Shown here: in pieces, positions 1 through 51,184 of the stretch
How the letters are laid out: each line of letters opens with the position of its first letter
Numbering within the stretch: the first letter of the stretch is position 1
Assembly: GCA_027858315.1 (NCBI GenBank)
Contig: JAQICV010000103.1
Span: 1 to 51,184 of the forward strand
Direction of reading: 5' to 3'
Origin: Candidatus Woesearchaeota archaeon
Lineage (GTDB): Archaea > Nanobdellota > Nanobdellia > Woesearchaeales > UBA583
Length of the DNA stretch: 51,184 nucleotides
Position numbers and translations under genes: made by a program
The notes under the pieces: generated by a model
What the model was told of the DNA's origin: nothing
Seen by the model: the letters and a program-made list of their open reading frames with translations, nothing else
Database searches by the model: none

Positions 1-126
1 ATTTATTACTTATTTGCTGAAGTAACTATTAAATATAAATAAATTAGAAATAATTATTTGGTGTTTTTTTAGGATTTAAATATTTGGAAGGATAAGATTT
101 AAAAAGTAAAAAGAATCAAATATAGT

Positions 127-1281
127 ATGAGTGAGCAAAAAGTTACACCTTGGGATGTTGATGGGAAGGTTGATTATGATAAATTGATTAAGGAATTTGG
201 AGTAAAATGTTTATCTGATAAAATTAAAAATGAGATAAAGGAACTTTCAGAGAAAAAAGGAATTCCATATCATATTTATTTGAAGAGGGAGTTGTTTTTT
301 TCACATAGGGAATTTGATAAGGCTCTTGAAGCGCATAAAGAAGGAAAACCTTTCTTTTTGTATACTGGCCGTTCTCCTGGAGGGAGTATGCATATTGCAC
401 ATTTGATTCCTTTTATGTTTACTAAATATTTGCAAGATATTTTTGATTGTAATTTATACATTCAAATACCTGATGATGAGAAGTTTTTGTTTAAGAAAGA
501 TTTGACACTTGAGAAAGTTGAAGAGATGACAAAGTCTGATTTATTAGATATTAGTGCAATTGGTTTTAATCCTGATAAGACATTTATTTTTAGAAATACT
601 GAGTATATGAGTAGAATGTATCCTCTTTATTTGAGAACTGCAAAGAAGATTACTTTTTCTCAAGCAAGAAATACTTTTGGTTTTCAGAATGATTCTAATA
701 TCGGTATGATTAATTATCCTGCACTTCAGATTGTTCCAACTTTTTTTGAGAAAGGAATTTGTGTTATTCCTATGGGTATTGATCAAGATCCATTTTTTAG
801 ATTACAACGAGATATTGCTAAAGGATTAGGTTATGAGAAAAATGTTAATATTCATTCAAAATTTTTATCTTCTTTGACAGGACCAGAAGGGAAAATGTCA
901 GCATCTAATGCTGATAAAGCAATTTTACTTACAGATGTTCCTTTGGTTGTTAAAAAGAAAGTAAATAAGTATGCATTCTCTGGAGGAAGAGCAACTTTAG
1001 AGGAGCATAGGGAGAAAGGTGGGGATACTTTAGTTGATGTTTCTTATCAATGGTTGTATTATTTACTTGAGGAAGATGATTCTGAGATTGCAAGAATTAA
1101 GGAAGAATATGAATCAGGAAGAATGCTTTCAGGTGAAATTAAAAGTATTTTGATTGAAAAAATTAATTCTTACATTGAAGTTCATAATAAGAATAAAGAG
1201 AAAGCTTTGAAGAATAAGTTGCTTGATAAGTATATGTATACAGGGAAATTAGCTAAATCTATGTGGAATAAAAATTTCTAA
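127..1281 (+). CDS. trpS: Tryptophanyl-tRNA synthetase
   Basis: Charges tRNA-Trp with tryptophan using ATP, in the cytoplasm. It is a class I synthetase: the HIGH-like signature is GSMHIAH at residues 86-92 and the KMSKS-like loop is KMSAS at 256-260. The roughly 85-residue N-terminal extension before the Rossmann fold and the total of 384 residues fit the archaeal/eukaryal TrpRS type rather than the shorter bacterial one. It stands alone on the plus strand, with an AT-rich upstream region and no Shine-Dalgarno sequence, so it is probably monocistronic. No sign of damage is visible. Confidence 0.95.
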   Translation: MSEQKVTPWDVDGKVDYDKLIKEFGVKCLSDKIKNEIKELSEKKGIPYHIYLKRELFFSHREFDKALEAHKEGKPFFLYTGRSPGGSMHIAHLIPFMFTKYLQDIFDCNLYIQIPDDEKFLFKKDLTLEKVEEMTKSDLLDISAIGFNPDKTFIFRNTEYMSRMYPLYLRTAKKITFSQARNTFGFQNDSNIGMINYPALQIVPTFFEKGICVIPMGIDQDPFFRLQRDIAKGLGYEKNVNIHSKFLSSLTGPEGKMSASNADKAILLTDVPLVVKKKVNKYAFSGGRATLEEHREKGGDTLVDVSYQWLYYLLEEDDSEIARIKEEYESGRMLSGEIKSILIEKINSYIEVHNKNKEKALKNKLLDKYMYTGKLAKSMWNKNF

Positions 1282-1322
1282 TTTGATAATATAATATCAT
1301 ACACTCTTTGAGAAAGTTATTT

Positions 1323-1384
1323 TGGTTTACAATTAAAGTTAGGGAGAACTTGTGAAATGGAGCGATAGTATAACGCAGAAACCA
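1323..1384. ncRNA. Possible three-way-junction RNA segment
   Basis: A segment richer in G and C than its surroundings between trpS and the CYTH gene. It can close a 6-bp outer stem (TGGTTT 1323-1328 with AAACCA 1379-1384) around two hairpins: AAGTT/AACTT (1336-1340 with 1347-1351) and GCG/CGC (1362-1364 with 1374-1376). A T-rich run (1389-1399) follows on the plus strand. No known RNA family was recognised, and the stems are short enough to be chance. Confidence 0.2.
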
Positions 1385-1390
1385 GCCTGT

Positions 1391-1906
1391 TTATTTTTCT
1401 AATAATAAATCACTATAAGAAACTGAAATTAAATCATCTTTTGAAATTTGAAATAAATCAAGATAAAACTGACATTGTTTTAGTAATTTATTTTTTCCAA
1501 TAGTCTCATTTTTATCAATTGCTTCAATTTCAACAAAAGTTCCTAAATCTTCAACTGTATCAACATGGAATTTAACATTATCAATAAAATAGATTTCTCT
1601 TTGTTTATCAACAATCACTAAAATTCCAAGTGCTTTTGTGAGTAATTCTTTTAATGTTGAATCTGGTGCTGATTTGAAAAGAATTATTTTAGATTGTTTT
1701 GGTCCTTCTTTGTCTTCACGATTATAATGTATTAAATTATTTTCAATATTTCCTTCTCGTAATTTCAATCGACCAAAATTAACTTTAAAATATGTATCGA
1801 TTTGATGGTCAGTACCTTTAAACTCAGCATTCTTTGATTTCAAAATTTCTCTAATTTTGTTTTGATTGTTAGATTTTGCTTTAATTTCAAAGTTTTGAAT
1901 TATCAT
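1391..1906 (-). CDS. CYTH-domain protein (CyaB/thiamine-triphosphatase-like)
   Basis: CYTH proteins form a beta tunnel that binds triphosphates through paired charged residues; known members are class IV adenylate cyclases and triphosphatases. The sequence opens with the family pattern FEIKAKS, followed by a K/R-rich RLKLREGN stretch, an IHYNRED strand and a late acidic FVEIEA strand. I start at the internal ATG (1906, protein beginning MIIQNFEIK), because this puts the CYTH signature at the N-terminus as is usual, giving 171 residues. An upstream in-frame ATG at 1951 would add 15 residues of unlikely sequence. Substrate cannot be told from sequence. A GC-richer hairpin region lies in the presumed 5' leader. 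Confidence 0.75.
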   Translation of the reverse strand: MIIQNFEIKAKSNNQNKIREILKSKNAEFKGTDHQIDTYFKVNFGRLKLREGNIENNLIHYNREDKEGPKQSKIILFKSAPDSTLKELLTKALGILVIVDKQREIYFIDNVKFHVDTVEDLGTFVEIEAIDKNETIGKNKLLKQCQFYLDLFQISKDDLISVSYSDLLLEK

Positions 1907-1950
1907 ATATTGATTTGATTTTATTGATTTAAATAATTTTCTAATCTGCA

Positions 1951-2000
1951 TTATACGTCCCGAAAGAAGTGTGAGCCTGCAAGGCAGGGTCGAGAGAATC
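1951..2000 (-). promoter_or_regulatory. Structured leader upstream of CYTH gene
   Basis: A compact GC-rich island. On the minus strand, TCTCGA (1995-1990) pairs with TCGGGA (1963-1958) using one G-U wobble, which would be a C-A mismatch on the plus strand. Nested inside is a CCTGC/GCAGG hairpin (1976-1980 with 1984-1988). The wobble favours transcription with the CYTH gene, so it may be a 5' leader element. No riboswitch class was recognised. Confidence 0.25.
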
Positions 2001-2166
2001 GTTTTTCTTCTAAATGATAACTTTTATCACTACTATTACTTCTTTCTTCACAAATTTTTTGGAGTTTATACAATCTATCTTAATTTACTTGCAAATCGAA
2101 CTTTTTTATATTTTTTATTACGAAACCTTTAAAAGTCTAGTAATTTATATTTATTTACATAGAAAA

Positions 2167-2412
2167 ATGGTAAAGATAAAAAATTTGATTTTAATACTTG
2201 TGATTTTTGCCTTTATTTTTAGTGGTTGTGCTCCTAAAGTTGATACTGGTCAAGTTGATAAACTTGTTATTGAGAGTGATGAGTTAGATACTAATATGGG
2301 AGAAGATGATGTTTTAGATACTACTTTGGATAATCAAAGTGAGATTGAGACAGTTATTGGTGAAGATTTAGATATTGTTGAAGATGATATTGAATTAGGT
2401 AATTTAATTTAA
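2167..2412 (+). CDS. Small acidic lipoprotein
   Basis: An 81-residue protein with a lysine-containing start (MVKIKN), a hydrophobic stretch and a lipobox-like FSGC at about residues 17-20. This predicts an exported protein anchored by a lipid on the cysteine. The mature part is very acidic (about 60 residues rich in D and E) with no recognisable domain. An in-frame ATG at 2014 would add 51 residues with a second hydrophobic stretch; I prefer 2167 because it places the signal peptide normally. The last 4 bases overlap the end of the convergent prepilin peptidase gene. Confidence 0.6.
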   Translation: MVKIKNLILILVIFAFIFSGCAPKVDTGQVDKLVIESDELDTNMGEDDVLDTTLDNQSEIETVIGEDLDIVEDDIELGNLI

Positions 2413-3800
2413 ATTAATATTGTTATAATAAATCCAATAAATAAAGGTGGTAAGAATGCAAGACCATCTTTTACATATATTTTTTTGAGTTCTTTGTGTT
2501 TTTTTGAGAGTGTTTTTAGATTTTCTAATTGTTTTTCATTGATTCCAAGTTTGAAGTCATTAATGGTGTATATTACTTTATTTTTGATTTTTATATCTTG
2601 AGCAATCCAATCTCCATATGTTACATTGTTTAAGTCTATTTGTTTTATGAACATGTGTCCTTCAATTTTTCTTAGAATTTTTACAAAGAAATAAACTGGT
2701 ATTAATAATAGTAATATTAGTGTTGTAGTATTTTTTGTTATTGCAAATAGGATTGGTGGGATTAATAAGTTAATTGCAAAGTAGATGTATTCAGATTTTT
2801 TGAATGTAATCTTGATTTTTTTGAAGTTTTTTGTGTAATAGTATATTAACATTAAAATTCCAATTACTGCACCTACAAAGAATGATATCAATAAAAATTT
2901 AAATAGAAATCCAAGTATTTCTATATTTGTTTCATTTATTGAGATTATTTTTAAAATGTAGAGTAAATAGTTTAATATTACTAATATTGAGTATGGTAGT
3001 ATCTTTCTTAGGTATATAGATTTATCATTTTCTTTTATTTGCTCATTTAGTATGTGGATGTGTTCTTTTGTTAGTCCATCTTTTGAGTCTTCATAATTTA
3101 TTATTGTTTTATTGTTTTCAATAATTGAACTGTCAGGAATTTCATTTTCTTTTAGATTTTTTATTTTTTTAGTTATTTTAAAGTATATTGAATGAAAACA
3201 ATCTTCATCTCCAAAGAATATCAGGAGAAATGATGCAAAACCAATTAATATTAATATGAAATTTGAATAGTGAAAATATAGTCCTATTAGTAATAAAAAT
3301 ATTATTGTAAATAATGTGAATCTTGATTTGAACATTTTAAAATTTTTAGACTTTATTATTTGAAGTATTATTAATAAGAGAAAAATTCCGTCAAGTATTA
3401 GTATGTAGTTTCTAAGTGATTCTAAAAATAATTTAAATATCGTTGCAGAAAATGTTGTTAGGTTTGTGAATATTAAGTAAAGGGTTTCTTCTTTGTTTAT
3501 AAAATTTCTAAGGTAGTATATGCTTGCAGAGAATCCTATTAAAAATTTAGCGTCTCCTCCTCCCCAAATTCCTATGTAATAAAGAAGTGAGCCTAGAGCA
3601 AAACCTATTAAAATTCCAAATCCTGTATATTTTATTGGGTCAAGAGTTGAGTTTATCATACTATCAAATATTGCAATTATTATTATTAGAAATGCTAAAG
3701 AGTAGTTTATGTAATCATATACTTCTCTTTTTTTTATGTCTTCAATTGATGCTATTAGAAATGTTGCAATAACTATAGATAATACTATATATTCTATCAT
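2409..3800 (-). CDS. Type IV prepilin/preflagellin peptidase (A24)
   Basis: A membrane aspartyl protease that clips the short leader from class III signal peptides of archaeal pilins and archaellins. The two catalytic aspartates of the GxGD family are visible: D21 in the segment after TM1 (EDIKKREVYDYIN) and D83 in GGGDAK. It has many hydrophobic segments and a cytoplasmic insertion near the middle. At 463 residues it is clearly longer than classical FlaK/PibD enzymes; the extra length holds additional membrane segments and a soluble C-terminal part ending in a last TM helix. The pilin-like protein at 18892 is a plausible substrate. Confidence 0.85.
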   Translation of the reverse strand: MIEYIVLSIVIATFLIASIEDIKKREVYDYINYSLAFLIIIIAIFDSMINSTLDPIKYTGFGILIGFALGSLLYYIGIWGGGDAKFLIGFSASIYYLRNFINKEETLYLIFTNLTTFSATIFKLFLESLRNYILILDGIFLLLIILQIIKSKNFKMFKSRFTLFTIIFLLLIGLYFHYSNFILILIGFASFLLIFFGDEDCFHSIYFKITKKIKNLKENEIPDSSIIENNKTIINYEDSKDGLTKEHIHILNEQIKENDKSIYLRKILPYSILVILNYLLYILKIISINETNIEILGFLFKFLLISFFVGAVIGILMLIYYYTKNFKKIKITFKKSEYIYFAINLLIPPILFAITKNTTTLILLLLIPVYFFVKILRKIEGHMFIKQIDLNNVTYGDWIAQDIKIKNKVIYTINDFKLGINEKQLENLKTLSKKHKELKKIYVKDGLAFLPPLFIGFIITILI

Positions 3801-3859
3801 TTAATATTAATATTCATTAGAATTGTTTAAAAAGATTTGTTTTCTATTTAAGAAAGAAT

Positions 3860-4099
3860 TTAATCTTCACTATATATATTGTATAGTGAGTATCCCATTA
3901 AAAAAAGGGAACTTAATGTTGAAGTATAATATCCTATCATTGGGATTGCAATTTCTTCTATTTGAATTAGGTTTAATATTGTTGTTGTGTTTAAAACAAA
4001 CATTATAAATCCTACACCTAGAAAAAAGTGTCCTATTGTTTTTTTATTCCATGGGAATTCGTCATCTAATTTTTTAGTAATTGTTTTATGATGTTTCAT
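3860..4099 (-). CDS. Small two-helix membrane protein, unknown
   Basis: A 79-residue protein with a charged N-terminus (MKHHKTITKKLDDEFPWNKK), then two hydrophobic segments at about 25-45 and 50-72. I do not recognise a family. It lies alone on the minus strand between the prepilin peptidase, transcribed in the same direction, and the divergent SBDS gene, with about 60 bases before the peptidase start. Confidence 0.6.
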   Translation of the reverse strand: MKHHKTITKKLDDEFPWNKKTIGHFFLGVGFIMFVLNTTTILNLIQIEEIAIPMIGYYTSTLSSLFLMGYSLYNIYSED

Positions 4100-4196
4100 T
4101 TTTTTCTTATTTTAAGTATTAATTATGTTATCTCTTTAAAAATGTTTTTATTAATGTTAAGGTGTATTTGTTTTCATTTACTTTTAGTATACTAAG

Positions 4197-4206
4197 TTTT
4201 ATATAT
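4197..4206 (+). promoter_or_regulatory. TATA box of SBDS gene
   Basis: TTTTATATAT centred about 26 bases before the chosen ATG at 4228, the classic archaeal spacing for a leaderless transcript. It supports the start at 4228 over an upstream in-frame start at 4162, which lies before the promoter. Confidence 0.6.
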
Positions 4207-4227
4207 GTGTTCGATTTAGGTTACTAT

Positions 4228-4929
4228 ATGGTTAAGGTTGATGAAGCATTTGAAGTAAGATATAAGAAGGGAGGAAATCAATTTGAAGTTTTGGTTGACT
4301 TCGAGAAATTAAATGAGTACAAGAAAAAACATTATGCTATTAGTGTTTATGATGTTTTAGCAGATGTTAAAATATTTAAGGATCAGAAAAAAGGAGATGT
4401 TGCATCTGAGATTTTGTTGAAGGAGTCATTTAGAGGACTTTCTGAAGATGAGATTTTAGAAGAGATTTTACTTAGAGGAGAGTGTCAAATTCCTACTTCT
4501 TATACTAATAAACTTCGTGAAGAAAAGAAGATGCAAGTAGTAAATTATATTGTTGAGAATGCAGTTAATCCTGCTACAAAAGGAAAGTATACTGCTTCAA
4601 TGATTGAGAGTGAGATTAATAAACTTAAATTTAATTTTGATCCATATATAATTTTTGAAAATCAATCCGAAGAAGTTTTGAAGGGTTTAAAAAAAGTTAT
4701 TGCTATTTCTATTGATAAAATAGTGTTAGAGGTCGAAATTCCTCCAAAATATTTAGGTTCTTTTTATGGTCCTTTTAGAAAGTTCGGTAAAATTCTGAAA
4801 GAATATTATGATAGGAATGGAAATTTAAAAATTAAACTTGAAATTACTGAATCATTACAAGATAAAGTGATTGATTATATTAAACATCATACTAGTGGTG
4901 AAGGAAGTTACTTTATTTCTAAGGATTAA
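4228..4929 (+). CDS. Ribosome maturation protein SDO1/SBDS
   Basis: The archaeal SBDS homologue takes part in late maturation of the large ribosomal subunit by helping release the anti-association factor aIF6. The N-terminal FYSH domain signature is clear (EAFEVRYKKGG near the start, then FEVLVDFE), followed by the helical central domain (LSEDEILEEILLRGECQIP) and the ferredoxin-like C-terminal domain. The 233-residue length is normal. The start at 4228 (MVKVDEAFE) is set by the TATA box and by homology. HerA follows on the same strand with its own TATA-like sequence. Confidence 0.93.
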   Translation: MVKVDEAFEVRYKKGGNQFEVLVDFEKLNEYKKKHYAISVYDVLADVKIFKDQKKGDVASEILLKESFRGLSEDEILEEILLRGECQIPTSYTNKLREEKKMQVVNYIVENAVNPATKGKYTASMIESEINKLKFNFDPYIIFENQSEEVLKGLKKVIAISIDKIVLEVEIPPKYLGSFYGPFRKFGKILKEYYDRNGNLKIKLEITESLQDKVIDYIKHHTSGEGSYFISKD

Positions 4930-4995
4930 TTTTTATATACTTTTTTTTTATACAAACAAAATTTATAAAGGGTCTAGCTTTAATTTTTATATAAA

Positions 4996-7119
4996 ATGCT
5001 TGCAAGATTATTTGGTAAATCTAATACCTATAAATTTAGGATTGAAATTTTTGGTGATATTAAGACTTTTGATTTTTTAAAAGTTGAACATCATGATGAT
5101 GAAGAAGTTTTAACTCAAGTTTATAATATTACAAGGGATGGAGAGAAACTGATAGGAGATTGTAAAATTATTGGTTATAGAGATTCTGGAGTTTTGAAAA
5201 ATATTAGAACTCCTTTTACTAATGATGCAAAAATTGATTTGGCAGATGATGATTTTATTGAAGATACTGTTGGTTTAACTAGGGATAGTGATGCTTTTAT
5301 TGGAGTTCTTGAACATCACCCTAATTTGAGAATTAATCTTGATTTGAAAAAAACAATTACAAAACATATTGCTATTCTTGCAAAGTCAGGAGCTGGTAAG
5401 TCATATACAGTAGGAGTTTTACTTGAAGAGGTTATTAAGAAGAATATTCCTATTGTAATTCTTGATCCTCATAATGAGTACGCAACTATTAAGTATCCTA
5501 ATACTGATAAGAGAGATATGAAGAGAATGGATAAATTTGGTATTAAATCTCAAGGTTTTTTAAATCAAATTAAGGAGTATTCTCCTGATACTAATGTTAA
5601 TCCTCAATGTGAGCCAATTACACTTGATTTGAACTCTCTAAAGCCTCAAGATTTGATTGAGTCACTTCCTCAAAAGTTATCTCCTGCTCAACAAGGTCTT
5701 ATGTTTAATGTTTTAAGTTCTTTGAATAACAGAGTTAATTTTGATGAACTTATTTTCACAATTTCTAATGAAGAGTCAAATTCTAAATGGTCACTTATTA
5801 CTCTTCTTGAAGAATTGAAGAAGTTGAGAGTTTATTCAACTAATCCTACTCCACTAAATGAGATTGTAAAACATAAAAGAGCATCAATTATTTCACTTAA
5901 GGGAGTTGAACCTTATGTTCAGGAGACTTTTGTATCTGGACTTATTAAATCTTTATTTGAAGCAAGAAAGAAGGAAGAAATACCTCCCTTTTTACTTGTT
6001 TTAGAGGAAGCTCATAATTTTTGTCCTGAGAGAAGTTTTGGAGAACTTAAGACTTCAAAGATTATTAGAACTATTGCTGGAGAAGGTCGTAAGTTTGGAG
6101 TTGGACTTTGTGTGATTTCACAAAGGCCTGCAAAAGTTGATAAAAATGTAGTTTCGCAGTGTTCTACGCAGATTATTTTAAAAATTACAAATCCAAATGA
6201 TATTAAATCAGTTATTTCATCTTCAGAAGGAGTTGATTCAGATTCAGAAAATGAGATTCAGAAGTTAAATATTGGAACTTGTCTTTTAACTGGAGTTATT
6301 GATATTCCTTTGAAAGTTAATATTAGACCTAGAATTTCTAAACATGGTGGAGAAACAATAGATATTACTTTACCTTATGAAGTTGAGGATGCTGATAAAA
6401 GAAGAAGTGATGAGGATGTTGTAAATAATATTTCTTTTGGAGGAGATGTTGAAGAGACTCGTGAAGAAAGTAGACAAAGGGAAAGAGTTGTTAAAAAAGA
6501 AGCTATTGCTATGGCTGAGTCTAAAAAAGCTGAGAATAATGAGTTTTTACAATATGTTGCTCCTGAGGTTGAAATTGAGGATGCAAAGGTTTTGCTTGAT
6601 TCAAATGATATTGAGACTCAACTTGTTTCAGGTGTGATGATTAAGATGAGGACTAATGATAATAAAGATGTTAGTATTTTGTTTGATAAGGTTAATAAAA
6701 AAGTTATTAAGAAAATTTTTCCTTTTGAGGGTTATGATGCAGATGAGAGTATTACACAAATGGCTGGGAGTGAGAAGAAGTTATTTAAGACTATTTTGAC
6801 TCTTAGTGATAAGTTCAATCCTGCTGAGCTTTTGATTAAGACTGATATGATGTTTAATGAGATTTTAAGAGTTTGTGATTCTCTTGCAAATAAAGGTTTA
6901 CTTAAGAAGAAGGATAGAGATTTCGAATTAGTTAATGTTGGTTTTGCTAAACATTTGGGTGATTGTAATTTTTATGGTAATCAAAAGTTTGAAGAAGTTT
7001 CTTATGATAAGATGTATGAAGAGAAGATTTCTAATTCAAAAGTTGAGGAGTTATTTTCGATGTTTGGAACTGTTGAGAATATGAAAGATATTTTTATTTT
7101 AAGATATGTAGGGAAATAA
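4996..7119 (+). CDS. herA: HerA-family hexameric ATPase/DNA translocase
   Basis: HerA is a FtsK-like ring ATPase that works with NurA, Mre11 and Rad50 in DNA end resection. The N-terminal beta-barrel (HAS-like) comes first, then Walker A AKSGAGKS at 129-136, Walker B LLVLEEAHN at 333-341 and a SQRPAKVDKNVVSQC segment typical of the sensor region. The 707-residue length exceeds a classical HerA; roughly the last 180 residues form a charged linker and an extra C-terminal domain that may be winged-helix-like (helix-rich, ending KGLLKKKDRDFELV). No nurA, mre11 or rad50 is adjacent, so it may be another HerA-clade ATPase (DUF87). TTTATAAAG near 4962-4970 is a likely TATA box. Confidence 0.85.
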   Translation: MLARLFGKSNTYKFRIEIFGDIKTFDFLKVEHHDDEEVLTQVYNITRDGEKLIGDCKIIGYRDSGVLKNIRTPFTNDAKIDLADDDFIEDTVGLTRDSDAFIGVLEHHPNLRINLDLKKTITKHIAILAKSGAGKSYTVGVLLEEVIKKNIPIVILDPHNEYATIKYPNTDKRDMKRMDKFGIKSQGFLNQIKEYSPDTNVNPQCEPITLDLNSLKPQDLIESLPQKLSPAQQGLMFNVLSSLNNRVNFDELIFTISNEESNSKWSLITLLEELKKLRVYSTNPTPLNEIVKHKRASIISLKGVEPYVQETFVSGLIKSLFEARKKEEIPPFLLVLEEAHNFCPERSFGELKTSKIIRTIAGEGRKFGVGLCVISQRPAKVDKNVVSQCSTQIILKITNPNDIKSVISSSEGVDSDSENEIQKLNIGTCLLTGVIDIPLKVNIRPRISKHGGETIDITLPYEVEDADKRRSDEDVVNNISFGGDVEETREESRQRERVVKKEAIAMAESKKAENNEFLQYVAPEVEIEDAKVLLDSNDIETQLVSGVMIKMRTNDNKDVSILFDKVNKKVIKKIFPFEGYDADESITQMAGSEKKLFKTILTLSDKFNPAELLIKTDMMFNEILRVCDSLANKGLLKKKDRDFELVNVGFAKHLGDCNFYGNQKFEEVSYDKMYEEKISNSKVEELFSMFGTVENMKDIFILRYVGK

Positions 7120-7172
7120 AATTAATTTTATTTTTTGAGTTGTTAACTTTATAGTGATTAATTTTAGAAACA

Positions 7173-7181
7173 TTTATATAT
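7173..7181 (+). promoter_or_regulatory. TATA box of orphan gene
   Basis: TTTATATAT centred 27 bases before the ATG at 7204, indicating a leaderless transcript and excluding the in-frame TTG at 7192 as the start. Confidence 0.5.
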
Positions 7182-7203
7182 CTAAACTTATTTGATTTGG
7201 GTT

Positions 7204-7797
7204 ATGAGTACAAAAGAGAAAAAGGTATTATATGCAATTTCCATGAGACATGATGATAGCAGGGTTCTAGGAGTCAGAGATAAAACTAATTATTTAAAAA
7301 TGGTTTCAGGAGGAGATGGAAATATAGGATTAGATTGTCCAATTGAGTATGATGGAGTTTCTAGATGCGATATAGGAACAGCTAAAGAGATTCTACTAGA
7401 TGTTGCTGAAAGAAATAAATCTATAATTGATAATTCAAATGGGTTAGCGAAAGTTGAGCCATTAATTATTAGAAGAAACTTAAGAATGCTTGAATTAGCG
7501 CTTAACAAAGGAGAACTATCTTTTGGTGTGAAATATGATCAATTATTAAATGAACAAACGTATGGTCTTTCTGAATTTTTTGTCTATCGTGTCGGTCGAG
7601 ATCAGCTATGGGGTTTAAAAGTCAGCCCTGAACCTGTAAGTGCAAGTTTGGTTAGAAGAATGCTGAATGAGTATGATGTAAATACACACTCGTTAGTTAG
7701 GGTGCCAGAAGATTGTGATGAAGCAAGTAGATTAGTAAGACATAATGGTCCAGTTTTTTTAACTTATTCAAAATCTTTACATAAAATTCAAGATTGA
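7204..7797 (+). CDS. Orphan protein of unknown function
   Basis: A 197-residue soluble protein with no signal peptide, membrane segment or family I can name. The only notable feature is an even spread of charged residues. Its codon choice differs from its neighbours: around 7580-7640 it uses CGT, CGA and GTC codons and is locally richer in G and C, whereas nearby genes use AGA almost only. A gene remnant follows directly on the opposite strand. Together these hint at recent acquisition, but this is inference. Confidence 0.6.
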   Translation: MSTKEKKVLYAISMRHDDSRVLGVRDKTNYLKMVSGGDGNIGLDCPIEYDGVSRCDIGTAKEILLDVAERNKSIIDNSNGLAKVEPLIIRRNLRMLELALNKGELSFGVKYDQLLNEQTYGLSEFFVYRVGRDQLWGLKVSPEPVSASLVRRMLNEYDVNTHSLVRVPEDCDEASRLVRHNGPVFLTYSKSLHKIQD

Positions 7798-7802
7798 ATT
7801 AT

Positions 7803-7982
7803 CTATTTCAATTCCTTTTCGGGAAACTGAATAAATTTGATTAATTCATCAAAGAATAATAAATCATATTCAATTATACTATCTTCTAGTATGTTTAGGA
7901 TTTTCTGCATATTCTGACCTATTTCATTTGGATCTTTTCCTAGAAGGTATACTATTGCATTGTATTTTCCTTCTAGTTTTGC
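7803..7982 (-). pseudogene. Start-less coding remnant
   Basis: On the minus strand, 59 codons stay open and end in TAG at 7803, reading as a normal-looking soluble sequence (KLEGKYNAIVYLLGKDPNE near the beginning, FIQFPEKELK at the end). No ATG, GTG or TTG lies before the upstream in-frame stop except an internal ATG about 25 codons in. This looks like the 3' part of a decayed gene. Alternatively, a roughly 35-residue protein starts at the internal ATG. Confidence 0.35.
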
Positions 7983-8002
7983 ACTTTATATATGTGATAG
8001 TA

Positions 8003-8057
8003 TAAGTAACAAACTCAAGGAATTTTCAATTCCTAAGCTTTAGTGAACTTAAAAGTT
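8003..8057. repeat. TAAGTAACAAA motif with nested hairpin
   Basis: The 303-base gap before the ABC operon contains the 11-mer TAAGTAACAAA (8003-8013), then a perfect 7-bp hairpin AGGAATT/AATTCCT (8018-8024 with 8028-8034). GTAAC (8006-8010) can also pair with GTTAC (8053-8057) around it. The same 11-mer occurs at 16895 and 39417. It may be an upstream promoter element or transcript-end structure. Confidence 0.3.
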
Positions 8058-8100
8058 ACAAAATTTTAAAAAAGAAATAAACATAATTTATATTAGATAA

Positions 8101-9111
8101 ATGAACAAAAATATAATAGAAGTAAAGAATTTAAGAAAAGTATTCAAGGTTCCTAAAAAATCAAAAGATTTGTCTTGGATGAAGAAGAGACTTTCTTGGG
8201 TTTATAGAGAATGGGAAGAAAAAGTTGCTGTAGTTGATATTGATTTGGAGATTAAAGAAGGTGAGATTTTAGGTTATTTAGGACCTAATGGTGCTGGTAA
8301 GTCTACAACTATTAAAATGCTTACAGGAATTCTACATCCTACTCTAGGAGATATTAAAGTCTTTGGAAATTTAAATCCAGTAAAAGATAGGAATGAATAT
8401 ACTCAACAAATTGGTGTGGTATTTGGTCAGAGAAGTATTTTAGCTTATGATATTCCTGTTAAGGATTCTTTTAGATTATTCAAAGCTATTTATGGACTTA
8501 GTGAGGAGTTTTATCAAGAGAGGGTTGAATACTTGGTTAAGATGCTTGGAATTGAAGAGTTTTTCGAGAGACCTTATAGGATGCTTTCTTTAGGTGAGAA
8601 GATGAGATGTGAGCTTGCAGCTTCATTTTTGCATAAACCTAAGATTGTGTTTTTAGATGAGCCTACAATTGGTCTTGATGCTTCGGCTAAAATTGCGATT
8701 AGAAAGTTTTTGAGAAAGATTAATCGTGAAGAAGGTGTAACTATTATGATTACAACTCATGATATGGATGATATTGAAGAACTTTGTTCGAGAATTGTTT
8801 TAATTGATGAAGGAATAGTTGCTTATGAAGGCTCACTTAATAAGTTTAAGGAGAAATATTCGGATTGGAAGAGAGTTAGTTTTTATTATAAAAAAGTTCA
8901 TGACAAGGCTAAGTTGGAAAGATTAAGAAAGAATTTAGATGTGATTGAGGAGATTGATTATAATATTACAATTAAAATTCCTGCAAATGATTCTTTAGGT
9001 AAATACTTGTCTCAAATTGTAGAGAGTGTTGAGATTATTGATTTGACTATTCAAGAGCCAAAATTAGAAAATATAGTAGCAAAAATTTATGAGACTAGAA
9101 AGGGTATGTAA
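8101..9111 (+). CDS. ABC-2 exporter ATPase (COG4586-like)
   Basis: The ATP-hydrolysing subunit of an ABC-2-type exporter. Walker A GPNGAGKST is at 61-69, the signature LSLGEK at 162-167 (a known LSxGE variant of LSGGQ) and Walker B IVFLDEPT at 182-189, with a H-loop in ITTHDMDDIE. The long N-terminal stretch before Walker A with an aromatic insert (SWMKKRLSWVYREWEE) is typical of COG4586, whose partners are the COG4587 and COG3694 permeases found downstream. It opens a tightly packed operon of five genes (8101-12115). Substrate is unknown; some relatives are described as viologen-type exporters. Confidence 0.88.
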   Translation: MNKNIIEVKNLRKVFKVPKKSKDLSWMKKRLSWVYREWEEKVAVVDIDLEIKEGEILGYLGPNGAGKSTTIKMLTGILHPTLGDIKVFGNLNPVKDRNEYTQQIGVVFGQRSILAYDIPVKDSFRLFKAIYGLSEEFYQERVEYLVKMLGIEEFFERPYRMLSLGEKMRCELAASFLHKPKIVFLDEPTIGLDASAKIAIRKFLRKINREEGVTIMITTHDMDDIEELCSRIVLIDEGIVAYEGSLNKFKEKYSDWKRVSFYYKKVHDKAKLERLRKNLDVIEEIDYNITIKIPANDSLGKYLSQIVESVEIIDLTIQEPKLENIVAKIYETRKGM

Positions 9112-9113
9112 AA

Positions 9114-9773
9114 ATGTTATTTAATAAATCTAAATTGGAGTGGGTAGATTTGAGGGTTGAACAAGATTTTCAAAAATTGTTTAATCTGACAAATCAAGGC
9201 AAAAATTTTGCAGTTGTAAGTATAGATATGCAGAATAAATTTTTGAAATGGATTTATCCTAGTTATAAACAAAAAATTTTATTTAAATATCATTCTAAAA
9301 TTAAATCTTTGTGTAGAGTTAATGAAATTGATTTTTTAGAAATAGAATATTTTGGAGCTTACAGAAATGTATTAAAAGATAAGGAAAGTTTGGTTTTTAA
9401 TAAGACATCTGATTCAGTAGCATTTAACAGTGATTTTATGAATTATTTGACAATGAATAAAATTAGAGATTTATATGTTATAGGAATTAATAGAAATAAT
9501 TGTGTTTTGACTTCGATTTGTCATTTAAAGGAAAGTGGATATAATATTTATACTTCTATTTTAGGAACAGGTTCAAATGTTGGGGATTATGATTCATATA
9601 AAAAAAAACAAGATACAAGAACTTTTATTAATGGTTATGCTGATTTTTATAGGGAGAATAATACAAGTAATTATACTCTTAGAAATAATTTAGATTTATT
9701 GCTTAAAAAAGGAGTTAAAATATTAGATTATAATGTAGATAAGTTTATTGGAGAAGATGAGGTAGCAGCATAA
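9114..9773 (+). CDS. Isochorismatase-like cysteine hydrolase
   Basis: A 219-residue protein of the isochorismatase-like fold. The family Asp-Lys-Cys triad can be placed at D38 (VVSIDMQNKF), K97 (VFNKTSDSVAF) and C130 (GINRNNCVLTSI), and the IDMQ strand and GY-N-IYTS ending also match. Members hydrolyse isochorismate, nicotinamide, N-carbamoyl compounds or similar small amides. It begins 2 bases after the ABC ATPase gene and ends 2 bases before the first permease gene, so it is translated with the exporter. It could modify the exported compound. Sequence divergence leaves the substrate open. Confidence 0.65.
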   Translation: MLFNKSKLEWVDLRVEQDFQKLFNLTNQGKNFAVVSIDMQNKFLKWIYPSYKQKILFKYHSKIKSLCRVNEIDFLEIEYFGAYRNVLKDKESLVFNKTSDSVAFNSDFMNYLTMNKIRDLYVIGINRNNCVLTSICHLKESGYNIYTSILGTGSNVGDYDSYKKKQDTRTFINGYADFYRENNTSNYTLRNNLDLLLKKGVKILDYNVDKFIGEDEVAA

Positions 9774-9775
9774 AA

Positions 9776-10616
9776 ATGGTTAAAAGTAAAGGTGTACAAA
9801 TTTATCCCTCATATCATAAGTATGTTGAATATTTTAAGATAGGATTTAAAAAATCTATTGAGTATAAATCGTATTTGATAGGAACGATTACTACACCATT
9901 TTTTATGGGAGTTTTTTTTTATTTTATTTGGCAGTATATTTTCGAGATTAAAGGAGGAGGAGACCCTAATTTTTTAATAGGAGGTTTTACTTTTGCAGAG
10001 ATGATTGTGTATTTAGTTATTGGTCTTTTGATTAATACTGCAAGGGCTAGTGATATTTCAGATAGGATTTCACAGATGATTAAGTCAGGAGATATTGCAA
10101 TTATGCTTTGTAGGCCAGTTAATTTTGTTAAGAGTTTGCTTGCAGATAGTTTTGGTTCAAGAATTATTAATATTGGAATGTTTTTTTTCTTACTTTTAGG
10201 AATTACTAAAATTGCTGGGATTCCATATCCTCCTGCAGGAATATTTACATTATTTATAGTTTATGGATTTTTGCTTATATTTTTTGATATTGTAATTAAT
10301 GTTATGATTGGTGGACTTGCTTTCTGGCTAACAGAGATTTGGGGGGGTTAGGGCTTCAATTCAACAAATTTTATGGATTTTATCAGGTAGAGCTTTACCA
10401 CTGAGTTTATTTCCTACATGGATGCTTGGATTTTTGAGATGGACTCCATTTTTTTATTTGGAATTTACATTTGCGAGTATTTATTTAGGAAAATTAGGAT
10501 TTCAAGAAGCTCTTAGAGCAATGGGAATATTTGCAATATGGATTATAATTATGGTTGTTTTGATGAGAATGTTATACAGTAGAGGATTTAGCAAATTAAC
10601 CTCATTTGGAGGATAG
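9776..10616 (+). pseudogene. ABC-2 permease, frameshifted in a G7 tract
   Basis: The membrane subunit of the exporter (COG4587-like), with about six TM segments across two frames. The first frame runs to a TAG at 10349-10351, directly after seven consecutive G (10341-10347). With one G fewer the reading continues smoothly (IWGVRASIQQILW) to TAG at 10616, giving 279 residues, a normal permease length. The second part alone (10422-10616) has no independent character. Either the tract is a sequencing or assembly error, the gene is broken, or it is phase-variable or bypassed by frameshifting. Flanking operon genes are intact. Confidence 0.75.
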
Positions 10617-10628
10617 ATAGGAGATATT

Positions 10629-11315
10629 ATGGAATTTAAAGTTAAACCTTTTGGAATTGGTAGATATTGGGATTATTTGAAAGTAATTTTTTTTATTATG
10701 TATAAGAGACTTCTAGAGTATAAAGCAAACTTTTGGAGCTCTTGGCCACTTGAATTAATTTATTTTATTTCTATGATTTTTTTTTATAGAGTAATCTTTG
10801 ATAATTTTGAGAGTGGTTTGTTTTGGACATTTGAAGATTTTATTTTACATATGATTCTTGCAGCTTTGCTTTTTGGAATTGGAGGTATATTTATGTGGAA
10901 GGAGCTACTTTTCGAATTTATTAAATCAGGTGAATTGAATCAGTTTTTAGTAAGACCTATGAATAGGATTTATCTGTTTTATACTTCGTCATTAGCTTCT
11001 CCAGCAGTTGTTTTTATACTTACTGATATTATTGCATTAATTTTCTTCTTTTTATATTTTGATATACATACGGAGAGAATTTTTTTTAGTTTTTTAGTAA
11101 GCATTCTTATTTTATTATTTTATTTAGTAATTTATTTTTTCATGTTATTTCCAATATTTTTTATTGGTACTTTACTTATTCCAATTTTAAGAGGATATGA
11201 TGTTTGGAGAATAGAATTACAATTTAGTATTTTGATTGGTTTAATAATTTTATTTTTTAGTTTGACAAGAGTTATGTGGCATTATGGTCTAAAGAAATAT
11301 GAGGTGTTTGGATGA
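10629..11315 (+). CDS. ABC-2 permease B (COG3694-like)
   Basis: A 228-residue integral membrane protein with about six hydrophobic segments. It starts with an amphipathic YWDYLKVIFFIMYKRLLEYK segment, as in ABC-2 permeases, and ends in WHYGLKKYEVFG. The same C-terminal motif (WHYGLKKYEALG) closes the next gene, so the two are paralogues. In COG3694 the ending GLxxYxxxG is a family mark. Its 3' end overlaps the next start by 4 bases (ATGA), which indicates translational coupling. Confidence 0.8.
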   Translation: MEFKVKPFGIGRYWDYLKVIFFIMYKRLLEYKANFWSSWPLELIYFISMIFFYRVIFDNFESGLFWTFEDFILHMILAALLFGIGGIFMWKELLFEFIKSGELNQFLVRPMNRIYLFYTSSLASPAVVFILTDIIALIFFFLYFDIHTERIFFSFLVSILILLFYLVIYFFMLFPIFFIGTLLIPILRGYDVWRIELQFSILIGLIILFFSLTRVMWHYGLKKYEVFG

Positions 11316-12115
11316 GAATGGAAGTATTTCGAAAAAGATCAATATTAATGAAATATTTGGAGATATATCATATTAAAATTGTTCTTGCATTAAAAAGATC
11401 TAAGGAATATAAAATTAATTTTTGGATGATGACTTTTTTTGATTTAACTTTATTATTAACAACATTATTATTTTTTTATACTTTAAAAGGTTTTATTGGA
11501 GAAGTTATAAATTGGAATATGTTTGATTTTTTTGTATATTTTACTTTAGATCTTATCTCTTGGAAAGTTTTATGGCAACATAATTTGAGAGATTTTCCAA
11601 ATAGATTATTGCAGGGAGAATTAAATGATACTCTCATGAGGCCAGTTAATATTTATTTTATGAGTTCAATAAAACTTGTTAGTGGAAATAATTTAGTTTC
11701 ATCAATATTTATGATTTCTTATTTAATTCCTATTATGATTATGTTTTATACTAATTTCTATTTAGCATGGTTAGTGATTATATTTTCATGGTTTTATTTT
11801 ATGGCATTTGCAAATTTTTTAGATTCATTTTCTTTCTTTTTCAAACGAGTTGAGATGTTAATTGATGTACCTTACAGATTAAATTCAGTTACAAAGAGAT
11901 TTACGCCAAAACTTTTTGAAAATTTTTCATTGTTTGGAGTTATTTATTTGATGCCTGCTGCAGTTCATGCATTTTTTATAATTGAGATCATGAAGGGAAA
12001 TTCGCAAATTTTTTTTGATTTTTTTAATCTTATATTTGGAAGTTTTATATTTTTTATATTTGGAACTTTTGTTTTATGGCATTATGGTTTAAAGAAATAT
12101 GAGGCTTTAGGATAA
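11312..12115 (+). CDS. ABC-2 permease C (COG3694-like)
   Basis: A 267-residue membrane protein with about six TM segments, paralogous to the preceding gene: N-terminal YLEIYHIKIVLALKRSKEYK, a central DTLMRPVN segment matching QFLVRPMN in permease B, and the shared ending WHYGLKKYEALG. One ATPase with three permease genes suggests a heterodimeric channel plus a third subunit, or a replacement for the frameshifted permease A. It is the last gene of the operon; the next gene is 42 bases away. Confidence 0.78.
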   Translation: MRMEVFRKRSILMKYLEIYHIKIVLALKRSKEYKINFWMMTFFDLTLLLTTLLFFYTLKGFIGEVINWNMFDFFVYFTLDLISWKVLWQHNLRDFPNRLLQGELNDTLMRPVNIYFMSSIKLVSGNNLVSSIFMISYLIPIMIMFYTNFYLAWLVIIFSWFYFMAFANFLDSFSFFFKRVEMLIDVPYRLNSVTKRFTPKLFENFSLFGVIYLMPAAVHAFFIIEIMKGNSQIFFDFFNLIFGSFIFFIFGTFVLWHYGLKKYEALG

Positions 12116-12157
12116 TTTAATGAGTACCTTTAAAAATTTATAATTCTTTATCTTTTC

Positions 12158-13948
12158 ATGGTTAACAAATATGCTATAACTATTAATGCTTTTTTAGAAG
12201 GTATTTTAGTAAAATTAATTGAAGAAGATTTGAATATTGACGAATTGTATCTGCCAAGATTCTTTGTTTCTTATTTTGAAGAGTTAAAAAGAAATTCCGT
12301 TTTGAGAGGTAATATTGGGTTAAATGAGTTAAGTTTAATTAAAGAACTCTCAATAAAGAAGAAATTTAAGGTTGTATTTTTTGGTGAGAGTAGTGTTAGG
12401 TCTGAAAATATCGAAGTTAAGTGTAGGGAGGGTTATATGAGTTTAGAATCTGATCTTGTTGTTCTTGTTGCAAGTGATGAGGAAAAAAAGGTATATGATT
12501 TATTTGATATAAAAACTCAAGTTTTAAGTGTGAATACTAAAATGAAGAATCCTTTGAAAGTTTTTTTTGATAAAGAGACGATGTCAGTTCATATTAAAGA
12601 GAGAGATTTTGTTTATTTGAAGAAAGGATCACCTATGAAGATAGATTTCGTAAAATCAAAGACTAAACTAGATAATGCAAAAATTGTAAAATTAATTGAT
12701 GAGGTTTTAGAGTTTGCGAGATTAAATGAGAGTTCTTATATTGAAAAAGATAGTGGTAATGTAGTCTTAGCTCAAATTGAAGATATAAGAGTAGTTATTG
12801 TACGCCCTCCTCTTTCTGAAGGTTATGAAATCACAGCAGTAAGACCTATTGAGAAATTAATCTTGGATGATTATAAACTTGATGAGAAGATAATCTCAAA
12901 ACTAGATATAGCAGAAGGTGTTTTAATTTCCGGAAGTCCTGGTTCAGGAAAGTCAACATTTTGCCAAGCTCTAGCTGAACATCTAGCAGATTTAGAAAAG
13001 ATTGTAAAAACTATTGAGTCTCCTAGAGATCTTCAATTGAGTGAGAGAATTACTCAGTTCTCATTATCGCATTCACAAAAAGGAGATTTGGCAAATATTT
13101 TACTTCTCTCAAGGCCAGATTATTCAATTTATGATGAGGTTAGGAATCCAGAGGATATTGAACTATATTCAGATTTAAGACTTGCAGGTGTTGGTATGGT
13201 AGGAGTAATTCATGCAACAAAGCCAATTGATAGTATACATAGATTAATAGGTAAAATTGAGATGGGAATGATTCCTCAAATTGTTGATACTGTGATTTTT
13301 ATGAAGAAGGGTGCAATTGAAAAAATTCTAGTCTTGGAATCTACTGTTAAGGTGCCATCAGGAATGCAAGAGGCAGATCTTGCAAGGCCTGTAATTGAGA
13401 TTAAAGATTATATGACAAATGTTTTAGAGTATGAGATTTACACTTATGGTGAACAAACAGTTGTATTTGAGCTTTCAAAGATTACAAAAAAGACAAAGGA
13501 TAGTAGCGCTCAAAAGATTGCAAAGGAACATATAGAAAAAGAATTAAAAAAACTTGATCTACCTGAATTTGAATTTGAGTTCGAGAGTGATAATAGAATA
13601 AAACTTAAAATTCCTGAAAAGTTTGCCCCAGAAATAATAGGTAGAGAAGGGAAGAATATTGATGCGCTCGAGAAGAAGATAGGTATCAAGATTTCAATAG
13701 AAAAACTATCTATAGCGAAAAAAGAGCTTAAAGATGTAAATTTTTCTATTCAGCAGACAAAGACAAATATAGTATTTAATCTAAAGTCACAGATAAACTA
13801 TTATGAAATGTTTCATGGAGGAGATGTAATTGCTTCAGGAAATGTTGGAAGACAGGGAGCTCTAAGAGTTAAGAGGAAGTCTTATAGCGGAAAGCTTTTA
13901 GAGAATCTTTTAGATAATGGAGAAATTATAACTATTAAGGGTATTTGA
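12158..13948 (+). CDS. PIN-PilT ATPase-KH protein (COG1855)
   Basis: A conserved archaeal three-domain protein: N-terminal PIN-like domain (about 1-120), PilT/VirB11-type ATPase with Walker A GSPGSGKST at 259-267 and a SRPDYSIYDEVRN Walker B region, and a KH RNA-binding domain with the GxxG-type loop IIGREGKN at 493-500. Role is presumed in RNA handling near the ribosome. Unusually, the PIN start reads TINAFLEG where the family has an Asp-Thr-Ser type motif, so the first metal-binding aspartate seems to be lost. Length (596) is normal. Confidence 0.88.
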   Translation: MVNKYAITINAFLEGILVKLIEEDLNIDELYLPRFFVSYFEELKRNSVLRGNIGLNELSLIKELSIKKKFKVVFFGESSVRSENIEVKCREGYMSLESDLVVLVASDEEKKVYDLFDIKTQVLSVNTKMKNPLKVFFDKETMSVHIKERDFVYLKKGSPMKIDFVKSKTKLDNAKIVKLIDEVLEFARLNESSYIEKDSGNVVLAQIEDIRVVIVRPPLSEGYEITAVRPIEKLILDDYKLDEKIISKLDIAEGVLISGSPGSGKSTFCQALAEHLADLEKIVKTIESPRDLQLSERITQFSLSHSQKGDLANILLLSRPDYSIYDEVRNPEDIELYSDLRLAGVGMVGVIHATKPIDSIHRLIGKIEMGMIPQIVDTVIFMKKGAIEKILVLESTVKVPSGMQEADLARPVIEIKDYMTNVLEYEIYTYGEQTVVFELSKITKKTKDSSAQKIAKEHIEKELKKLDLPEFEFEFESDNRIKLKIPEKFAPEIIGREGKNIDALEKKIGIKISIEKLSIAKKELKDVNFSIQQTKTNIVFNLKSQINYYEMFHGGDVIASGNVGRQGALRVKRKSYSGKLLENLLDNGEIITIKGI

Positions 13949-13974
13949 GTAATATATTGATTTAATCAATCGAT

Positions 13975-14003
13975 AAATTTATAACTATAGTTTAACTATA
14001 GTT
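13975..14003 (+). promoter_or_regulatory. TA-module promoter with double palindromic operator
   Basis: A TATA-like AATTTATAAC (13975-13984) is centred about 27 bases before the ATG at 14007. Directly after it stand two exact copies of the 10-bp perfect palindrome AACTATAGTT (13983-13992 and 13994-14003), one base apart. The site covers the predicted start of transcription, so binding of the ribbon-helix-helix antitoxin would block the promoter. An extra inverted repeat TTGAT/ATCAA lies at 13958-13970. Confidence 0.6.
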
Positions 14004-14006
14004 GAT

Positions 14007-14246
14007 ATGACTACGACTATTCAAATAAGTGAAGATTTAAGGAATCAACTTAAAAAATATAAGAAGTCTTCAAAAGAGACTTATGAGGATATTATAAAAG
14101 AATTAATTTCAGAAAAAGAGAATTCAAAAAAAAATGAAATTGAAATTTTAAGGGAAGGATATTGTGGGATGTATGGATTGTCTAACAAGATAAATGATGA
14201 TTTTGAGAATTTAGATTTGAAAGGAATAGATAAGAATGAGTATTGA
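14007..14246 (+). CDS. Ribbon-helix-helix antitoxin (MazE-like)
   Basis: A 79-residue protein. The N-terminal TTTIQISEDLRNQLKKYK followed by SSKETYEDIIKELI is the beta-strand/helix/helix pattern of archaeal ribbon-helix-helix antitoxins, and the rest is a flexible charged tail that would wrap the toxin. It overlaps the downstream MazF-like toxin by 11 bases, the usual coupled arrangement. Two palindromes directly upstream are the likely autoregulatory operator. Confidence 0.75.
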   Translation: MTTTIQISEDLRNQLKKYKKSSKETYEDIIKELISEKENSKKNEIEILREGYCGMYGLSNKINDDFENLDLKGIDKNEY

Positions 14247-14589
14247 AATCAGAAGAGGAGAAATCGTTCTTGTAAATTTAGATCCTGTTATTGGAAGTGA
14301 ACAAGGAAAAACTAGGCCAGTTTTAGTTATACAAAATGATGTAGGGAATGAATTTAGTCCAACAATAATTATTGCATCAATTACATCAAGAGTATTTGAA
14401 AAAGAATATTTAACAAATGTATTTCTAAGTTTAAAGATTTCAGAATTGGATAAAGATTCTACTGTGTTATTGAATCAGATTAGAACTATTGATAAAAAAA
14501 GAATAATTAAGAAATTGGGAAGTTTAAATGTTAATTATATGAAAAAAGTTGATAGAGCATTAATTAAGAGTTTAGCTATTGATGTTTAA
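14236..14589 (+). CDS. MazF/PemK-type endoribonuclease toxin
   Basis: A 117-residue member of the MazF/PemK fold, which cleaves mRNA at short sequences. The family motif is unmistakable: RRGEIVLVNLDPVIGSEQGK followed by TRPVLVIQND, then the IIIASIT strand and the VLLNQIRTIDKKRI segment that carries active-site residues. The RGE, G-K-TRP and late QIRTID residues expected for catalysis are present, so it looks active. It is preceded by its overlapping antitoxin gene. Confidence 0.9.
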   Translation: MSIEIRRGEIVLVNLDPVIGSEQGKTRPVLVIQNDVGNEFSPTIIIASITSRVFEKEYLTNVFLSLKISELDKDSTVLLNQIRTIDKKRIIKKLGSLNVNYMKKVDRALIKSLAIDV

Positions 14590-14600
14590 CTTTTTAATAA

Positions 14601-14612
14601 AGTTTATATATC
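14601..14612 (+). promoter_or_regulatory. TATA box of APH-like gene
   Basis: AGTTTATATATC centred about 25 bases before ATG 14632, supporting that start rather than the in-frame TTG at 14620. Confidence 0.5.
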
Positions 14613-14631
14613 ATTTTATTTGAAACATTGT

Positions 14632-15723
14632 ATGGATGAAAAAAAATCTTTAATTGGAAAACTAGTTTCAGTTTTAAATTTAAGAAAAGATGATTTAAGT
14701 GATAGTTATTCTAAAATTGTGGAGAGAGTTATAGTGAATTATGATATAGGAAATTTTAAGAAAATTATTAAAATCTTTAAAGATGATGAAAATTTAGTTA
14801 TACGTTTTAAGACAAATAAAGGAGAGTATGTTTTTAAAGAATACTATAGGGAGCTTACTCCTATTGAAAAAACTAAAGAGAATTTGTTTTTATTGAAAAA
14901 ATTTATAATCAATAATCCTGATATTCCAATCCCTTTATGTTTGACTAAGGATGGTTTTCCTTATTATGAGGAGAATAAAAGGTTTTTTACTTTAGATTAT
15001 TACATTAGGGGAAATCATTTATATGATGATTATTCACTTGAAAGAGTTATAAATGCAGCAAAGATCTTAGCAGATTTACATAAAAGAACAAGAGTTAATC
15101 TAAATGAAAATGAAATTATTGAGAAGGTTAATTCTATGAAGATTATTTCTAGATTATTTGAGTCAAGTAATGCATGTAAGTGTGCTCAAGGATTTGTTGG
15201 ATTTTTTAAAGAGAAAGTGGATAAAACAGAATTTGATACATTTTTGATAGAGAAATTATTTCCGTTAATTGAAGTTGAATATAGAAAATTAATTATTAGT
15301 CTTGATAAAATAGACTTAAAATCTCATAAATCCTATTTAGTTGGAGATATTAATCCAGGAAATATTATCTTTAATAAAGCAGAGATTGTTGCACTTATTG
15401 ATTATGAAACAATTAATTTTGATTTTGCAGGATATGAAAAAGTTAAGGCAATGACTCATTTTATAAGATTTAAAAAGGGTAAAGGTTTTGATTTAGAACA
15501 TGCAAGAGAATTTGTTAAAGCATATAATCAAGTTTTTGGTGAATTAGATATTTCAGGGATTGAAGCAGTTACAATTATGAGACATTGTATAATTGAATTA
15601 TTAGCTCTTATTATTAGTGGAAGAATAAAATATGGAGGAAGTTTGGAGCCTATAGAATTGTATTATAATAAATTAAAGTGGTTGAGTGATAATGAGAATA
15701 AAATTAAAAATTTATTTGATTAA
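14632..15723 (+). CDS. APH/choline-kinase-fold phosphotransferase
   Basis: A 363-residue protein-kinase-like small-molecule kinase. The catalytic loop reads VGDINPGNIIF (catalytic Asp near residue 239) and the metal-binding aspartate follows in LIDYETINFDF (about 257); an N-terminal lobe VIRFKTNKGEYVFKEYY holds the ATP-binding lysine. The usual His before the catalytic GD is a valine. Homoserine, choline, sugar or antibiotic kinases share the fold; nothing here fixes the substrate. It ends 1 base before the convergent aRF1 gene ends. Confidence 0.75.
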   Translation: MDEKKSLIGKLVSVLNLRKDDLSDSYSKIVERVIVNYDIGNFKKIIKIFKDDENLVIRFKTNKGEYVFKEYYRELTPIEKTKENLFLLKKFIINNPDIPIPLCLTKDGFPYYEENKRFFTLDYYIRGNHLYDDYSLERVINAAKILADLHKRTRVNLNENEIIEKVNSMKIISRLFESSNACKCAQGFVGFFKEKVDKTEFDTFLIEKLFPLIEVEYRKLIISLDKIDLKSHKSYLVGDINPGNIIFNKAEIVALIDYETINFDFAGYEKVKAMTHFIRFKKGKGFDLEHAREFVKAYNQVFGELDISGIEAVTIMRHCIIELLALIISGRIKYGGSLEPIELYYNKLKWLSDNENKIKNLFD

Positions 15724-16827
15724 TTAACCTTCAATTGGGAATCTTAAAATCCCACCTATTCCAGTTAATCCTTTTAATTGAACTCCTTCGGGAGTTTTGT
15801 CAGTAACAAGAATTAATTCGGTTCTTGAAGCTTCAGCTAGAGTTGTTAGTTCTTCTAGTTTTTCATCTGAGACCATTTCATCAATTATTATTAATTTTCC
15901 GACTGCGCTCATTTCAAGTGCTTCTTTTGTTTTTTGAAATCCATATACTATGAAATTTGATTTTTTAGCTAGTGTTTCAAGGAATTCTTGGATGTTTTTT
16001 CTTTCAGTCATTACTTCATCATCTGCTAATAAGTCTTCTGATTTGTCTAATAGTTCTTTTAGTCCATAAGCATTAGTATAGGTTATATCTTTGATTCCTA
16101 TAACCTTTTGTTTAATTTGTTCATTCATGTAACTTCCAGTTGCAAAATTGTTTTTTGTTGTTCCTGGGCCACCAATAATTATACCCTTAAGGTGTTTCAT
16201 GAATGTAAATTCTTGAATCATTACATCAGCTACTCTTTTGTAAAAATCAATTGCAGCACCTTCTCTGATACGCTCAAATCTTTGTGCTGATTGTCCTCCT
16301 GCTCTTGTTTTTCCAGGAACTGTAGAGTTCATAGTTCTGATTACTTTAATTGTTGAACCTACAAGAAGTCCAACTGTTGCTTCACCTTTATCAATTGCAA
16401 CTAGACCGTAGGTTGTTTCATTTGCATCCATTTCTTCAAGTGGAGCTGTTAAAAATTTTTGTTCACATCTATAAAGTTTCAAGTTTAGGGGTTCAGGTGG
16501 AGTTATCATAAATACTTGGACATTATCTACATTGTCTTTTTCGGAGATATTTCCGCTAAAAATTGCAAGTCCATTTTCTGGAAGTTTGTCTATTGCTTTA
16601 AGTGCTCTAATTATTTTTTCAAGAGCATTATTTACTGCTTTACCTGTATTTTTATCTTTGATGTTTGAAGCTGTTCCTTGTTCATCTTGAAGAGTTTGAA
16701 TTTGTTTTGCAATATCTGTTCCAGGTGAAAGATAGATTGTAATTAATTCTGTGTGTCTTCCTCTGTATCCTTTAAGTTGTTTAATTAGTTTTCTTAATTT
16801 AAGTCTTTCGTTTAAGCTCATAGCCAT
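15724..16827 (-). CDS. prf1: Peptide chain release factor aRF1
   Basis: Reads all three stop codons and triggers peptide release. The GGQ catalytic motif is intact (RAGGQSAQRF, GGQ at 177-179) and the YxCxxxF stop-recognition motif is YRCEQKF at 119-125. The second recognition motif, nearly always NIKS, reads NIKD here (55-58, in TASNIKDKN). At 367 residues it is some 40 shorter than a typical archaeal aRF1, mainly in the last domain. A likely TATA (TTTATAA near 16853-16859, minus strand) lies about 29 bases before the start. Genes in this window end in TAA, TAG and TGA, so the code appears standard. Confidence 0.95.
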   Translation of the reverse strand: MAMSLNERLKLRKLIKQLKGYRGRHTELITIYLSPGTDIAKQIQTLQDEQGTASNIKDKNTGKAVNNALEKIIRALKAIDKLPENGLAIFSGNISEKDNVDNVQVFMITPPEPLNLKLYRCEQKFLTAPLEEMDANETTYGLVAIDKGEATVGLLVGSTIKVIRTMNSTVPGKTRAGGQSAQRFERIREGAAIDFYKRVADVMIQEFTFMKHLKGIIIGGPGTTKNNFATGSYMNEQIKQKVIGIKDITYTNAYGLKELLDKSEDLLADDEVMTERKNIQEFLETLAKKSNFIVYGFQKTKEALEMSAVGKLIIIDEMVSDEKLEELTTLAEASRTELILVTDKTPEGVQLKGLTGIGGILRFPIEG

Positions 16828-16894
16828 TATACATATAATTAATTTGTTTGAATTTATAAAGGTTAGGAGCTGTTAGAGTTTGTTTTTATTCCTT

Positions 16895-16917
16895 TAAGTA
16901 ACAAAGATATATAAATC
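16895..16917 (+). promoter_or_regulatory. TAAGTAACAAA element plus TATA box
   Basis: The 11-mer TAAGTAACAAA (16895-16905) abuts GATATATAAATC, a TATA box centred about 27 bases before ATG 16938. The 11-mer sits where an archaeal BRE/upstream element would. Confidence 0.5.
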
Positions 16918-16937
16918 GATATTATTTGTATTGTTTA

Positions 16938-18797
16938 ATGAAATTTTCACAGATTGTTTTTCTAGCTTTATTTTTCTTATTTTCTATATCTTTAGGTTTT
17001 TCTGCGACAGCTGTTAATTGTGGTGACACTTTAAGTGTTGCAGGTGATTATATAGTATCGAGTGATTTGAGTTGTTCTAGTGTTAATGGTGTAACAATTA
17101 CTTCTGATAATGTTAGTTTGGATTGTCAAAGCTATACTATTAATAGTTTGACTTCTGGTACTAATTATGGTATTTCTGCAACTGCCAGTTCTGGTAATGA
17201 ATATATTGGTCTTAATATTTCAAACTGTGCATTTTCAGGTTTTTATAGGGGCATTCGTTTTGATTATGTTGATAATAGTTCAATTATTAATGTTACTTCG
17301 AGTAATAATATTTTAGTTGGAATTGATTTAGATTGTTCTGATTATAATACTTTAGAGAATATTAGAGTTTTTAATAATTCTCAACATGGTATTAATTCTT
17401 ATAATTCTTATTATAATATTTTCACTAATTTAAATTCTTCTAATAATTCTCAATATGGTATTTATAGTAGGGCTTCTAATTATAATATTTTTACTAATAT
17501 TTTCACTAATGATAATTTATTATATGGTTTTTATAATTATGATTCTGGTTTTAATGAATTTAATGGTGGTAGTATTTTAGATTATATTTTTGATATTTAT
17601 AATTATGGTACTATTTATTCAAATGTTCTTGACAATAATAATCTAAGTAATTTAAATCGTTCAGCTACTTTGATTAACCCTGTTTCTTATTTTATGGACA
17701 CTGATAATTTTGTTTCAAATACTCATGGTTATGTTATTAAATCTGATAATGTTAGTTTGGATTGTCAAGGTTATGAAGTTCATAGTTTGACTTCCGGCAC
17801 TAATTATGGTATTTCTGTAACTAGTAGTTCTGGCAATGAGTACGTTGATATTAATATTTCTAATTGTGTTATTTCAGGTTTTTTTAGGGGTATTCGTTTT
17901 GATTATGTTGATAATAGTTCAATTATTAATGTTAGTTTGAATAATAATAATTTGAATGGTCTTGATTTAGATAATTCTGATTATAATACTTTTGACAATT
18001 TAACTATTTATAATAATGGCGAATATGGTATTAATCTCTATGTTGGTTCGGACCATAATACTTTTACAAATTTGATAATTTTTAACAATTTAAAATATGG
18101 AATTAATTCTCAAAGTTCGTACTATAATATTATCAGTAATTCTTATTTTTTTAATAACACTTTAGAAGATATGCATTTTGTTAGTAGTGATTATAATATT
18201 TTCTTTTCTAATTTTTTTTCTAACTCTTCAAAATTTCCTTCTGCTTCTGTTAATAATTATTTTTATCAAAATGTTGGTTCTAATTATCTTGGAAATTGGT
18301 GGGATGATGATAATGCTTGTTCTGATCCTACAAATAATGTTTCTTTTCCATATGATGGTTATTTGTATACTGTTTGTAATTCTAGTGATTATTCTGTTGG
18401 TTCTAGTTATGATAAAGGAGTAATTCTTAGTATGTTTGATTTACCTGATCCTTTTTATGTATCTCCTACTCCAAAAAATGATGTTAAAATTTCAAATTCT
18501 AATATAACTATTAATGTTAGTTATGATGGTTTAAGTATTATTAATTGTATTTTGAATTTTCCGACAGGAAGTATTCTTATGATTGATGGCGGAAGTTATT
18601 GTTATGAGGTTTTGGATATTTCTTCAAGTGAAATTACTACCTATAGTTATAATGTTTCTTATTTGGATGGAGGAATTAAGTATTTAACTAATAGAAGTGT
18701 TATGTATTATCCAGGTAGAGATGGAAAATCTGAATTCCCTACTCTTGGTTTTGGAAGTTTAATCTCTTTAGTTTTTATTTTGTTTTTATTCATTTAG
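16938..18797 (+). CDS. Secreted parallel beta-helix surface protein
   Basis: A 619-residue exported protein. It has an N-terminal signal peptide (hydrophobic run after MKFSQ), then right-handed beta-helix repeats of the NosD/PbH1 kind, rich in N, S, Y and D with many N-x-S/T sites (for example YNIFTNL, GIRFDYVDNSS). A block of about 130 residues is duplicated (roughly 50-185 and 255-385). The C-terminus has a short motif SEFPTLG and a final hydrophobic helix, like a PEF-CTERM-style sorting signal but without the usual trailing basic residues. With the archaeosortase at 19290 it makes a plausible substrate-enzyme pair. Confidence 0.75.
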   Translation: MKFSQIVFLALFFLFSISLGFSATAVNCGDTLSVAGDYIVSSDLSCSSVNGVTITSDNVSLDCQSYTINSLTSGTNYGISATASSGNEYIGLNISNCAFSGFYRGIRFDYVDNSSIINVTSSNNILVGIDLDCSDYNTLENIRVFNNSQHGINSYNSYYNIFTNLNSSNNSQYGIYSRASNYNIFTNIFTNDNLLYGFYNYDSGFNEFNGGSILDYIFDIYNYGTIYSNVLDNNNLSNLNRSATLINPVSYFMDTDNFVSNTHGYVIKSDNVSLDCQGYEVHSLTSGTNYGISVTSSSGNEYVDINISNCVISGFFRGIRFDYVDNSSIINVSLNNNNLNGLDLDNSDYNTFDNLTIYNNGEYGINLYVGSDHNTFTNLIIFNNLKYGINSQSSYYNIISNSYFFNNTLEDMHFVSSDYNIFFSNFFSNSSKFPSASVNNYFYQNVGSNYLGNWWDDDNACSDPTNNVSFPYDGYLYTVCNSSDYSVGSSYDKGVILSMFDLPDPFYVSPTPKNDVKISNSNITINVSYDGLSIINCILNFPTGSILMIDGGSYCYEVLDISSSEITTYSYNVSYLDGGIKYLTNRSVMYYPGRDGKSEFPTLGFGSLISLVFILFLFI

Positions 18798-18830
18798 ACA
18801 ACAAAATCAAAAAATTATAAATTTTTAAGC

Positions 18831-18869
18831 TTTTTGTGAACTTTAAGAGTTCACAAAAATATATAAATG
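18831..18869 (+). promoter_or_regulatory. 12-bp inverted repeat and TATA box before pilin gene
   Basis: A perfect inverted repeat with 12-bp arms, TTTTTGTGAACT (18831-18842) and AGTTCACAAAAA (18848-18859), loop of 5. Its right arm runs straight into TATATAAA (18860-18867), a TATA box centred about 29 bases before the pilin ATG. It could be an operator overlapping the promoter, or the transcript end of the beta-helix gene. Confidence 0.5.
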
Positions 18870-18891
18870 TATTATTTTGTTGTTTATTTAG

Positions 18892-19287
18892 ATGTTAAAT
18901 AATAAGAAGGCACTTGGAGTTGTTGTGGCAGTTAGTTTACTTATAGTAGTTAGTGTTACAGCTGTTATGAGTTTTAATAATTGGTATGGTTCTTATAGTT
19001 CTGATATGTTTGCTAAGGCTGAAGATAGTGCTAGTTCTAATGCAATTACTATTAAAAATGTTTTAGTTGAGTCTAATCAATTACAAATTTATGCTTATAC
19101 TTCTTCAACTTATGATTTTATTGATAAGATTGATGTTAATGGTGCTTCATGTAATTTACTTGGAAGTGATGTTGTTGATGTTGATTTAACTCAAATTGAT
19201 TTGGATTGTTCAGGGATTTCAGGTCAGAAGAATTCAATGACTCTTTATACTGTATCTAATATTTACAAGTATGAATTCTTTATCTAA
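18892..19287 (+). CDS. Type IV pilin/archaellin-like protein
   Basis: A 131-residue protein whose start, NNKKALGVVVAVSLLIVVSV, is a class III signal: a short basic leader ending KKALG, then the hydrophobic helix that forms a pilus core. The remainder is S/D-rich with two cysteines (in ASCNLLG and LDCSGI) that may pair. Cleavage would be by the prepilin peptidase. It ends 2 bases before the archaeosortase gene, so the two are co-transcribed. It could be a minor pilin rather than the main subunit. Confidence 0.75.
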   Translation: MLNNKKALGVVVAVSLLIVVSVTAVMSFNNWYGSYSSDMFAKAEDSASSNAITIKNVLVESNQLQIYAYTSSTYDFIDKIDVNGASCNLLGSDVVDVDLTQIDLDCSGISGQKNSMTLYTVSNIYKYEFFI

Positions 19288-19289
19288 GG

Positions 19290-19808
19290 ATGGAGTTTGT
19301 TAAATCAATAGCTATTAGGTATATTCTAATTATTGTTTTTATTAATCTTTTTTTATTTGATTTTTTTTCAGATTTTTTAGGATTTATTTTTACTTATATT
19401 TCTTATTTTTTTTTGAATTTGTTTTTTGAGATTAGTTTAGTGTCAGGAAATATTTTATGGCAGAATCATTTGTTTTTGATTGTTGATGAGTGTATTGGTG
19501 TTAGTGCTTATATTTTGCTTACATTTTTGTTTTTTTCTATGCATATTAAAAAGGAAGTTTTACTTAAAGGTTGGGGATTTTCAATTTTGGCGTATAGTAT
19601 TGCTAATTTGATTAGGATAGTATTTTTGATGGCTGCTTTTATTTTATTTGGAGAGAATTTCTTTGAGAGTATTCATTTAATATTTTATGAAGCTTTAACT
19701 GGAATTATTGTTGGATTGATTTTTGTTTATTTTTATAGGGAGTATAAAATTAAAGAGAAGCCTTTAGTATCTGATGTGAAAATGATTTTGAAGAAATATT
19801 TTTCGTGA
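19290..19808 (+). CDS. Archaeosortase/exosortase-family transpeptidase
   Basis: A multi-spanning membrane enzyme that cuts C-terminal sorting signals and can attach the protein to a lipid. The conserved Cys-Arg-His set is visible: C68 in VDECIGVSAY, R109 in ANLIRIVFL and H129 in SIHLIFYEALTG. It has about six TM helices; 172 residues matches the short, single-domain archaeosortases. It lies directly downstream of a pilin-like gene and near a beta-helix protein with a sorting-like tail, the expected kind of neighbourhood. Confidence 0.85.
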   Translation: MEFVKSIAIRYILIIVFINLFLFDFFSDFLGFIFTYISYFFLNLFFEISLVSGNILWQNHLFLIVDECIGVSAYILLTFLFFSMHIKKEVLLKGWGFSILAYSIANLIRIVFLMAAFILFGENFFESIHLIFYEALTGIIVGLIFVYFYREYKIKEKPLVSDVKMILKKYFS

Positions 19809-19812
19809 AACG

Positions 19813-20406
19813 GTGTATTTAGATGATGCTAGTGTTGATAGTATTGGAAGTGGTAGCTCATTTAATAATCCATTAGCAGATTCAAATTGTTATGATTCGG
19901 GGAATATTGGAACTGTCGGAATTTGGGATGTTTGTAATGGAATGTTTATAGTTGATAGAACTATGCTTTTTTATGCAATAGATAATAATCTTATTAATTC
20001 TGGAGAAGATTTTTATTATGAATTTGCTGGTCAAAATTATACTTTAGGAGATTCTAGTTATAATGTATTTACTGGTCAGGTTACTGATAGGGGAGATTTA
20101 TTAGAATGGGAAACTAATTTTAATTCAAATATAAATTATTGGGATGTTAGTAGTGTTACAAATATGATTCAAATGTTTTATGGAACTTTAATATTTAATC
20201 AAGATATAAGTTCTTGGAACGTGAGTAGTGTTACTATGATGGGTATGACTTTTATGGGCCAAAGAGGTATGTTTTCTAATGCAGATAGTTTTAATCAAGA
20301 TTTGAGTGGTTGGGATGTTGTCCAAGTTAGTCAATGTCACGATTTCGCATATTCTGCAGATTCATATGCCTTACCTAAACCAAATTTTGTTTTATGTACA
20401 CCTTAA
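19813..20406 (+). CDS. DUF285/BspA-like repeat protein, possibly N-truncated
   Basis: A 197-residue protein containing DUF285 repeats (FNQDISSWNVSSVTMM, FNQDLSGWDVVQVSQ), found in surface proteins of mycoplasmas and many environmental microbes. Such proteins are normally exported, but this reading frame has no signal peptide. The only start is GTG 19813, 5 bases after the archaeosortase stop with no Shine-Dalgarno, and the frame is closed 8 codons further up. It may be a 5'-truncated gene or one read by coupling to the archaeosortase gene. Confidence 0.55.
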   Translation: MYLDDASVDSIGSGSSFNNPLADSNCYDSGNIGTVGIWDVCNGMFIVDRTMLFYAIDNNLINSGEDFYYEFAGQNYTLGDSSYNVFTGQVTDRGDLLEWETNFNSNINYWDVSSVTNMIQMFYGTLIFNQDISSWNVSSVTMMGMTFMGQRGMFSNADSFNQDLSGWDVVQVSQCHDFAYSADSYALPKPNFVLCTP

Positions 20407-20472
20407 GTGCCTTAAAATTAAATCCCTTTTTTCTTTTCTTTTTTTAAGCTTTAGATTTCCTTTGTTTTTATG

Positions 20473-20492
20473 AGGTGTGTTTTGTCACACCT
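20473..20492. terminator. Hairpin between surface module and nrd operon
   Basis: A perfect 7-bp hairpin AGGTGTG/CACACCT (20473-20479 with 20486-20492), loop TTTTGT, about 70 bases after the DUF285 gene stop, preceded by T-rich tracts (20428-20447). Probably the transcript end of the upstream module, though an operator role is possible. Confidence 0.35.
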
Positions 20493-20672
20493 ACCATATA
20501 TAGTAGCGTTTCTTTATATACTAGCACAAGATGTTGTGTTTTTCTTAAAAATTGTTGGCGCAAGTGTTGTCTCTGGAGGTAATACACAATTTATATATAC
20601 TGATAACGGAAAAGTTTAGTATTAGCACAATATCTAGTTGTGTTTTTTGAAATTTAACCATATATGTTGTGA
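20491..20672 (+). promoter_or_regulatory. NrdR-box-like operator pairs of the nrd operon
   Basis: I recall the NrdR box as ACACWATATATWGTGT. By eye, four 16-base sites resemble it: 20491-20506 (11/16), 20524-20539 GCACAAGATGTTGTGT (13/16), 20625-20640 GCACAATATCTAGTTG (12/16) and 20657-20672 ACCATATATGTTGTGA (12/16). They form two pairs with start-to-start distances of 33 and 32 bases, about three helix turns, the known spacing for NrdR. TATA-like stretches lie at 20512-20520 and 20591-20600. The last site overlaps the nrdR start region, so NrdR would repress its own operon. Confidence 0.55.
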
Positions 20673-20674
20673 AA

Positions 20675-21175
20675 ATGAACTGCCCATATTGTAATGATTC
20701 GGAAATTAAAGTAATTGACTCTAGAGAGAGTAAGGACGGCTCTTCCATTAAGAGAAGAAGAGAGTGCTTTGGTTGTTCTAAGAGATTTTCTACTATTGAG
20801 AAAATTCTAAAGCTTGACTTAGAAGTTAAGAAGTCAAATGGTGATATAGAAGTTTTTAATCTTCAGAAAATTAAAAGAAGTTTGCTTAAGGCTTGTGAAA
20901 AAAGACCTGTTACCCTAGAACAGATCGAAGAGTTAACTGAAAATATTTTAAAAGATTTAAAGAAAGTAGAAGAGTCTTCAATTCCTACATCAACAGTTGG
21001 GAGTATTGTTCTTCGAAACTTGAAAGATGTTGATGAAATTGCCTTTTTGAGATTTATTATTGTACATAATGATTATCAGAATTTATCAGAATTCATGGAT
21101 GAAGTTGGAAAGTTGAAAAATTTTGATGGACTAACATATAAGAGAAGTAAAGAAAAAGTAATATTAAGTGAGTAA
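20675..21175 (+). CDS. nrdR: Transcriptional repressor NrdR
   Basis: A nucleotide-sensing repressor of ribonucleotide reductase genes. The N-terminal zinc ribbon uses C3, C6, C31 and C34 (MNCPYC and ECFGC), followed by the ATP-cone domain (VKKSNGDIEVFNLQKIKRSL, then LLKACEKRPVTLEQIE). I start at ATG 20675 so that the protein begins MNCPYC as in other NrdR proteins; GTG 20669 would add two residues. It stands 1 base before nrdJ, so they are co-transcribed. NrdR is typical of bacteria, and its presence with matching operators in an archaeal window suggests past transfer of the set. Confidence 0.92.
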   Translation: MNCPYCNDSEIKVIDSRESKDGSSIKRRRECFGCSKRFSTIEKILKLDLEVKKSNGDIEVFNLQKIKRSLLKACEKRPVTLEQIEELTENILKDLKKVEESSIPTSTVGSIVLRNLKDVDEIAFLRFIIVHNDYQNLSEFMDEVGKLKNFDGLTYKRSKEKVILSE

Positions 21176-21176
21176 A

Positions 21177-23729
21177 ATGGCAGATATGACAAAATTAGAG
21201 GCGAATACAAACATGGTCCAAACCAAATCAGAAGTTAAAAGAGATGAGTTTTTCAAGAAAATTGAAGGTATGTTTTCTCATAAGAGTAAACTTTCTAAAA
21301 TTATTGATCCACAAGTGATTGTTAATTATAAGGAGACTTATTTTTATTTATTTGAAAAGATTCAAAGTGGAGAGCTTCCTTGTATGAAAGATTATTTTTC
21401 AGGGAATGTTTTAGCAAAGAATATTTATAAGAATAAATATTATTTGAAAGATTTATCCAATAAACATATTGAGGAGAGAGCAGAAGATGTTTTTTTAAGA
21501 ATTGCATCTTATGTTGCTGCAGTTGAGGAGACTCAAGAACTTCGTGAGGAGTATGCTGAGAAATTTTATAGAGATTTATATGATGGTTATTATTTGCCTG
21601 GTGGAAGAGTTTTAGCAGGAGCTGGTGATTTATTTAGGATTAAAACTCTTGCAAATTGTTTTGTTTCTGTTATTGGTGAGGATAGTTTGGAAGGTATCTA
21701 TAAAGCTGCTTATGAAGCTGCAAGGACTTATTCATATGGTGGAGGAATTGGTATAGATATTTCTCAACTTAGACCTAAGGATTCTAGAGTTCATAATGCT
21801 GCAGACCAGTCAACTGGAGCTGTTAGTTTTATGGAACTTTATTCTTTAACTACTGGACTTATTGGACAATCTGGTAGAAGAGGCGCTTTAATGCTTACTA
21901 TTGATGTTAAACATCCTGATGTTTTGGATTTTGTTAATGTTAAAAAAGATCCATCTTGGACTACTAATCAAATTATGAGTAGAATTAAGTCTATTGAGAC
22001 TCTTGGTATTGATGAATTAGAGAAAATTCAAGATGAGATTATTGAGAATGTTCAAATTAGATTCGCAAATATTTCTATTAAAACTTCTGATGAGTTTATG
22101 CATTCTGTTGAAGAGCAAAATTTGTATGGTAAAAATAAAATTTTAGTTTACAAGAAGAAACAAAAAGGAGGACCTATTGAAGGAAGGGCTGCTGATGATC
22201 ATAATTATTCTTATGGTATTTCTGATAAAAAATTAGATGATTATGAGTTACTTGATAAGTTTAGTAATGTTGAAGAACTTAATGAGTATTTACTTGATAA
22301 AAATTTGTCTTTAATTAAAAAAGAGCAATTGGATGATGTTTCTAATAGGGATTTTTATGGTGATTTTGTTATGGAGTCTACAAGTTTAGATTATGATTTA
22401 GCTATTAAGTATTCGGGAGATTTCTTGACTTATTTCAAGTCTGGTTCTGTTGGTGAGATTAAAGAGTTACACAAAGCAAGAGATGTTTGGAATAAATTTG
22501 TTGAAGGAAATTATAAAACTGCTGAACCTGGATTAATTTTCTGGTCACAGATGAGTAAGTATTCTCCTTCTAATTATGTTGGAAGACCTATTGCTTGTAC
22601 TAACCCTTGTGGTGAGGTTCCTTTAGAAGATGGTGGAGCTTGTAATCTTGGTTCTATTAATTTATCTAGGATGGTTAAGAATGGTTATACTAGTGAGGCA
22701 AGTGTTGATTGGGATTTGCTTGCGAGTAGTACTTCTAATGTTGTAAGATTTTTAGATAATGTTGTTTGGTGGAATGAGACACTTAATGCGCTAGATAAAC
22801 AAAAAGCATCTGCTCACGATACTAGAAGAATTGGAGTTGGAGTTATGGGTATTGCTGATATGTTTTTTCAGTTAGGCATTGCATATGATAGTGAGCAAGG
22901 TTTAAATTTACTTGAGAAAGTTATGAATCATATGACTCAAAATGCATATAAGACTTCTGCGAATTTGGCTAAAGAGAAAGGGGCTGCTCCTTGTTATGAT
23001 GCAGCAGGATATTTGAAGAATCCATTTTATATTGAAGTTTTAGATGAAGATGTTAAAGAATTAATTAAGGAACATGGAGTTAGAAATATTGCTATTATGT
23101 CTATTGCTCCAACTGGGACTATTTCTAATGCTGTTTGTGGTATGAGGTTTGGAGATAAAAATTATATTGGTATTAGTGGTGGTATTGAGCCAGTTTTTGC
23201 TCTTTATTATTCAAGAAGATCTGAGCAGATGAATCAAGGCGCAGTCTATAAGATTTTCCATAATACAGTTCAAGCATATATTGATATGAAAGGTTTGAAT
23301 GAGCAAGTTCAAGGAATTGAAACAGAGGAAGGCTTGAAAAAGATTTTGCCTGCACACTTTTTCAGGACTGCGCATCAAGTATCTCCTGATATGAGAGTTA
23401 AGTTTCAAGGAAAAGCGCAAAGATTAATTGATCATAGTATTTCATCAACTGTTAATTTACCTGAAGATGTTGATCCAGAAGTTATTTCAGATATTTATTT
23501 GAAGTCATGGAAAGAAGGATTAAAGGGAATTACAATTTATAGGGATGGGAGTCGTTATCCAATTTTAAGTGTTGTTGGAGATGAGACTGATTTTCAAAGA
23601 TTTAAGGATAAGAAGTTTAGAATTAAAGATGGAGAACAAATAAAAGAAGTTCATGGAAATGAGGTTTTAGTTATGCCCTCAGGAAAATTAAGTACAATTT
23701 ATCATGTTCAAAAAGGAGGTACAAATTAA
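21177..23729 (+). CDS. nrdJ: Class II (B12-dependent) ribonucleotide reductase, catalytic chain
   Basis: Makes deoxyribonucleotides using an adenosylcobalamin-derived thiyl radical. From ATG 21177 (850 residues) the active-site set N-x-C-x-E is in ACTNPCGEVPL (N476, C478, E480), the redox cysteines are C161 (LANCF) and C489 (GGACNLGSINL), and the phosphate-binding loop is APTGTISN. The chain stops at HVQKGGTN before the C-terminal TSCPD and cysteine-rich tail found in one-chain NrdJ; these are encoded separately at 23846. GTG 21168 is an alternative start. Confidence 0.92.
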   Translation: MADMTKLEANTNMVQTKSEVKRDEFFKKIEGMFSHKSKLSKIIDPQVIVNYKETYFYLFEKIQSGELPCMKDYFSGNVLAKNIYKNKYYLKDLSNKHIEERAEDVFLRIASYVAAVEETQELREEYAEKFYRDLYDGYYLPGGRVLAGAGDLFRIKTLANCFVSVIGEDSLEGIYKAAYEAARTYSYGGGIGIDISQLRPKDSRVHNAADQSTGAVSFMELYSLTTGLIGQSGRRGALMLTIDVKHPDVLDFVNVKKDPSWTTNQIMSRIKSIETLGIDELEKIQDEIIENVQIRFANISIKTSDEFMHSVEEQNLYGKNKILVYKKKQKGGPIEGRAADDHNYSYGISDKKLDDYELLDKFSNVEELNEYLLDKNLSLIKKEQLDDVSNRDFYGDFVMESTSLDYDLAIKYSGDFLTYFKSGSVGEIKELHKARDVWNKFVEGNYKTAEPGLIFWSQMSKYSPSNYVGRPIACTNPCGEVPLEDGGACNLGSINLSRMVKNGYTSEASVDWDLLASSTSNVVRFLDNVVWWNETLNALDKQKASAHDTRRIGVGVMGIADMFFQLGIAYDSEQGLNLLEKVMNHMTQNAYKTSANLAKEKGAAPCYDAAGYLKNPFYIEVLDEDVKELIKEHGVRNIAIMSIAPTGTISNAVCGMRFGDKNYIGISGGIEPVFALYYSRRSEQMNQGAVYKIFHNTVQAYIDMKGLNEQVQGIETEEGLKKILPAHFFRTAHQVSPDMRVKFQGKAQRLIDHSISSTVNLPEDVDPEVISDIYLKSWKEGLKGITIYRDGSRYPILSVVGDETDFQRFKDKKFRIKDGEQIKEVHGNEVLVMPSGKLSTIYHVQKGGTN

Positions 23730-23730
23730 A

Positions 23731-23844
23731 ATGTCACAAGAACTAAAATTAGGAATAAATGTACATACTAAGTATGCAAATTTAGGTACAATTGAATCTA
23801 TGATTCAAGGTATCATTTTTAATTTTTACGGAGGTAAAATTTAA
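23731..23844 (+). CDS. 37-codon ORF between the RNR chains
   Basis: ATG 23731 follows a GGAGGT Shine-Dalgarno (23715-23720) that lies inside the end of nrdJ, and the reading frame (begins MSQELKLGINVHTKY, ends FNFYGGKI) runs to TAA at 23842. A second GGAGGT-like site (23830-23835) near its end serves the next gene. The position and good ribosome-binding site support translation. It resembles no family I know. It could be a leftover linker from splitting one NrdJ chain, or a translation coupler. Confidence 0.45.
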   Translation: MSQELKLGINVHTKYANLGTIESMIQGIIFNFYGGKI

Positions 23845-23845
23845 A

Positions 23846-24517
23846 ATGGAAAGTATAAATACAACTGATTTCATCATTGAAGAAGTTAAAATTGAACCAA
23901 TTGAAGAGGAAGCTAAAGTAGTTGTTTTAGAAGATGATAAGTCTAAATTAAAACCTGCAGTTATTAGCATAAGAGAAGATATTATGGATAGACCTGATAT
24001 TGTTGAAGCTAAAGTTTACAAACTTAAGAGTAGATTTGTTAAAGAGAATATGTATATTACTATGAGTTATATTAAGGATGAAGAGACTGGGATTAATAGA
24101 CCTATTGAGATTTTTATTAATTCTAAAGATTTATCTAAGCTTCCAGAGTATACTGTCTTAACTAGACTTATTTCAGCAATTTTTAGACATTTTAATAATC
24201 CTAAGTTTATTTTAGAAGAGCTTCAAAGTGTTTATGATCCTAATGGAGGATATTTTATGAAGGGTAAATATATTTATTCTTTCTATAGTGAGATTGCTCT
24301 TATTATTGAAAAATTCTTTATTGACATTGGATTTATGAAAGAAAAAGAGGATGGATTAGATAATTGGATTGATACTGCAAAGAAAGCAAATCCTGACAAA
24401 AAAATTGAAGTTAATAACTTTAAGATTTGTCCAAATTGTAATCAAAAATCTCTGCAAATTGATGGTGGTTGTTTGAATTGTATTAACCCAGAATGTGGAT
24501 ATAGTAAGTGTTCGTAA
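23846..24517 (+). CDS. Class II RNR C-terminal chain (TSCPD domain + zinc ribbon)
   Basis: This 223-residue protein matches the C-terminal part of NrdJ. It has the TSCPD-type domain (GINRPIEIFINSKDL, LISAIFRHF, YDPNGGYFMKGKY) and then a cysteine-rich tail with C195, C198, C209, C212, C217 and C222 (CPNCNQ, CLNC, ECGYSKC). In one-chain NrdJ this tail re-reduces the active-site disulfide, so the two proteins should form a complex. The N-terminal 40 residues are acidic. Its last 14 codons are repeated downstream at 25101. Confidence 0.85.
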   Translation: MESINTTDFIIEEVKIEPIEEEAKVVVLEDDKSKLKPAVISIREDIMDRPDIVEAKVYKLKSRFVKENMYITMSYIKDEETGINRPIEIFINSKDLSKLPEYTVLTRLISAIFRHFNNPKFILEELQSVYDPNGGYFMKGKYIYSFYSEIALIIEKFFIDIGFMKEKEDGLDNWIDTAKKANPDKKIEVNNFKICPNCNQKSLQIDGGCLNCINPECGYSKCS

Positions 24518-24536
24518 AGAATACTTTTTTAATATT
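24475..24536 (+). repeat. Direct repeat copy 1 (3' end of nrdJ tail gene)
   Basis: The final codons (NCINPECGYSKCS plus stop) and a following TACTTTTTTA. Matched by copy 2 at 25101-25162: nearly all differences inside the coding part are synonymous, including Ser AGT against TCT. Confidence 0.75.
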
Positions 24537-24550
24537 AAAAACTTTATATT

Positions 24551-24610
24551 GTTTCGCTATTGCATTAGAAATTAAGGCGTTTAGTGCCCTGGATAAAACC
24601 AGAGCGAGAC
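24551..24610 (+). ncRNA. Foldable three-way-junction RNA
   Basis: An 8-bp closing stem GTTTCGCT (24551-24558) with AGCGAGAC (24603-24610). It has one U-G wobble that pairs only if the plus strand is transcribed. Inside are a short GGC/GCC hairpin (around 24577-24588) and a CTGG/CCAG hairpin with loop ATAAAA (about 24589-24602). A perfect CCGTC/GACGG hairpin (about 24673-24685) stands before the next ORF. The segment is richer in G and C than its surroundings. No known class recognised; TTTATATT at 24543-24550 might instead be a TATA box. Confidence 0.35.
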
Positions 24611-24700
24611 ACAAAACTAAAAAGATTTGTTTTGCATACTTTTTATGCATTTCATTTCTTTAAAAACATTTGCCGTCGATGACGGAGTAACAAACTAAAA

Positions 24701-24991
24701 ATGAATAAACATAAAAATTTTAAAAAAAAATCTAGTCTAAGTACTAGAAGAAAAGAAAAAGATACTGATTTAGGTGATTTTGCAAAAAAGATTATGCAAG
24801 GAATAGTTATGACTCATAAAGCAGGAGGAGGTGGCCTTGTTGTTATGGCAATAGGAAGTGTAGGTTTTTTGTTTTTATTCTTATTAGGTTCAAGTATGGA
24901 AAATAGAACATTTTATTCTTTATTATTTGTTTCTATAATACTTTTATTAATAGGTGTATATATTAAAATTAGTGAAAAAAATAATTCATAA
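24701..24991 (+). CDS. Small two-TM membrane protein, unknown
   Basis: A 96-residue protein with a strongly basic start (MNKHKNFKKKSSLSTRRKEK), a soluble helix, then two hydrophobic segments at about 44-64 and 70-88 joined by a short polar loop. Not a family I recognise. It is the only gene in the roughly 0.6 kb segment bounded by the duplicated nrdJ tail, and it lies between two foldable RNA regions. Confidence 0.55.
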   Translation: MNKHKNFKKKSSLSTRRKEKDTDLGDFAKKIMQGIVMTHKAGGGGLVVMAIGSVGFLFLFLLGSSMENRTFYSLLFVSIILLLIGVYIKISEKNNS

Positions 24992-25000
24992 GAATTATAT

Positions 25001-25095
25001 CCTTTTTAGCCTCGTTTTTTAGGCGAGTTAGGTGTAGAGTTCTCAAATACAAATGGAACTCGAAACCATCAATTTTTATGAGCCGTTAAAAAAGG
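25001..25095 (+). ncRNA. Second foldable multi-stem RNA
   Basis: A long-range stem CCTTTTT (25001-25007) with AAAAAGG (25089-25095) encloses a CTCG/CGAG hairpin (25011-25014 with 25024-25027) and a longer hairpin: GGTG (25031-25034) with CATC (25067-25070) and GAGTTC (25037-25042) with GAACTC (25056-25061). A G-U pair in the GGTG/CATC stem favours plus-strand transcription. It ends just before the copied nrdJ tail. Confidence 0.35.
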
Positions 25096-25100
25096 TGAGT

Positions 25101-25162
25101 TCGAATTGTATTAACCCTGAATGTGGTTACTCTAAGTGTAGTTAAAATAATACTTTTTTATT
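25101..25162 (+). pseudogene. Copy 2 of the nrdJ tail: isolated zinc-ribbon fragment
   Basis: Reads SNCINPECGYSKCS and stop in the homologous frame, followed by TACTTTTTTA as in copy 1. The frame has no start of its own, so the fragment is not a gene. It looks like the displaced original end of the gene (or an imported one) after an insertion at the 3' end, or like a decayed tandem duplication. Confidence 0.65.
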
Positions 25163-25520
25163 TAGAATATCCAAATAAAAATTTGTATTGATTTTTTTTA
25201 ATATGTTTATTTGATTTAGATAGTGCAAAATGTGATTTTCTATGTGATTGAAGATAAAAGATAACTTCGAGTAAATCTTTTGATTTAATTGTTGTAAGTT
25301 CTTCATAAATTAGAGCTGTATTTGGTTTTATTTCATGCAGATGAGACTGTATAGTAACTATTTTTCCAATATTTTCTTTTTGTGTTATTGTTTCAAGTTC
25401 TGTTGTATATTTAGGTTTTATCATAGTATGTTTGTTAAATATTTGATTTAATTTAATTATTGATTCTAAATCTTTTTTGGTTAAATCTTCAAAAAAAATA
25501 AGGATGTGGCTTATAGTCAT
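25158..25520 (-). CDS. Unknown soluble protein
   Basis: A 120-residue, lysine-rich protein with no signal peptide or membrane helix; it reads as mixed helix and strand (begins MTISHILIFFEDLTKKD). No family recognised. It is convergent with the nrd operon and its last codons touch the repeat copy at 25101-25162. The next gene in the same direction (CDF transporter) lies about 65 bases upstream. Confidence 0.6.
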   Translation of the reverse strand: MTISHILIFFEDLTKKDLESIIKLNQIFNKHTMIKPKYTTELETITQKENIGKIVTIQSHLHEIKPNTALIYEELTTIKSKDLLEVIFYLQSHRKSHFALSKSNKHIKKNQYKFLFGYSK

Positions 25521-25586
25521 GTATTTTTATATTTTTTAGAATATATAAATTTTCACATTAAATTTCATATTTTTAATATTAATTTT

Positions 25587-26441
25587 TTATTTTTTAGGAT
25601 CTACATGTACAAAGCAGTCATTTATGTTTTTGTGTTTTTCAATTTCTTTTCTAACTTCTAAACTTATTTTTTGTCCTTTTTCTATTGAGATTTTTGGATC
25701 TACATCTATATGTATTTCTACTTGGATTTTGTTTCCTAAAAATTGTGTTTTTAGAGTATTTATTCCTTCAACACCATTTATTAGGAGAGTTTCTTTACTT
25801 ATTTTATCTATTGTTTGTTTGCATGCTGATTTTCCCATTAAAAAATTGACATTTTCTTTTATTATTTCAAATCCTGATTTGATAATTAGTGCTGCAATTA
25901 AGATACCTACAATTGGGTCAAGTAATGGATATCCAAATTTAAGACCAAGTATTGCAATAAATACTCCTATTATTACAAATATGTCGTTTAGATGGTCTTG
26001 AGCATTTGCTTTTAGTGCTGGCGAATCAGAGTGTTTTATTACTGATTTGATGTAAATATATAATCCTAGTTTTACTGTTAGTGTTACAATTACTGCAATT
26101 AACATTACACTTGAGTATTCAATTATTTCTTTGTAGATTATTTTATCTATTGAGAGTTTTATTAATGTGAAACTAAATATTATCATTAAAATTCCAATTG
26201 TATAACCTGCAATACTTTCTGCTCTTGTGTGTCCAAATTGATGTGATTCATCAGGTTTTTGATTTCCTATCTTGATTGTATAGTGAATTATTATTGCAGT
26301 TAGAACATCAAATACTGAATCTATTGCTTTTGCAAGAATACTTATTGATGCATAAATTAGTCCAATGTTTAGATTTACTATAAGGAGAATTATATTTGCA
26401 ACTATATTTACTTTAGCTGCAGTTTGGATTCTTTTGTTCAT
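25587..26441 (-). CDS. Cation diffusion facilitator (CDF) metal transporter
   Basis: A 284-residue proton-coupled exporter of Zn, Fe, Mn or similar ions. Six TM helices are followed by a cytoplasmic metal-binding domain. The transport-site residues are in DSVFD (D41, D45) and DHLND (H150, D153), and the FGHTRAE motif at 69-75 is the family signature. The C-terminal domain (KTQFLGNKIQVEIHIDVD, then DCFVHVDP) has the usual His-containing strands. Metal preference cannot be told reliably. Its own promoter lies in the 60 bases after the lipoprotein gene. Confidence 0.9.
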   Translation of the reverse strand: MNKRIQTAAKVNIVANIILLIVNLNIGLIYASISILAKAIDSVFDVLTAIIIHYTIKIGNQKPDESHQFGHTRAESIAGYTIGILMIIFSFTLIKLSIDKIIYKEIIEYSSVMLIAVIVTLTVKLGLYIYIKSVIKHSDSPALKANAQDHLNDIFVIIGVFIAILGLKFGYPLLDPIVGILIAALIIKSGFEIIKENVNFLMGKSACKQTIDKISKETLLINGVEGINTLKTQFLGNKIQVEIHIDVDPKISIEKGQKISLEVRKEIEKHKNINDCFVHVDPKK

Positions 26442-26503
26442 TATAAATAATTTGCTGATTTTATTTAAAAAGTTTTGTTGTTTTTTGTTCGATTTAATTA
26501 GTT

Positions 26504-27004
26504 TTATTCAAAACTTTTTAGAGGCTTAGTTATTGAATCTACAATACCTTGATTGTCTGAATCATCTGTGTAATTTAGATTGTCTTTTGATTGATTTGTT
26601 TTGATTAGATATTTAGACCAGAATTTAGTTGAGTCTTGAAGTGATTCTATAAAATTATTTGATTGATTTACAAGAGAATTTAAGTAGTTTAAATATTGAG
26701 CTGATTCTTGGTTGGATCTTTGTTCATTCTCAATAGTTTCTAAATTTTGACTTATGTTTTCTATATTTTCATTTAAGTTGTCTAACTCTTTTTGAAGTTT
26801 CTTTAGATTATCAATTGTTATTAGTATAGATGATGCTATTGTTATATTTTGATTTTCTAACTCTGTTCCTTTTGTTATAAATTGTTCTACTTCAGATTGG
26901 TTCTTGTCTGAGAGTTCAGAAATATTTATACTTTTCATTCCTTGCATAGTTGTACATCCTGAGATAATAATACTTATTAAAATTAACATTAGTATTTTTT
27001 TCAT
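26504..27004 (-). CDS. Coiled-coil lipoprotein
   Basis: A 166-residue exported protein with signal peptide and lipobox (ILISIIISGCTT, lipid-bearing Cys about residue 17), then a heptad-rich coiled coil at about 55-120 (LKKLQKELDNLNENIENISQ). Rich in N, Q and S. No enzymatic motif. It probably sits on the outer face of the membrane. The divergent gene at 27087 shares its upstream region. Confidence 0.6.
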   Translation of the reverse strand: MKKILMLILISIIISGCTTMQGMKSINISELSDKNQSEVEQFITKGTELENQNITIASSILITIDNLKKLQKELDNLNENIENISQNLETIENEQRSNQESAQYLNYLNSLVNQSNNFIESLQDSTKFWSKYLIKTNQSKDNLNYTDDSDNQGIVDSITKPLKSFE

Positions 27005-27086
27005 ATTATTTTAAAATATCTTAGATTTAAAAATACTTCTAATTTTTTTCAGATAACTTTATATCTTATTAATTTGATATATTTCT

Positions 27087-27896
27087 ATGACCTCTCTTCT
27101 GGAGAATAAATTAGGCGATTTTTCTGTTGAATTTGTTGAGAGTTTAAATTATTCTAGTGTTTTTAATCGAGCTGTTGAATTTGTTTCTAATAATTATATT
27201 CATAAATTTCTTATTGATTCTTATGAGAGTAGTTCTACTGATTTTTTGTTTCGTTCATATTTGCAAAATAAAAGTATTAAAACTTTAAAACTTTGGCAAA
27301 AACAATCTTTAGTTTTGGCTTTTATGGGATTTGGAATTGAAGATGAAAATTCGCAAGGTGGATTTCTTAGTTTAGCAACAGATCCATTAGCTATTTTGGC
27401 AAGTAGTTTGAATTGTCCTTTATTATATCGAAAAGCAATATTTATTGAAGATGAAGCACTTTCTAAATATGATTGTGAGAACTGGGAAGGTATTGCAAAT
27501 TCTCATTTTAATATTGCTCAAATTATTGAAGATTATTTAGATCTTGATAAGAAAAATCTTTCAGTTAGATCACAAAGAAGTTGGCTTAGAAGAAATACTT
27601 CGGAGTATTGTCAAGCTGGAGATATTTTTATGTTAGATCATGATGAATTTTCTAATGATGTTTCTATGGAAATGGCTTTTAAGTCTTATTTATATGGAAC
27701 TATGAATTTTCTTAAAATGTATTATTTATATGATGATAGAGCTTTTTTCGAATTAGCAAAATATCCTAAAGGGAAACTTGATGAAATAATTGAGACTAAT
27801 TATTTAATTGAAGATGAATTAGTTATGGATAATTATTTTAAATGTGAAGATTATTTTCAAAGAATTAGGAGGAAATTAGGTTTTTCTATTTCATGA
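27087..27896 (+). CDS. Unknown soluble protein
   Basis: A 269-residue, mostly helical, acidic protein without signal peptide or TM segments. It has a run of aromatic residues (NFLKMYYLYDDRAFFELAKY) and a RSQRSWLRRNTSEYC stretch. No family recognised. A CTTTATATC element is centred about 26 bases before the ATG, so it is expressed from its own leaderless promoter. It is convergent with the malic enzyme gene. Confidence 0.65.
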   Translation: MTSLLENKLGDFSVEFVESLNYSSVFNRAVEFVSNNYIHKFLIDSYESSSTDFLFRSYLQNKSIKTLKLWQKQSLVLAFMGFGIEDENSQGGFLSLATDPLAILASSLNCPLLYRKAIFIEDEALSKYDCENWEGIANSHFNIAQIIEDYLDLDKKNLSVRSQRSWLRRNTSEYCQAGDIFMLDHDEFSNDVSMEMAFKSYLYGTMNFLKMYYLYDDRAFFELAKYPKGKLDEIIETNYLIEDELVMDNYFKCEDYFQRIRRKLGFSIS

Positions 27897-27908
27897 TAAT
27901 TATATTAT

Positions 27909-29063
27909 TTATTTCTTAACGCAGCTTTTAACTGCATCTGCAACAACTCTTGCAATTCCTTTATCAAATGGAGCTGGAATTATTTTATCTTCTGTTGGTT
28001 CTTTTACTATATTTGCTAGAGCGTTTGCTGCTGCAAGCTTCATTTCATCAGTAATATCTGTTGCTCCTGCTTCAAATACACCTTTGAATAATCCAGGGAA
28101 GACTAATACATTATTTATCTGATTTGGGAAGTCAGAACGACCTGTAGCAATTATTCTAGCTCCTGAGGCTTTGGCCTCATCAGGCATAATTTCAGGGATA
28201 GGATTTGCCATAGCAAAGATTATTGGATTATTTATCATATGGGCCATATCTTCTTTAGTTAATAGATTTCCTTTTGATACTCCAATGAATACATCTGATC
28301 CTTTTATCGCGCTATGTACATCTCCACATAAATCATCTTTATTTGTAAATGTTAAAAGTTCTAATTTAGATTCATTCAAGTCTTGTCTGTGTCTACAAAT
28401 TATTCCTTTACTATCACAGATTATTATGTTTTTAACTCCATATAAATATAGTAATTTTCCAATTGCAACTCCTGCAGCACCGCTACCATTGATTACAACT
28501 TTAATATCTTCTTTTACTTTGTTTGTAATTTTTAAAGAATTGATTAGTCCAGCTAAGACTACAATTGCTGTTCCGTGTTGGTCGTCATGAAATACAGGGA
28601 TGTTTAATTCAGCTTTTAGTCTTTTTTCAATTTCGAAACATCTTGGAGCAGATATATCTTCTAAATTAATTCCACCAAATGTTGGCGCAATCATTTTAAT
28701 TGTTTTAATTATTTCTTCGGTGTCTTGTGTGTCAAGAGCAATTGGATATGCTTCTACTCCTCCAAATTCTTTGAATAAAACTGCTTTTCCTTCCATTACT
28801 GGTAGAGCTGCAACAGGACCTATGTTTCCAAGTCCTAGGACTGCTGAGCCATCAGTTATTACTGCTACAGTATTTTTTGATGAGATATAATCTTTTGCTT
28901 TTGATTCATCTTTTGCTACTTCTAAGCATACTGCTGCAACTCCTGGAGTGTACGCAATACTTAGATCGTCTTTTGTTTTTACTGGCATTCTTGAAATTAT
29001 TTCAATTTTTCCTTTGTTTTCTTTGTGTTTTAGAATGCTTAATTTATTGTAATCTGTTACCAT
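27909..29063 (-). CDS. NAD(P)-dependent malic enzyme
   Basis: Converts malate to pyruvate and CO2, yielding NAD(P)H. The N-terminal domain shows AYTPGVA (37-43) and the lysine region KAVLFKEFGGVEAYPI; the divalent-metal/substrate site is in GGINLEDISAPRCFEIE and FHDDQHGTA (158-166); the Rossmann domain starts INGSGAAGVAIG (about 191-202). At 384 residues it is the short prokaryotic form without the phosphotransacetylase-like extension of MaeB. Cofactor preference is not decided here. It gives the organism a route between C4 acids and pyruvate. Confidence 0.95.
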   Translation of the reverse strand: MVTDYNKLSILKHKENKGKIEIISRMPVKTKDDLSIAYTPGVAAVCLEVAKDESKAKDYISSKNTVAVITDGSAVLGLGNIGPVAALPVMEGKAVLFKEFGGVEAYPIALDTQDTEEIIKTIKMIAPTFGGINLEDISAPRCFEIEKRLKAELNIPVFHDDQHGTAIVVLAGLINSLKITNKVKEDIKVVINGSGAAGVAIGKLLYLYGVKNIIICDSKGIICRHRQDLNESKLELLTFTNKDDLCGDVHSAIKGSDVFIGVSKGNLLTKEDMAHMINNPIIFAMANPIPEIMPDEAKASGARIIATGRSDFPNQINNVLVFPGLFKGVFEAGATDITDEMKLAAANALANIVKEPTEDKIIPAPFDKGIARVVADAVKSCVKK

Positions 29064-29108
29064 AGAAATGCTTGAGGTTTAGTATTTATAAATATGATTA
29101 ATTAGGGA

Positions 29109-30074
29109 TTAGATAAATGTATAAATCACATATATACAATACATTGTAAATAGTATTGCGCCATGTATTTTGTTTACATTCTTTTTATTTATTAAAAATA
29201 TAAATATTACTGTTGCAACAATTAGGAAAAGCATACTTAATAAGTATTTGGAACTTTCAAAAATCATTGGTTTTAAAACTCCTGCCGTTCCTACAATTAA
29301 TAGGATGTTTGAGATATTTGAACCTACAATGTTTCCAATTCCGATTTCATAATCTTTTCTTTTTGCAGTATTTATTGTTACAATTACTTCTGGGAGTGAT
29401 GTTGCAAATGCTACAGTTGTAAGTGTTAAGTATTCAATTGGTATTAGTAGTAGTATTCCTATGTTTTCAATTCCTAGAACAACTCCTCTTGCAGAGAGGT
29501 TTAATCCGATTATACTTAATATGAAAATTATACTTACAAATAATGTGTTTTTTTTTGCAATTTCATCGTCTTCTAATTCGTCAACTTCTTCTTTTACATC
29601 AGTTATTAATTCTTTAGATTTTCCGAATTTGATTGTTTGGTAGATATAGATTACAAATAAAATTATCATTATTATTCCATAGAGTCTTGTTAGTTCTGAA
29701 TTTAATATGATTAGTGTTAGTAATAGGGTTGATAAAATTAAGAAGAAAATATCAAATTTTTTTAAGTTTGATTTGAATTTATTCGCAAAGATTAAAAGAA
29801 TTCCAAATACTAATAATGTGTTTGCAATGTTTGATCCAATTATTGTTCCAAATACAAATGATGATGGACTATTACTTGTATAAATTCCAAAAACTGCTGT
29901 GAATAGTTCAGGAAGTGAAGTTCCTATTGCTATTAGTGTTAAACCAATTACTAGTTTATTTATTCCTGCTCTTTGTCCTAATGTTGATGCAGATGAGATT
30001 AAATAGTCCGCAGATTTTATCAGGATGTACATTGATGCTATAACAATTGAGATATAGAGTATTAATTCTAACAT
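29109..30074 (-). CDS. Calcium/sodium exchanger (CaCA family, YrbG-like)
   Basis: A 321-residue membrane antiporter with about ten TM helices arranged as an inverted repeat. The two alpha-repeat motifs are plain: GTSLPELFTAVFG with GSNIANTLLVFG, and ATSLPEVIVTINTA with GSNISNILLIVG, carrying the essential glutamates. A short acidic cytoplasmic loop (EEVDELEDDEIAKK) separates the halves. It is a lone gene 45 bases before the malic enzyme gene in the same direction. Confidence 0.92.
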   Translation of the reverse strand: MLELILYISIVIASMYILIKSADYLISSASTLGQRAGINKLVIGLTLIAIGTSLPELFTAVFGIYTSNSPSSFVFGTIIGSNIANTLLVFGILLIFANKFKSNLKKFDIFFLILSTLLLTLIILNSELTRLYGIIMIILFVIYIYQTIKFGKSKELITDVKEEVDELEDDEIAKKNTLFVSIIFILSIIGLNLSARGVVLGIENIGILLLIPIEYLTLTTVAFATSLPEVIVTINTAKRKDYEIGIGNIVGSNISNILLIVGTAGVLKPMIFESSKYLLSMLFLIVATVIFIFLINKKNVNKIHGAILFTMYCIYVIYTFI

Positions 30075-30159
30075 ATTAGTTTAGCTTTCAAAAACTTTTT
30101 AAAGGTTTGTTAATCCTTTTTAATTGTTAGAGTTTTAGGTGTTCATTTGAATTATTTAC

Positions 30160-30369
30160 AAGCTCGAAGGAATTTTTAGAAATTCTTGTACAAAATTTGC
30201 ACTTTAATTTAAGATGTGTTCGCAGACACTTTGTATCTGCTCAGCGGAATTTAGTAAATTCCTGCACAAAAATAGTGTTGTTGACATATGTCTTCACTTA
30301 CACTATGTATAAGCTCAAGCGTAATTTTGAAAAAATTACTTGACAAAATTTGCACTGTGTACAAATTTT
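30160..30369 (+). repeat. Three ~75-base hairpin units upstream of tRNA-Lys
   Basis: Three imperfect units, with GCTC anchors at 30162, 30239 and 30313, each hold a hairpin whose arms differ while staying paired: 30168-30175 with 30180-30187, 30246-30252 with 30256-30262, and 30321-30328 with 30332-30339. Each is followed by a CAAAA tract. The second unit also has ATAGTGT/ACACTAT (30272-30278 with 30300-30306) around GACATATGTC. A last 8-bp stem AAAATTTG/CAAATTTT (30345-30352 with 30362-30369) abuts the tRNA. It fills most of the 295-base gap; no ORF was seen. Confidence 0.6.
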
Positions 30370-30444
30370 GAGCCGCTAGCTCAGCCTGGTTAGAGCGACG
30401 GACTCTTAATCCGTAGGCCGCGGGTTCGAATCCCGTGCGGCTCG
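30370..30444 (+). tRNA. tRNA-Lys (anticodon CTT)
   Basis: A full cloverleaf: acceptor GAGCCGC/GCGGCTC, D-arm GCTC...GAGC, anticodon stem ACGGA/TCCGT with loop CTCTTAA (anticodon CTT), T-arm with GGGTTCGAATCCC, and discriminator G at 30444. The CCA is not encoded. A T6 run follows directly and probably ends the transcript. Confidence 0.97.
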
Positions 30445-30566
30445 TTTTTTTATTTTGATAAATCTAAATTATTTTTTCAAATTTTTATTCATTATTTAGC
30501 TTTATTGATAAAACAATAAGTTTATAAAAAAAGATTTACTACTTATTGTAAGTTACAAATAAAAAG

Positions 30567-31208
30567 ATGGGATTAGGTAAAGGATTAATAGGAGCTGCGG
30601 GTAGTTTGGTATCAAATTCATATAGATTGGGGAAGAAGTTACCTTTAGTTGGTACAGTATTAAAATTGCCCGAAACTATTTTTAATGCTGCGTGTCTAAC
30701 TTATGCTGCTGGAACTTTGCTTACTCCAAATATTTCTGATTATTCTAAAATGAATAATATTACTGAAGGTATCTATAAAGCAACAATAGAGTCACCATTT
30801 TATTTAGCTGAGTTTTTTAATAATGTAGGTGATATTGGTAAGTATTCTCTTTCAAAAGGATTGGAAGGTTCTGATAAAATGAAACAAATTTTTGATATTA
30901 AAGAATATAATGGACCATTAGAGTCTTTATTTAATAATTTTGGAGATAATATTACGCAAGGTGAAAGAGTAGAATCTTTGTTATATTTTTTAGCAGCTTA
31001 CACTTTTGTTCAAAGTTCTCCTAAGTTGTTAAAATTAGGATATAAAGCGGGGAGAAAAATTACGGGTAAAACTTTAACAAAATCTTCAAAGAAATCTAAT
31101 AAAGGTAATTTGGAAAATAAAGTTCAGGCAGCATCTTCAAATGCTCCAACTTCAACTTCTGAAGTTGATGATGTATTGAAGAATTTGAAAAGGTATAAGA
31201 GTAATTAG
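30567..31208 (+). CDS. Unknown protein, first gene of envelope block
   Basis: A 213-residue protein with weakly hydrophobic helices near the N-terminus (about 30-55 and 125-145) and a basic, low-complexity C-terminal tail (KTLTKSSKKSNKGNLE). No family recognised. TTTATAAAA at 30521-30529 would give a short 5' leader. It is convergent with the minus-strand operon at 31219-33098; similar glycine-rich starts (MGLGKGLIG here, MSKGIGSGLM in the hydrolase) hint at related membrane-associated N-termini. Confidence 0.6.
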   Translation: MGLGKGLIGAAGSLVSNSYRLGKKLPLVGTVLKLPETIFNAACLTYAAGTLLTPNISDYSKMNNITEGIYKATIESPFYLAEFFNNVGDIGKYSLSKGLEGSDKMKQIFDIKEYNGPLESLFNNFGDNITQGERVESLLYFLAAYTFVQSSPKLLKLGYKAGRKITGKTLTKSSKKSNKGNLENKVQAASSNAPTSTSEVDDVLKNLKRYKSN

Positions 31209-31218
31209 TATTTAATTT

Positions 31219-32046
31219 TTATTTTTCTACTTCTGGTGTTATTATTTCTGGTATTAGTACTTCTGTTTTTTCTTCTTTAGATTCTTTAGTTTTATTTTCT
31301 TCATTTAATTTACTTAGTATAGTGTAAAGTTGTTTATTATCTGAGTCTAATGTTTTAATTTCATTTTCTTGATCTTCAAGATTTGTTTGCATTTGTTGGT
31401 TTTCGAGTTGGTAGTTTCTTTTTCTTTTATATATTTCTTTTAGTTGTTTTTTCTTATTTTTTAATTTTTTTTCCATATTAAGGTATTGTGTACTATCATC
31501 TAGATTTTGAAATACGGGATTATACTGTTTTCGATTTAGGTACATAATTCCACTTAGAGTTGTAATAAATGCTAATCCTCCATATACAAAATCTTCTGGA
31601 GAGGTTATCCCAAATGAAAATGAATCCCAAGCGTTACTTACTTGTTGCGAGTCCATATTATTTAAAAAATTTATAGGTTTAGTCAATAAAGATTCTTCTA
31701 AATTTCCTAGTTTTTGAGTAATTTCTTTTACTTCTTGTATTTCTATTTTAGTTCCTGCTCTTTGAACAAATGCAGCTTTTTGAAGTGTATCTGTTTTCAT
31801 ATATTCAATATAGTGATTTATGAAGTGAGGTATTTGGGAAGCAGTGATTCCTACAATTTTAGGGATTATTGCAGTTTCAAGACTTTTCCTATAACTTATT
31901 TTATTTTTATCAGTTTCTTTTATTCTTTCTTTTTTTTCTTTAGAATATTGTTTTAAAGTTTCAAATTTATCATTTAAATAATTTAAACTTTTTTGTTTAG
32001 TTGGAAGTTTTTTTATGATGTAATTATATTTTTCTTTAAAATTCAT
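31219..32046 (-). CDS. Membrane-anchored coiled-coil protein, unknown
   Basis: A 275-residue protein with a lysine-rich helical start, one likely TM helix at about 152-170 (YGGLAFITTLSGIMYL), then a long coiled coil at about 185-250 (KKLKNKKKQLKEIYKRKRNY onward) and a proline/glutamate tail. No family recognised. Its start overlaps the stop of the hydrolase gene by 4 bases, so the two are translated together. Confidence 0.6.
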   Translation of the reverse strand: MNFKEKYNYIIKKLPTKQKSLNYLNDKFETLKQYSKEKKERIKETDKNKISYRKSLETAIIPKIVGITASQIPHFINHYIEYMKTDTLQKAAFVQRAGTKIEIQEVKEITQKLGNLEESLLTKPINFLNNMDSQQVSNAWDSFSFGITSPEDFVYGGLAFITTLSGIMYLNRKQYNPVFQNLDDSTQYLNMEKKLKNKKKQLKEIYKRKRNYQLENQQMQTNLEDQENEIKTLDSDNKQLYTILSKLNEENKTKESKEEKTEVLIPEIITPEVEK

Positions 32047-33098
32047 TTTTCTTCTTTGAATGCAAAGTGTTTATGGCTGCTTTTATAATCTAATTTTATT
32101 TCTTCTACACCATAGTTTTTCTCCCATTTTTTTATTTTTTCTGCTCCATTTTTAATAGCACTAGGATTAAGGTAGAATACTGAATTTTTTGCTGGGTTAG
32201 GGATGTCTCCTTCTAGACAACCTAAAATTATTTTGTAAGTATCATCTTCAATTCTAGTTATTAAATCTCCATTTTTTCCGTATAATGGTTTTTCTCCTGT
32301 GAATTCTTTTGCTCTAAATTGCATGATTGAGTATTGCCATGTAATTCCATCATATTCGTTTTTTGCATTTTGAAATATTAAATCTGTTAGATTTGCACCT
32401 TTTTTTGAAAAGAATCTTTCCTTTCCTTCTTTTTCTAGTTTTAAATCAATACTATGTCTAGTTAACATATTATATGTGACTGCAGCAATTTCCTTTTTTT
32501 GATTTTGAGATGTCATATTATCATCTTTGGATTCCCAAAAAATTACTCTTGAGATGTAAACTAGTTCTTCAGGTGTTCTAATTAATCCTTGGTCTATATA
32601 TTTTTGTGCACCTTTTGAAACTTCTCCAGAATATGGGAAATTAGGTTTTATTTTTCTTATTCTTTGGAGTTCTGCTTTGATTATATCTGAGTCTTTTTTA
32701 TCCTTTGGCTCATATTTTGGTAATGATTTATACATATTAAATACAGTTTTTTTAAGTTTATCTAAAGAATACTTAGCTAAGTCTATGTTAGAGAAATATT
32801 TTTGAATTGTTTCGCCTACTTCTTGAGATGCTTGTTTTACAACTTTAGCAGTATTTGAGGCAACATCAGTTGTAGCATTAGATACAGCTTGTGCGGTTTC
32901 AGTTATTGTATTTTCTGTACTTTCTATAAGTCCTTCAAGACCTTTGGGTAGATTTTCAGGAATTTCAATCACATTAAGTATTGAGTTTCCTTTTATAGGG
33001 ATTCCTTGTGTTTGTTTCATAAAAAGAGTATAACTAGCATTTGCAGCAAATAAAACTGCTCCTAATGTCATCAAACCTGACCCAATACCTTTACTCAT
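32043..33098 (-). CDS. Membrane-anchored SleB-like cell-wall hydrolase
   Basis: A 351-residue protein with an N-terminal TM helix (about 5-26), a helical spacer rich in S, T and A (55-100), and a C-terminal domain that resembles the SleB/CwlJ hydrolase family. The segment ISRVIFWESKDDN puts a glutamate (E189) where the family has its catalytic Glu in an EARGE motif. EIAAVTYNMLTRH matches the AVAAVILNR helix, WQYSIMQF matches the QFS segment, and NSVFYLNP...W...HKHF matches the GAxYFxNP...HxF ending. Such enzymes cut peptidoglycan, which archaea lack, so the target is unclear. Confidence 0.5.
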   Translation of the reverse strand: MSKGIGSGLMTLGAVLFAANASYTLFMKQTQGIPIKGNSILNVIEIPENLPKGLEGLIESTENTITETAQAVSNATTDVASNTAKVVKQASQEVGETIQKYFSNIDLAKYSLDKLKKTVFNMYKSLPKYEPKDKKDSDIIKAELQRIRKIKPNFPYSGEVSKGAQKYIDQGLIRTPEELVYISRVIFWESKDDNMTSQNQKKEIAAVTYNMLTRHSIDLKLEKEGKERFFSKKGANLTDLIFQNAKNEYDGITWQYSIMQFRAKEFTGEKPLYGKNGDLITRIEDDTYKIILGCLEGDIPNPAKNSVFYLNPSAIKNGAEKIKKWEKNYGVEEIKLDYKSSHKHFAFKEEK

Positions 33099-33201
33099 TT
33101 TTACTATTATATATTTAACTTAGATTTATTTATTTATAAATTTATTGAAATTTACTATTCTTAAGTAACACTAAAGGTTTAAAATTTCATTTTTTTGTTA
33201 A

Positions 33202-33948
33202 ATGTTTATAATGGCGTCTATTTCAGAAGGTTTTGATATGATTTTTAATTTTTTTATGACTCTTAGTAGTGATGCTTGGTATGGACTGATACTTATGGTT
33301 GGTGCTATAGCTTTTTCTTCACTTATTGCTAGGAATTTAAAAAAGTATGCAGGTATGAATGAAGCAAAGGGACTTGCAAATCTTATTGCTTGGTTTATGA
33401 CTTTAATAGGACTTTATTTTATAGTTATTGATGTTAGAAGTGGAACATTAGGTCTTATATCTAGTTGGCTAGTTATATTCTTTTTAATTGGTGCTACTTT
33501 AGGATTATTTACAATATTTAAGAGTTTTGGAGAGGAACATTTTGAAGATAGTGGTTTATTTAAAGCTTTTTATGTGATATTATTATTTGTTTTTTTTAGT
33601 AGTGGACTTGCTTCAATTTACAAGTATGTTCCTTATGATAGTGTTTTAAGAGATATTGTTGATAGTGTTATTCATATGAATTCTATTGCATTACTTGCTT
33701 TAATTGTTATTGTTATAGGTGGAGTTATGAAAGCTATAGGTAACCCATTTAAGAAAGATGGTGTTGATGATTTAGGAGATAATGATACTTCAAAACAAGC
33801 TAGAGAAGCTAAAAAAGCAGCAAATAATGATGCGAGTGGTAAGAGTTCAATGATGGGAAAGATAGCTGAAGGGTTTGAGTTTATTTCTAGAAAGATTCAA
33901 GATGCATCAGATGACTTGGGTAGAAAAATTGAGGGTAGTAAAAAATGA
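33202..33948 (+). CDS. Five-TM membrane protein, unknown
   Basis: A 248-residue protein with five hydrophobic helices (about 23-43, 55-77, 82-103, 118-140, 155-175) and a charged C-terminal tail of about 70 residues. First gene of the plus-strand operon, divergent from the hydrolase gene across a 103-base gap that carries a TTAAGTAACAC element (33161-33171). It overlaps the next gene by 4 bases. The layout, a helical-bundle core with a soluble tail, would suit a channel or assembly platform; no family recognised. ATG 33211 is an alternative start. Confidence 0.65.
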   Translation: MFIMASISEGFDMIFNFFMTLSSDAWYGLILMVGAIAFSSLIARNLKKYAGMNEAKGLANLIAWFMTLIGLYFIVIDVRSGTLGLISSWLVIFFLIGATLGLFTIFKSFGEEHFEDSGLFKAFYVILLFVFFSSGLASIYKYVPYDSVLRDIVDSVIHMNSIALLALIVIVIGGVMKAIGNPFKKDGVDDLGDNDTSKQAREAKKAANNDASGKSSMMGKIAEGFEFISRKIQDASDDLGRKIEGSKK

Positions 33949-35060
33949 GTGATAAAAAACAACCAGAATTTTCATCAGAGAGAACTAGAATAATTAGTTT
34001 ACTAGAGAAATTAATAGGTTATGCTAGAGATGCTAGAGGGAAATTAGAGACTTTGACAGTAGGATTAGAAGATGCTCCTCTTAAAAACAAATATAGGCAA
34101 AATATTTTGAATTTAGATAGTGTTAAAGTTAGTATTTTAAAGGAATGTACTGATATTGAAACTGCTTCTGTTGGTCTTATAGGTATTTTTGGAAATATTG
34201 AAATTGAATTAACTCAAGAGCATGTAAAAAAACTTCTTGAAGTTAAGTCTAAATCTGCTCAAGTTGCTTTTTTAATTAAGAGACAAATTAGTGAGTCATT
34301 TAAATTAAGAAAACTTGTTACAGTTCCAGCAAGAGGAATTGGTCATGCTGCAGCTTTTGCTGATAAAAGATGGAGTGAGTCTTTATCTGAAGAAGCAGCA
34401 AGAGGTCATATCCCTGAAGTTGGTAGCGAAGAAATTCCTGAGATTAATTCTGAATCAGTAGAAGATGTGGATAATAATTTAGATAATGAGAAAATATTAA
34501 AAGAAATAAATAGTTATATTGGTTTGTTGAAAAATTTTAATTTATCTATTAATAATGATGAACTTAATAAATTATTTAAACCAAATGTTTTACTTGAAAT
34601 TAGGGAGACAATTATTAGTACTTGTAGAGCAATTATTGAGATTAAAAATAAATCTAATCATGATATTAAACCTGGTCAAGTACTTACTCAAGTAATGACT
34701 GCATATTTCATTTTAGAAGGATTTAATGATATTATCAATAATAAATTAGATAGTTTAATTAATAAAAATATAAGAGGAATTGGTGCTAATGAATTTATTG
34801 GTAATATTTTTTATTTTGCTATTTTAAAGAATAAATTTTCTAAGTTAGTAAATGATGTATTTGAAGTATCAATTGATAGATATTCTCAAGCTTTAGAAAA
34901 AGATTCTACAATAACTAGTATTACAAGAGATGATATTAGATATCAACTTACTTTAATGTTAAATGATAGATTCAATATACCTATATTTAAATCTGAGAAA
35001 ATCTATGCAGATAAACTAGCTAATCCTGAAAAACATGAGAAAAAAGTAGTGGCGGGATAG
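33945..35060 (+). CDS. Large helical cytoplasmic protein, unknown
   Basis: A 371-residue protein without signal peptide or TM helices; predicted almost all helical with an acidic linker (about 165-185, GSEEIPEINSESVEDVDNN) dividing two halves. Starts inside the end of the membrane-protein gene (ATGA overlap), so the two products probably interact. No enzymatic motif or family recognised. Confidence 0.65.
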   Translation: MSDKKQPEFSSERTRIISLLEKLIGYARDARGKLETLTVGLEDAPLKNKYRQNILNLDSVKVSILKECTDIETASVGLIGIFGNIEIELTQEHVKKLLEVKSKSAQVAFLIKRQISESFKLRKLVTVPARGIGHAAAFADKRWSESLSEEAARGHIPEVGSEEIPEINSESVEDVDNNLDNEKILKEINSYIGLLKNFNLSINNDELNKLFKPNVLLEIRETIISTCRAIIEIKNKSNHDIKPGQVLTQVMTAYFILEGFNDIINNKLDSLINKNIRGIGANEFIGNIFYFAILKNKFSKLVNDVFEVSIDRYSQALEKDSTITSITRDDIRYQLTLMLNDRFNIPIFKSEKIYADKLANPEKHEKKVVAG

Positions 35061-35128
35061 TTTGTCACTCTTAAGTAAACATTTCAGTAAAGTTTATAAA
35101 TAAACATCTCCTATTATTTTTATAAAAA

Positions 35129-35806
35129 ATGGTAAAAATAGGTAAAGACAAAAATGTTCCTGAATCTAATGGATTAAGTTTTAGTGCAAGTGACTTAACC
35201 CAATCTTATAATACAGGTAAGAAAGAAGCTTTAAAGGGAGTTAGTGATTATGTTGGAAATGTTAAAGATGAACTTATAACTAAGGAAGAAATCGATTTTA
35301 AGGGTGGAGAGTATAATAGAATTGAAGTTCCTGAAAAAAATAATCTATTCTCTAAGTATCATAATGTAGTAACTACTGTTGCTGTTGGAGGAATTTTAGC
35401 AGGTATGCTTGCTTTTAATAGTGGTAGTCTAGGGAGTTTAGAGAAAATGCTTGGAAGTGTTAAAAATGTTGTAGCACCAACTGCAGTTCATGCTCAATGG
35501 TATGCTGATGTTGCTGGTGATAGTGAAAAAGAATTAGTTGATGTTTCTTTAGGAGATACACTTGTTTGGACTTATGCTGGTGAGAGTGGTACTTTTCCTA
35601 AGATGGGAGTTTTTAATGAATATAAAACTGCTTTAGATAAAGGAGATGTTGAATGGTTACAAAATTCATTTCACAAGTTTAAAGACTTTGAAACTTCATC
35701 TGATTATTTTAAGAATAATTCTGAGACTGGAAAAGTTGCAGGTATTGCTTACGATGAAATTGTTGGAGATGTAAGAGATAATGTTGAATTCAAGGGGGAT
35801 AAATAA
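35129..35806 (+). CDS. Single-TM protein with extracytoplasmic domain, unknown
   Basis: A 225-residue protein: cytoplasmic N-terminal part of about 68 residues, one hydrophobic segment at about 70-92 (VTTVAVGGILAGMLAF), then an outside domain that begins after a signal-cleavage-like APTAVHAQW. A separate TATA-like GTTTATAAATA (35092-35102) lies in the 68-base gap before it, so the last three genes of the block may be transcribed independently. The next gene begins 2 bases after its stop. Confidence 0.6.
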   Translation: MVKIGKDKNVPESNGLSFSASDLTQSYNTGKKEALKGVSDYVGNVKDELITKEEIDFKGGEYNRIEVPEKNNLFSKYHNVVTTVAVGGILAGMLAFNSGSLGSLEKMLGSVKNVVAPTAVHAQWYADVAGDSEKELVDVSLGDTLVWTYAGESGTFPKMGVFNEYKTALDKGDVEWLQNSFHKFKDFETSSDYFKNNSETGKVAGIAYDEIVGDVRDNVEFKGDK

Positions 35807-35808
35807 AG

Positions 35809-37266
35809 ATGTACAAACCAATTAAAAATATAGCTTTAGGAACAGCTGCTTTAGTATTAGGAGCTAGTTTGATGAATCCTGTTTATGGTTTTGATTCAAA
35901 AATTACTAAATCTAAATTTGGTAAATCAACTACTCAAGTTGAAGAGATTATTGTTCCTGCTAAAGTTGAGAAATCTGTAGTACCTACAAAAAAAGTTACT
36001 CCTAAACCTCAAGAAATAATTAAACAACAAGATACTAGACCTAAAACTCCTGTTAAAACTAGGGGTTATAAACCTGTTGTTCAACAAGGACCTTCATTTG
36101 AAGAAATTTGTTTAGCAACTCCTATTGATACTTGGGCTGGTTTTAATGATAAGAGTAAAACTTTGGTGACTCCTGAATGTGATTTAGGTAGGAAAGGATC
36201 TCAAAGAGATGAGGTTGTTAGTTGGTTGAAAAGTAATTATGGAACTAAACCTATTAATGTATATGATTCTTTAGCTGACCAATATGTATTTGGAAGTGTT
36301 AATAATGGAGTTCTTGCTTTTGATGATAATGGTAAGTTAAATAGAACTTTAGAGAATTTATTAAGAGATAAAACTGGTTCAGGTGATGGTAGAATTAATA
36401 ATGTAACTGATACTTATTTAGTTGATTTTTATGTTGATACTTCAGCTTCAGTGATTGCTCCTATGATTCAAGATAATATTACTAAAGATCCAGCAGTTGT
36501 ATCTCAAAATATTGAAGATACACCAATTACTGGAATTACTCAATTACCTTCTGGAATTTATATGTTTGCAGATAATGAAAATAGTGCTTTAGATGCTTTT
36601 GCATTAGAGAAAGATACAAATGGAGAATATACTGGATTTACTAAAGCAGTATATGATGGAGATATCGAAAATACTAAGAGAATTAATACTAAAGAACATA
36701 TGAAAAGAATTAGAGCAGGTTTTGATAATACTGGCTTTTTCAAAAATAGAGATGAGAGATATATGGGTTTAGTTCATGTTTTAAATGATAAAACTAGTGG
36801 AATGAATGGTGCTGAAGGATTGCTTAATTATATTGCTGAAGCTCAAAATGTTGTTCCAATGAGTGTTGCAGATTTATCAACATTTGTTGATGTTGTTGCA
36901 TTTAATGATTATATGGATGATTTAATGTTAACTCATATGGATGATAAGGACAATTTGTCAATGAATAAAGATAAGAAATTAGAATTAATTGAAAGATATA
37001 GGAAATTAGGAGTTTCATCAAGTGTTTTAGATAAGATTACAGATTTGACAAGTATTATTGGAGTTATATCATATATGGGAAAAGGAGTGTCATTTGATAG
37101 ATCTAATAATTTAACAGGTCATGGTAGTGTAAATTATATGCCTAATCAATTAGTTATTGGAAAAGCTTTGAAAAATGGAAGTTTCGGAGGAGAAACTCTT
37201 TTAGATAGATTTAAACAAAATAAGTTAACATATGAAGCAAATTTAGGTGAGGTAAGTAGAAAATGA
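35809..37266 (+). CDS. Secreted protein with possible VWA/MIDAS motif
   Basis: A 485-residue exported protein: signal peptide (AALVLGASLMNPVYG at about 14-28), a K/P/V-rich low-complexity stalk (about 45-95), and a large domain. Within it, YLVDFYVDTSASV has the DxSxS pattern of a metal-ion-dependent adhesion site as in von Willebrand A domains. Further on, DDKDNLSMNKDKK resembles a calcium-binding loop. Both are motif-level resemblances only. It overlaps the lipoprotein gene by 4 bases, suggesting a joint complex on the cell surface. Confidence 0.6.
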   Translation: MYKPIKNIALGTAALVLGASLMNPVYGFDSKITKSKFGKSTTQVEEIIVPAKVEKSVVPTKKVTPKPQEIIKQQDTRPKTPVKTRGYKPVVQQGPSFEEICLATPIDTWAGFNDKSKTLVTPECDLGRKGSQRDEVVSWLKSNYGTKPINVYDSLADQYVFGSVNNGVLAFDDNGKLNRTLENLLRDKTGSGDGRINNVTDTYLVDFYVDTSASVIAPMIQDNITKDPAVVSQNIEDTPITGITQLPSGIYMFADNENSALDAFALEKDTNGEYTGFTKAVYDGDIENTKRINTKEHMKRIRAGFDNTGFFKNRDERYMGLVHVLNDKTSGMNGAEGLLNYIAEAQNVVPMSVADLSTFVDVVAFNDYMDDLMLTHMDDKDNLSMNKDKKLELIERYRKLGVSSSVLDKITDLTSIIGVISYMGKGVSFDRSNNLTGHGSVNYMPNQLVIGKALKNGSFGGETLLDRFKQNKLTYEANLGEVSRK

Positions 37267-37772
37267 AATTAAATAAAGGATTAGTAGGATTAATGGCAGG
37301 AATTACTTTATTAACAAGTGGTTGTAGTGTTATTGATGCTAATAGGTCATTATATGAAATGGATAGAAAAGGTAAAGTTCTATCTCCAGAAAAACAAATG
37401 GTTGCAGTAGATTCTTATCAAAAGAATCTATTTAGAAATTATATGGAAGCTGCGGATGATACAATGCCTAAATCTGAAGGATTATTTGATAGAAAACCTG
37501 AAGTGGTTTATGGTAGATCTGCTGTTGTTAAAGAAATGCAAAAGGAAAGAGATGGTGATGGATATATTGGTGTTGGTGTTTTAGCAGGTAATGTTGTTAC
37601 TACTTATGGAATTTGTAGAGCTTTAGGTGTTTGTGGTGATAATGGAAGTACTAAAACGATTATTATTGATGAACCACCTGTGAATCCTCCTGTTGATGGA
37701 AGTACTTTAGGTGTTGGTGGTTCTAATTCAAACATTATTTATGATGCATTTAGTTCTGGTTGGAATCCATAA
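37263..37772 (+). CDS. Lipoprotein, last gene of the envelope block
   Basis: A 169-residue protein with a clear lipobox (LMAGITLLTSGCS, lipid-bearing Cys about 21). The mature part has a glycine-rich hydrophobic stretch (DGYIGVGVLAGNVVTTYGI), a possible small disulfide (CRALGVCGD), and a proline-rich tail ending SGWNP. Translationally coupled to the secreted protein upstream. No family recognised. Confidence 0.65.
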   Translation: MKLNKGLVGLMAGITLLTSGCSVIDANRSLYEMDRKGKVLSPEKQMVAVDSYQKNLFRNYMEAADDTMPKSEGLFDRKPEVVYGRSAVVKEMQKERDGDGYIGVGVLAGNVVTTYGICRALGVCGDNGSTKTIIIDEPPVNPPVDGSTLGVGGSNSNIIYDAFSSGWNP

Positions 37773-37859
37773 AATTTATTATTTATTTTTTTAGAGTAAT
37801 AATAATTAAAATTAATTTTTATACAAAACTTTTTTAATTACTGAAAGTATTTTTATTAT

Positions 37860-38387
37860 ATGAGTGAAGATAAAGTCTTAATGATTATTGCGCCTAGTGA
37901 GTTTCGTGATGAAGAATATTTAGTACCAAAAGAAATTTTTGAAGTAAGAGATTTAGAAGTTATTACTGCTTCGAAGGGTGTAAAACTAGCAAAAGGTAAA
38001 CTTGGAGCTGAAGTTAAAGTAGATTTAGATATTTCTGAAGTTAAAGTTACTGATTATGCAGCAGTTGTTCTTATTGGTGGTATGGGAGCTTTAATTTATG
38101 AAAATGATGAAGTTATTTCTAAGATTTTAAATGAAGCTAAAGAGAACTATATTTTAATTGGTGCAATTTGTATTGCGCCTAGGATTTTAGCTAATAATGG
38201 TTTGTTAGAAGGTTTCAAAGCTACAGCTTGGAATGGAGATTCTAAACAATCTAAATTTTTAGAGGAGAAAGGAGCTACTTTTGTTGATGAAGCTGTTGTT
38301 GAAGATAAATCTTTGATTACTGCAAATGGTCCTGAGGCTGCTAAAGAGTTTGGTTTAAAGATTGCTAATTATATTCTTTACCAGTAA
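37860..38387 (+). CDS. DJ-1/PfpI-family protein
   Basis: A 175-residue flavodoxin-like fold protein. The nucleophile elbow cysteine is C104 in LIGAICIAPRIL, with the conserved glutamate near residues 18-19 (FRDEEY) and the GGMGALIY loop beside it. Family roles include protein/nucleotide deglycation and chaperone or protease activity; Cys and Glu are both present here. Stands alone; its stop codon lies in the first of three hairpins (38382-38481). Confidence 0.9.
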   Translation: MSEDKVLMIIAPSEFRDEEYLVPKEIFEVRDLEVITASKGVKLAKGKLGAEVKVDLDISEVKVTDYAAVVLIGGMGALIYENDEVISKILNEAKENYILIGAICIAPRILANNGLLEGFKATAWNGDSKQSKFLEEKGATFVDEAVVEDKSLITANGPEAAKEFGLKIANYILYQ

Positions 38388-38481
38388 ATCTTTAGATTTA
38401 CTGAATGCTTTTTAATCAATAAAAAAACATATCAATAAATTCTTCGAATTTATTGGACATTCTTTAAACTAGTGAAAGAAT
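38382..38481. repeat. Three consecutive perfect hairpins
   Basis: CAGTAAATC/GATTTACTG (38382-38390 with 38395-38403, 9 bp, covering the DJ-1 stop codon), CAATAAATTC/GAATTTATTG (38433-38442 with 38446-38455, 10 bp, loop TTC) and ATTCTTT/AAAGAAT (38459-38465 with 38475-38481, 7 bp). They fill the convergent gap between the DJ-1 and diadenylate cyclase genes. Possible bidirectional terminator or RNA-stability structure. Confidence 0.5.
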
Positions 38482-38522
38482 ATATAGGTAAATTTAACAT
38501 TTATTAAATATTAATAATTTTC

Positions 38523-39356
38523 TTAAAATTTTAAAATTAATTTTCCGTTCTTAAATAGTTTAATAACTCCACCACTCTCAGATACTACAACTGCAATTGA
38601 TTTTGTTTTTTGAGTTATTGCTGCGGCAGTTGTATGTTTTGTTCCCCAACCGTAATATCTTTTTACATCATCGGTGTTTATATCTATATAAGATCCAGCA
38701 CTATATACTATTCCTTTATTATTAATTACAAAAGCTCCATCCAATTGTGCATATTCTTTAATTGTTTCATTTAAATCGTTGTTAATTATATCTCTTAGAT
38801 TTTCAGGATATCCATAAAATGGGTTTAATACAAGAGGTTTAATGTATTGTTTTAATTCTTTTTCATCTCCTATTACAAATAGAGTTCCAATATGTTTTCC
38901 TTCTCTTCCTTCTTTTTTTATTTCTTCTGCAATTTCGATTATTTTTTCTAGTACTAGTTCATTTTCCATGAATTCGGATAATTTGAATCTTGCAATTCTA
39001 TATAGGATTTTAGATACTTCAATTACTATCATTCCGAAAGTATAGTCTGAAATGATTGAATCTTCAAAGGCTATTAAAACAATTGATTCTTTTTCTAATA
39101 TTTTTTTTTTAATTGCTTCTACTAAAATATTTCTAATGAAAATTCTTGAGTCTTGATTTGGTTCATTTTTTATTTTAAATTTTTTTTGGATTTTATTTTC
39201 TCTATTGAAGATGAGAATTTCTAATTCATCCACTACTCCAAAATTATTTGTTGGTGCTTCTTCAATTTTTAAAACATGGGTGATTTTTAGTTTATCACAC
39301 ATTTCAGATATTTTTATATCTAAAAAATCACCATTTGAAGAAGAGTTTGTTGTCAT
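38523..39356 (-). CDS. Diadenylate cyclase (DisA_N/DacZ-like)
   Basis: Makes the second messenger c-di-AMP from two ATP. The DAC domain is C-terminal: the DGA motif is in QLDGAFVI (D206-A208) and the second motif, normally RHR-type, reads GTKHTTAAAITQ at 238-249, followed by the strand SIAVVVSESGG. The N-terminal roughly 150 residues match the archaeal DacZ layout (a sensor-like domain before DAC). RHR is altered to KHT, but the key His is kept. In archaea c-di-AMP is linked to osmotic and potassium balance. Confidence 0.85.
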   Translation of the reverse strand: MTTNSSSNGDFLDIKISEMCDKLKITHVLKIEEAPTNNFGVVDELEILIFNRENKIQKKFKIKNEPNQDSRIFIRNILVEAIKKKILEKESIVLIAFEDSIISDYTFGMIVIEVSKILYRIARFKLSEFMENELVLEKIIEIAEEIKKEGREGKHIGTLFVIGDEKELKQYIKPLVLNPFYGYPENLRDIINNDLNETIKEYAQLDGAFVINNKGIVYSAGSYIDINTDDVKRYYGWGTKHTTAAAITQKTKSIAVVVSESGGVIKLFKNGKLILKF

Positions 39357-39416
39357 AATAAGATTTATTGGTTTAATGTTTTTAAAGTTTTGTGTGAGTT
39401 TGTGTTGTTATTTAAA

Positions 39417-39427
39417 TAAGTAACAAA
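39417..39427 (+). promoter_or_regulatory. TAAGTAACAAA element
   Basis: Third exact copy of the 11-mer, followed by CTTTTATTA (39430-39438), which may be the TATA box of the gene starting at 39462. Confidence 0.3.
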
Positions 39428-39461
39428 ACCTTTTATTAATTGTAGATGTTTTGAATTTAAA

Positions 39462-40043
39462 TTGGTTGGAGTTGAAAAGAGTTTTTCTAATGTGAATTTA
39501 GAATATTTTTATAATGATTTTGAGTTGAGAAATCCTTTGATGTGTATGCTTTTGATGATTTTGACTTTAGGTTTTTATTTTATTTATTGGATTTATCAGA
39601 TTAATGAGAAATTATCTGAACTGGATGATGATTCACCAGACCCTACAAGAGGAATGATAATCTTATTAATTTTACCTATTACTTGGGCATTTTTTGTGTT
39701 TATATTTAAATTTTTAATATTTAGTGATAATTTAGGACTTGCAAAAGGACTTGAGATTACAGGTTGGTCAATAATTATCTTTTTATCAATGCAGTATTTA
39801 TATGAATTTTGTGTTTCTTTTGGGAGAATTACTCGTAGTTCAGGACTTGTTTGGTATTTGTTTATGTATGTAGGGTATTTTAGTGTAGTTTTACTTTTAT
39901 TTAGTTTTTATTATACAATACCTTTGATAATTTTCCCATTTTTTACTCTTCCTGCAATGCAGGGTTTTATGAATGAGCATGCAAGAAAAGTGGCATTAAA
40001 GCAAATTGATTATAATTTTAATTCAAGACATAGGGCTTTATAG
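39462..40043 (+). CDS. DUF4234-like membrane protein
   Basis: A 193-residue protein with four hydrophobic regions. The stretch LRNPLMCMLLMILTLGFYFI followed by YWIYQINEKL matches the opening of DUF4234 proteins (RNP...TLGxYxxYW). Function unknown. No ATG precedes the domain; I use TTG at 39462 because the RNP motif starts at about residue 23 and the next ATG would cut into the first helix. Convergent with the RtcB gene, 5 bases apart. Confidence 0.6.
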   Translation: MVGVEKSFSNVNLEYFYNDFELRNPLMCMLLMILTLGFYFIYWIYQINEKLSELDDDSPDPTRGMIILLILPITWAFFVFIFKFLIFSDNLGLAKGLEITGWSIIIFLSMQYLYEFCVSFGRITRSSGLVWYLFMYVGYFSVVLLLFSFYYTIPLIIFPFFTLPAMQGFMNEHARKVALKQIDYNFNSRHRAL

Positions 40044-40048
40044 TATTT

Positions 40049-41200
40049 TTATCCCTTTAAATTGATTATTGGTTTTAAATGAGCTAAAACTTTCACACTT
40101 TTATCTTGCTCTTCAATTATTTTAAAAATATTTTTGTATGCTTGTGGAGCTTCGTCTAATGTTGATTCATTTATAGTTCCAATAATTCCTTCCATAGATT
40201 TTTTGAAATCTGTAAGTGATATTTTTTCTTTTGCTTGTTTTCTTGAGTAAAGTCTTCCTGCTCCATGTGAAGATGATTCTAAGTATTCTTTGTTTCCTAG
40301 TCCTTCAACTAGAAAACTTCCATCTTTCATATTTCCAGGGATTACGCCTTTTTCTCCTTTTTTAGCTGGGGTTGCACCTTTTCGATGAATGAAATAATTT
40401 CCTTCTTTTATTGCATGATTATGGTTTTTGTTTGTCCATAATTCTAGTTCAATCTTTTCATTTGAATGTTGTTCTAGAATTTCATGAATTTTGTAGGCCA
40501 TTTCAAGTCTATTTAGTAGAGCAAAGTCTAAGCAGAATTCTAATACATTTTGATATTCTTTTCCTTCAATTGAGTCTTCTTTTAGAGGATATGTTTTTTC
40601 AAATTCAATTTGTTTTTTTGATGCTTTTTTCATGTACATCTGTGCAAGAGAATGTCCAATTTTTCTTGAGCCACTATGAATTACTAACCATAAATTATTA
40701 TCTTTATCAGATTGTGATAGTTCGATAAAATGATTTCCTGAACCAAGACTTCCAAGATTTCCTTGAGCTTGACTTTTAATTATATTAAGTGCACTCTTAT
40801 TATGAGGTTTTGATATGAATTTTTCGAGGATTTTATTGTATTCTTGAATCGTTTTATTTGTTAGTTGATTTGTATTTTTGATTCCAAGACCCATTGCAAG
40901 ATTTTCATTTATTTTTTTGTAGATTTCTTGAGAGTTTTGTTTAACAAAATTTACTAAATTGGGATTAGAATTCGAATTAAATTTTACTGCAATCATTCCG
41001 CACCCTATGTCATATCCTACCCATGATGGGACAATGTATTCTTTTGTTTTAATAACTGCTCCAATTGGCGCTACATATCCTGAATGAGCATCAGGCATAA
41101 GTGATGCTGAGACTACAAATTCTTCATTATAGCAGTTTTCAAATTGCTTAATTGTGTTCTCGTCAGGATTTAGAGCAAAATTAGTAATTTGTTTTTCCAT
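40049..41200 (-). CDS. rtcB: RtcB-family RNA ligase
   Basis: Joins 2',3'-cyclic phosphate and 5'-OH RNA ends with GTP and Mn; in archaea it splices tRNA halves. Characteristic motifs are in order: MPDAHSGYVAPIGAV (34-48), GYDIGCGM, GSGNHFIEL, VIHSGSRKIGH, NHNHA, RKGATPAKKGEKGVIPG and SSHGAGR. The SHGAGR segment holds the guanylylated histidine. Metal-binding C, H and N residues appear present. At 383 residues it is shorter than the classical intein-free archaeal RtcB (about 480) and nearer to compact paralogues, so repair rather than tRNA splicing is possible. Confidence 0.9.
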   Translation of the reverse strand: MEKQITNFALNPDENTIKQFENCYNEEFVVSASLMPDAHSGYVAPIGAVIKTKEYIVPSWVGYDIGCGMIAVKFNSNSNPNLVNFVKQNSQEIYKKINENLAMGLGIKNTNQLTNKTIQEYNKILEKFISKPHNKSALNIIKSQAQGNLGSLGSGNHFIELSQSDKDNNLWLVIHSGSRKIGHSLAQMYMKKASKKQIEFEKTYPLKEDSIEGKEYQNVLEFCLDFALLNRLEMAYKIHEILEQHSNEKIELELWTNKNHNHAIKEGNYFIHRKGATPAKKGEKGVIPGNMKDGSFLVEGLGNKEYLESSSHGAGRLYSRKQAKEKISLTDFKKSMEGIIGTINESTLDEAPQAYKNIFKIIEEQDKSVKVLAHLKPIINLKG

Positions 41201-41351
41201 ATTATGTCTAATACTTGAGTATTTAAAAATATAGTTAAAAATTATTTGTAATATGGTTATTTAGTTTGTGTATTATGTATTTGGTTAATTTATTAAGTTT
41301 TGAAAATTTGTTACAACAAATCTTTATAAAGAGTTATTACTGAAAATATGT

Positions 41352-42539
41352 ATGAAATATGCAGATGGTTCTTCTACTTTTGAAGAATTGGTTCAAAAAA
41401 AATTAAGTGAAACTGAAAAAAATCTTTTTAGGTTTGATGATAAAAGAAAAGTTTTGAGTAATCTTTTGGAATTAAAATCTTTTAGGGAAAAATTAAATGG
41501 GGAGATTCCTAATGGTTTTGAGAAGAGGCAAGTTTTTGATGAGAGTTTTAGATATTGGTCATTGAATTCTAGTTCATCATTAAAAGATTTTTATACTAAT
41601 GAGGTTAGAAGTATTTTAATTAAAATATCTAATATTGATTTCACATATGATAAAAATTTTATGAAAGTTTTTGATCTTGTTACTTTATTTTCAATTTTTA
41701 AAAAAACTTATTTTGTAAGACTTAATAATTTAAATTTTTTTATTCAAGATTCAGATGATAGAAATTTAGTTTTTTATTCAGAAATTTTCAATAATTTATC
41801 TTCTTCTATTTCTAGTGTGCAAGAATATATTAAGAATTTGAATAGTAATTTTAATGTTGAATTGGAGAATATTTTACATCGAAAAATTTTGAATTTTGGA
41901 AATTTGATTGAACATGATTTTGAAAATTTAAAAAAAAGGATTGGAAAGAGAGAAATTGGCAAATTAGATGATATTTTAGGTTATTTAGAATATTATATGA
42001 TTTTTAGGAAATATTTGGGCATTTATTTAAGATTAGACTATCATGATTCTAAAAATAAGAATGAACTTGAAACTTCTTTAAATAATATTTTTGCAGAGTT
42101 TCATAATGTAGTTTTATATCATGGATATAATCATTTGAGTGGATTTAAACAAGATTTGCGAGGAGTTGAAGTTCCTTCAAATAGATTTAAATTAGTTCAT
42201 AAAAATATGATGAAATTACTTCAAGAGTATCTGAATTTTTCTAAAAAAATTGTTAAAGATCATAATTATTCATTAGTTGAGGGAAGAGGAATCTATGAGA
42301 CTATTAATAAAATTTTTCAAGTTGATTTTAGAAGAGAGATTGGGAAAATTATTTTGAATCATTTTAAAAGTAAATTAAGTGGAATTAGTTATAAAAATTT
42401 CGAGAGTAAAATCTCAATTGAGATTTTATATAAAGAATTTTTAGAATTGGAAAAGCTCTATGATTTATCTGAACTCAATAAAATAGGTTATAGAGATTTA
42501 TCAAATAAATTTATAGGAATTTTGAGTGATGTTAGTTAA
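41352..42539 (+). CDS. Unknown helical protein
   Basis: A 395-residue soluble, almost entirely helical protein rich in L, K, N, F and D with coiled-coil-like stretches. No signal peptide, membrane helix or catalytic motif. TCTTTATAAA (41321-41330) is a TATA box about 26 bases before the ATG. No family recognised. Convergent with the PEBP gene, ending 3 bases from it. Confidence 0.65.
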   Translation: MKYADGSSTFEELVQKKLSETEKNLFRFDDKRKVLSNLLELKSFREKLNGEIPNGFEKRQVFDESFRYWSLNSSSSLKDFYTNEVRSILIKISNIDFTYDKNFMKVFDLVTLFSIFKKTYFVRLNNLNFFIQDSDDRNLVFYSEIFNNLSSSISSVQEYIKNLNSNFNVELENILHRKILNFGNLIEHDFENLKKRIGKREIGKLDDILGYLEYYMIFRKYLGIYLRLDYHDSKNKNELETSLNNIFAEFHNVVLYHGYNHLSGFKQDLRGVEVPSNRFKLVHKNMMKLLQEYLNFSKKIVKDHNYSLVEGRGIYETINKIFQVDFRREIGKIILNHFKSKLSGISYKNFESKISIEILYKEFLELEKLYDLSELNKIGYRDLSNKFIGILSDVS

Positions 42540-42542
42540 AAA

Positions 42543-42977
42543 TTATTTGTAATGAGCAATAATTTGTGCTTCTTCAATTATTAGTTCTTTTATTGAATTT
42601 AATATTTCTTCTTTACTTGCATTATTTCCAAATTTTAGAAAGTCTCTTAGTGCATAAATTTTTAATTCATAGTTATGGTCTGTTTTGTCATTAGTTGGTC
42701 CAAAATAATTTGTAAGTCCAAAATCATTTCTACCAATTATTGCATTTTCGGGAATTTCATTTTCTTTAATTAATTTAGTTGATGCTGGTATGTTCCAGAC
42801 TATCCAGTGATTTTCATTACTTTTTGTTATGTCATTAAATACTAATAATAAACTTTTTGTTCCTGTTGGTACTGATATAATTTGAACTTGTGGACTTATA
42901 TTTTGTGTATCACAACTATATTTTTTAGGTATAAATCCATTGTTAAAACTTTGAGTACTAATTGATAGAGTTTCCAT
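42543..42977 (-). CDS. PEBP/YbhB-YbcL family protein
   Basis: A phosphatidylethanolamine-binding-protein fold member, 144 residues. Signature segments: SPQVQI (from ISPQV), LLLVFNDIT, ENHWIVWNIPAS and the late LTNYFGPTNDKTDHNYELKIYAL. Role in prokaryotes is uncertain (ligand binding, inhibition of kinases or proteases). The start is fixed by a Shine-Dalgarno AAAGGTGA a few bases before the ATG at 42977; a further in-frame start at 43004 adds nine residues before the fold. Confidence 0.88.
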   Translation of the reverse strand: METLSISTQSFNNGFIPKKYSCDTQNISPQVQIISVPTGTKSLLLVFNDITKSNENHWIVWNIPASTKLIKENEIPENAIIGRNDFGLTNYFGPTNDKTDHNYELKIYALRDFLKFGNNASKEEILNSIKELIIEEAQIIAHYK

Positions 42978-43055
42978 GTAAATCACCTTTGTGATATTTG
43001 TCATGGATTTCAGTATTTTTATAGTTTGCTATTAATAAATTTAAATTTTAAATTT

Positions 43056-43388
43056 TTATTTTTTTTTAGAAGTAGGTTTTGTTTTTGTAGCAGGTTTCTT
43101 CTTAACTACTGCTTTTTTCACAGGAGCAGCTTTTTTTTTAGCTTCATCATGTACTAGATGTCTTAGAACTTCTAATTCTAATTCTATTTTATCTATTTTT
43201 TTACCAATTTTTATTGATAAGTCATCTTCTTTCATTGAGTATTTAACCCAGTTTGCAAAATCGTTCTTTGCTTCATTTACATGATGTTTTAATGTTTCAT
43301 GAGTCATATCTTTAAGGTTCTTTGCAAATCCTTTCAAATTGTTAAAAGTCTTTCCATTTTCTAGGTAAAATGTTTTATTTTCCGCCAT
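43056..43388 (-). CDS. DUF5752-like protein with lysine-rich tail
   Basis: A 110-residue protein. The first 80 residues resemble DUF5752 (FYLENGKTFNNLKGFAKNL, HHVNEAKNDFANWVKY), a small helical domain of unknown role common in archaea. The last 30 residues are a K/A/P repeat tail (VKKAVVKKKPATKTKPTSKK) like that of histone H1, suggesting DNA or RNA binding. Lone gene. Confidence 0.6.
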   Translation of the reverse strand: MAENKTFYLENGKTFNNLKGFAKNLKDMTHETLKHHVNEAKNDFANWVKYSMKEDDLSIKIGKKIDKIELELEVLRHLVHDEAKKKAAPVKKAVVKKKPATKTKPTSKKK

Positions 43389-43461
43389 TTTAATTATTTC
43401 TTGATTTTATTTATAATTAAGTTTTTATAACTAATTTTGAGTAGAGAAAAAAAATGAAAAG

Positions 43462-43845
43462 TTAAAAGTTGAATAAATCTTTTTCTATATAAGATTTACA
43501 ATGAATTTTTGTTAAAGGTCCATATTGAGCTAAATTTGTTTTTTCAATACTAATTATTTGTGATTCAGTAGGATGTGTTTGAAGGTGATCTCTTGTTGTG
43601 AATAAATCTTTTTCACTAATTTTCTCATTTAGAATTTTCTCCATTAATCTTAGTGTATTTGGGTAGTTATGTTCAAGAGAACTATTTACAAAGACACATT
43701 TTGAACAGTAAGGTTCTTTTAATTCTTCTCTAAGTCTTTTTTTTGCATCAATTATCATGTTTGTATCATGGGTAGTATAGCCAGTTGATACTGGATTGAA
43801 ATAAGAAATTTGATTTCTTTTAATTGAAGTTTGTTGATTTTGCAT
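43462..43845 (-). CDS. Unknown soluble protein
   Basis: A 127-residue protein with a single CSKC motif (about 47-50), a possible metal or redox pair, and otherwise no recognisable features. Q/N/T-rich at the N-terminus. Flanked by the DUF5752-like and PspC genes on the same strand but with its own spacing of about 70-100 bases on each side. Confidence 0.55.
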   Translation of the reverse strand: MQNQQTSIKRNQISYFNPVSTGYTTHDTNMIIDAKKRLREELKEPYCSKCVFVNSSLEHNYPNTLRLMEKILNEKISEKDLFTTRDHLQTHPTESQIISIEKTNLAQYGPLTKIHCKSYIEKDLFNF

Positions 43846-43945
43846 TATACTTAGTTTATTTAAATATGATTTATAAATACTGTCATAGTGTTAGTTATTT
43901 TTCACTTCAATTGTAAATTATTGGTTTTGATAGGTATTTTCTAGA

Positions 43946-44143
43946 TTATTTTTCTGGAATTATTATTGCAGATATTATGTAAAAGATTATTCCAGGTAAT
44001 ATTCCAGTTACTATTAGGATTAAAATGAATATTAATCTGATTACTGTTGGGTCTGTTTCAATATATTCAGCAAAGCCACCACAAACTCCAGCTATTACTC
44101 TTTGATTTTTTGAACGATATAGTTTCTTAATTTTTCTAGACAT
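43946..44143 (-). CDS. PspC-domain membrane protein
   Basis: A 65-residue PspC-like protein: KLYRSKNQRVIAGVCGGFAE followed by TDPTVIRLIFIL and a hydrophobic helix. Family members sense or answer membrane stress. A Shine-Dalgarno GGTGA stands a few bases before ATG 44143; an in-frame GTG at 44152 overlaps that site and is rejected as the start. Confidence 0.9.
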   Translation of the reverse strand: MSRKIKKLYRSKNQRVIAGVCGGFAEYIETDPTVIRLIFILILIVTGILPGIIFYIISAIIIPEK

Positions 44144-44270
44144 TATTTTCACCAGAATTTAGATGTATTTTTTAATTTATAAAATATTTGATTTTAAAGT
44201 ATAGTTGTGGACATAAACCTTTTAGTAAATAATTTTTTTAAAAAAAACCTTTACTTGGTTATAAGTAAAG

Positions 44271-44280
44271 TTTATATATG
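44271..44280 (+). promoter_or_regulatory. TATA box of GH13 gene
   Basis: TTTATATATG preceded by AAGTAAAG, centred about 25 bases before ATG 44300; leaderless start. Confidence 0.55.
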
Positions 44281-44299
44281 AATTAGTTTGTTTTTTGTT

Positions 44300-46282
44300 A
44301 TGGATAAAAAATATGATTATCAATGGGAATATTTATATGATAATCAAAAACCAATGAAAGATTTGAGTTTATGGGATAGTAATTTTGGTGTTAAAATTAT
44401 TGAAAGGGATGTTTTAGGTGTTGCTAGTAAGGTTAAACTTTCACTTCTTATTGATAATTCAAATTTAGATATTTTTGTTGTTGGTAATTTTAATGATTGG
44501 GGTAAGAATGATTTGAACAAATATAAGTTAAAGCATGATGAACATAGTATTTTTGCGTATATTGTTTTGAATAATCTTAAGCATAAGGATGAGTATAAAT
44601 TTTTAGTAGTGGATAAACAAAAGAAATTTTATATTCAAGATCCTGCTGGAGCTTATTTCTCAGATTCCGGAAATACTATTTTTTGGGATTTTGAAGATCC
44701 ATCTAGTTATAAACAAGAATATAGTTTTGTTGATACTTTTAATCGAGCAGTTAAAATTTTACAGACAGATTTACCTGGACTTGTTTCGCATTTTGCAGAT
44801 AAGAAAGGTGTTTGCGCTAGAGATGTTTCACAGAAGAGTTTGTATGAGTTTATTGCTGAGAGCTCAGTTATTGATGAGATAAAGAAGCAAGGATATAATT
44901 CAGTACAATTTTTACCTTTTGCTCAAAGTATAGATGGTTCTAATTGGAAGTTTAGATATCTTGTTCCTTTTCAATATGCAATTCAGAAGAATTGGGGGAA
45001 TCCTGATGAGTTCGCTTATATGATTGATATGTTTCATAAGGCAGGAATTGCAGTTATTGGAGATTTTGTTTTAGGTCATCTACCTCATAAAGATTATAAT
45101 ATTTTTGGACAGTCTTGTAGTGAACATGGGATTCATCATTGGAAGAAAAAAGATGGTACTTATTTGTATTTGAAGGATGAGACTTCTTGGGGTACTATGA
45201 GAATTGATTTTGACAATAATTATGTTAGGGATTTCTTTACTAGTTCTTGTTTGCATTTTATGAAGCATTACAAAATTGATGGGTTTAGAATTGATAATGT
45301 TGATGGTATTATTAGATATGGTCAAAATGGAGATGGTGATGAGAGACCTAATGGTAGGAATTTCTTGCGTGAGTTGAATTCAAGTATTTATGATTATAAT
45401 CCTTCTGCACTTATTCATTTTGAAGCGCATTATTATTTTGATGATAATGCTAAGATGCTTGTTGCTCCAATTGAGAGTAATCCTAGAGCACTTGGTGCTA
45501 GTGCTTATAATAGTTCAAGATTGACTTATTTTTTTCATAAAGATTTCATGTTTAAAGGTGGGAATGATATTTCTATTTGGAGAGTTAAACATATTATGGA
45601 AGAAAAAGAATGGGGAAGGTCTAATTCAACTGTTGCTGATTTTCATAATCATGATGCTGCAGCAGGACTTATGGCTATGAGATGTACTGGGGCTTATGCT
45701 TATGATTGTATGACTGAGGGAAGTTTTTCTAATCATATTCATGCTGTTGGTAAAATTAAAGTAATGGAGGCAATTATTGCTTTTGGTTGCGAAGGTAGAA
45801 TTCTTGATTTAGCGCAAACATTTTTATTACAACCAGGAACTTTTGAACATGATTCTTCTATTAGATGGTATCTAACTTTTAATCAAGCAAATAAGGCTCT
45901 TTTTGATTTTAAGAGAGATGTTAATTTGATTATGGATGAGAGCGCTTTCTGGCCAGTTAATGTTAGAGGTAGAGAATATCTAAATGTTGATGATAAGAGT
46001 AAGGTTTTAGTTATTAAGAGGGAGTCTGATGAGGGTGAGTTCATTGTAGTGATTAATACCGGAGGAAATATTATTCATAATTATAAGGTTGGAGTAAAGT
46101 CTGAGGAAAATTATAAGTGTGTATTTAATTCAGATGATTTGAAATATGCTGGTATGGGTCTTGCAAATTATTCTGTTGAATTAGTTAATCGTGAGTCTAA
46201 GAATTTTGAAGTTTTAGATAGGGAAGTTGAACTTGCAAGTTTAGCTCCTTATGGAGTTGTTGTTTTGAAGAGAGTTTTATGA
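44300..46282 (+). CDS. GH13 alpha-amylase-family enzyme with CBM48-like domain
   Basis: A cytoplasmic 660-residue glycoside hydrolase/transferase. An N-terminal CBM48-like beta domain (IFVVGNFNDWGKND, about 58-71) precedes the TIM barrel. The GH13 catalytic set is complete: nucleophile D332 in DGFRIDNVDG, acid/base E375 in IHFEAHYYF and transition-state stabiliser D452 in DFHNHDAAA. A C-terminal beta sandwich ends the chain. The domain order resembles glycogen branching enzyme, but an amylase or related transferase cannot be ruled out. It overlaps the next gene by 4 bases. Confidence 0.88.
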   Translation: MDKKYDYQWEYLYDNQKPMKDLSLWDSNFGVKIIERDVLGVASKVKLSLLIDNSNLDIFVVGNFNDWGKNDLNKYKLKHDEHSIFAYIVLNNLKHKDEYKFLVVDKQKKFYIQDPAGAYFSDSGNTIFWDFEDPSSYKQEYSFVDTFNRAVKILQTDLPGLVSHFADKKGVCARDVSQKSLYEFIAESSVIDEIKKQGYNSVQFLPFAQSIDGSNWKFRYLVPFQYAIQKNWGNPDEFAYMIDMFHKAGIAVIGDFVLGHLPHKDYNIFGQSCSEHGIHHWKKKDGTYLYLKDETSWGTMRIDFDNNYVRDFFTSSCLHFMKHYKIDGFRIDNVDGIIRYGQNGDGDERPNGRNFLRELNSSIYDYNPSALIHFEAHYYFDDNAKMLVAPIESNPRALGASAYNSSRLTYFFHKDFMFKGGNDISIWRVKHIMEEKEWGRSNSTVADFHNHDAAAGLMAMRCTGAYAYDCMTEGSFSNHIHAVGKIKVMEAIIAFGCEGRILDLAQTFLLQPGTFEHDSSIRWYLTFNQANKALFDFKRDVNLIMDESAFWPVNVRGREYLNVDDKSKVLVIKRESDEGEFIVVINTGGNIIHNYKVGVKSEENYKCVFNSDDLKYAGMGLANYSVELVNRESKNFEVLDREVELASLAPYGVVVLKRVL

Positions 46283-47181
46283 TGAAATCAAAGAATATAT
46301 TTATTTTAATGTTTTTATTTGTGTTTTTGGTTAGTTTTACTTATTCTGTAGATTATGATTATAATAATTATATTGTTAAGTGTAATATTCCTGCAAAATT
46401 CTTTAAACAAAGTTTTACTTGTTTGAATGATAATTGTTCTTATAAGTTTGAGAATCAAGGGGAAGTTTTAGTTAGTACTTCTTTAAATGATTCTAATTAT
46501 GTTTTTAAGAATTTTTTTAGACTTGAGGATATTGATTATAATTTAGATCTTATTGATAATATTTGTGAAGATTCTATTTCGGATTCAACTATTGAGATGA
46601 TTTCAAATGAATTGAGTCTTCAAAAGAAGATTTATGTTGATGATGAGTTAGTGATTTTCCCAATTCAAGAGGATTATTTGAAGACTTTTAATGTGAAAGA
46701 GTCAAAGTATAATCTTAATTTTAAAAACTGCTATGATATAGACTCAGAGAATTTTGATGGTTGGATGTTTGAGACTAGAGAGTTTAGAGATTATTGTTAT
46801 TTGGATGATTTAAATGAGACTCAAATTTCTCAACGAAAGTTTTTTGTTTATTTAGTTAAGAATCCATCTTCATATATTTTCTATTATTTTGTATTGTTTA
46901 TGATTTTTAGTTTTAGTTTGTTGATTTTACATAGATTTAAGATTGATTTGTATAGGAAAGGGATTTTAAAAAGATTTTTTAGAATTGATAGAACTAAACT
47001 TCGAGTTTTTGGTATTTTATTTTTACCTTTTATGTATGTATGGGGGATTTTCATTAATTTTATATTTTATGAGTTTTATGTAGTTATTTTTGGTTTGAAA
47101 GAAATTTTAGGATTTATTGGTGTTTTAGTTTTGTATTATTTTAGTTTAGTTATTGTTTATCATTTTGGCAAGGGAGATTGA
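46279..47181 (+). CDS. Exported membrane protein, unknown
   Basis: A 300-residue protein: signal peptide (FILMFLFVFLVSFTYS), an extracytoplasmic domain with several cysteines (KCNIP, FTCLNDNCSYKF, DNICED, NCYDID) that could form disulfides, then a helix at about 195-215 and two more hydrophobic regions at the C-terminus. No family recognised. Coupled to the GH13 gene (ATGATG overlap), though the two act on opposite sides of the membrane. Confidence 0.6.
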   Translation: MMKSKNIFILMFLFVFLVSFTYSVDYDYNNYIVKCNIPAKFFKQSFTCLNDNCSYKFENQGEVLVSTSLNDSNYVFKNFFRLEDIDYNLDLIDNICEDSISDSTIEMISNELSLQKKIYVDDELVIFPIQEDYLKTFNVKESKYNLNFKNCYDIDSENFDGWMFETREFRDYCYLDDLNETQISQRKFFVYLVKNPSSYIFYYFVLFMIFSFSLLILHRFKIDLYRKGILKRFFRIDRTKLRVFGILFLPFMYVWGIFINFIFYEFYVVIFGLKEILGFIGVLVLYYFSLVIVYHFGKGD

Positions 47182-47492
47182 TAGAAAATACCTTGAACAC
47201 TATCTGGAGTGTATAGACCTTTAAAAAAACTATAACTTTTAGTAGTGTTTTCTTCATTAAGAACATTATCAAATGGGATTTTGTTTTGAGTTAGGTATGT
47301 TTCAAATTCTTTATTGCTTTGAAATAGTTCTCTAAGCTCAATATTTATTATTAAGGATGACTTTTTTGGAAATCTTATACTGACTATATTTGAGTCAGTA
47401 TCTTGCAGGTCGTAAATAATTTTAGCTAAGCCACTTGCTTCTTTACTAATACCTTTTGATTCTAATAATAAGTCATAAATGTTTTGAGACAT
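47160..47492 (-). CDS. Unknown small soluble protein
   Basis: A 110-residue protein with mixed helix and strand (SIRFPKKSSLIINIELREL), no signal peptide or TM. Its 3' end overlaps the convergent membrane-protein gene by 22 bases. No family recognised. Confidence 0.5.
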   Translation of the reverse strand: MSQNIYDLLLESKGISKEASGLAKIIYDLQDTDSNIVSIRFPKKSSLIINIELRELFQSNKEFETYLTQNKIPFDNVLNEENTTKSYSFFKGLYTPDSVQGIFYQSPLPK

Positions 47493-47614
47493 ATATAGAA
47501 TAGTTTTTTAGATTATATAACTTTTGTGATTAGATTTTAATAATATGTTGATTAATGTAATTTCAAGTATTTTTATGTAAAACTTTTTATACTAATAAAT
47601 TTGTAATTTAGTAG

Positions 47615-48247
47615 ATGTCAAAAAAGAAGAATATTTTTTATGATAAGGATTTAATGTTTAGTTACGATTTTAATAGAAAATTGTTTTTGAATTTTGCATA
47701 TTTTTTTGGTTTTATCCTTTTTGTTAGTTTTATTTTGTATTATGTTTTTTCTATTAGAATTTCTAATAATTTATTTTCAATTATTGTTAATGGTTTCTTT
47801 TCGCATATTTACCTACAATTAAAAAGTACTACTTTTTTGGGGGCATTTTATACAACTTTATTTGGTGGTTTGTTTTTTGTTTTTGTTCCTTTAGAAATTA
47901 TTTTTGTTGCTTTTTTGAGGGCTGAACATAATCCTATCTCGATTATTTTACTTTTTATTTTAGGTTTGGTTATTTCTTACTCAATAAATTATGAAATAGG
48001 TATGCGATTAGGAAATATTTCTAAGAAAATTATTTCTATTAAAAAGTTCTATAAAATTAAAAGTATGGTTAATCGTTATGGTGTTTACGCAATTTTTGTG
48101 TTTAATGTTTTGCCTTTGCCTTCGCAACCTTTGTCTACAATTTTAGGGGTTTTTAAGTATAGTCGAAATAAATTCTATATTTTTTTCATTTTGGGTCAAT
48201 TAATTAAGTTTTCGATGATTACTTTGGGATATATTTATATATCATAA
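47615..48247 (+). CDS. VTT/DedA-family membrane protein
   Basis: A 210-residue membrane protein of the DedA/VTT (SNARE-associated) group, now linked to lipid scrambling and flipping. The diagnostic segment is FNVLPLPSQPLSTILGVFKY (about 166-185), matching the F-x-P-x-P...G motif before the last helices, with the re-entrant EIIFVAFLRAE upstream. TTTTATACTA (47585-47594) is the TATA box 26 bases before ATG. Confidence 0.8.
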   Translation: MSKKKNIFYDKDLMFSYDFNRKLFLNFAYFFGFILFVSFILYYVFSIRISNNLFSIIVNGFFSHIYLQLKSTTFLGAFYTTLFGGLFFVFVPLEIIFVAFLRAEHNPISIILLFILGLVISYSINYEIGMRLGNISKKIISIKKFYKIKSMVNRYGVYAIFVFNVLPLPSQPLSTILGVFKYSRNKFYIFFILGQLIKFSMITLGYIYIS

Positions 48248-48273
48248 ACACAAATTATTTTTAGGTGGCAAAA

Positions 48274-48726
48274 ATGTTTAAGAAAGAAGTATCTATAGTT
48301 TCGCAAAATATTAAAAATATGGAGGAAACTAATAAGTTTGGTTCTTATTTGGGAAAGAGAGTTTATTCTAAGTCTGGGGAGTATGTTGGGAAACTTAAAG
48401 AGTTTGTTGCACATAATAATGATTTTGCAGGAATGCTTATTTATGGTAAGAGTAATTTGTATATAGATAAGGAATTTTTTTCTTTAAATTCGGAGGATTC
48501 AATTGTTTTATCTATTGATCCTATTACTATTCTTTTAGGAAAAGTTGTTTTTGATGCAGATGGTAGAAATCTTGGGAAAGTTATAGGGATTGATAGAAAT
48601 TCTAATCTTAATAATTTTAAACATTTGCTTGTTAGAAAAGGTTCTTTTTCAAAACCTGCAAAAGTTTCAAAAACTGAGATTTCAGTTATGAAAAAAAATA
48701 TAATTTTGAAAACTTCATATAAATAA
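48274..48726 (+). CDS. PRC-barrel protein 1
   Basis: A 150-residue protein with two PRC-barrel-like units: YLGKRVYSKSGEYVGKLKE and LLGKVVFDADGRNLGKVIG, each the GKxVxDxxGxxxGxV pattern. PRC barrels mediate protein or RNA contacts (as in RimM, and photosynthetic reaction centre H). ATG 48274 is chosen because an AGGTGG Shine-Dalgarno is 5 bases before it. The paralogue follows after 1 base. Confidence 0.8.
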   Translation: MFKKEVSIVSQNIKNMEETNKFGSYLGKRVYSKSGEYVGKLKEFVAHNNDFAGMLIYGKSNLYIDKEFFSLNSEDSIVLSIDPITILLGKVVFDADGRNLGKVIGIDRNSNLNNFKHLLVRKGSFSKPAKVSKTEISVMKKNIILKTSYK

Positions 48727-48727
48727 A

Positions 48728-49159
48728 ATGAGTAGACAAATTACAACTTCAGATGAGATACTTGGTAAGGATGTAGTTGATCCTAATGGAGCTATTTTAG
48801 GAATTGTGACAAAAATTCATATTGATATGGATGCAAAAGAACTTATAGGTATAACTATTGATCAAGGACTTTTTAGACCAGATTTATTTATGGGCATAGA
48901 TTATGTTGATAGGTTTGCAGTTGGAGTTGTTTTTTTGAGTAAGGTTCCTACAGATACTTATAGAGGACTTAAAGTTTTAACTAATGAGGGTAAAACTATA
49001 GGTACTGTGAAGAGTGTTGTTGTTTCTGATTCTATTCTTAGTGAATTAGTTGTTGTTCCAAAGTCTGTTGATATTTCAAAACATAATATTTCTATTCCAG
49101 TTTCAGAAATTGAAGAAATAGGATTTAGTGTTATTTTGAAGAAAGGATTCATGCTTTAA
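48728..49159 (+). CDS. PRC-barrel protein 2
   Basis: A 143-residue paralogue of the preceding gene, with repeats ILGKDVVDPNGAILGIVTK and YRGLKVLTNEGKTIGTVKS. The tandem pair in one operon suggests a hetero-oligomer. No catalytic residues; function unknown. Confidence 0.82.
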   Translation: MSRQITTSDEILGKDVVDPNGAILGIVTKIHIDMDAKELIGITIDQGLFRPDLFMGIDYVDRFAVGVVFLSKVPTDTYRGLKVLTNEGKTIGTVKSVVVSDSILSELVVVPKSVDISKHNISIPVSEIEEIGFSVILKKGFML

Positions 49160-49261
49160 TTTTCGTTGAATTTTATTTTTTTATATTTTTTCTTATTTAC
49201 AAATTTCAGTTATATACTACCTAATAGTAAGTATTATAAATGGTCTATTCCTATAAGATAT

Positions 49262-49738
49262 ATGGAAAATTCAAAAGTATATGGTATTAGTGGTAAAGAG
49301 GTTGAATCTCGAGTAGCAATAAATGGACACTATGAGAAACTTTTTGATAATAAAATTGTTGGGAGTTTGAATAGAGAAGGAAGAGTAGAGGCTTTAATTG
49401 GTCTTGAAATTGAGAATAGTGGGTTACTTATGTTTTTGAGTGTACCTAGTCCTAAATTTGAGATACCAATTTCAGTTTATATGTTTGAAGGGGTTGATAA
49501 TGTTAATCCAAAAATTGAATATGCTGGTTTAGTTACAAATTTAGGGTATTCATTTTCAGGTTGCGAAAATAAAATTAGTTCTATCTTAGGCAATATTATT
49601 GAATCTTTTAAGTTTTGTGATACTCCTGTTGATGTTCCTTTGAAAAGAGTTTCTTTTGATGATTTGAGTATAATTTTAAATGATTTTATCACTAAAACTT
49701 CTCATAAATCTAGAGATGTATTGTTTAATTATAGGTAG
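49262..49738 (+). CDS. Unknown protein, pair member 1
   Basis: A 158-residue soluble, beta-rich protein (begins MENSKVYGISGKEVESRVAI). ATG 49262 has ATTATAAATG (about 49235-49244) roughly 23 bases upstream; an upstream in-frame TTG at 49166 would add a hydrophobic run and is less likely. No family recognised. The following gene begins 6 bases after its stop and has similar size and composition, so they may act together. Confidence 0.5.
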   Translation: MENSKVYGISGKEVESRVAINGHYEKLFDNKIVGSLNREGRVEALIGLEIENSGLLMFLSVPSPKFEIPISVYMFEGVDNVNPKIEYAGLVTNLGYSFSGCENKISSILGNIIESFKFCDTPVDVPLKRVSFDDLSIILNDFITKTSHKSRDVLFNYR

Positions 49739-49744
49739 TTTAAA

Positions 49745-50296
49745 ATGAAAAATAATCTTCCTTTATATTTATTAAATTGTGAATATTTTTGTGATAGCTT
49801 TAGTTCTTTTTTTGAAGGGAGTATTTATAGGAAAGGTGAAATTATTTTTGGGAGTGCTTTTGAGAAAGGTATTCGAAAATCTATTTTTGGGAAAATATAT
49901 TTAGAGGAGGATATTAGTAGACTTTCTTTTTTAACATTTGAACCTGGCATAGAATATTTAAGTCTTTATGTTTTCCCAATAGAATCAAAAAATAGACTTT
50001 CTTTGAACGGTTCATATGAAGGTCAAAATTGGCAATATATGGATCCTTATGCTTTAGAGAGTAATAGTTTTGAGGAAGAGTTATTTTTATCCGAATTAGT
50101 AAATAATCCTGAAAGTAATAAATTAGTTGATTTGCTTGATGTTGCTAGACGAAAAAATTCACTTGAAAATAAGTCTGAGCATTTTGAGAATGAATTTCTG
50201 GATTATCTTACTCGAACAACCATTGCATTTGTTGAGGGTTCATTAAATAATAAATCAATTTTAGAACTTAATTCTGTTTTTAGAAATAGATTGTAA
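49745..50296 (+). CDS. Unknown protein, pair member 2
   Basis: A 183-residue soluble protein with a beta-rich first half (FEGSIYRKGEIIFGSAFEKG, IEYLSLYVFPIE) and a helical acidic second half. It shares its operon position with the preceding unknown gene. No family recognised; convergent with the Yip1 gene. Confidence 0.55.
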   Translation: MKNNLPLYLLNCEYFCDSFSSFFEGSIYRKGEIIFGSAFEKGIRKSIFGKIYLEEDISRLSFLTFEPGIEYLSLYVFPIESKNRLSLNGSYEGQNWQYMDPYALESNSFEEELFLSELVNNPESNKLVDLLDVARRKNSLENKSEHFENEFLDYLTRTTIAFVEGSLNNKSILELNSVFRNRL

Positions 50297-50321
50297 ATAA
50301 AAATTTATTTTATTTTACAAC

Positions 50322-50942
50322 TTAAATGTTTGCTGCAGTTTGTAATAGGGTTCCTAATGCTACTAATAATAATCCTAATCCAATAAACAATAGTGTAGGT
50401 ATTATTAGTGCAAAGAATGATTTTAATAATGTTAATTTATGTAATTTTGCAAAGTATTTTGTTGCAGTAACTAAGTACCAAATCCAAATTCCAAGTATTA
50501 CTATTGCATACATTATAAGAATTATTCCTAAAACTAATTCATTTTTTATTAAAAAGAACAGTGGATAAAAAACTATCATTACTGGAAGGGATAATACTCC
50601 ACTTCCTACATATGTTGCAGTAAATAAGTTAATCATGTCTTTAAATTTTCCCTTTCCACCAAATACCATATAAGATACTTGATAGATTCCAATTATTCCA
50701 ATAGTTATTAGTACAATTATTCCTGAAAAAACTATTATTAATAAAATAAATATAATTGTTTCAAGCAAACTAATTTCTCCCATTATTAATAGTACTAATC
50801 CCATTAGTGTGTATAAAATTACTAATGGTAAAAACATCCATAATATTGAATTTTTTATGTTAGTTTTTGCTAAATCTGTGTACGCTTTTTCTTTTTGAAA
50901 GAAAATTAGTACTGAATTTTTTATAAATGAAAGTGTATCCAT
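50322..50942 (-). CDS. Yip1-domain membrane protein
   Basis: A 206-residue protein with five TM helices and short loops, with the YIP1 family plan: amphipathic N-terminus with F-F-x-K-E-K (LIFFQKEKAYTDLAKTNI), a central YMVFGGKGKFKDMINLFTAT segment after TM3, and further helices. Family function in prokaryotes is unknown; likely membrane-organising. Confidence 0.78.
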   Translation of the reverse strand: MDTLSFIKNSVLIFFQKEKAYTDLAKTNIKNSILWMFLPLVILYTLMGLVLLIMGEISLLETIIFILLIIVFSGIIVLITIGIIGIYQVSYMVFGGKGKFKDMINLFTATYVGSGVLSLPVMIVFYPLFFLIKNELVLGIILIMYAIVILGIWIWYLVTATKYFAKLHKLTLLKSFFALIIPTLLFIGLGLLLVALGTLLQTAANI

Positions 50943-51184
50943 GTATTTTTTTGTAATTAATAGTTTATAAATTTTTATTTTATTTGGGTTTGAATAAAAA
51001 GTCCGTGAAAAGTTGATTTTTCAACTTTGAATAACTATTCTTTTTAAGAAAAAATATTTTTATAATATTAAACTTGAGTTTTCAAAGAAATTAAATATAA
51101 ATTTTAATTTTTTTATAAAAAAATCCTAAATTAAATATAGTAAAATTTATGATTAACTCAATTTTCTATAATTTATCTAGTAAA
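50943..51184. other. Intergenic region with one hairpin
   Basis: No ORF of note. It holds an AAAGTTGA/TCAACTTT hairpin (51009-51016 with 51021-51028) after TCCGTG; the rest is A/T runs. Possibly the leader or promoter region of the Yip1 gene (minus strand) or of a gene beyond the window. Confidence 0.35.

Follow-up and report, generated by a model that had tools for sequence, protein, structure and literature searches.

Known DDE elements generate target-site duplications (TSDs) that are short and of fixed length. The MITEs of prokaryotes, as presented in the available portion of a 2024 review (PMC10969869), are short, carry inverted repeats and come with target duplications, and long gene-end duplications do not figure in that portion of its account. 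Here we analyse a stretch of 51,184 nucleotides from a Candidatus Woesearchaeota archaeon (contig JAQICV010000103.1; hereafter the window), in which the 3' end of a ribonucleotide reductase (RNR) gene recurs beyond a small insert, and compare it with further loci in related genomes.

The gene concerned (23846..24517, plus strand) encodes the C-terminal tail of a split class II RNR. It is intact, ends in ...NCINPECGYSKCS*, has an ortholog with 77% amino acid identity in the congener G003, and its product matches the Pfam TSCPD domain at E=1.9e-4, slightly short of the curated cut-off. Over 21168-24517 of the window the class II enzyme is divided into an 853-aa gene, a small ORF and this separate tail gene. 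The functional end of the gene (copy 1, 24471..24531, plus strand) occurs again at 25099..25160 on the same strand (copy 2), with 51 of 61 positions identical and a local alignment score of 65. The repeat that had been called from the letters of the window is thus real and starts about 4 nt before the position first given for it. Its near-exclusively synonymous character likewise holds: every codon difference between the copies is synonymous, including a Ser AGT/TCT pair, and a second Ser, counted by hand, is TCG in one copy and AGT in the other. Elsewhere in the window another ORF end is repeated (11271-11313 and 12071-12113, 37/43 identical, 757 nt apart); these are probably neighbouring paralogous membrane-protein genes and not an insertion.

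The ORF list and RNA folding agree with the original prediction that the insert comprises two foldable RNAs and a small membrane protein, with no integrase, transposase or other recombinase gene encoded between the two copies of the RNR-tail end. The first RNA segment (24540..24690, plus strand, boundaries approximate; z=-3.39 with 24518-24700 folded) has no second copy in its own genome and no match in Rfam. It is followed by the gene for a 96-aa membrane protein (24701..24991, plus strand), for which tblastn detected no relatives in G003 or the other fetched loci, and whose sole Pfam match is a sub-threshold, holin-like one (E=0.013). The second RNA, which we term E, occupies 24998..25101 on the plus strand and abuts copy 2. 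A covariance model (CM R1), built partly from this very copy, scores it at 108.3 bits. Its conserved core (GAGTTCTC...GGAACTCGAAACCATC) spans 25030..25072, and a match to a second copy behind the thermosome gene of the same genome, with 93% identity over 43 nt (E=2.4e-11), is independent of R1.

A search for further copies of the insert at other gene ends, as had been proposed, revealed that E is a family with no fewer than 20 members, spread over four genomes of a single nanoarchaeal genus: three in the genome of the window (G000), 14 in DT_72 (G002), two in UBA583 (G005) and one on a contig labelled 'Arcobacter sp. UBA7394'. The two further copies in the window's own genome lie behind the thermosome gene (G000:C91), whose end is likewise duplicated around a ~100-nt element devoid of an ORF, and behind a 77-aa gene. 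R1, which represents these three copies, recovered relatives in two congeners, and a second model, R2, recovered the 14 clear copies of DT_72 and the two of UBA583; R2 misses the E of the window, whose membership therefore rests on its likeness to the C91 copy. E was not detectable in G003. All the genomes are metagenome-assembled (MAGs), with completeness of 88% for DT_72 and 73% for UBA583. On the 'Arcobacter' contig (DKNG01000260.1, L162) E lies behind glgP; of the 18 kb fetched, genes in the first ~14.9 kb are 44-74% identical to those of DT_72 and those beyond are bacterial, making the contig a likely chimera or transferred glycogen-gene island. Cross-domain spread of E to Arcobacter was rejected, as the E-bearing part is nanoarchaeal, and a second Arcobacteraceae match proved to be a low-complexity artefact. 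A first exact pattern for E found no match in 84,980 genomes, and a looser one matched only in this genus, on the 'Arcobacter' contig and, by chance, in one Sphingobacterium MAG. Exact pattern scans of IMG/VR and blastn searches of phages and plasmids yielded no E; in Rfam 15 no match exceeded the gathering score, and permissive thresholds gave nothing convincing.

At 19 of the 20 copies, that is, at every testable one, E sits between direct repeats of the adjoining gene, which are 30-240 nt long and derive from a different gene in each case; at the twentieth (L069) a contig end 112 nt away cuts the locus off. The start of copy 2 and the 3' end of E are no more than ~7 nt apart at 18 of the 19 loci, the exception being L070, where E is longer by 54 nt. 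Copy 1 stops near the T-rich 5' side of E, or else cargo intervenes, which in L043 is a membrane protein of 92 aa and in the window the 96-aa membrane protein and an RNA. E stands 3' of the gene's end and in its sense orientation at 18 of the 19 loci. At L046 the duplicated segment is instead a 5' end; the gene in question lies on the opposite strand, and its N-terminus, in a hand translation, is of the UvrC/GIY-YIG type. The single locus L037/L040 carries two tandem copies of gene end plus E. The targets of E include genes for ribonucleotide reductase, the thermosome, DNA polymerase D, RIO kinase, UvrA and XerA, and related hairpins occur at the UvrB and TopA genes. A tyrosine recombinase encoded at L036 appears to be a host XerA, itself a target of E.

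E is missing from some orthologs of its target genes. Neither the glgP ortholog of DT_72 nor the ABC-F ortholog of the UBA7394 contig has a duplicated end, the E-less orthologs compared sharing only ~71-77% protein identity, so that they are not strain-level empty sites. The relatives are too distant for orthologs to separate the native copy from the other. The presence of E follows no apparent vertical pattern. At L060 and L070 the E of two species lie in homologous genes, and because their start points differ the two insertions would appear to be independent. Copy number, taken with presence and absence, points to E being mobile.

The 19 distinct sequences of E (~95-105 nt) are predicted to fold into a single long hairpin, interrupted and built of three helical tiers. 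In this model 92.6% of cells are paired, against at most 59.4% when the partners are slid, and two-sided changes occur in 21 of 32 pairs, against 10.5 in shuffled data, both counts being biased towards the fold by an alignment that was fitted to the model. In view of how large the effect is, and of the slid controls, we regard the modelled fold as safe. Its outer helix comprises 11 pairs, with 95% of cells paired. G.U pairs occur at several positions, at one of them in 16 of the 19 sequences, and they lie on the top strand; therefore, the folding strand is the one in sense with the duplicated gene. Immediately beyond the precise 3' junction, GA is found at +3..+7 from the end of E in 14 of 17 target sites, against a background of 26%, and apart from this preference the 17 sites have no common core. 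Differences between the copies cluster at the start of copy 2, over its first 7 nt, even where the remainder is identical or nearly so (L063, L064, L068 and glgP), and these short tracts resemble scars left by the joining reaction.

Beyond the junction, the changed codons of 26 loci comprise 97 synonymous and 57 nonsynonymous ones, where 148+/-5 nonsynonymous would be expected under neutrality and where noise in some of the alignments inflates the nonsynonymous count. Several pairs of ends are mosaic: an ABC permease has 0 of 58 and then 19 of 39 codons changed and topA 0 of 19 and then 15 of 22, with the pattern reversed in uvrB (2 of 2, then 0 of 21). Overall, 47 of 291 codons are changed in the junction-proximal half against 100 of 291 in the distal half, counts that include the low-complexity topA end and a uvrA profile extended by hand; the distal excess may partly be due to weakly conserved protein C-termini. 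At apparently young sites the copies past the junction either are identical (polD, RIO kinase) or differ very little (two differences in 153 at L063; 2 of 34 codons in glgP). The mostly synonymous, mosaic differences suggest that the gene ends diverged as working alleles, and the mosaic codon pattern implies that, at least partly, the ends have their origins in separate lineages. To this extent the codon counts and mosaics favour the earlier proposal that the ends had diverged as functional coding sequence before they met, just as the copies of E at other gene ends favour a small element between them. That E itself brings the replacement end, a further part of that proposal, is possible, but the mosaics are also expected from ordinary allelic recombination around an existing insertion.

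E is not alone in this arrangement. When G003 (1.19 Mb) and DT_72 (~800 kb) were scanned for ORFs whose end recurs no more than 1 kb downstream (score >=48), 16 of 1037 and 31 of 780 ORFs respectively qualified, against 1 and 0 with permuted partners; part of the matches are tandem paralogs, and a chance origin of the RNR-tail repeat is excluded. Further small hairpins between duplicated ends were seen, namely F2 (uvrB and others), F3 (topA, RNR), F4 and F5, along with a few 5'-end duplications around small inserts. In G003 (L113:7400-7740, G003:C2) the same RNR gene end is duplicated, but around an unrelated hairpin, and copy 2 is itself broken by a ~62-nt insert. The palindromes of F5 (GGCTTAGAAATTT..AAATTTCTTGA) stand in tandem in L182:1865-2081 and recur in L207, L183, L217 and the tail of L045, between or inside duplicated gene ends.

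The explanation that we favour, tentatively and at a little under even chances, is that E is a small structured mobile element whose insertion creates a long target duplication of variable length, which homologous recombination then shuffles. E would be non-coding and non-autonomous, its ~95-105 nt folding as a hairpin on the top strand, with an enzyme presumably supplied in trans. Its 3' end would join precisely at a point X, within a gene or close to one, and the 5' end would be joined at a point Y 30-240 nt downstream, as in an insertion at long staggered ends, so that the X-Y stretch becomes duplicated and the order body, copy 1, optional cargo, E and copy 2 results. Only insertions preserving one intact copy of the gene would survive, and Y would for this reason lie mostly at or after the stop codon. 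Identical direct repeats at such short spacing should vanish by recombination, and the survivors may be those in which ordinary homologous recombination has partly replaced one copy by a diverged allele, leaving mosaic, mostly synonymous differences. In the window E may have come with the membrane-protein gene and the RNA, or have gained them later. The 5'-end duplication of an opposite-strand gene at L046 argues for insertion with duplication over the targeting of gene ends. Against this explanation, no enzyme producing such long and variable duplications was found; viability alone would allow 5'-end or antisense cases more often than the one observed; and breakpoints within such short stretches at so many loci depend on the survivorship argument.

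There is bacterial precedent (PMC3240628) for DNA that integrates through homology on one side and is joined illegitimately on the other, and a one-sided event of this kind is the next candidate, although we consider it rather improbable. A linear, hairpin-ended DNA comprising a gene end, E and ~7 nt would recombine through the homology in the gene end and be joined illegitimately at X, in the manner of the homology-facilitated illegitimate recombination that accompanies DNA uptake. A single step would yield copies that are alike near X and diverged beside E, and would account both for the short junction scar and for the like behaviour of unrelated hairpins. The donor, however, must already link E to the end of each gene, the reverse mosaic of uvrB exists too, and E is a homologous multi-copy family as opposed to a set of random ends.

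The original prediction itself envisaged an element that targets a conserved gene 3' end and brings a replacement; we take this as an integrative element that uses an attachment site at gene 3' ends. The functional E-adjacent end, diverged as coding sequence, speaks for it, but we now judge it unlikely: the inserts of E that were examined contain no integrase, the youngest sites have near-identical ends, and specialised targeting of a conserved 3' end is at odds with a different target gene for each copy, the absence of a common att core, the 5' end duplicated on the opposite strand at L046 and the several unrelated hairpin families that behave likewise.

Scarcely different in our estimate, and slightly lower, stands retrotransposition, in which an RNA ending in the hairpin E would be copied at a nick at X by target-primed reverse transcription. 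The precise 3' end, the variable length of the duplication and the junction scars would all follow, and a fold on the top strand is usual for such copying; yet no reverse transcriptase (PF00078) was found by Pfam search in E-rich DT_72 or in UBA583, both incomplete MAGs. The sole one found in the genus is partial and lies at a contig end in the window's own genome (L083, G000:C82). An ORF on its other side resembles, by eye, a tyrosine recombinase. A diversity-generating retroelement was rejected, as the differences are not particularly at adenines and the E-rich genomes lack a detected reverse transcriptase.

Far less probable is RNA-guided homing, according to which E and the start of copy 2 would form a scaffold-guide RNA and copy 1 would have been recoded against cutting. 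The junction exactly at the 3' end of the hairpin, the synonymous recoding and the confinement of the uvrB changes to the first codons speak for it, but overall the junction side is the least changed, so that most first copies would still be targets, and Pfam searches of the incomplete MAGs DT_72 and UBA583 found no TnpB-type or Cas12f-like domain (PF07282). The TnpB-type match of G003 is a Cas12a-like C-terminal fragment beside cas4, cas1 and cas2 (L157, G003:C35), that is, a type V CRISPR locus whose genes were named by reading their proteins. A self-splicing intron excising copy 1 and E was also rejected, since known intron folds are unmatched and frameshifts at the copy 2 junction would wreck the product. 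That the repeats arose by chance, through faulty assembly or from a tandem duplication in decay, which might be entertained because all the genomes are MAGs and one carrier contig is likely a chimera, is least credible of all: the 0-1 matches of the permuted controls and the covariation of the fold refute it, the same E is present across independent assemblies, and no copy 2 holds a whole gene.

Essential genes are normally closed to insertion, and elements of the E type, in duplicating the end of a gene, leave the encoded protein complete; should the mechanism prove correct, it would constitute a new route for a tiny non-coding element into the most conserved genes. Such elements may be hidden elsewhere, as standard searches for fixed-length duplications, transposase genes or Rfam families are blind to them, and the E loci offer a natural recombination marker in poorly known nanoarchaea. 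It is conceivable, though doubtful, that they represent an undescribed class of mobile element, in which a ~100-nt structured nucleic acid writes itself and a working gene end behind genes, sparing essential ones, possibly by copying of a hairpin-ended RNA or single-stranded DNA.

Literature searches of partial coverage returned nothing describing the arrangement of E. We rate its kind as new and hold the mechanism open, because the defining features that were tested for MITEs, integrative elements, IS200/IS605 relics, TnpB systems and retroelements are not all present in E. Like MITEs, E is below 500 bp, AT-rich, non-coding, present in several copies per genome and flanked by direct repeats, and it has imperfect terminal inverted repeats (TCAATCTTTTTT / AAAAAAGGTTGA). 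Unlike those of MITEs, its direct repeats are neither short nor fixed, being 30-240 nt long, variable from copy to copy and built of diverged gene ends; moreover, its interior fold is under covariation and a parent transposase was not found. In these incomplete genomes no larger element sharing the ends of E was seen. With the archaeal and phage elements that use tyrosine recombinases at att sites in gene 3' ends it shares a gene end on both sides, a conserved frame and synonymous divergence, but it differs from them in having no integrase, a length of only ~100 nt, a new target for each copy, no shared core and, at times, a 5' end as its target. Elements of the IS200/IS605 type and their relics (PATEs, REPs) are, like E, small hairpins acting on one strand, but they insert without target duplication, and in six genomes no Y1 transposase matched above the cut-off. 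The precise 3' junction, the duplication of variable length and the structured RNA recall target-primed retroelements of the LINE/SINE-like kind, in contrast to which no reverse transcriptase was found in the E-rich genome. Finally, although E has neither an integrase nor whole gene cassettes, and inspection by eye did not reveal the attC core (GTTRRRY and its complement) in it, it resembles integron attC sites in being a folded site directly 3' of gene stops.
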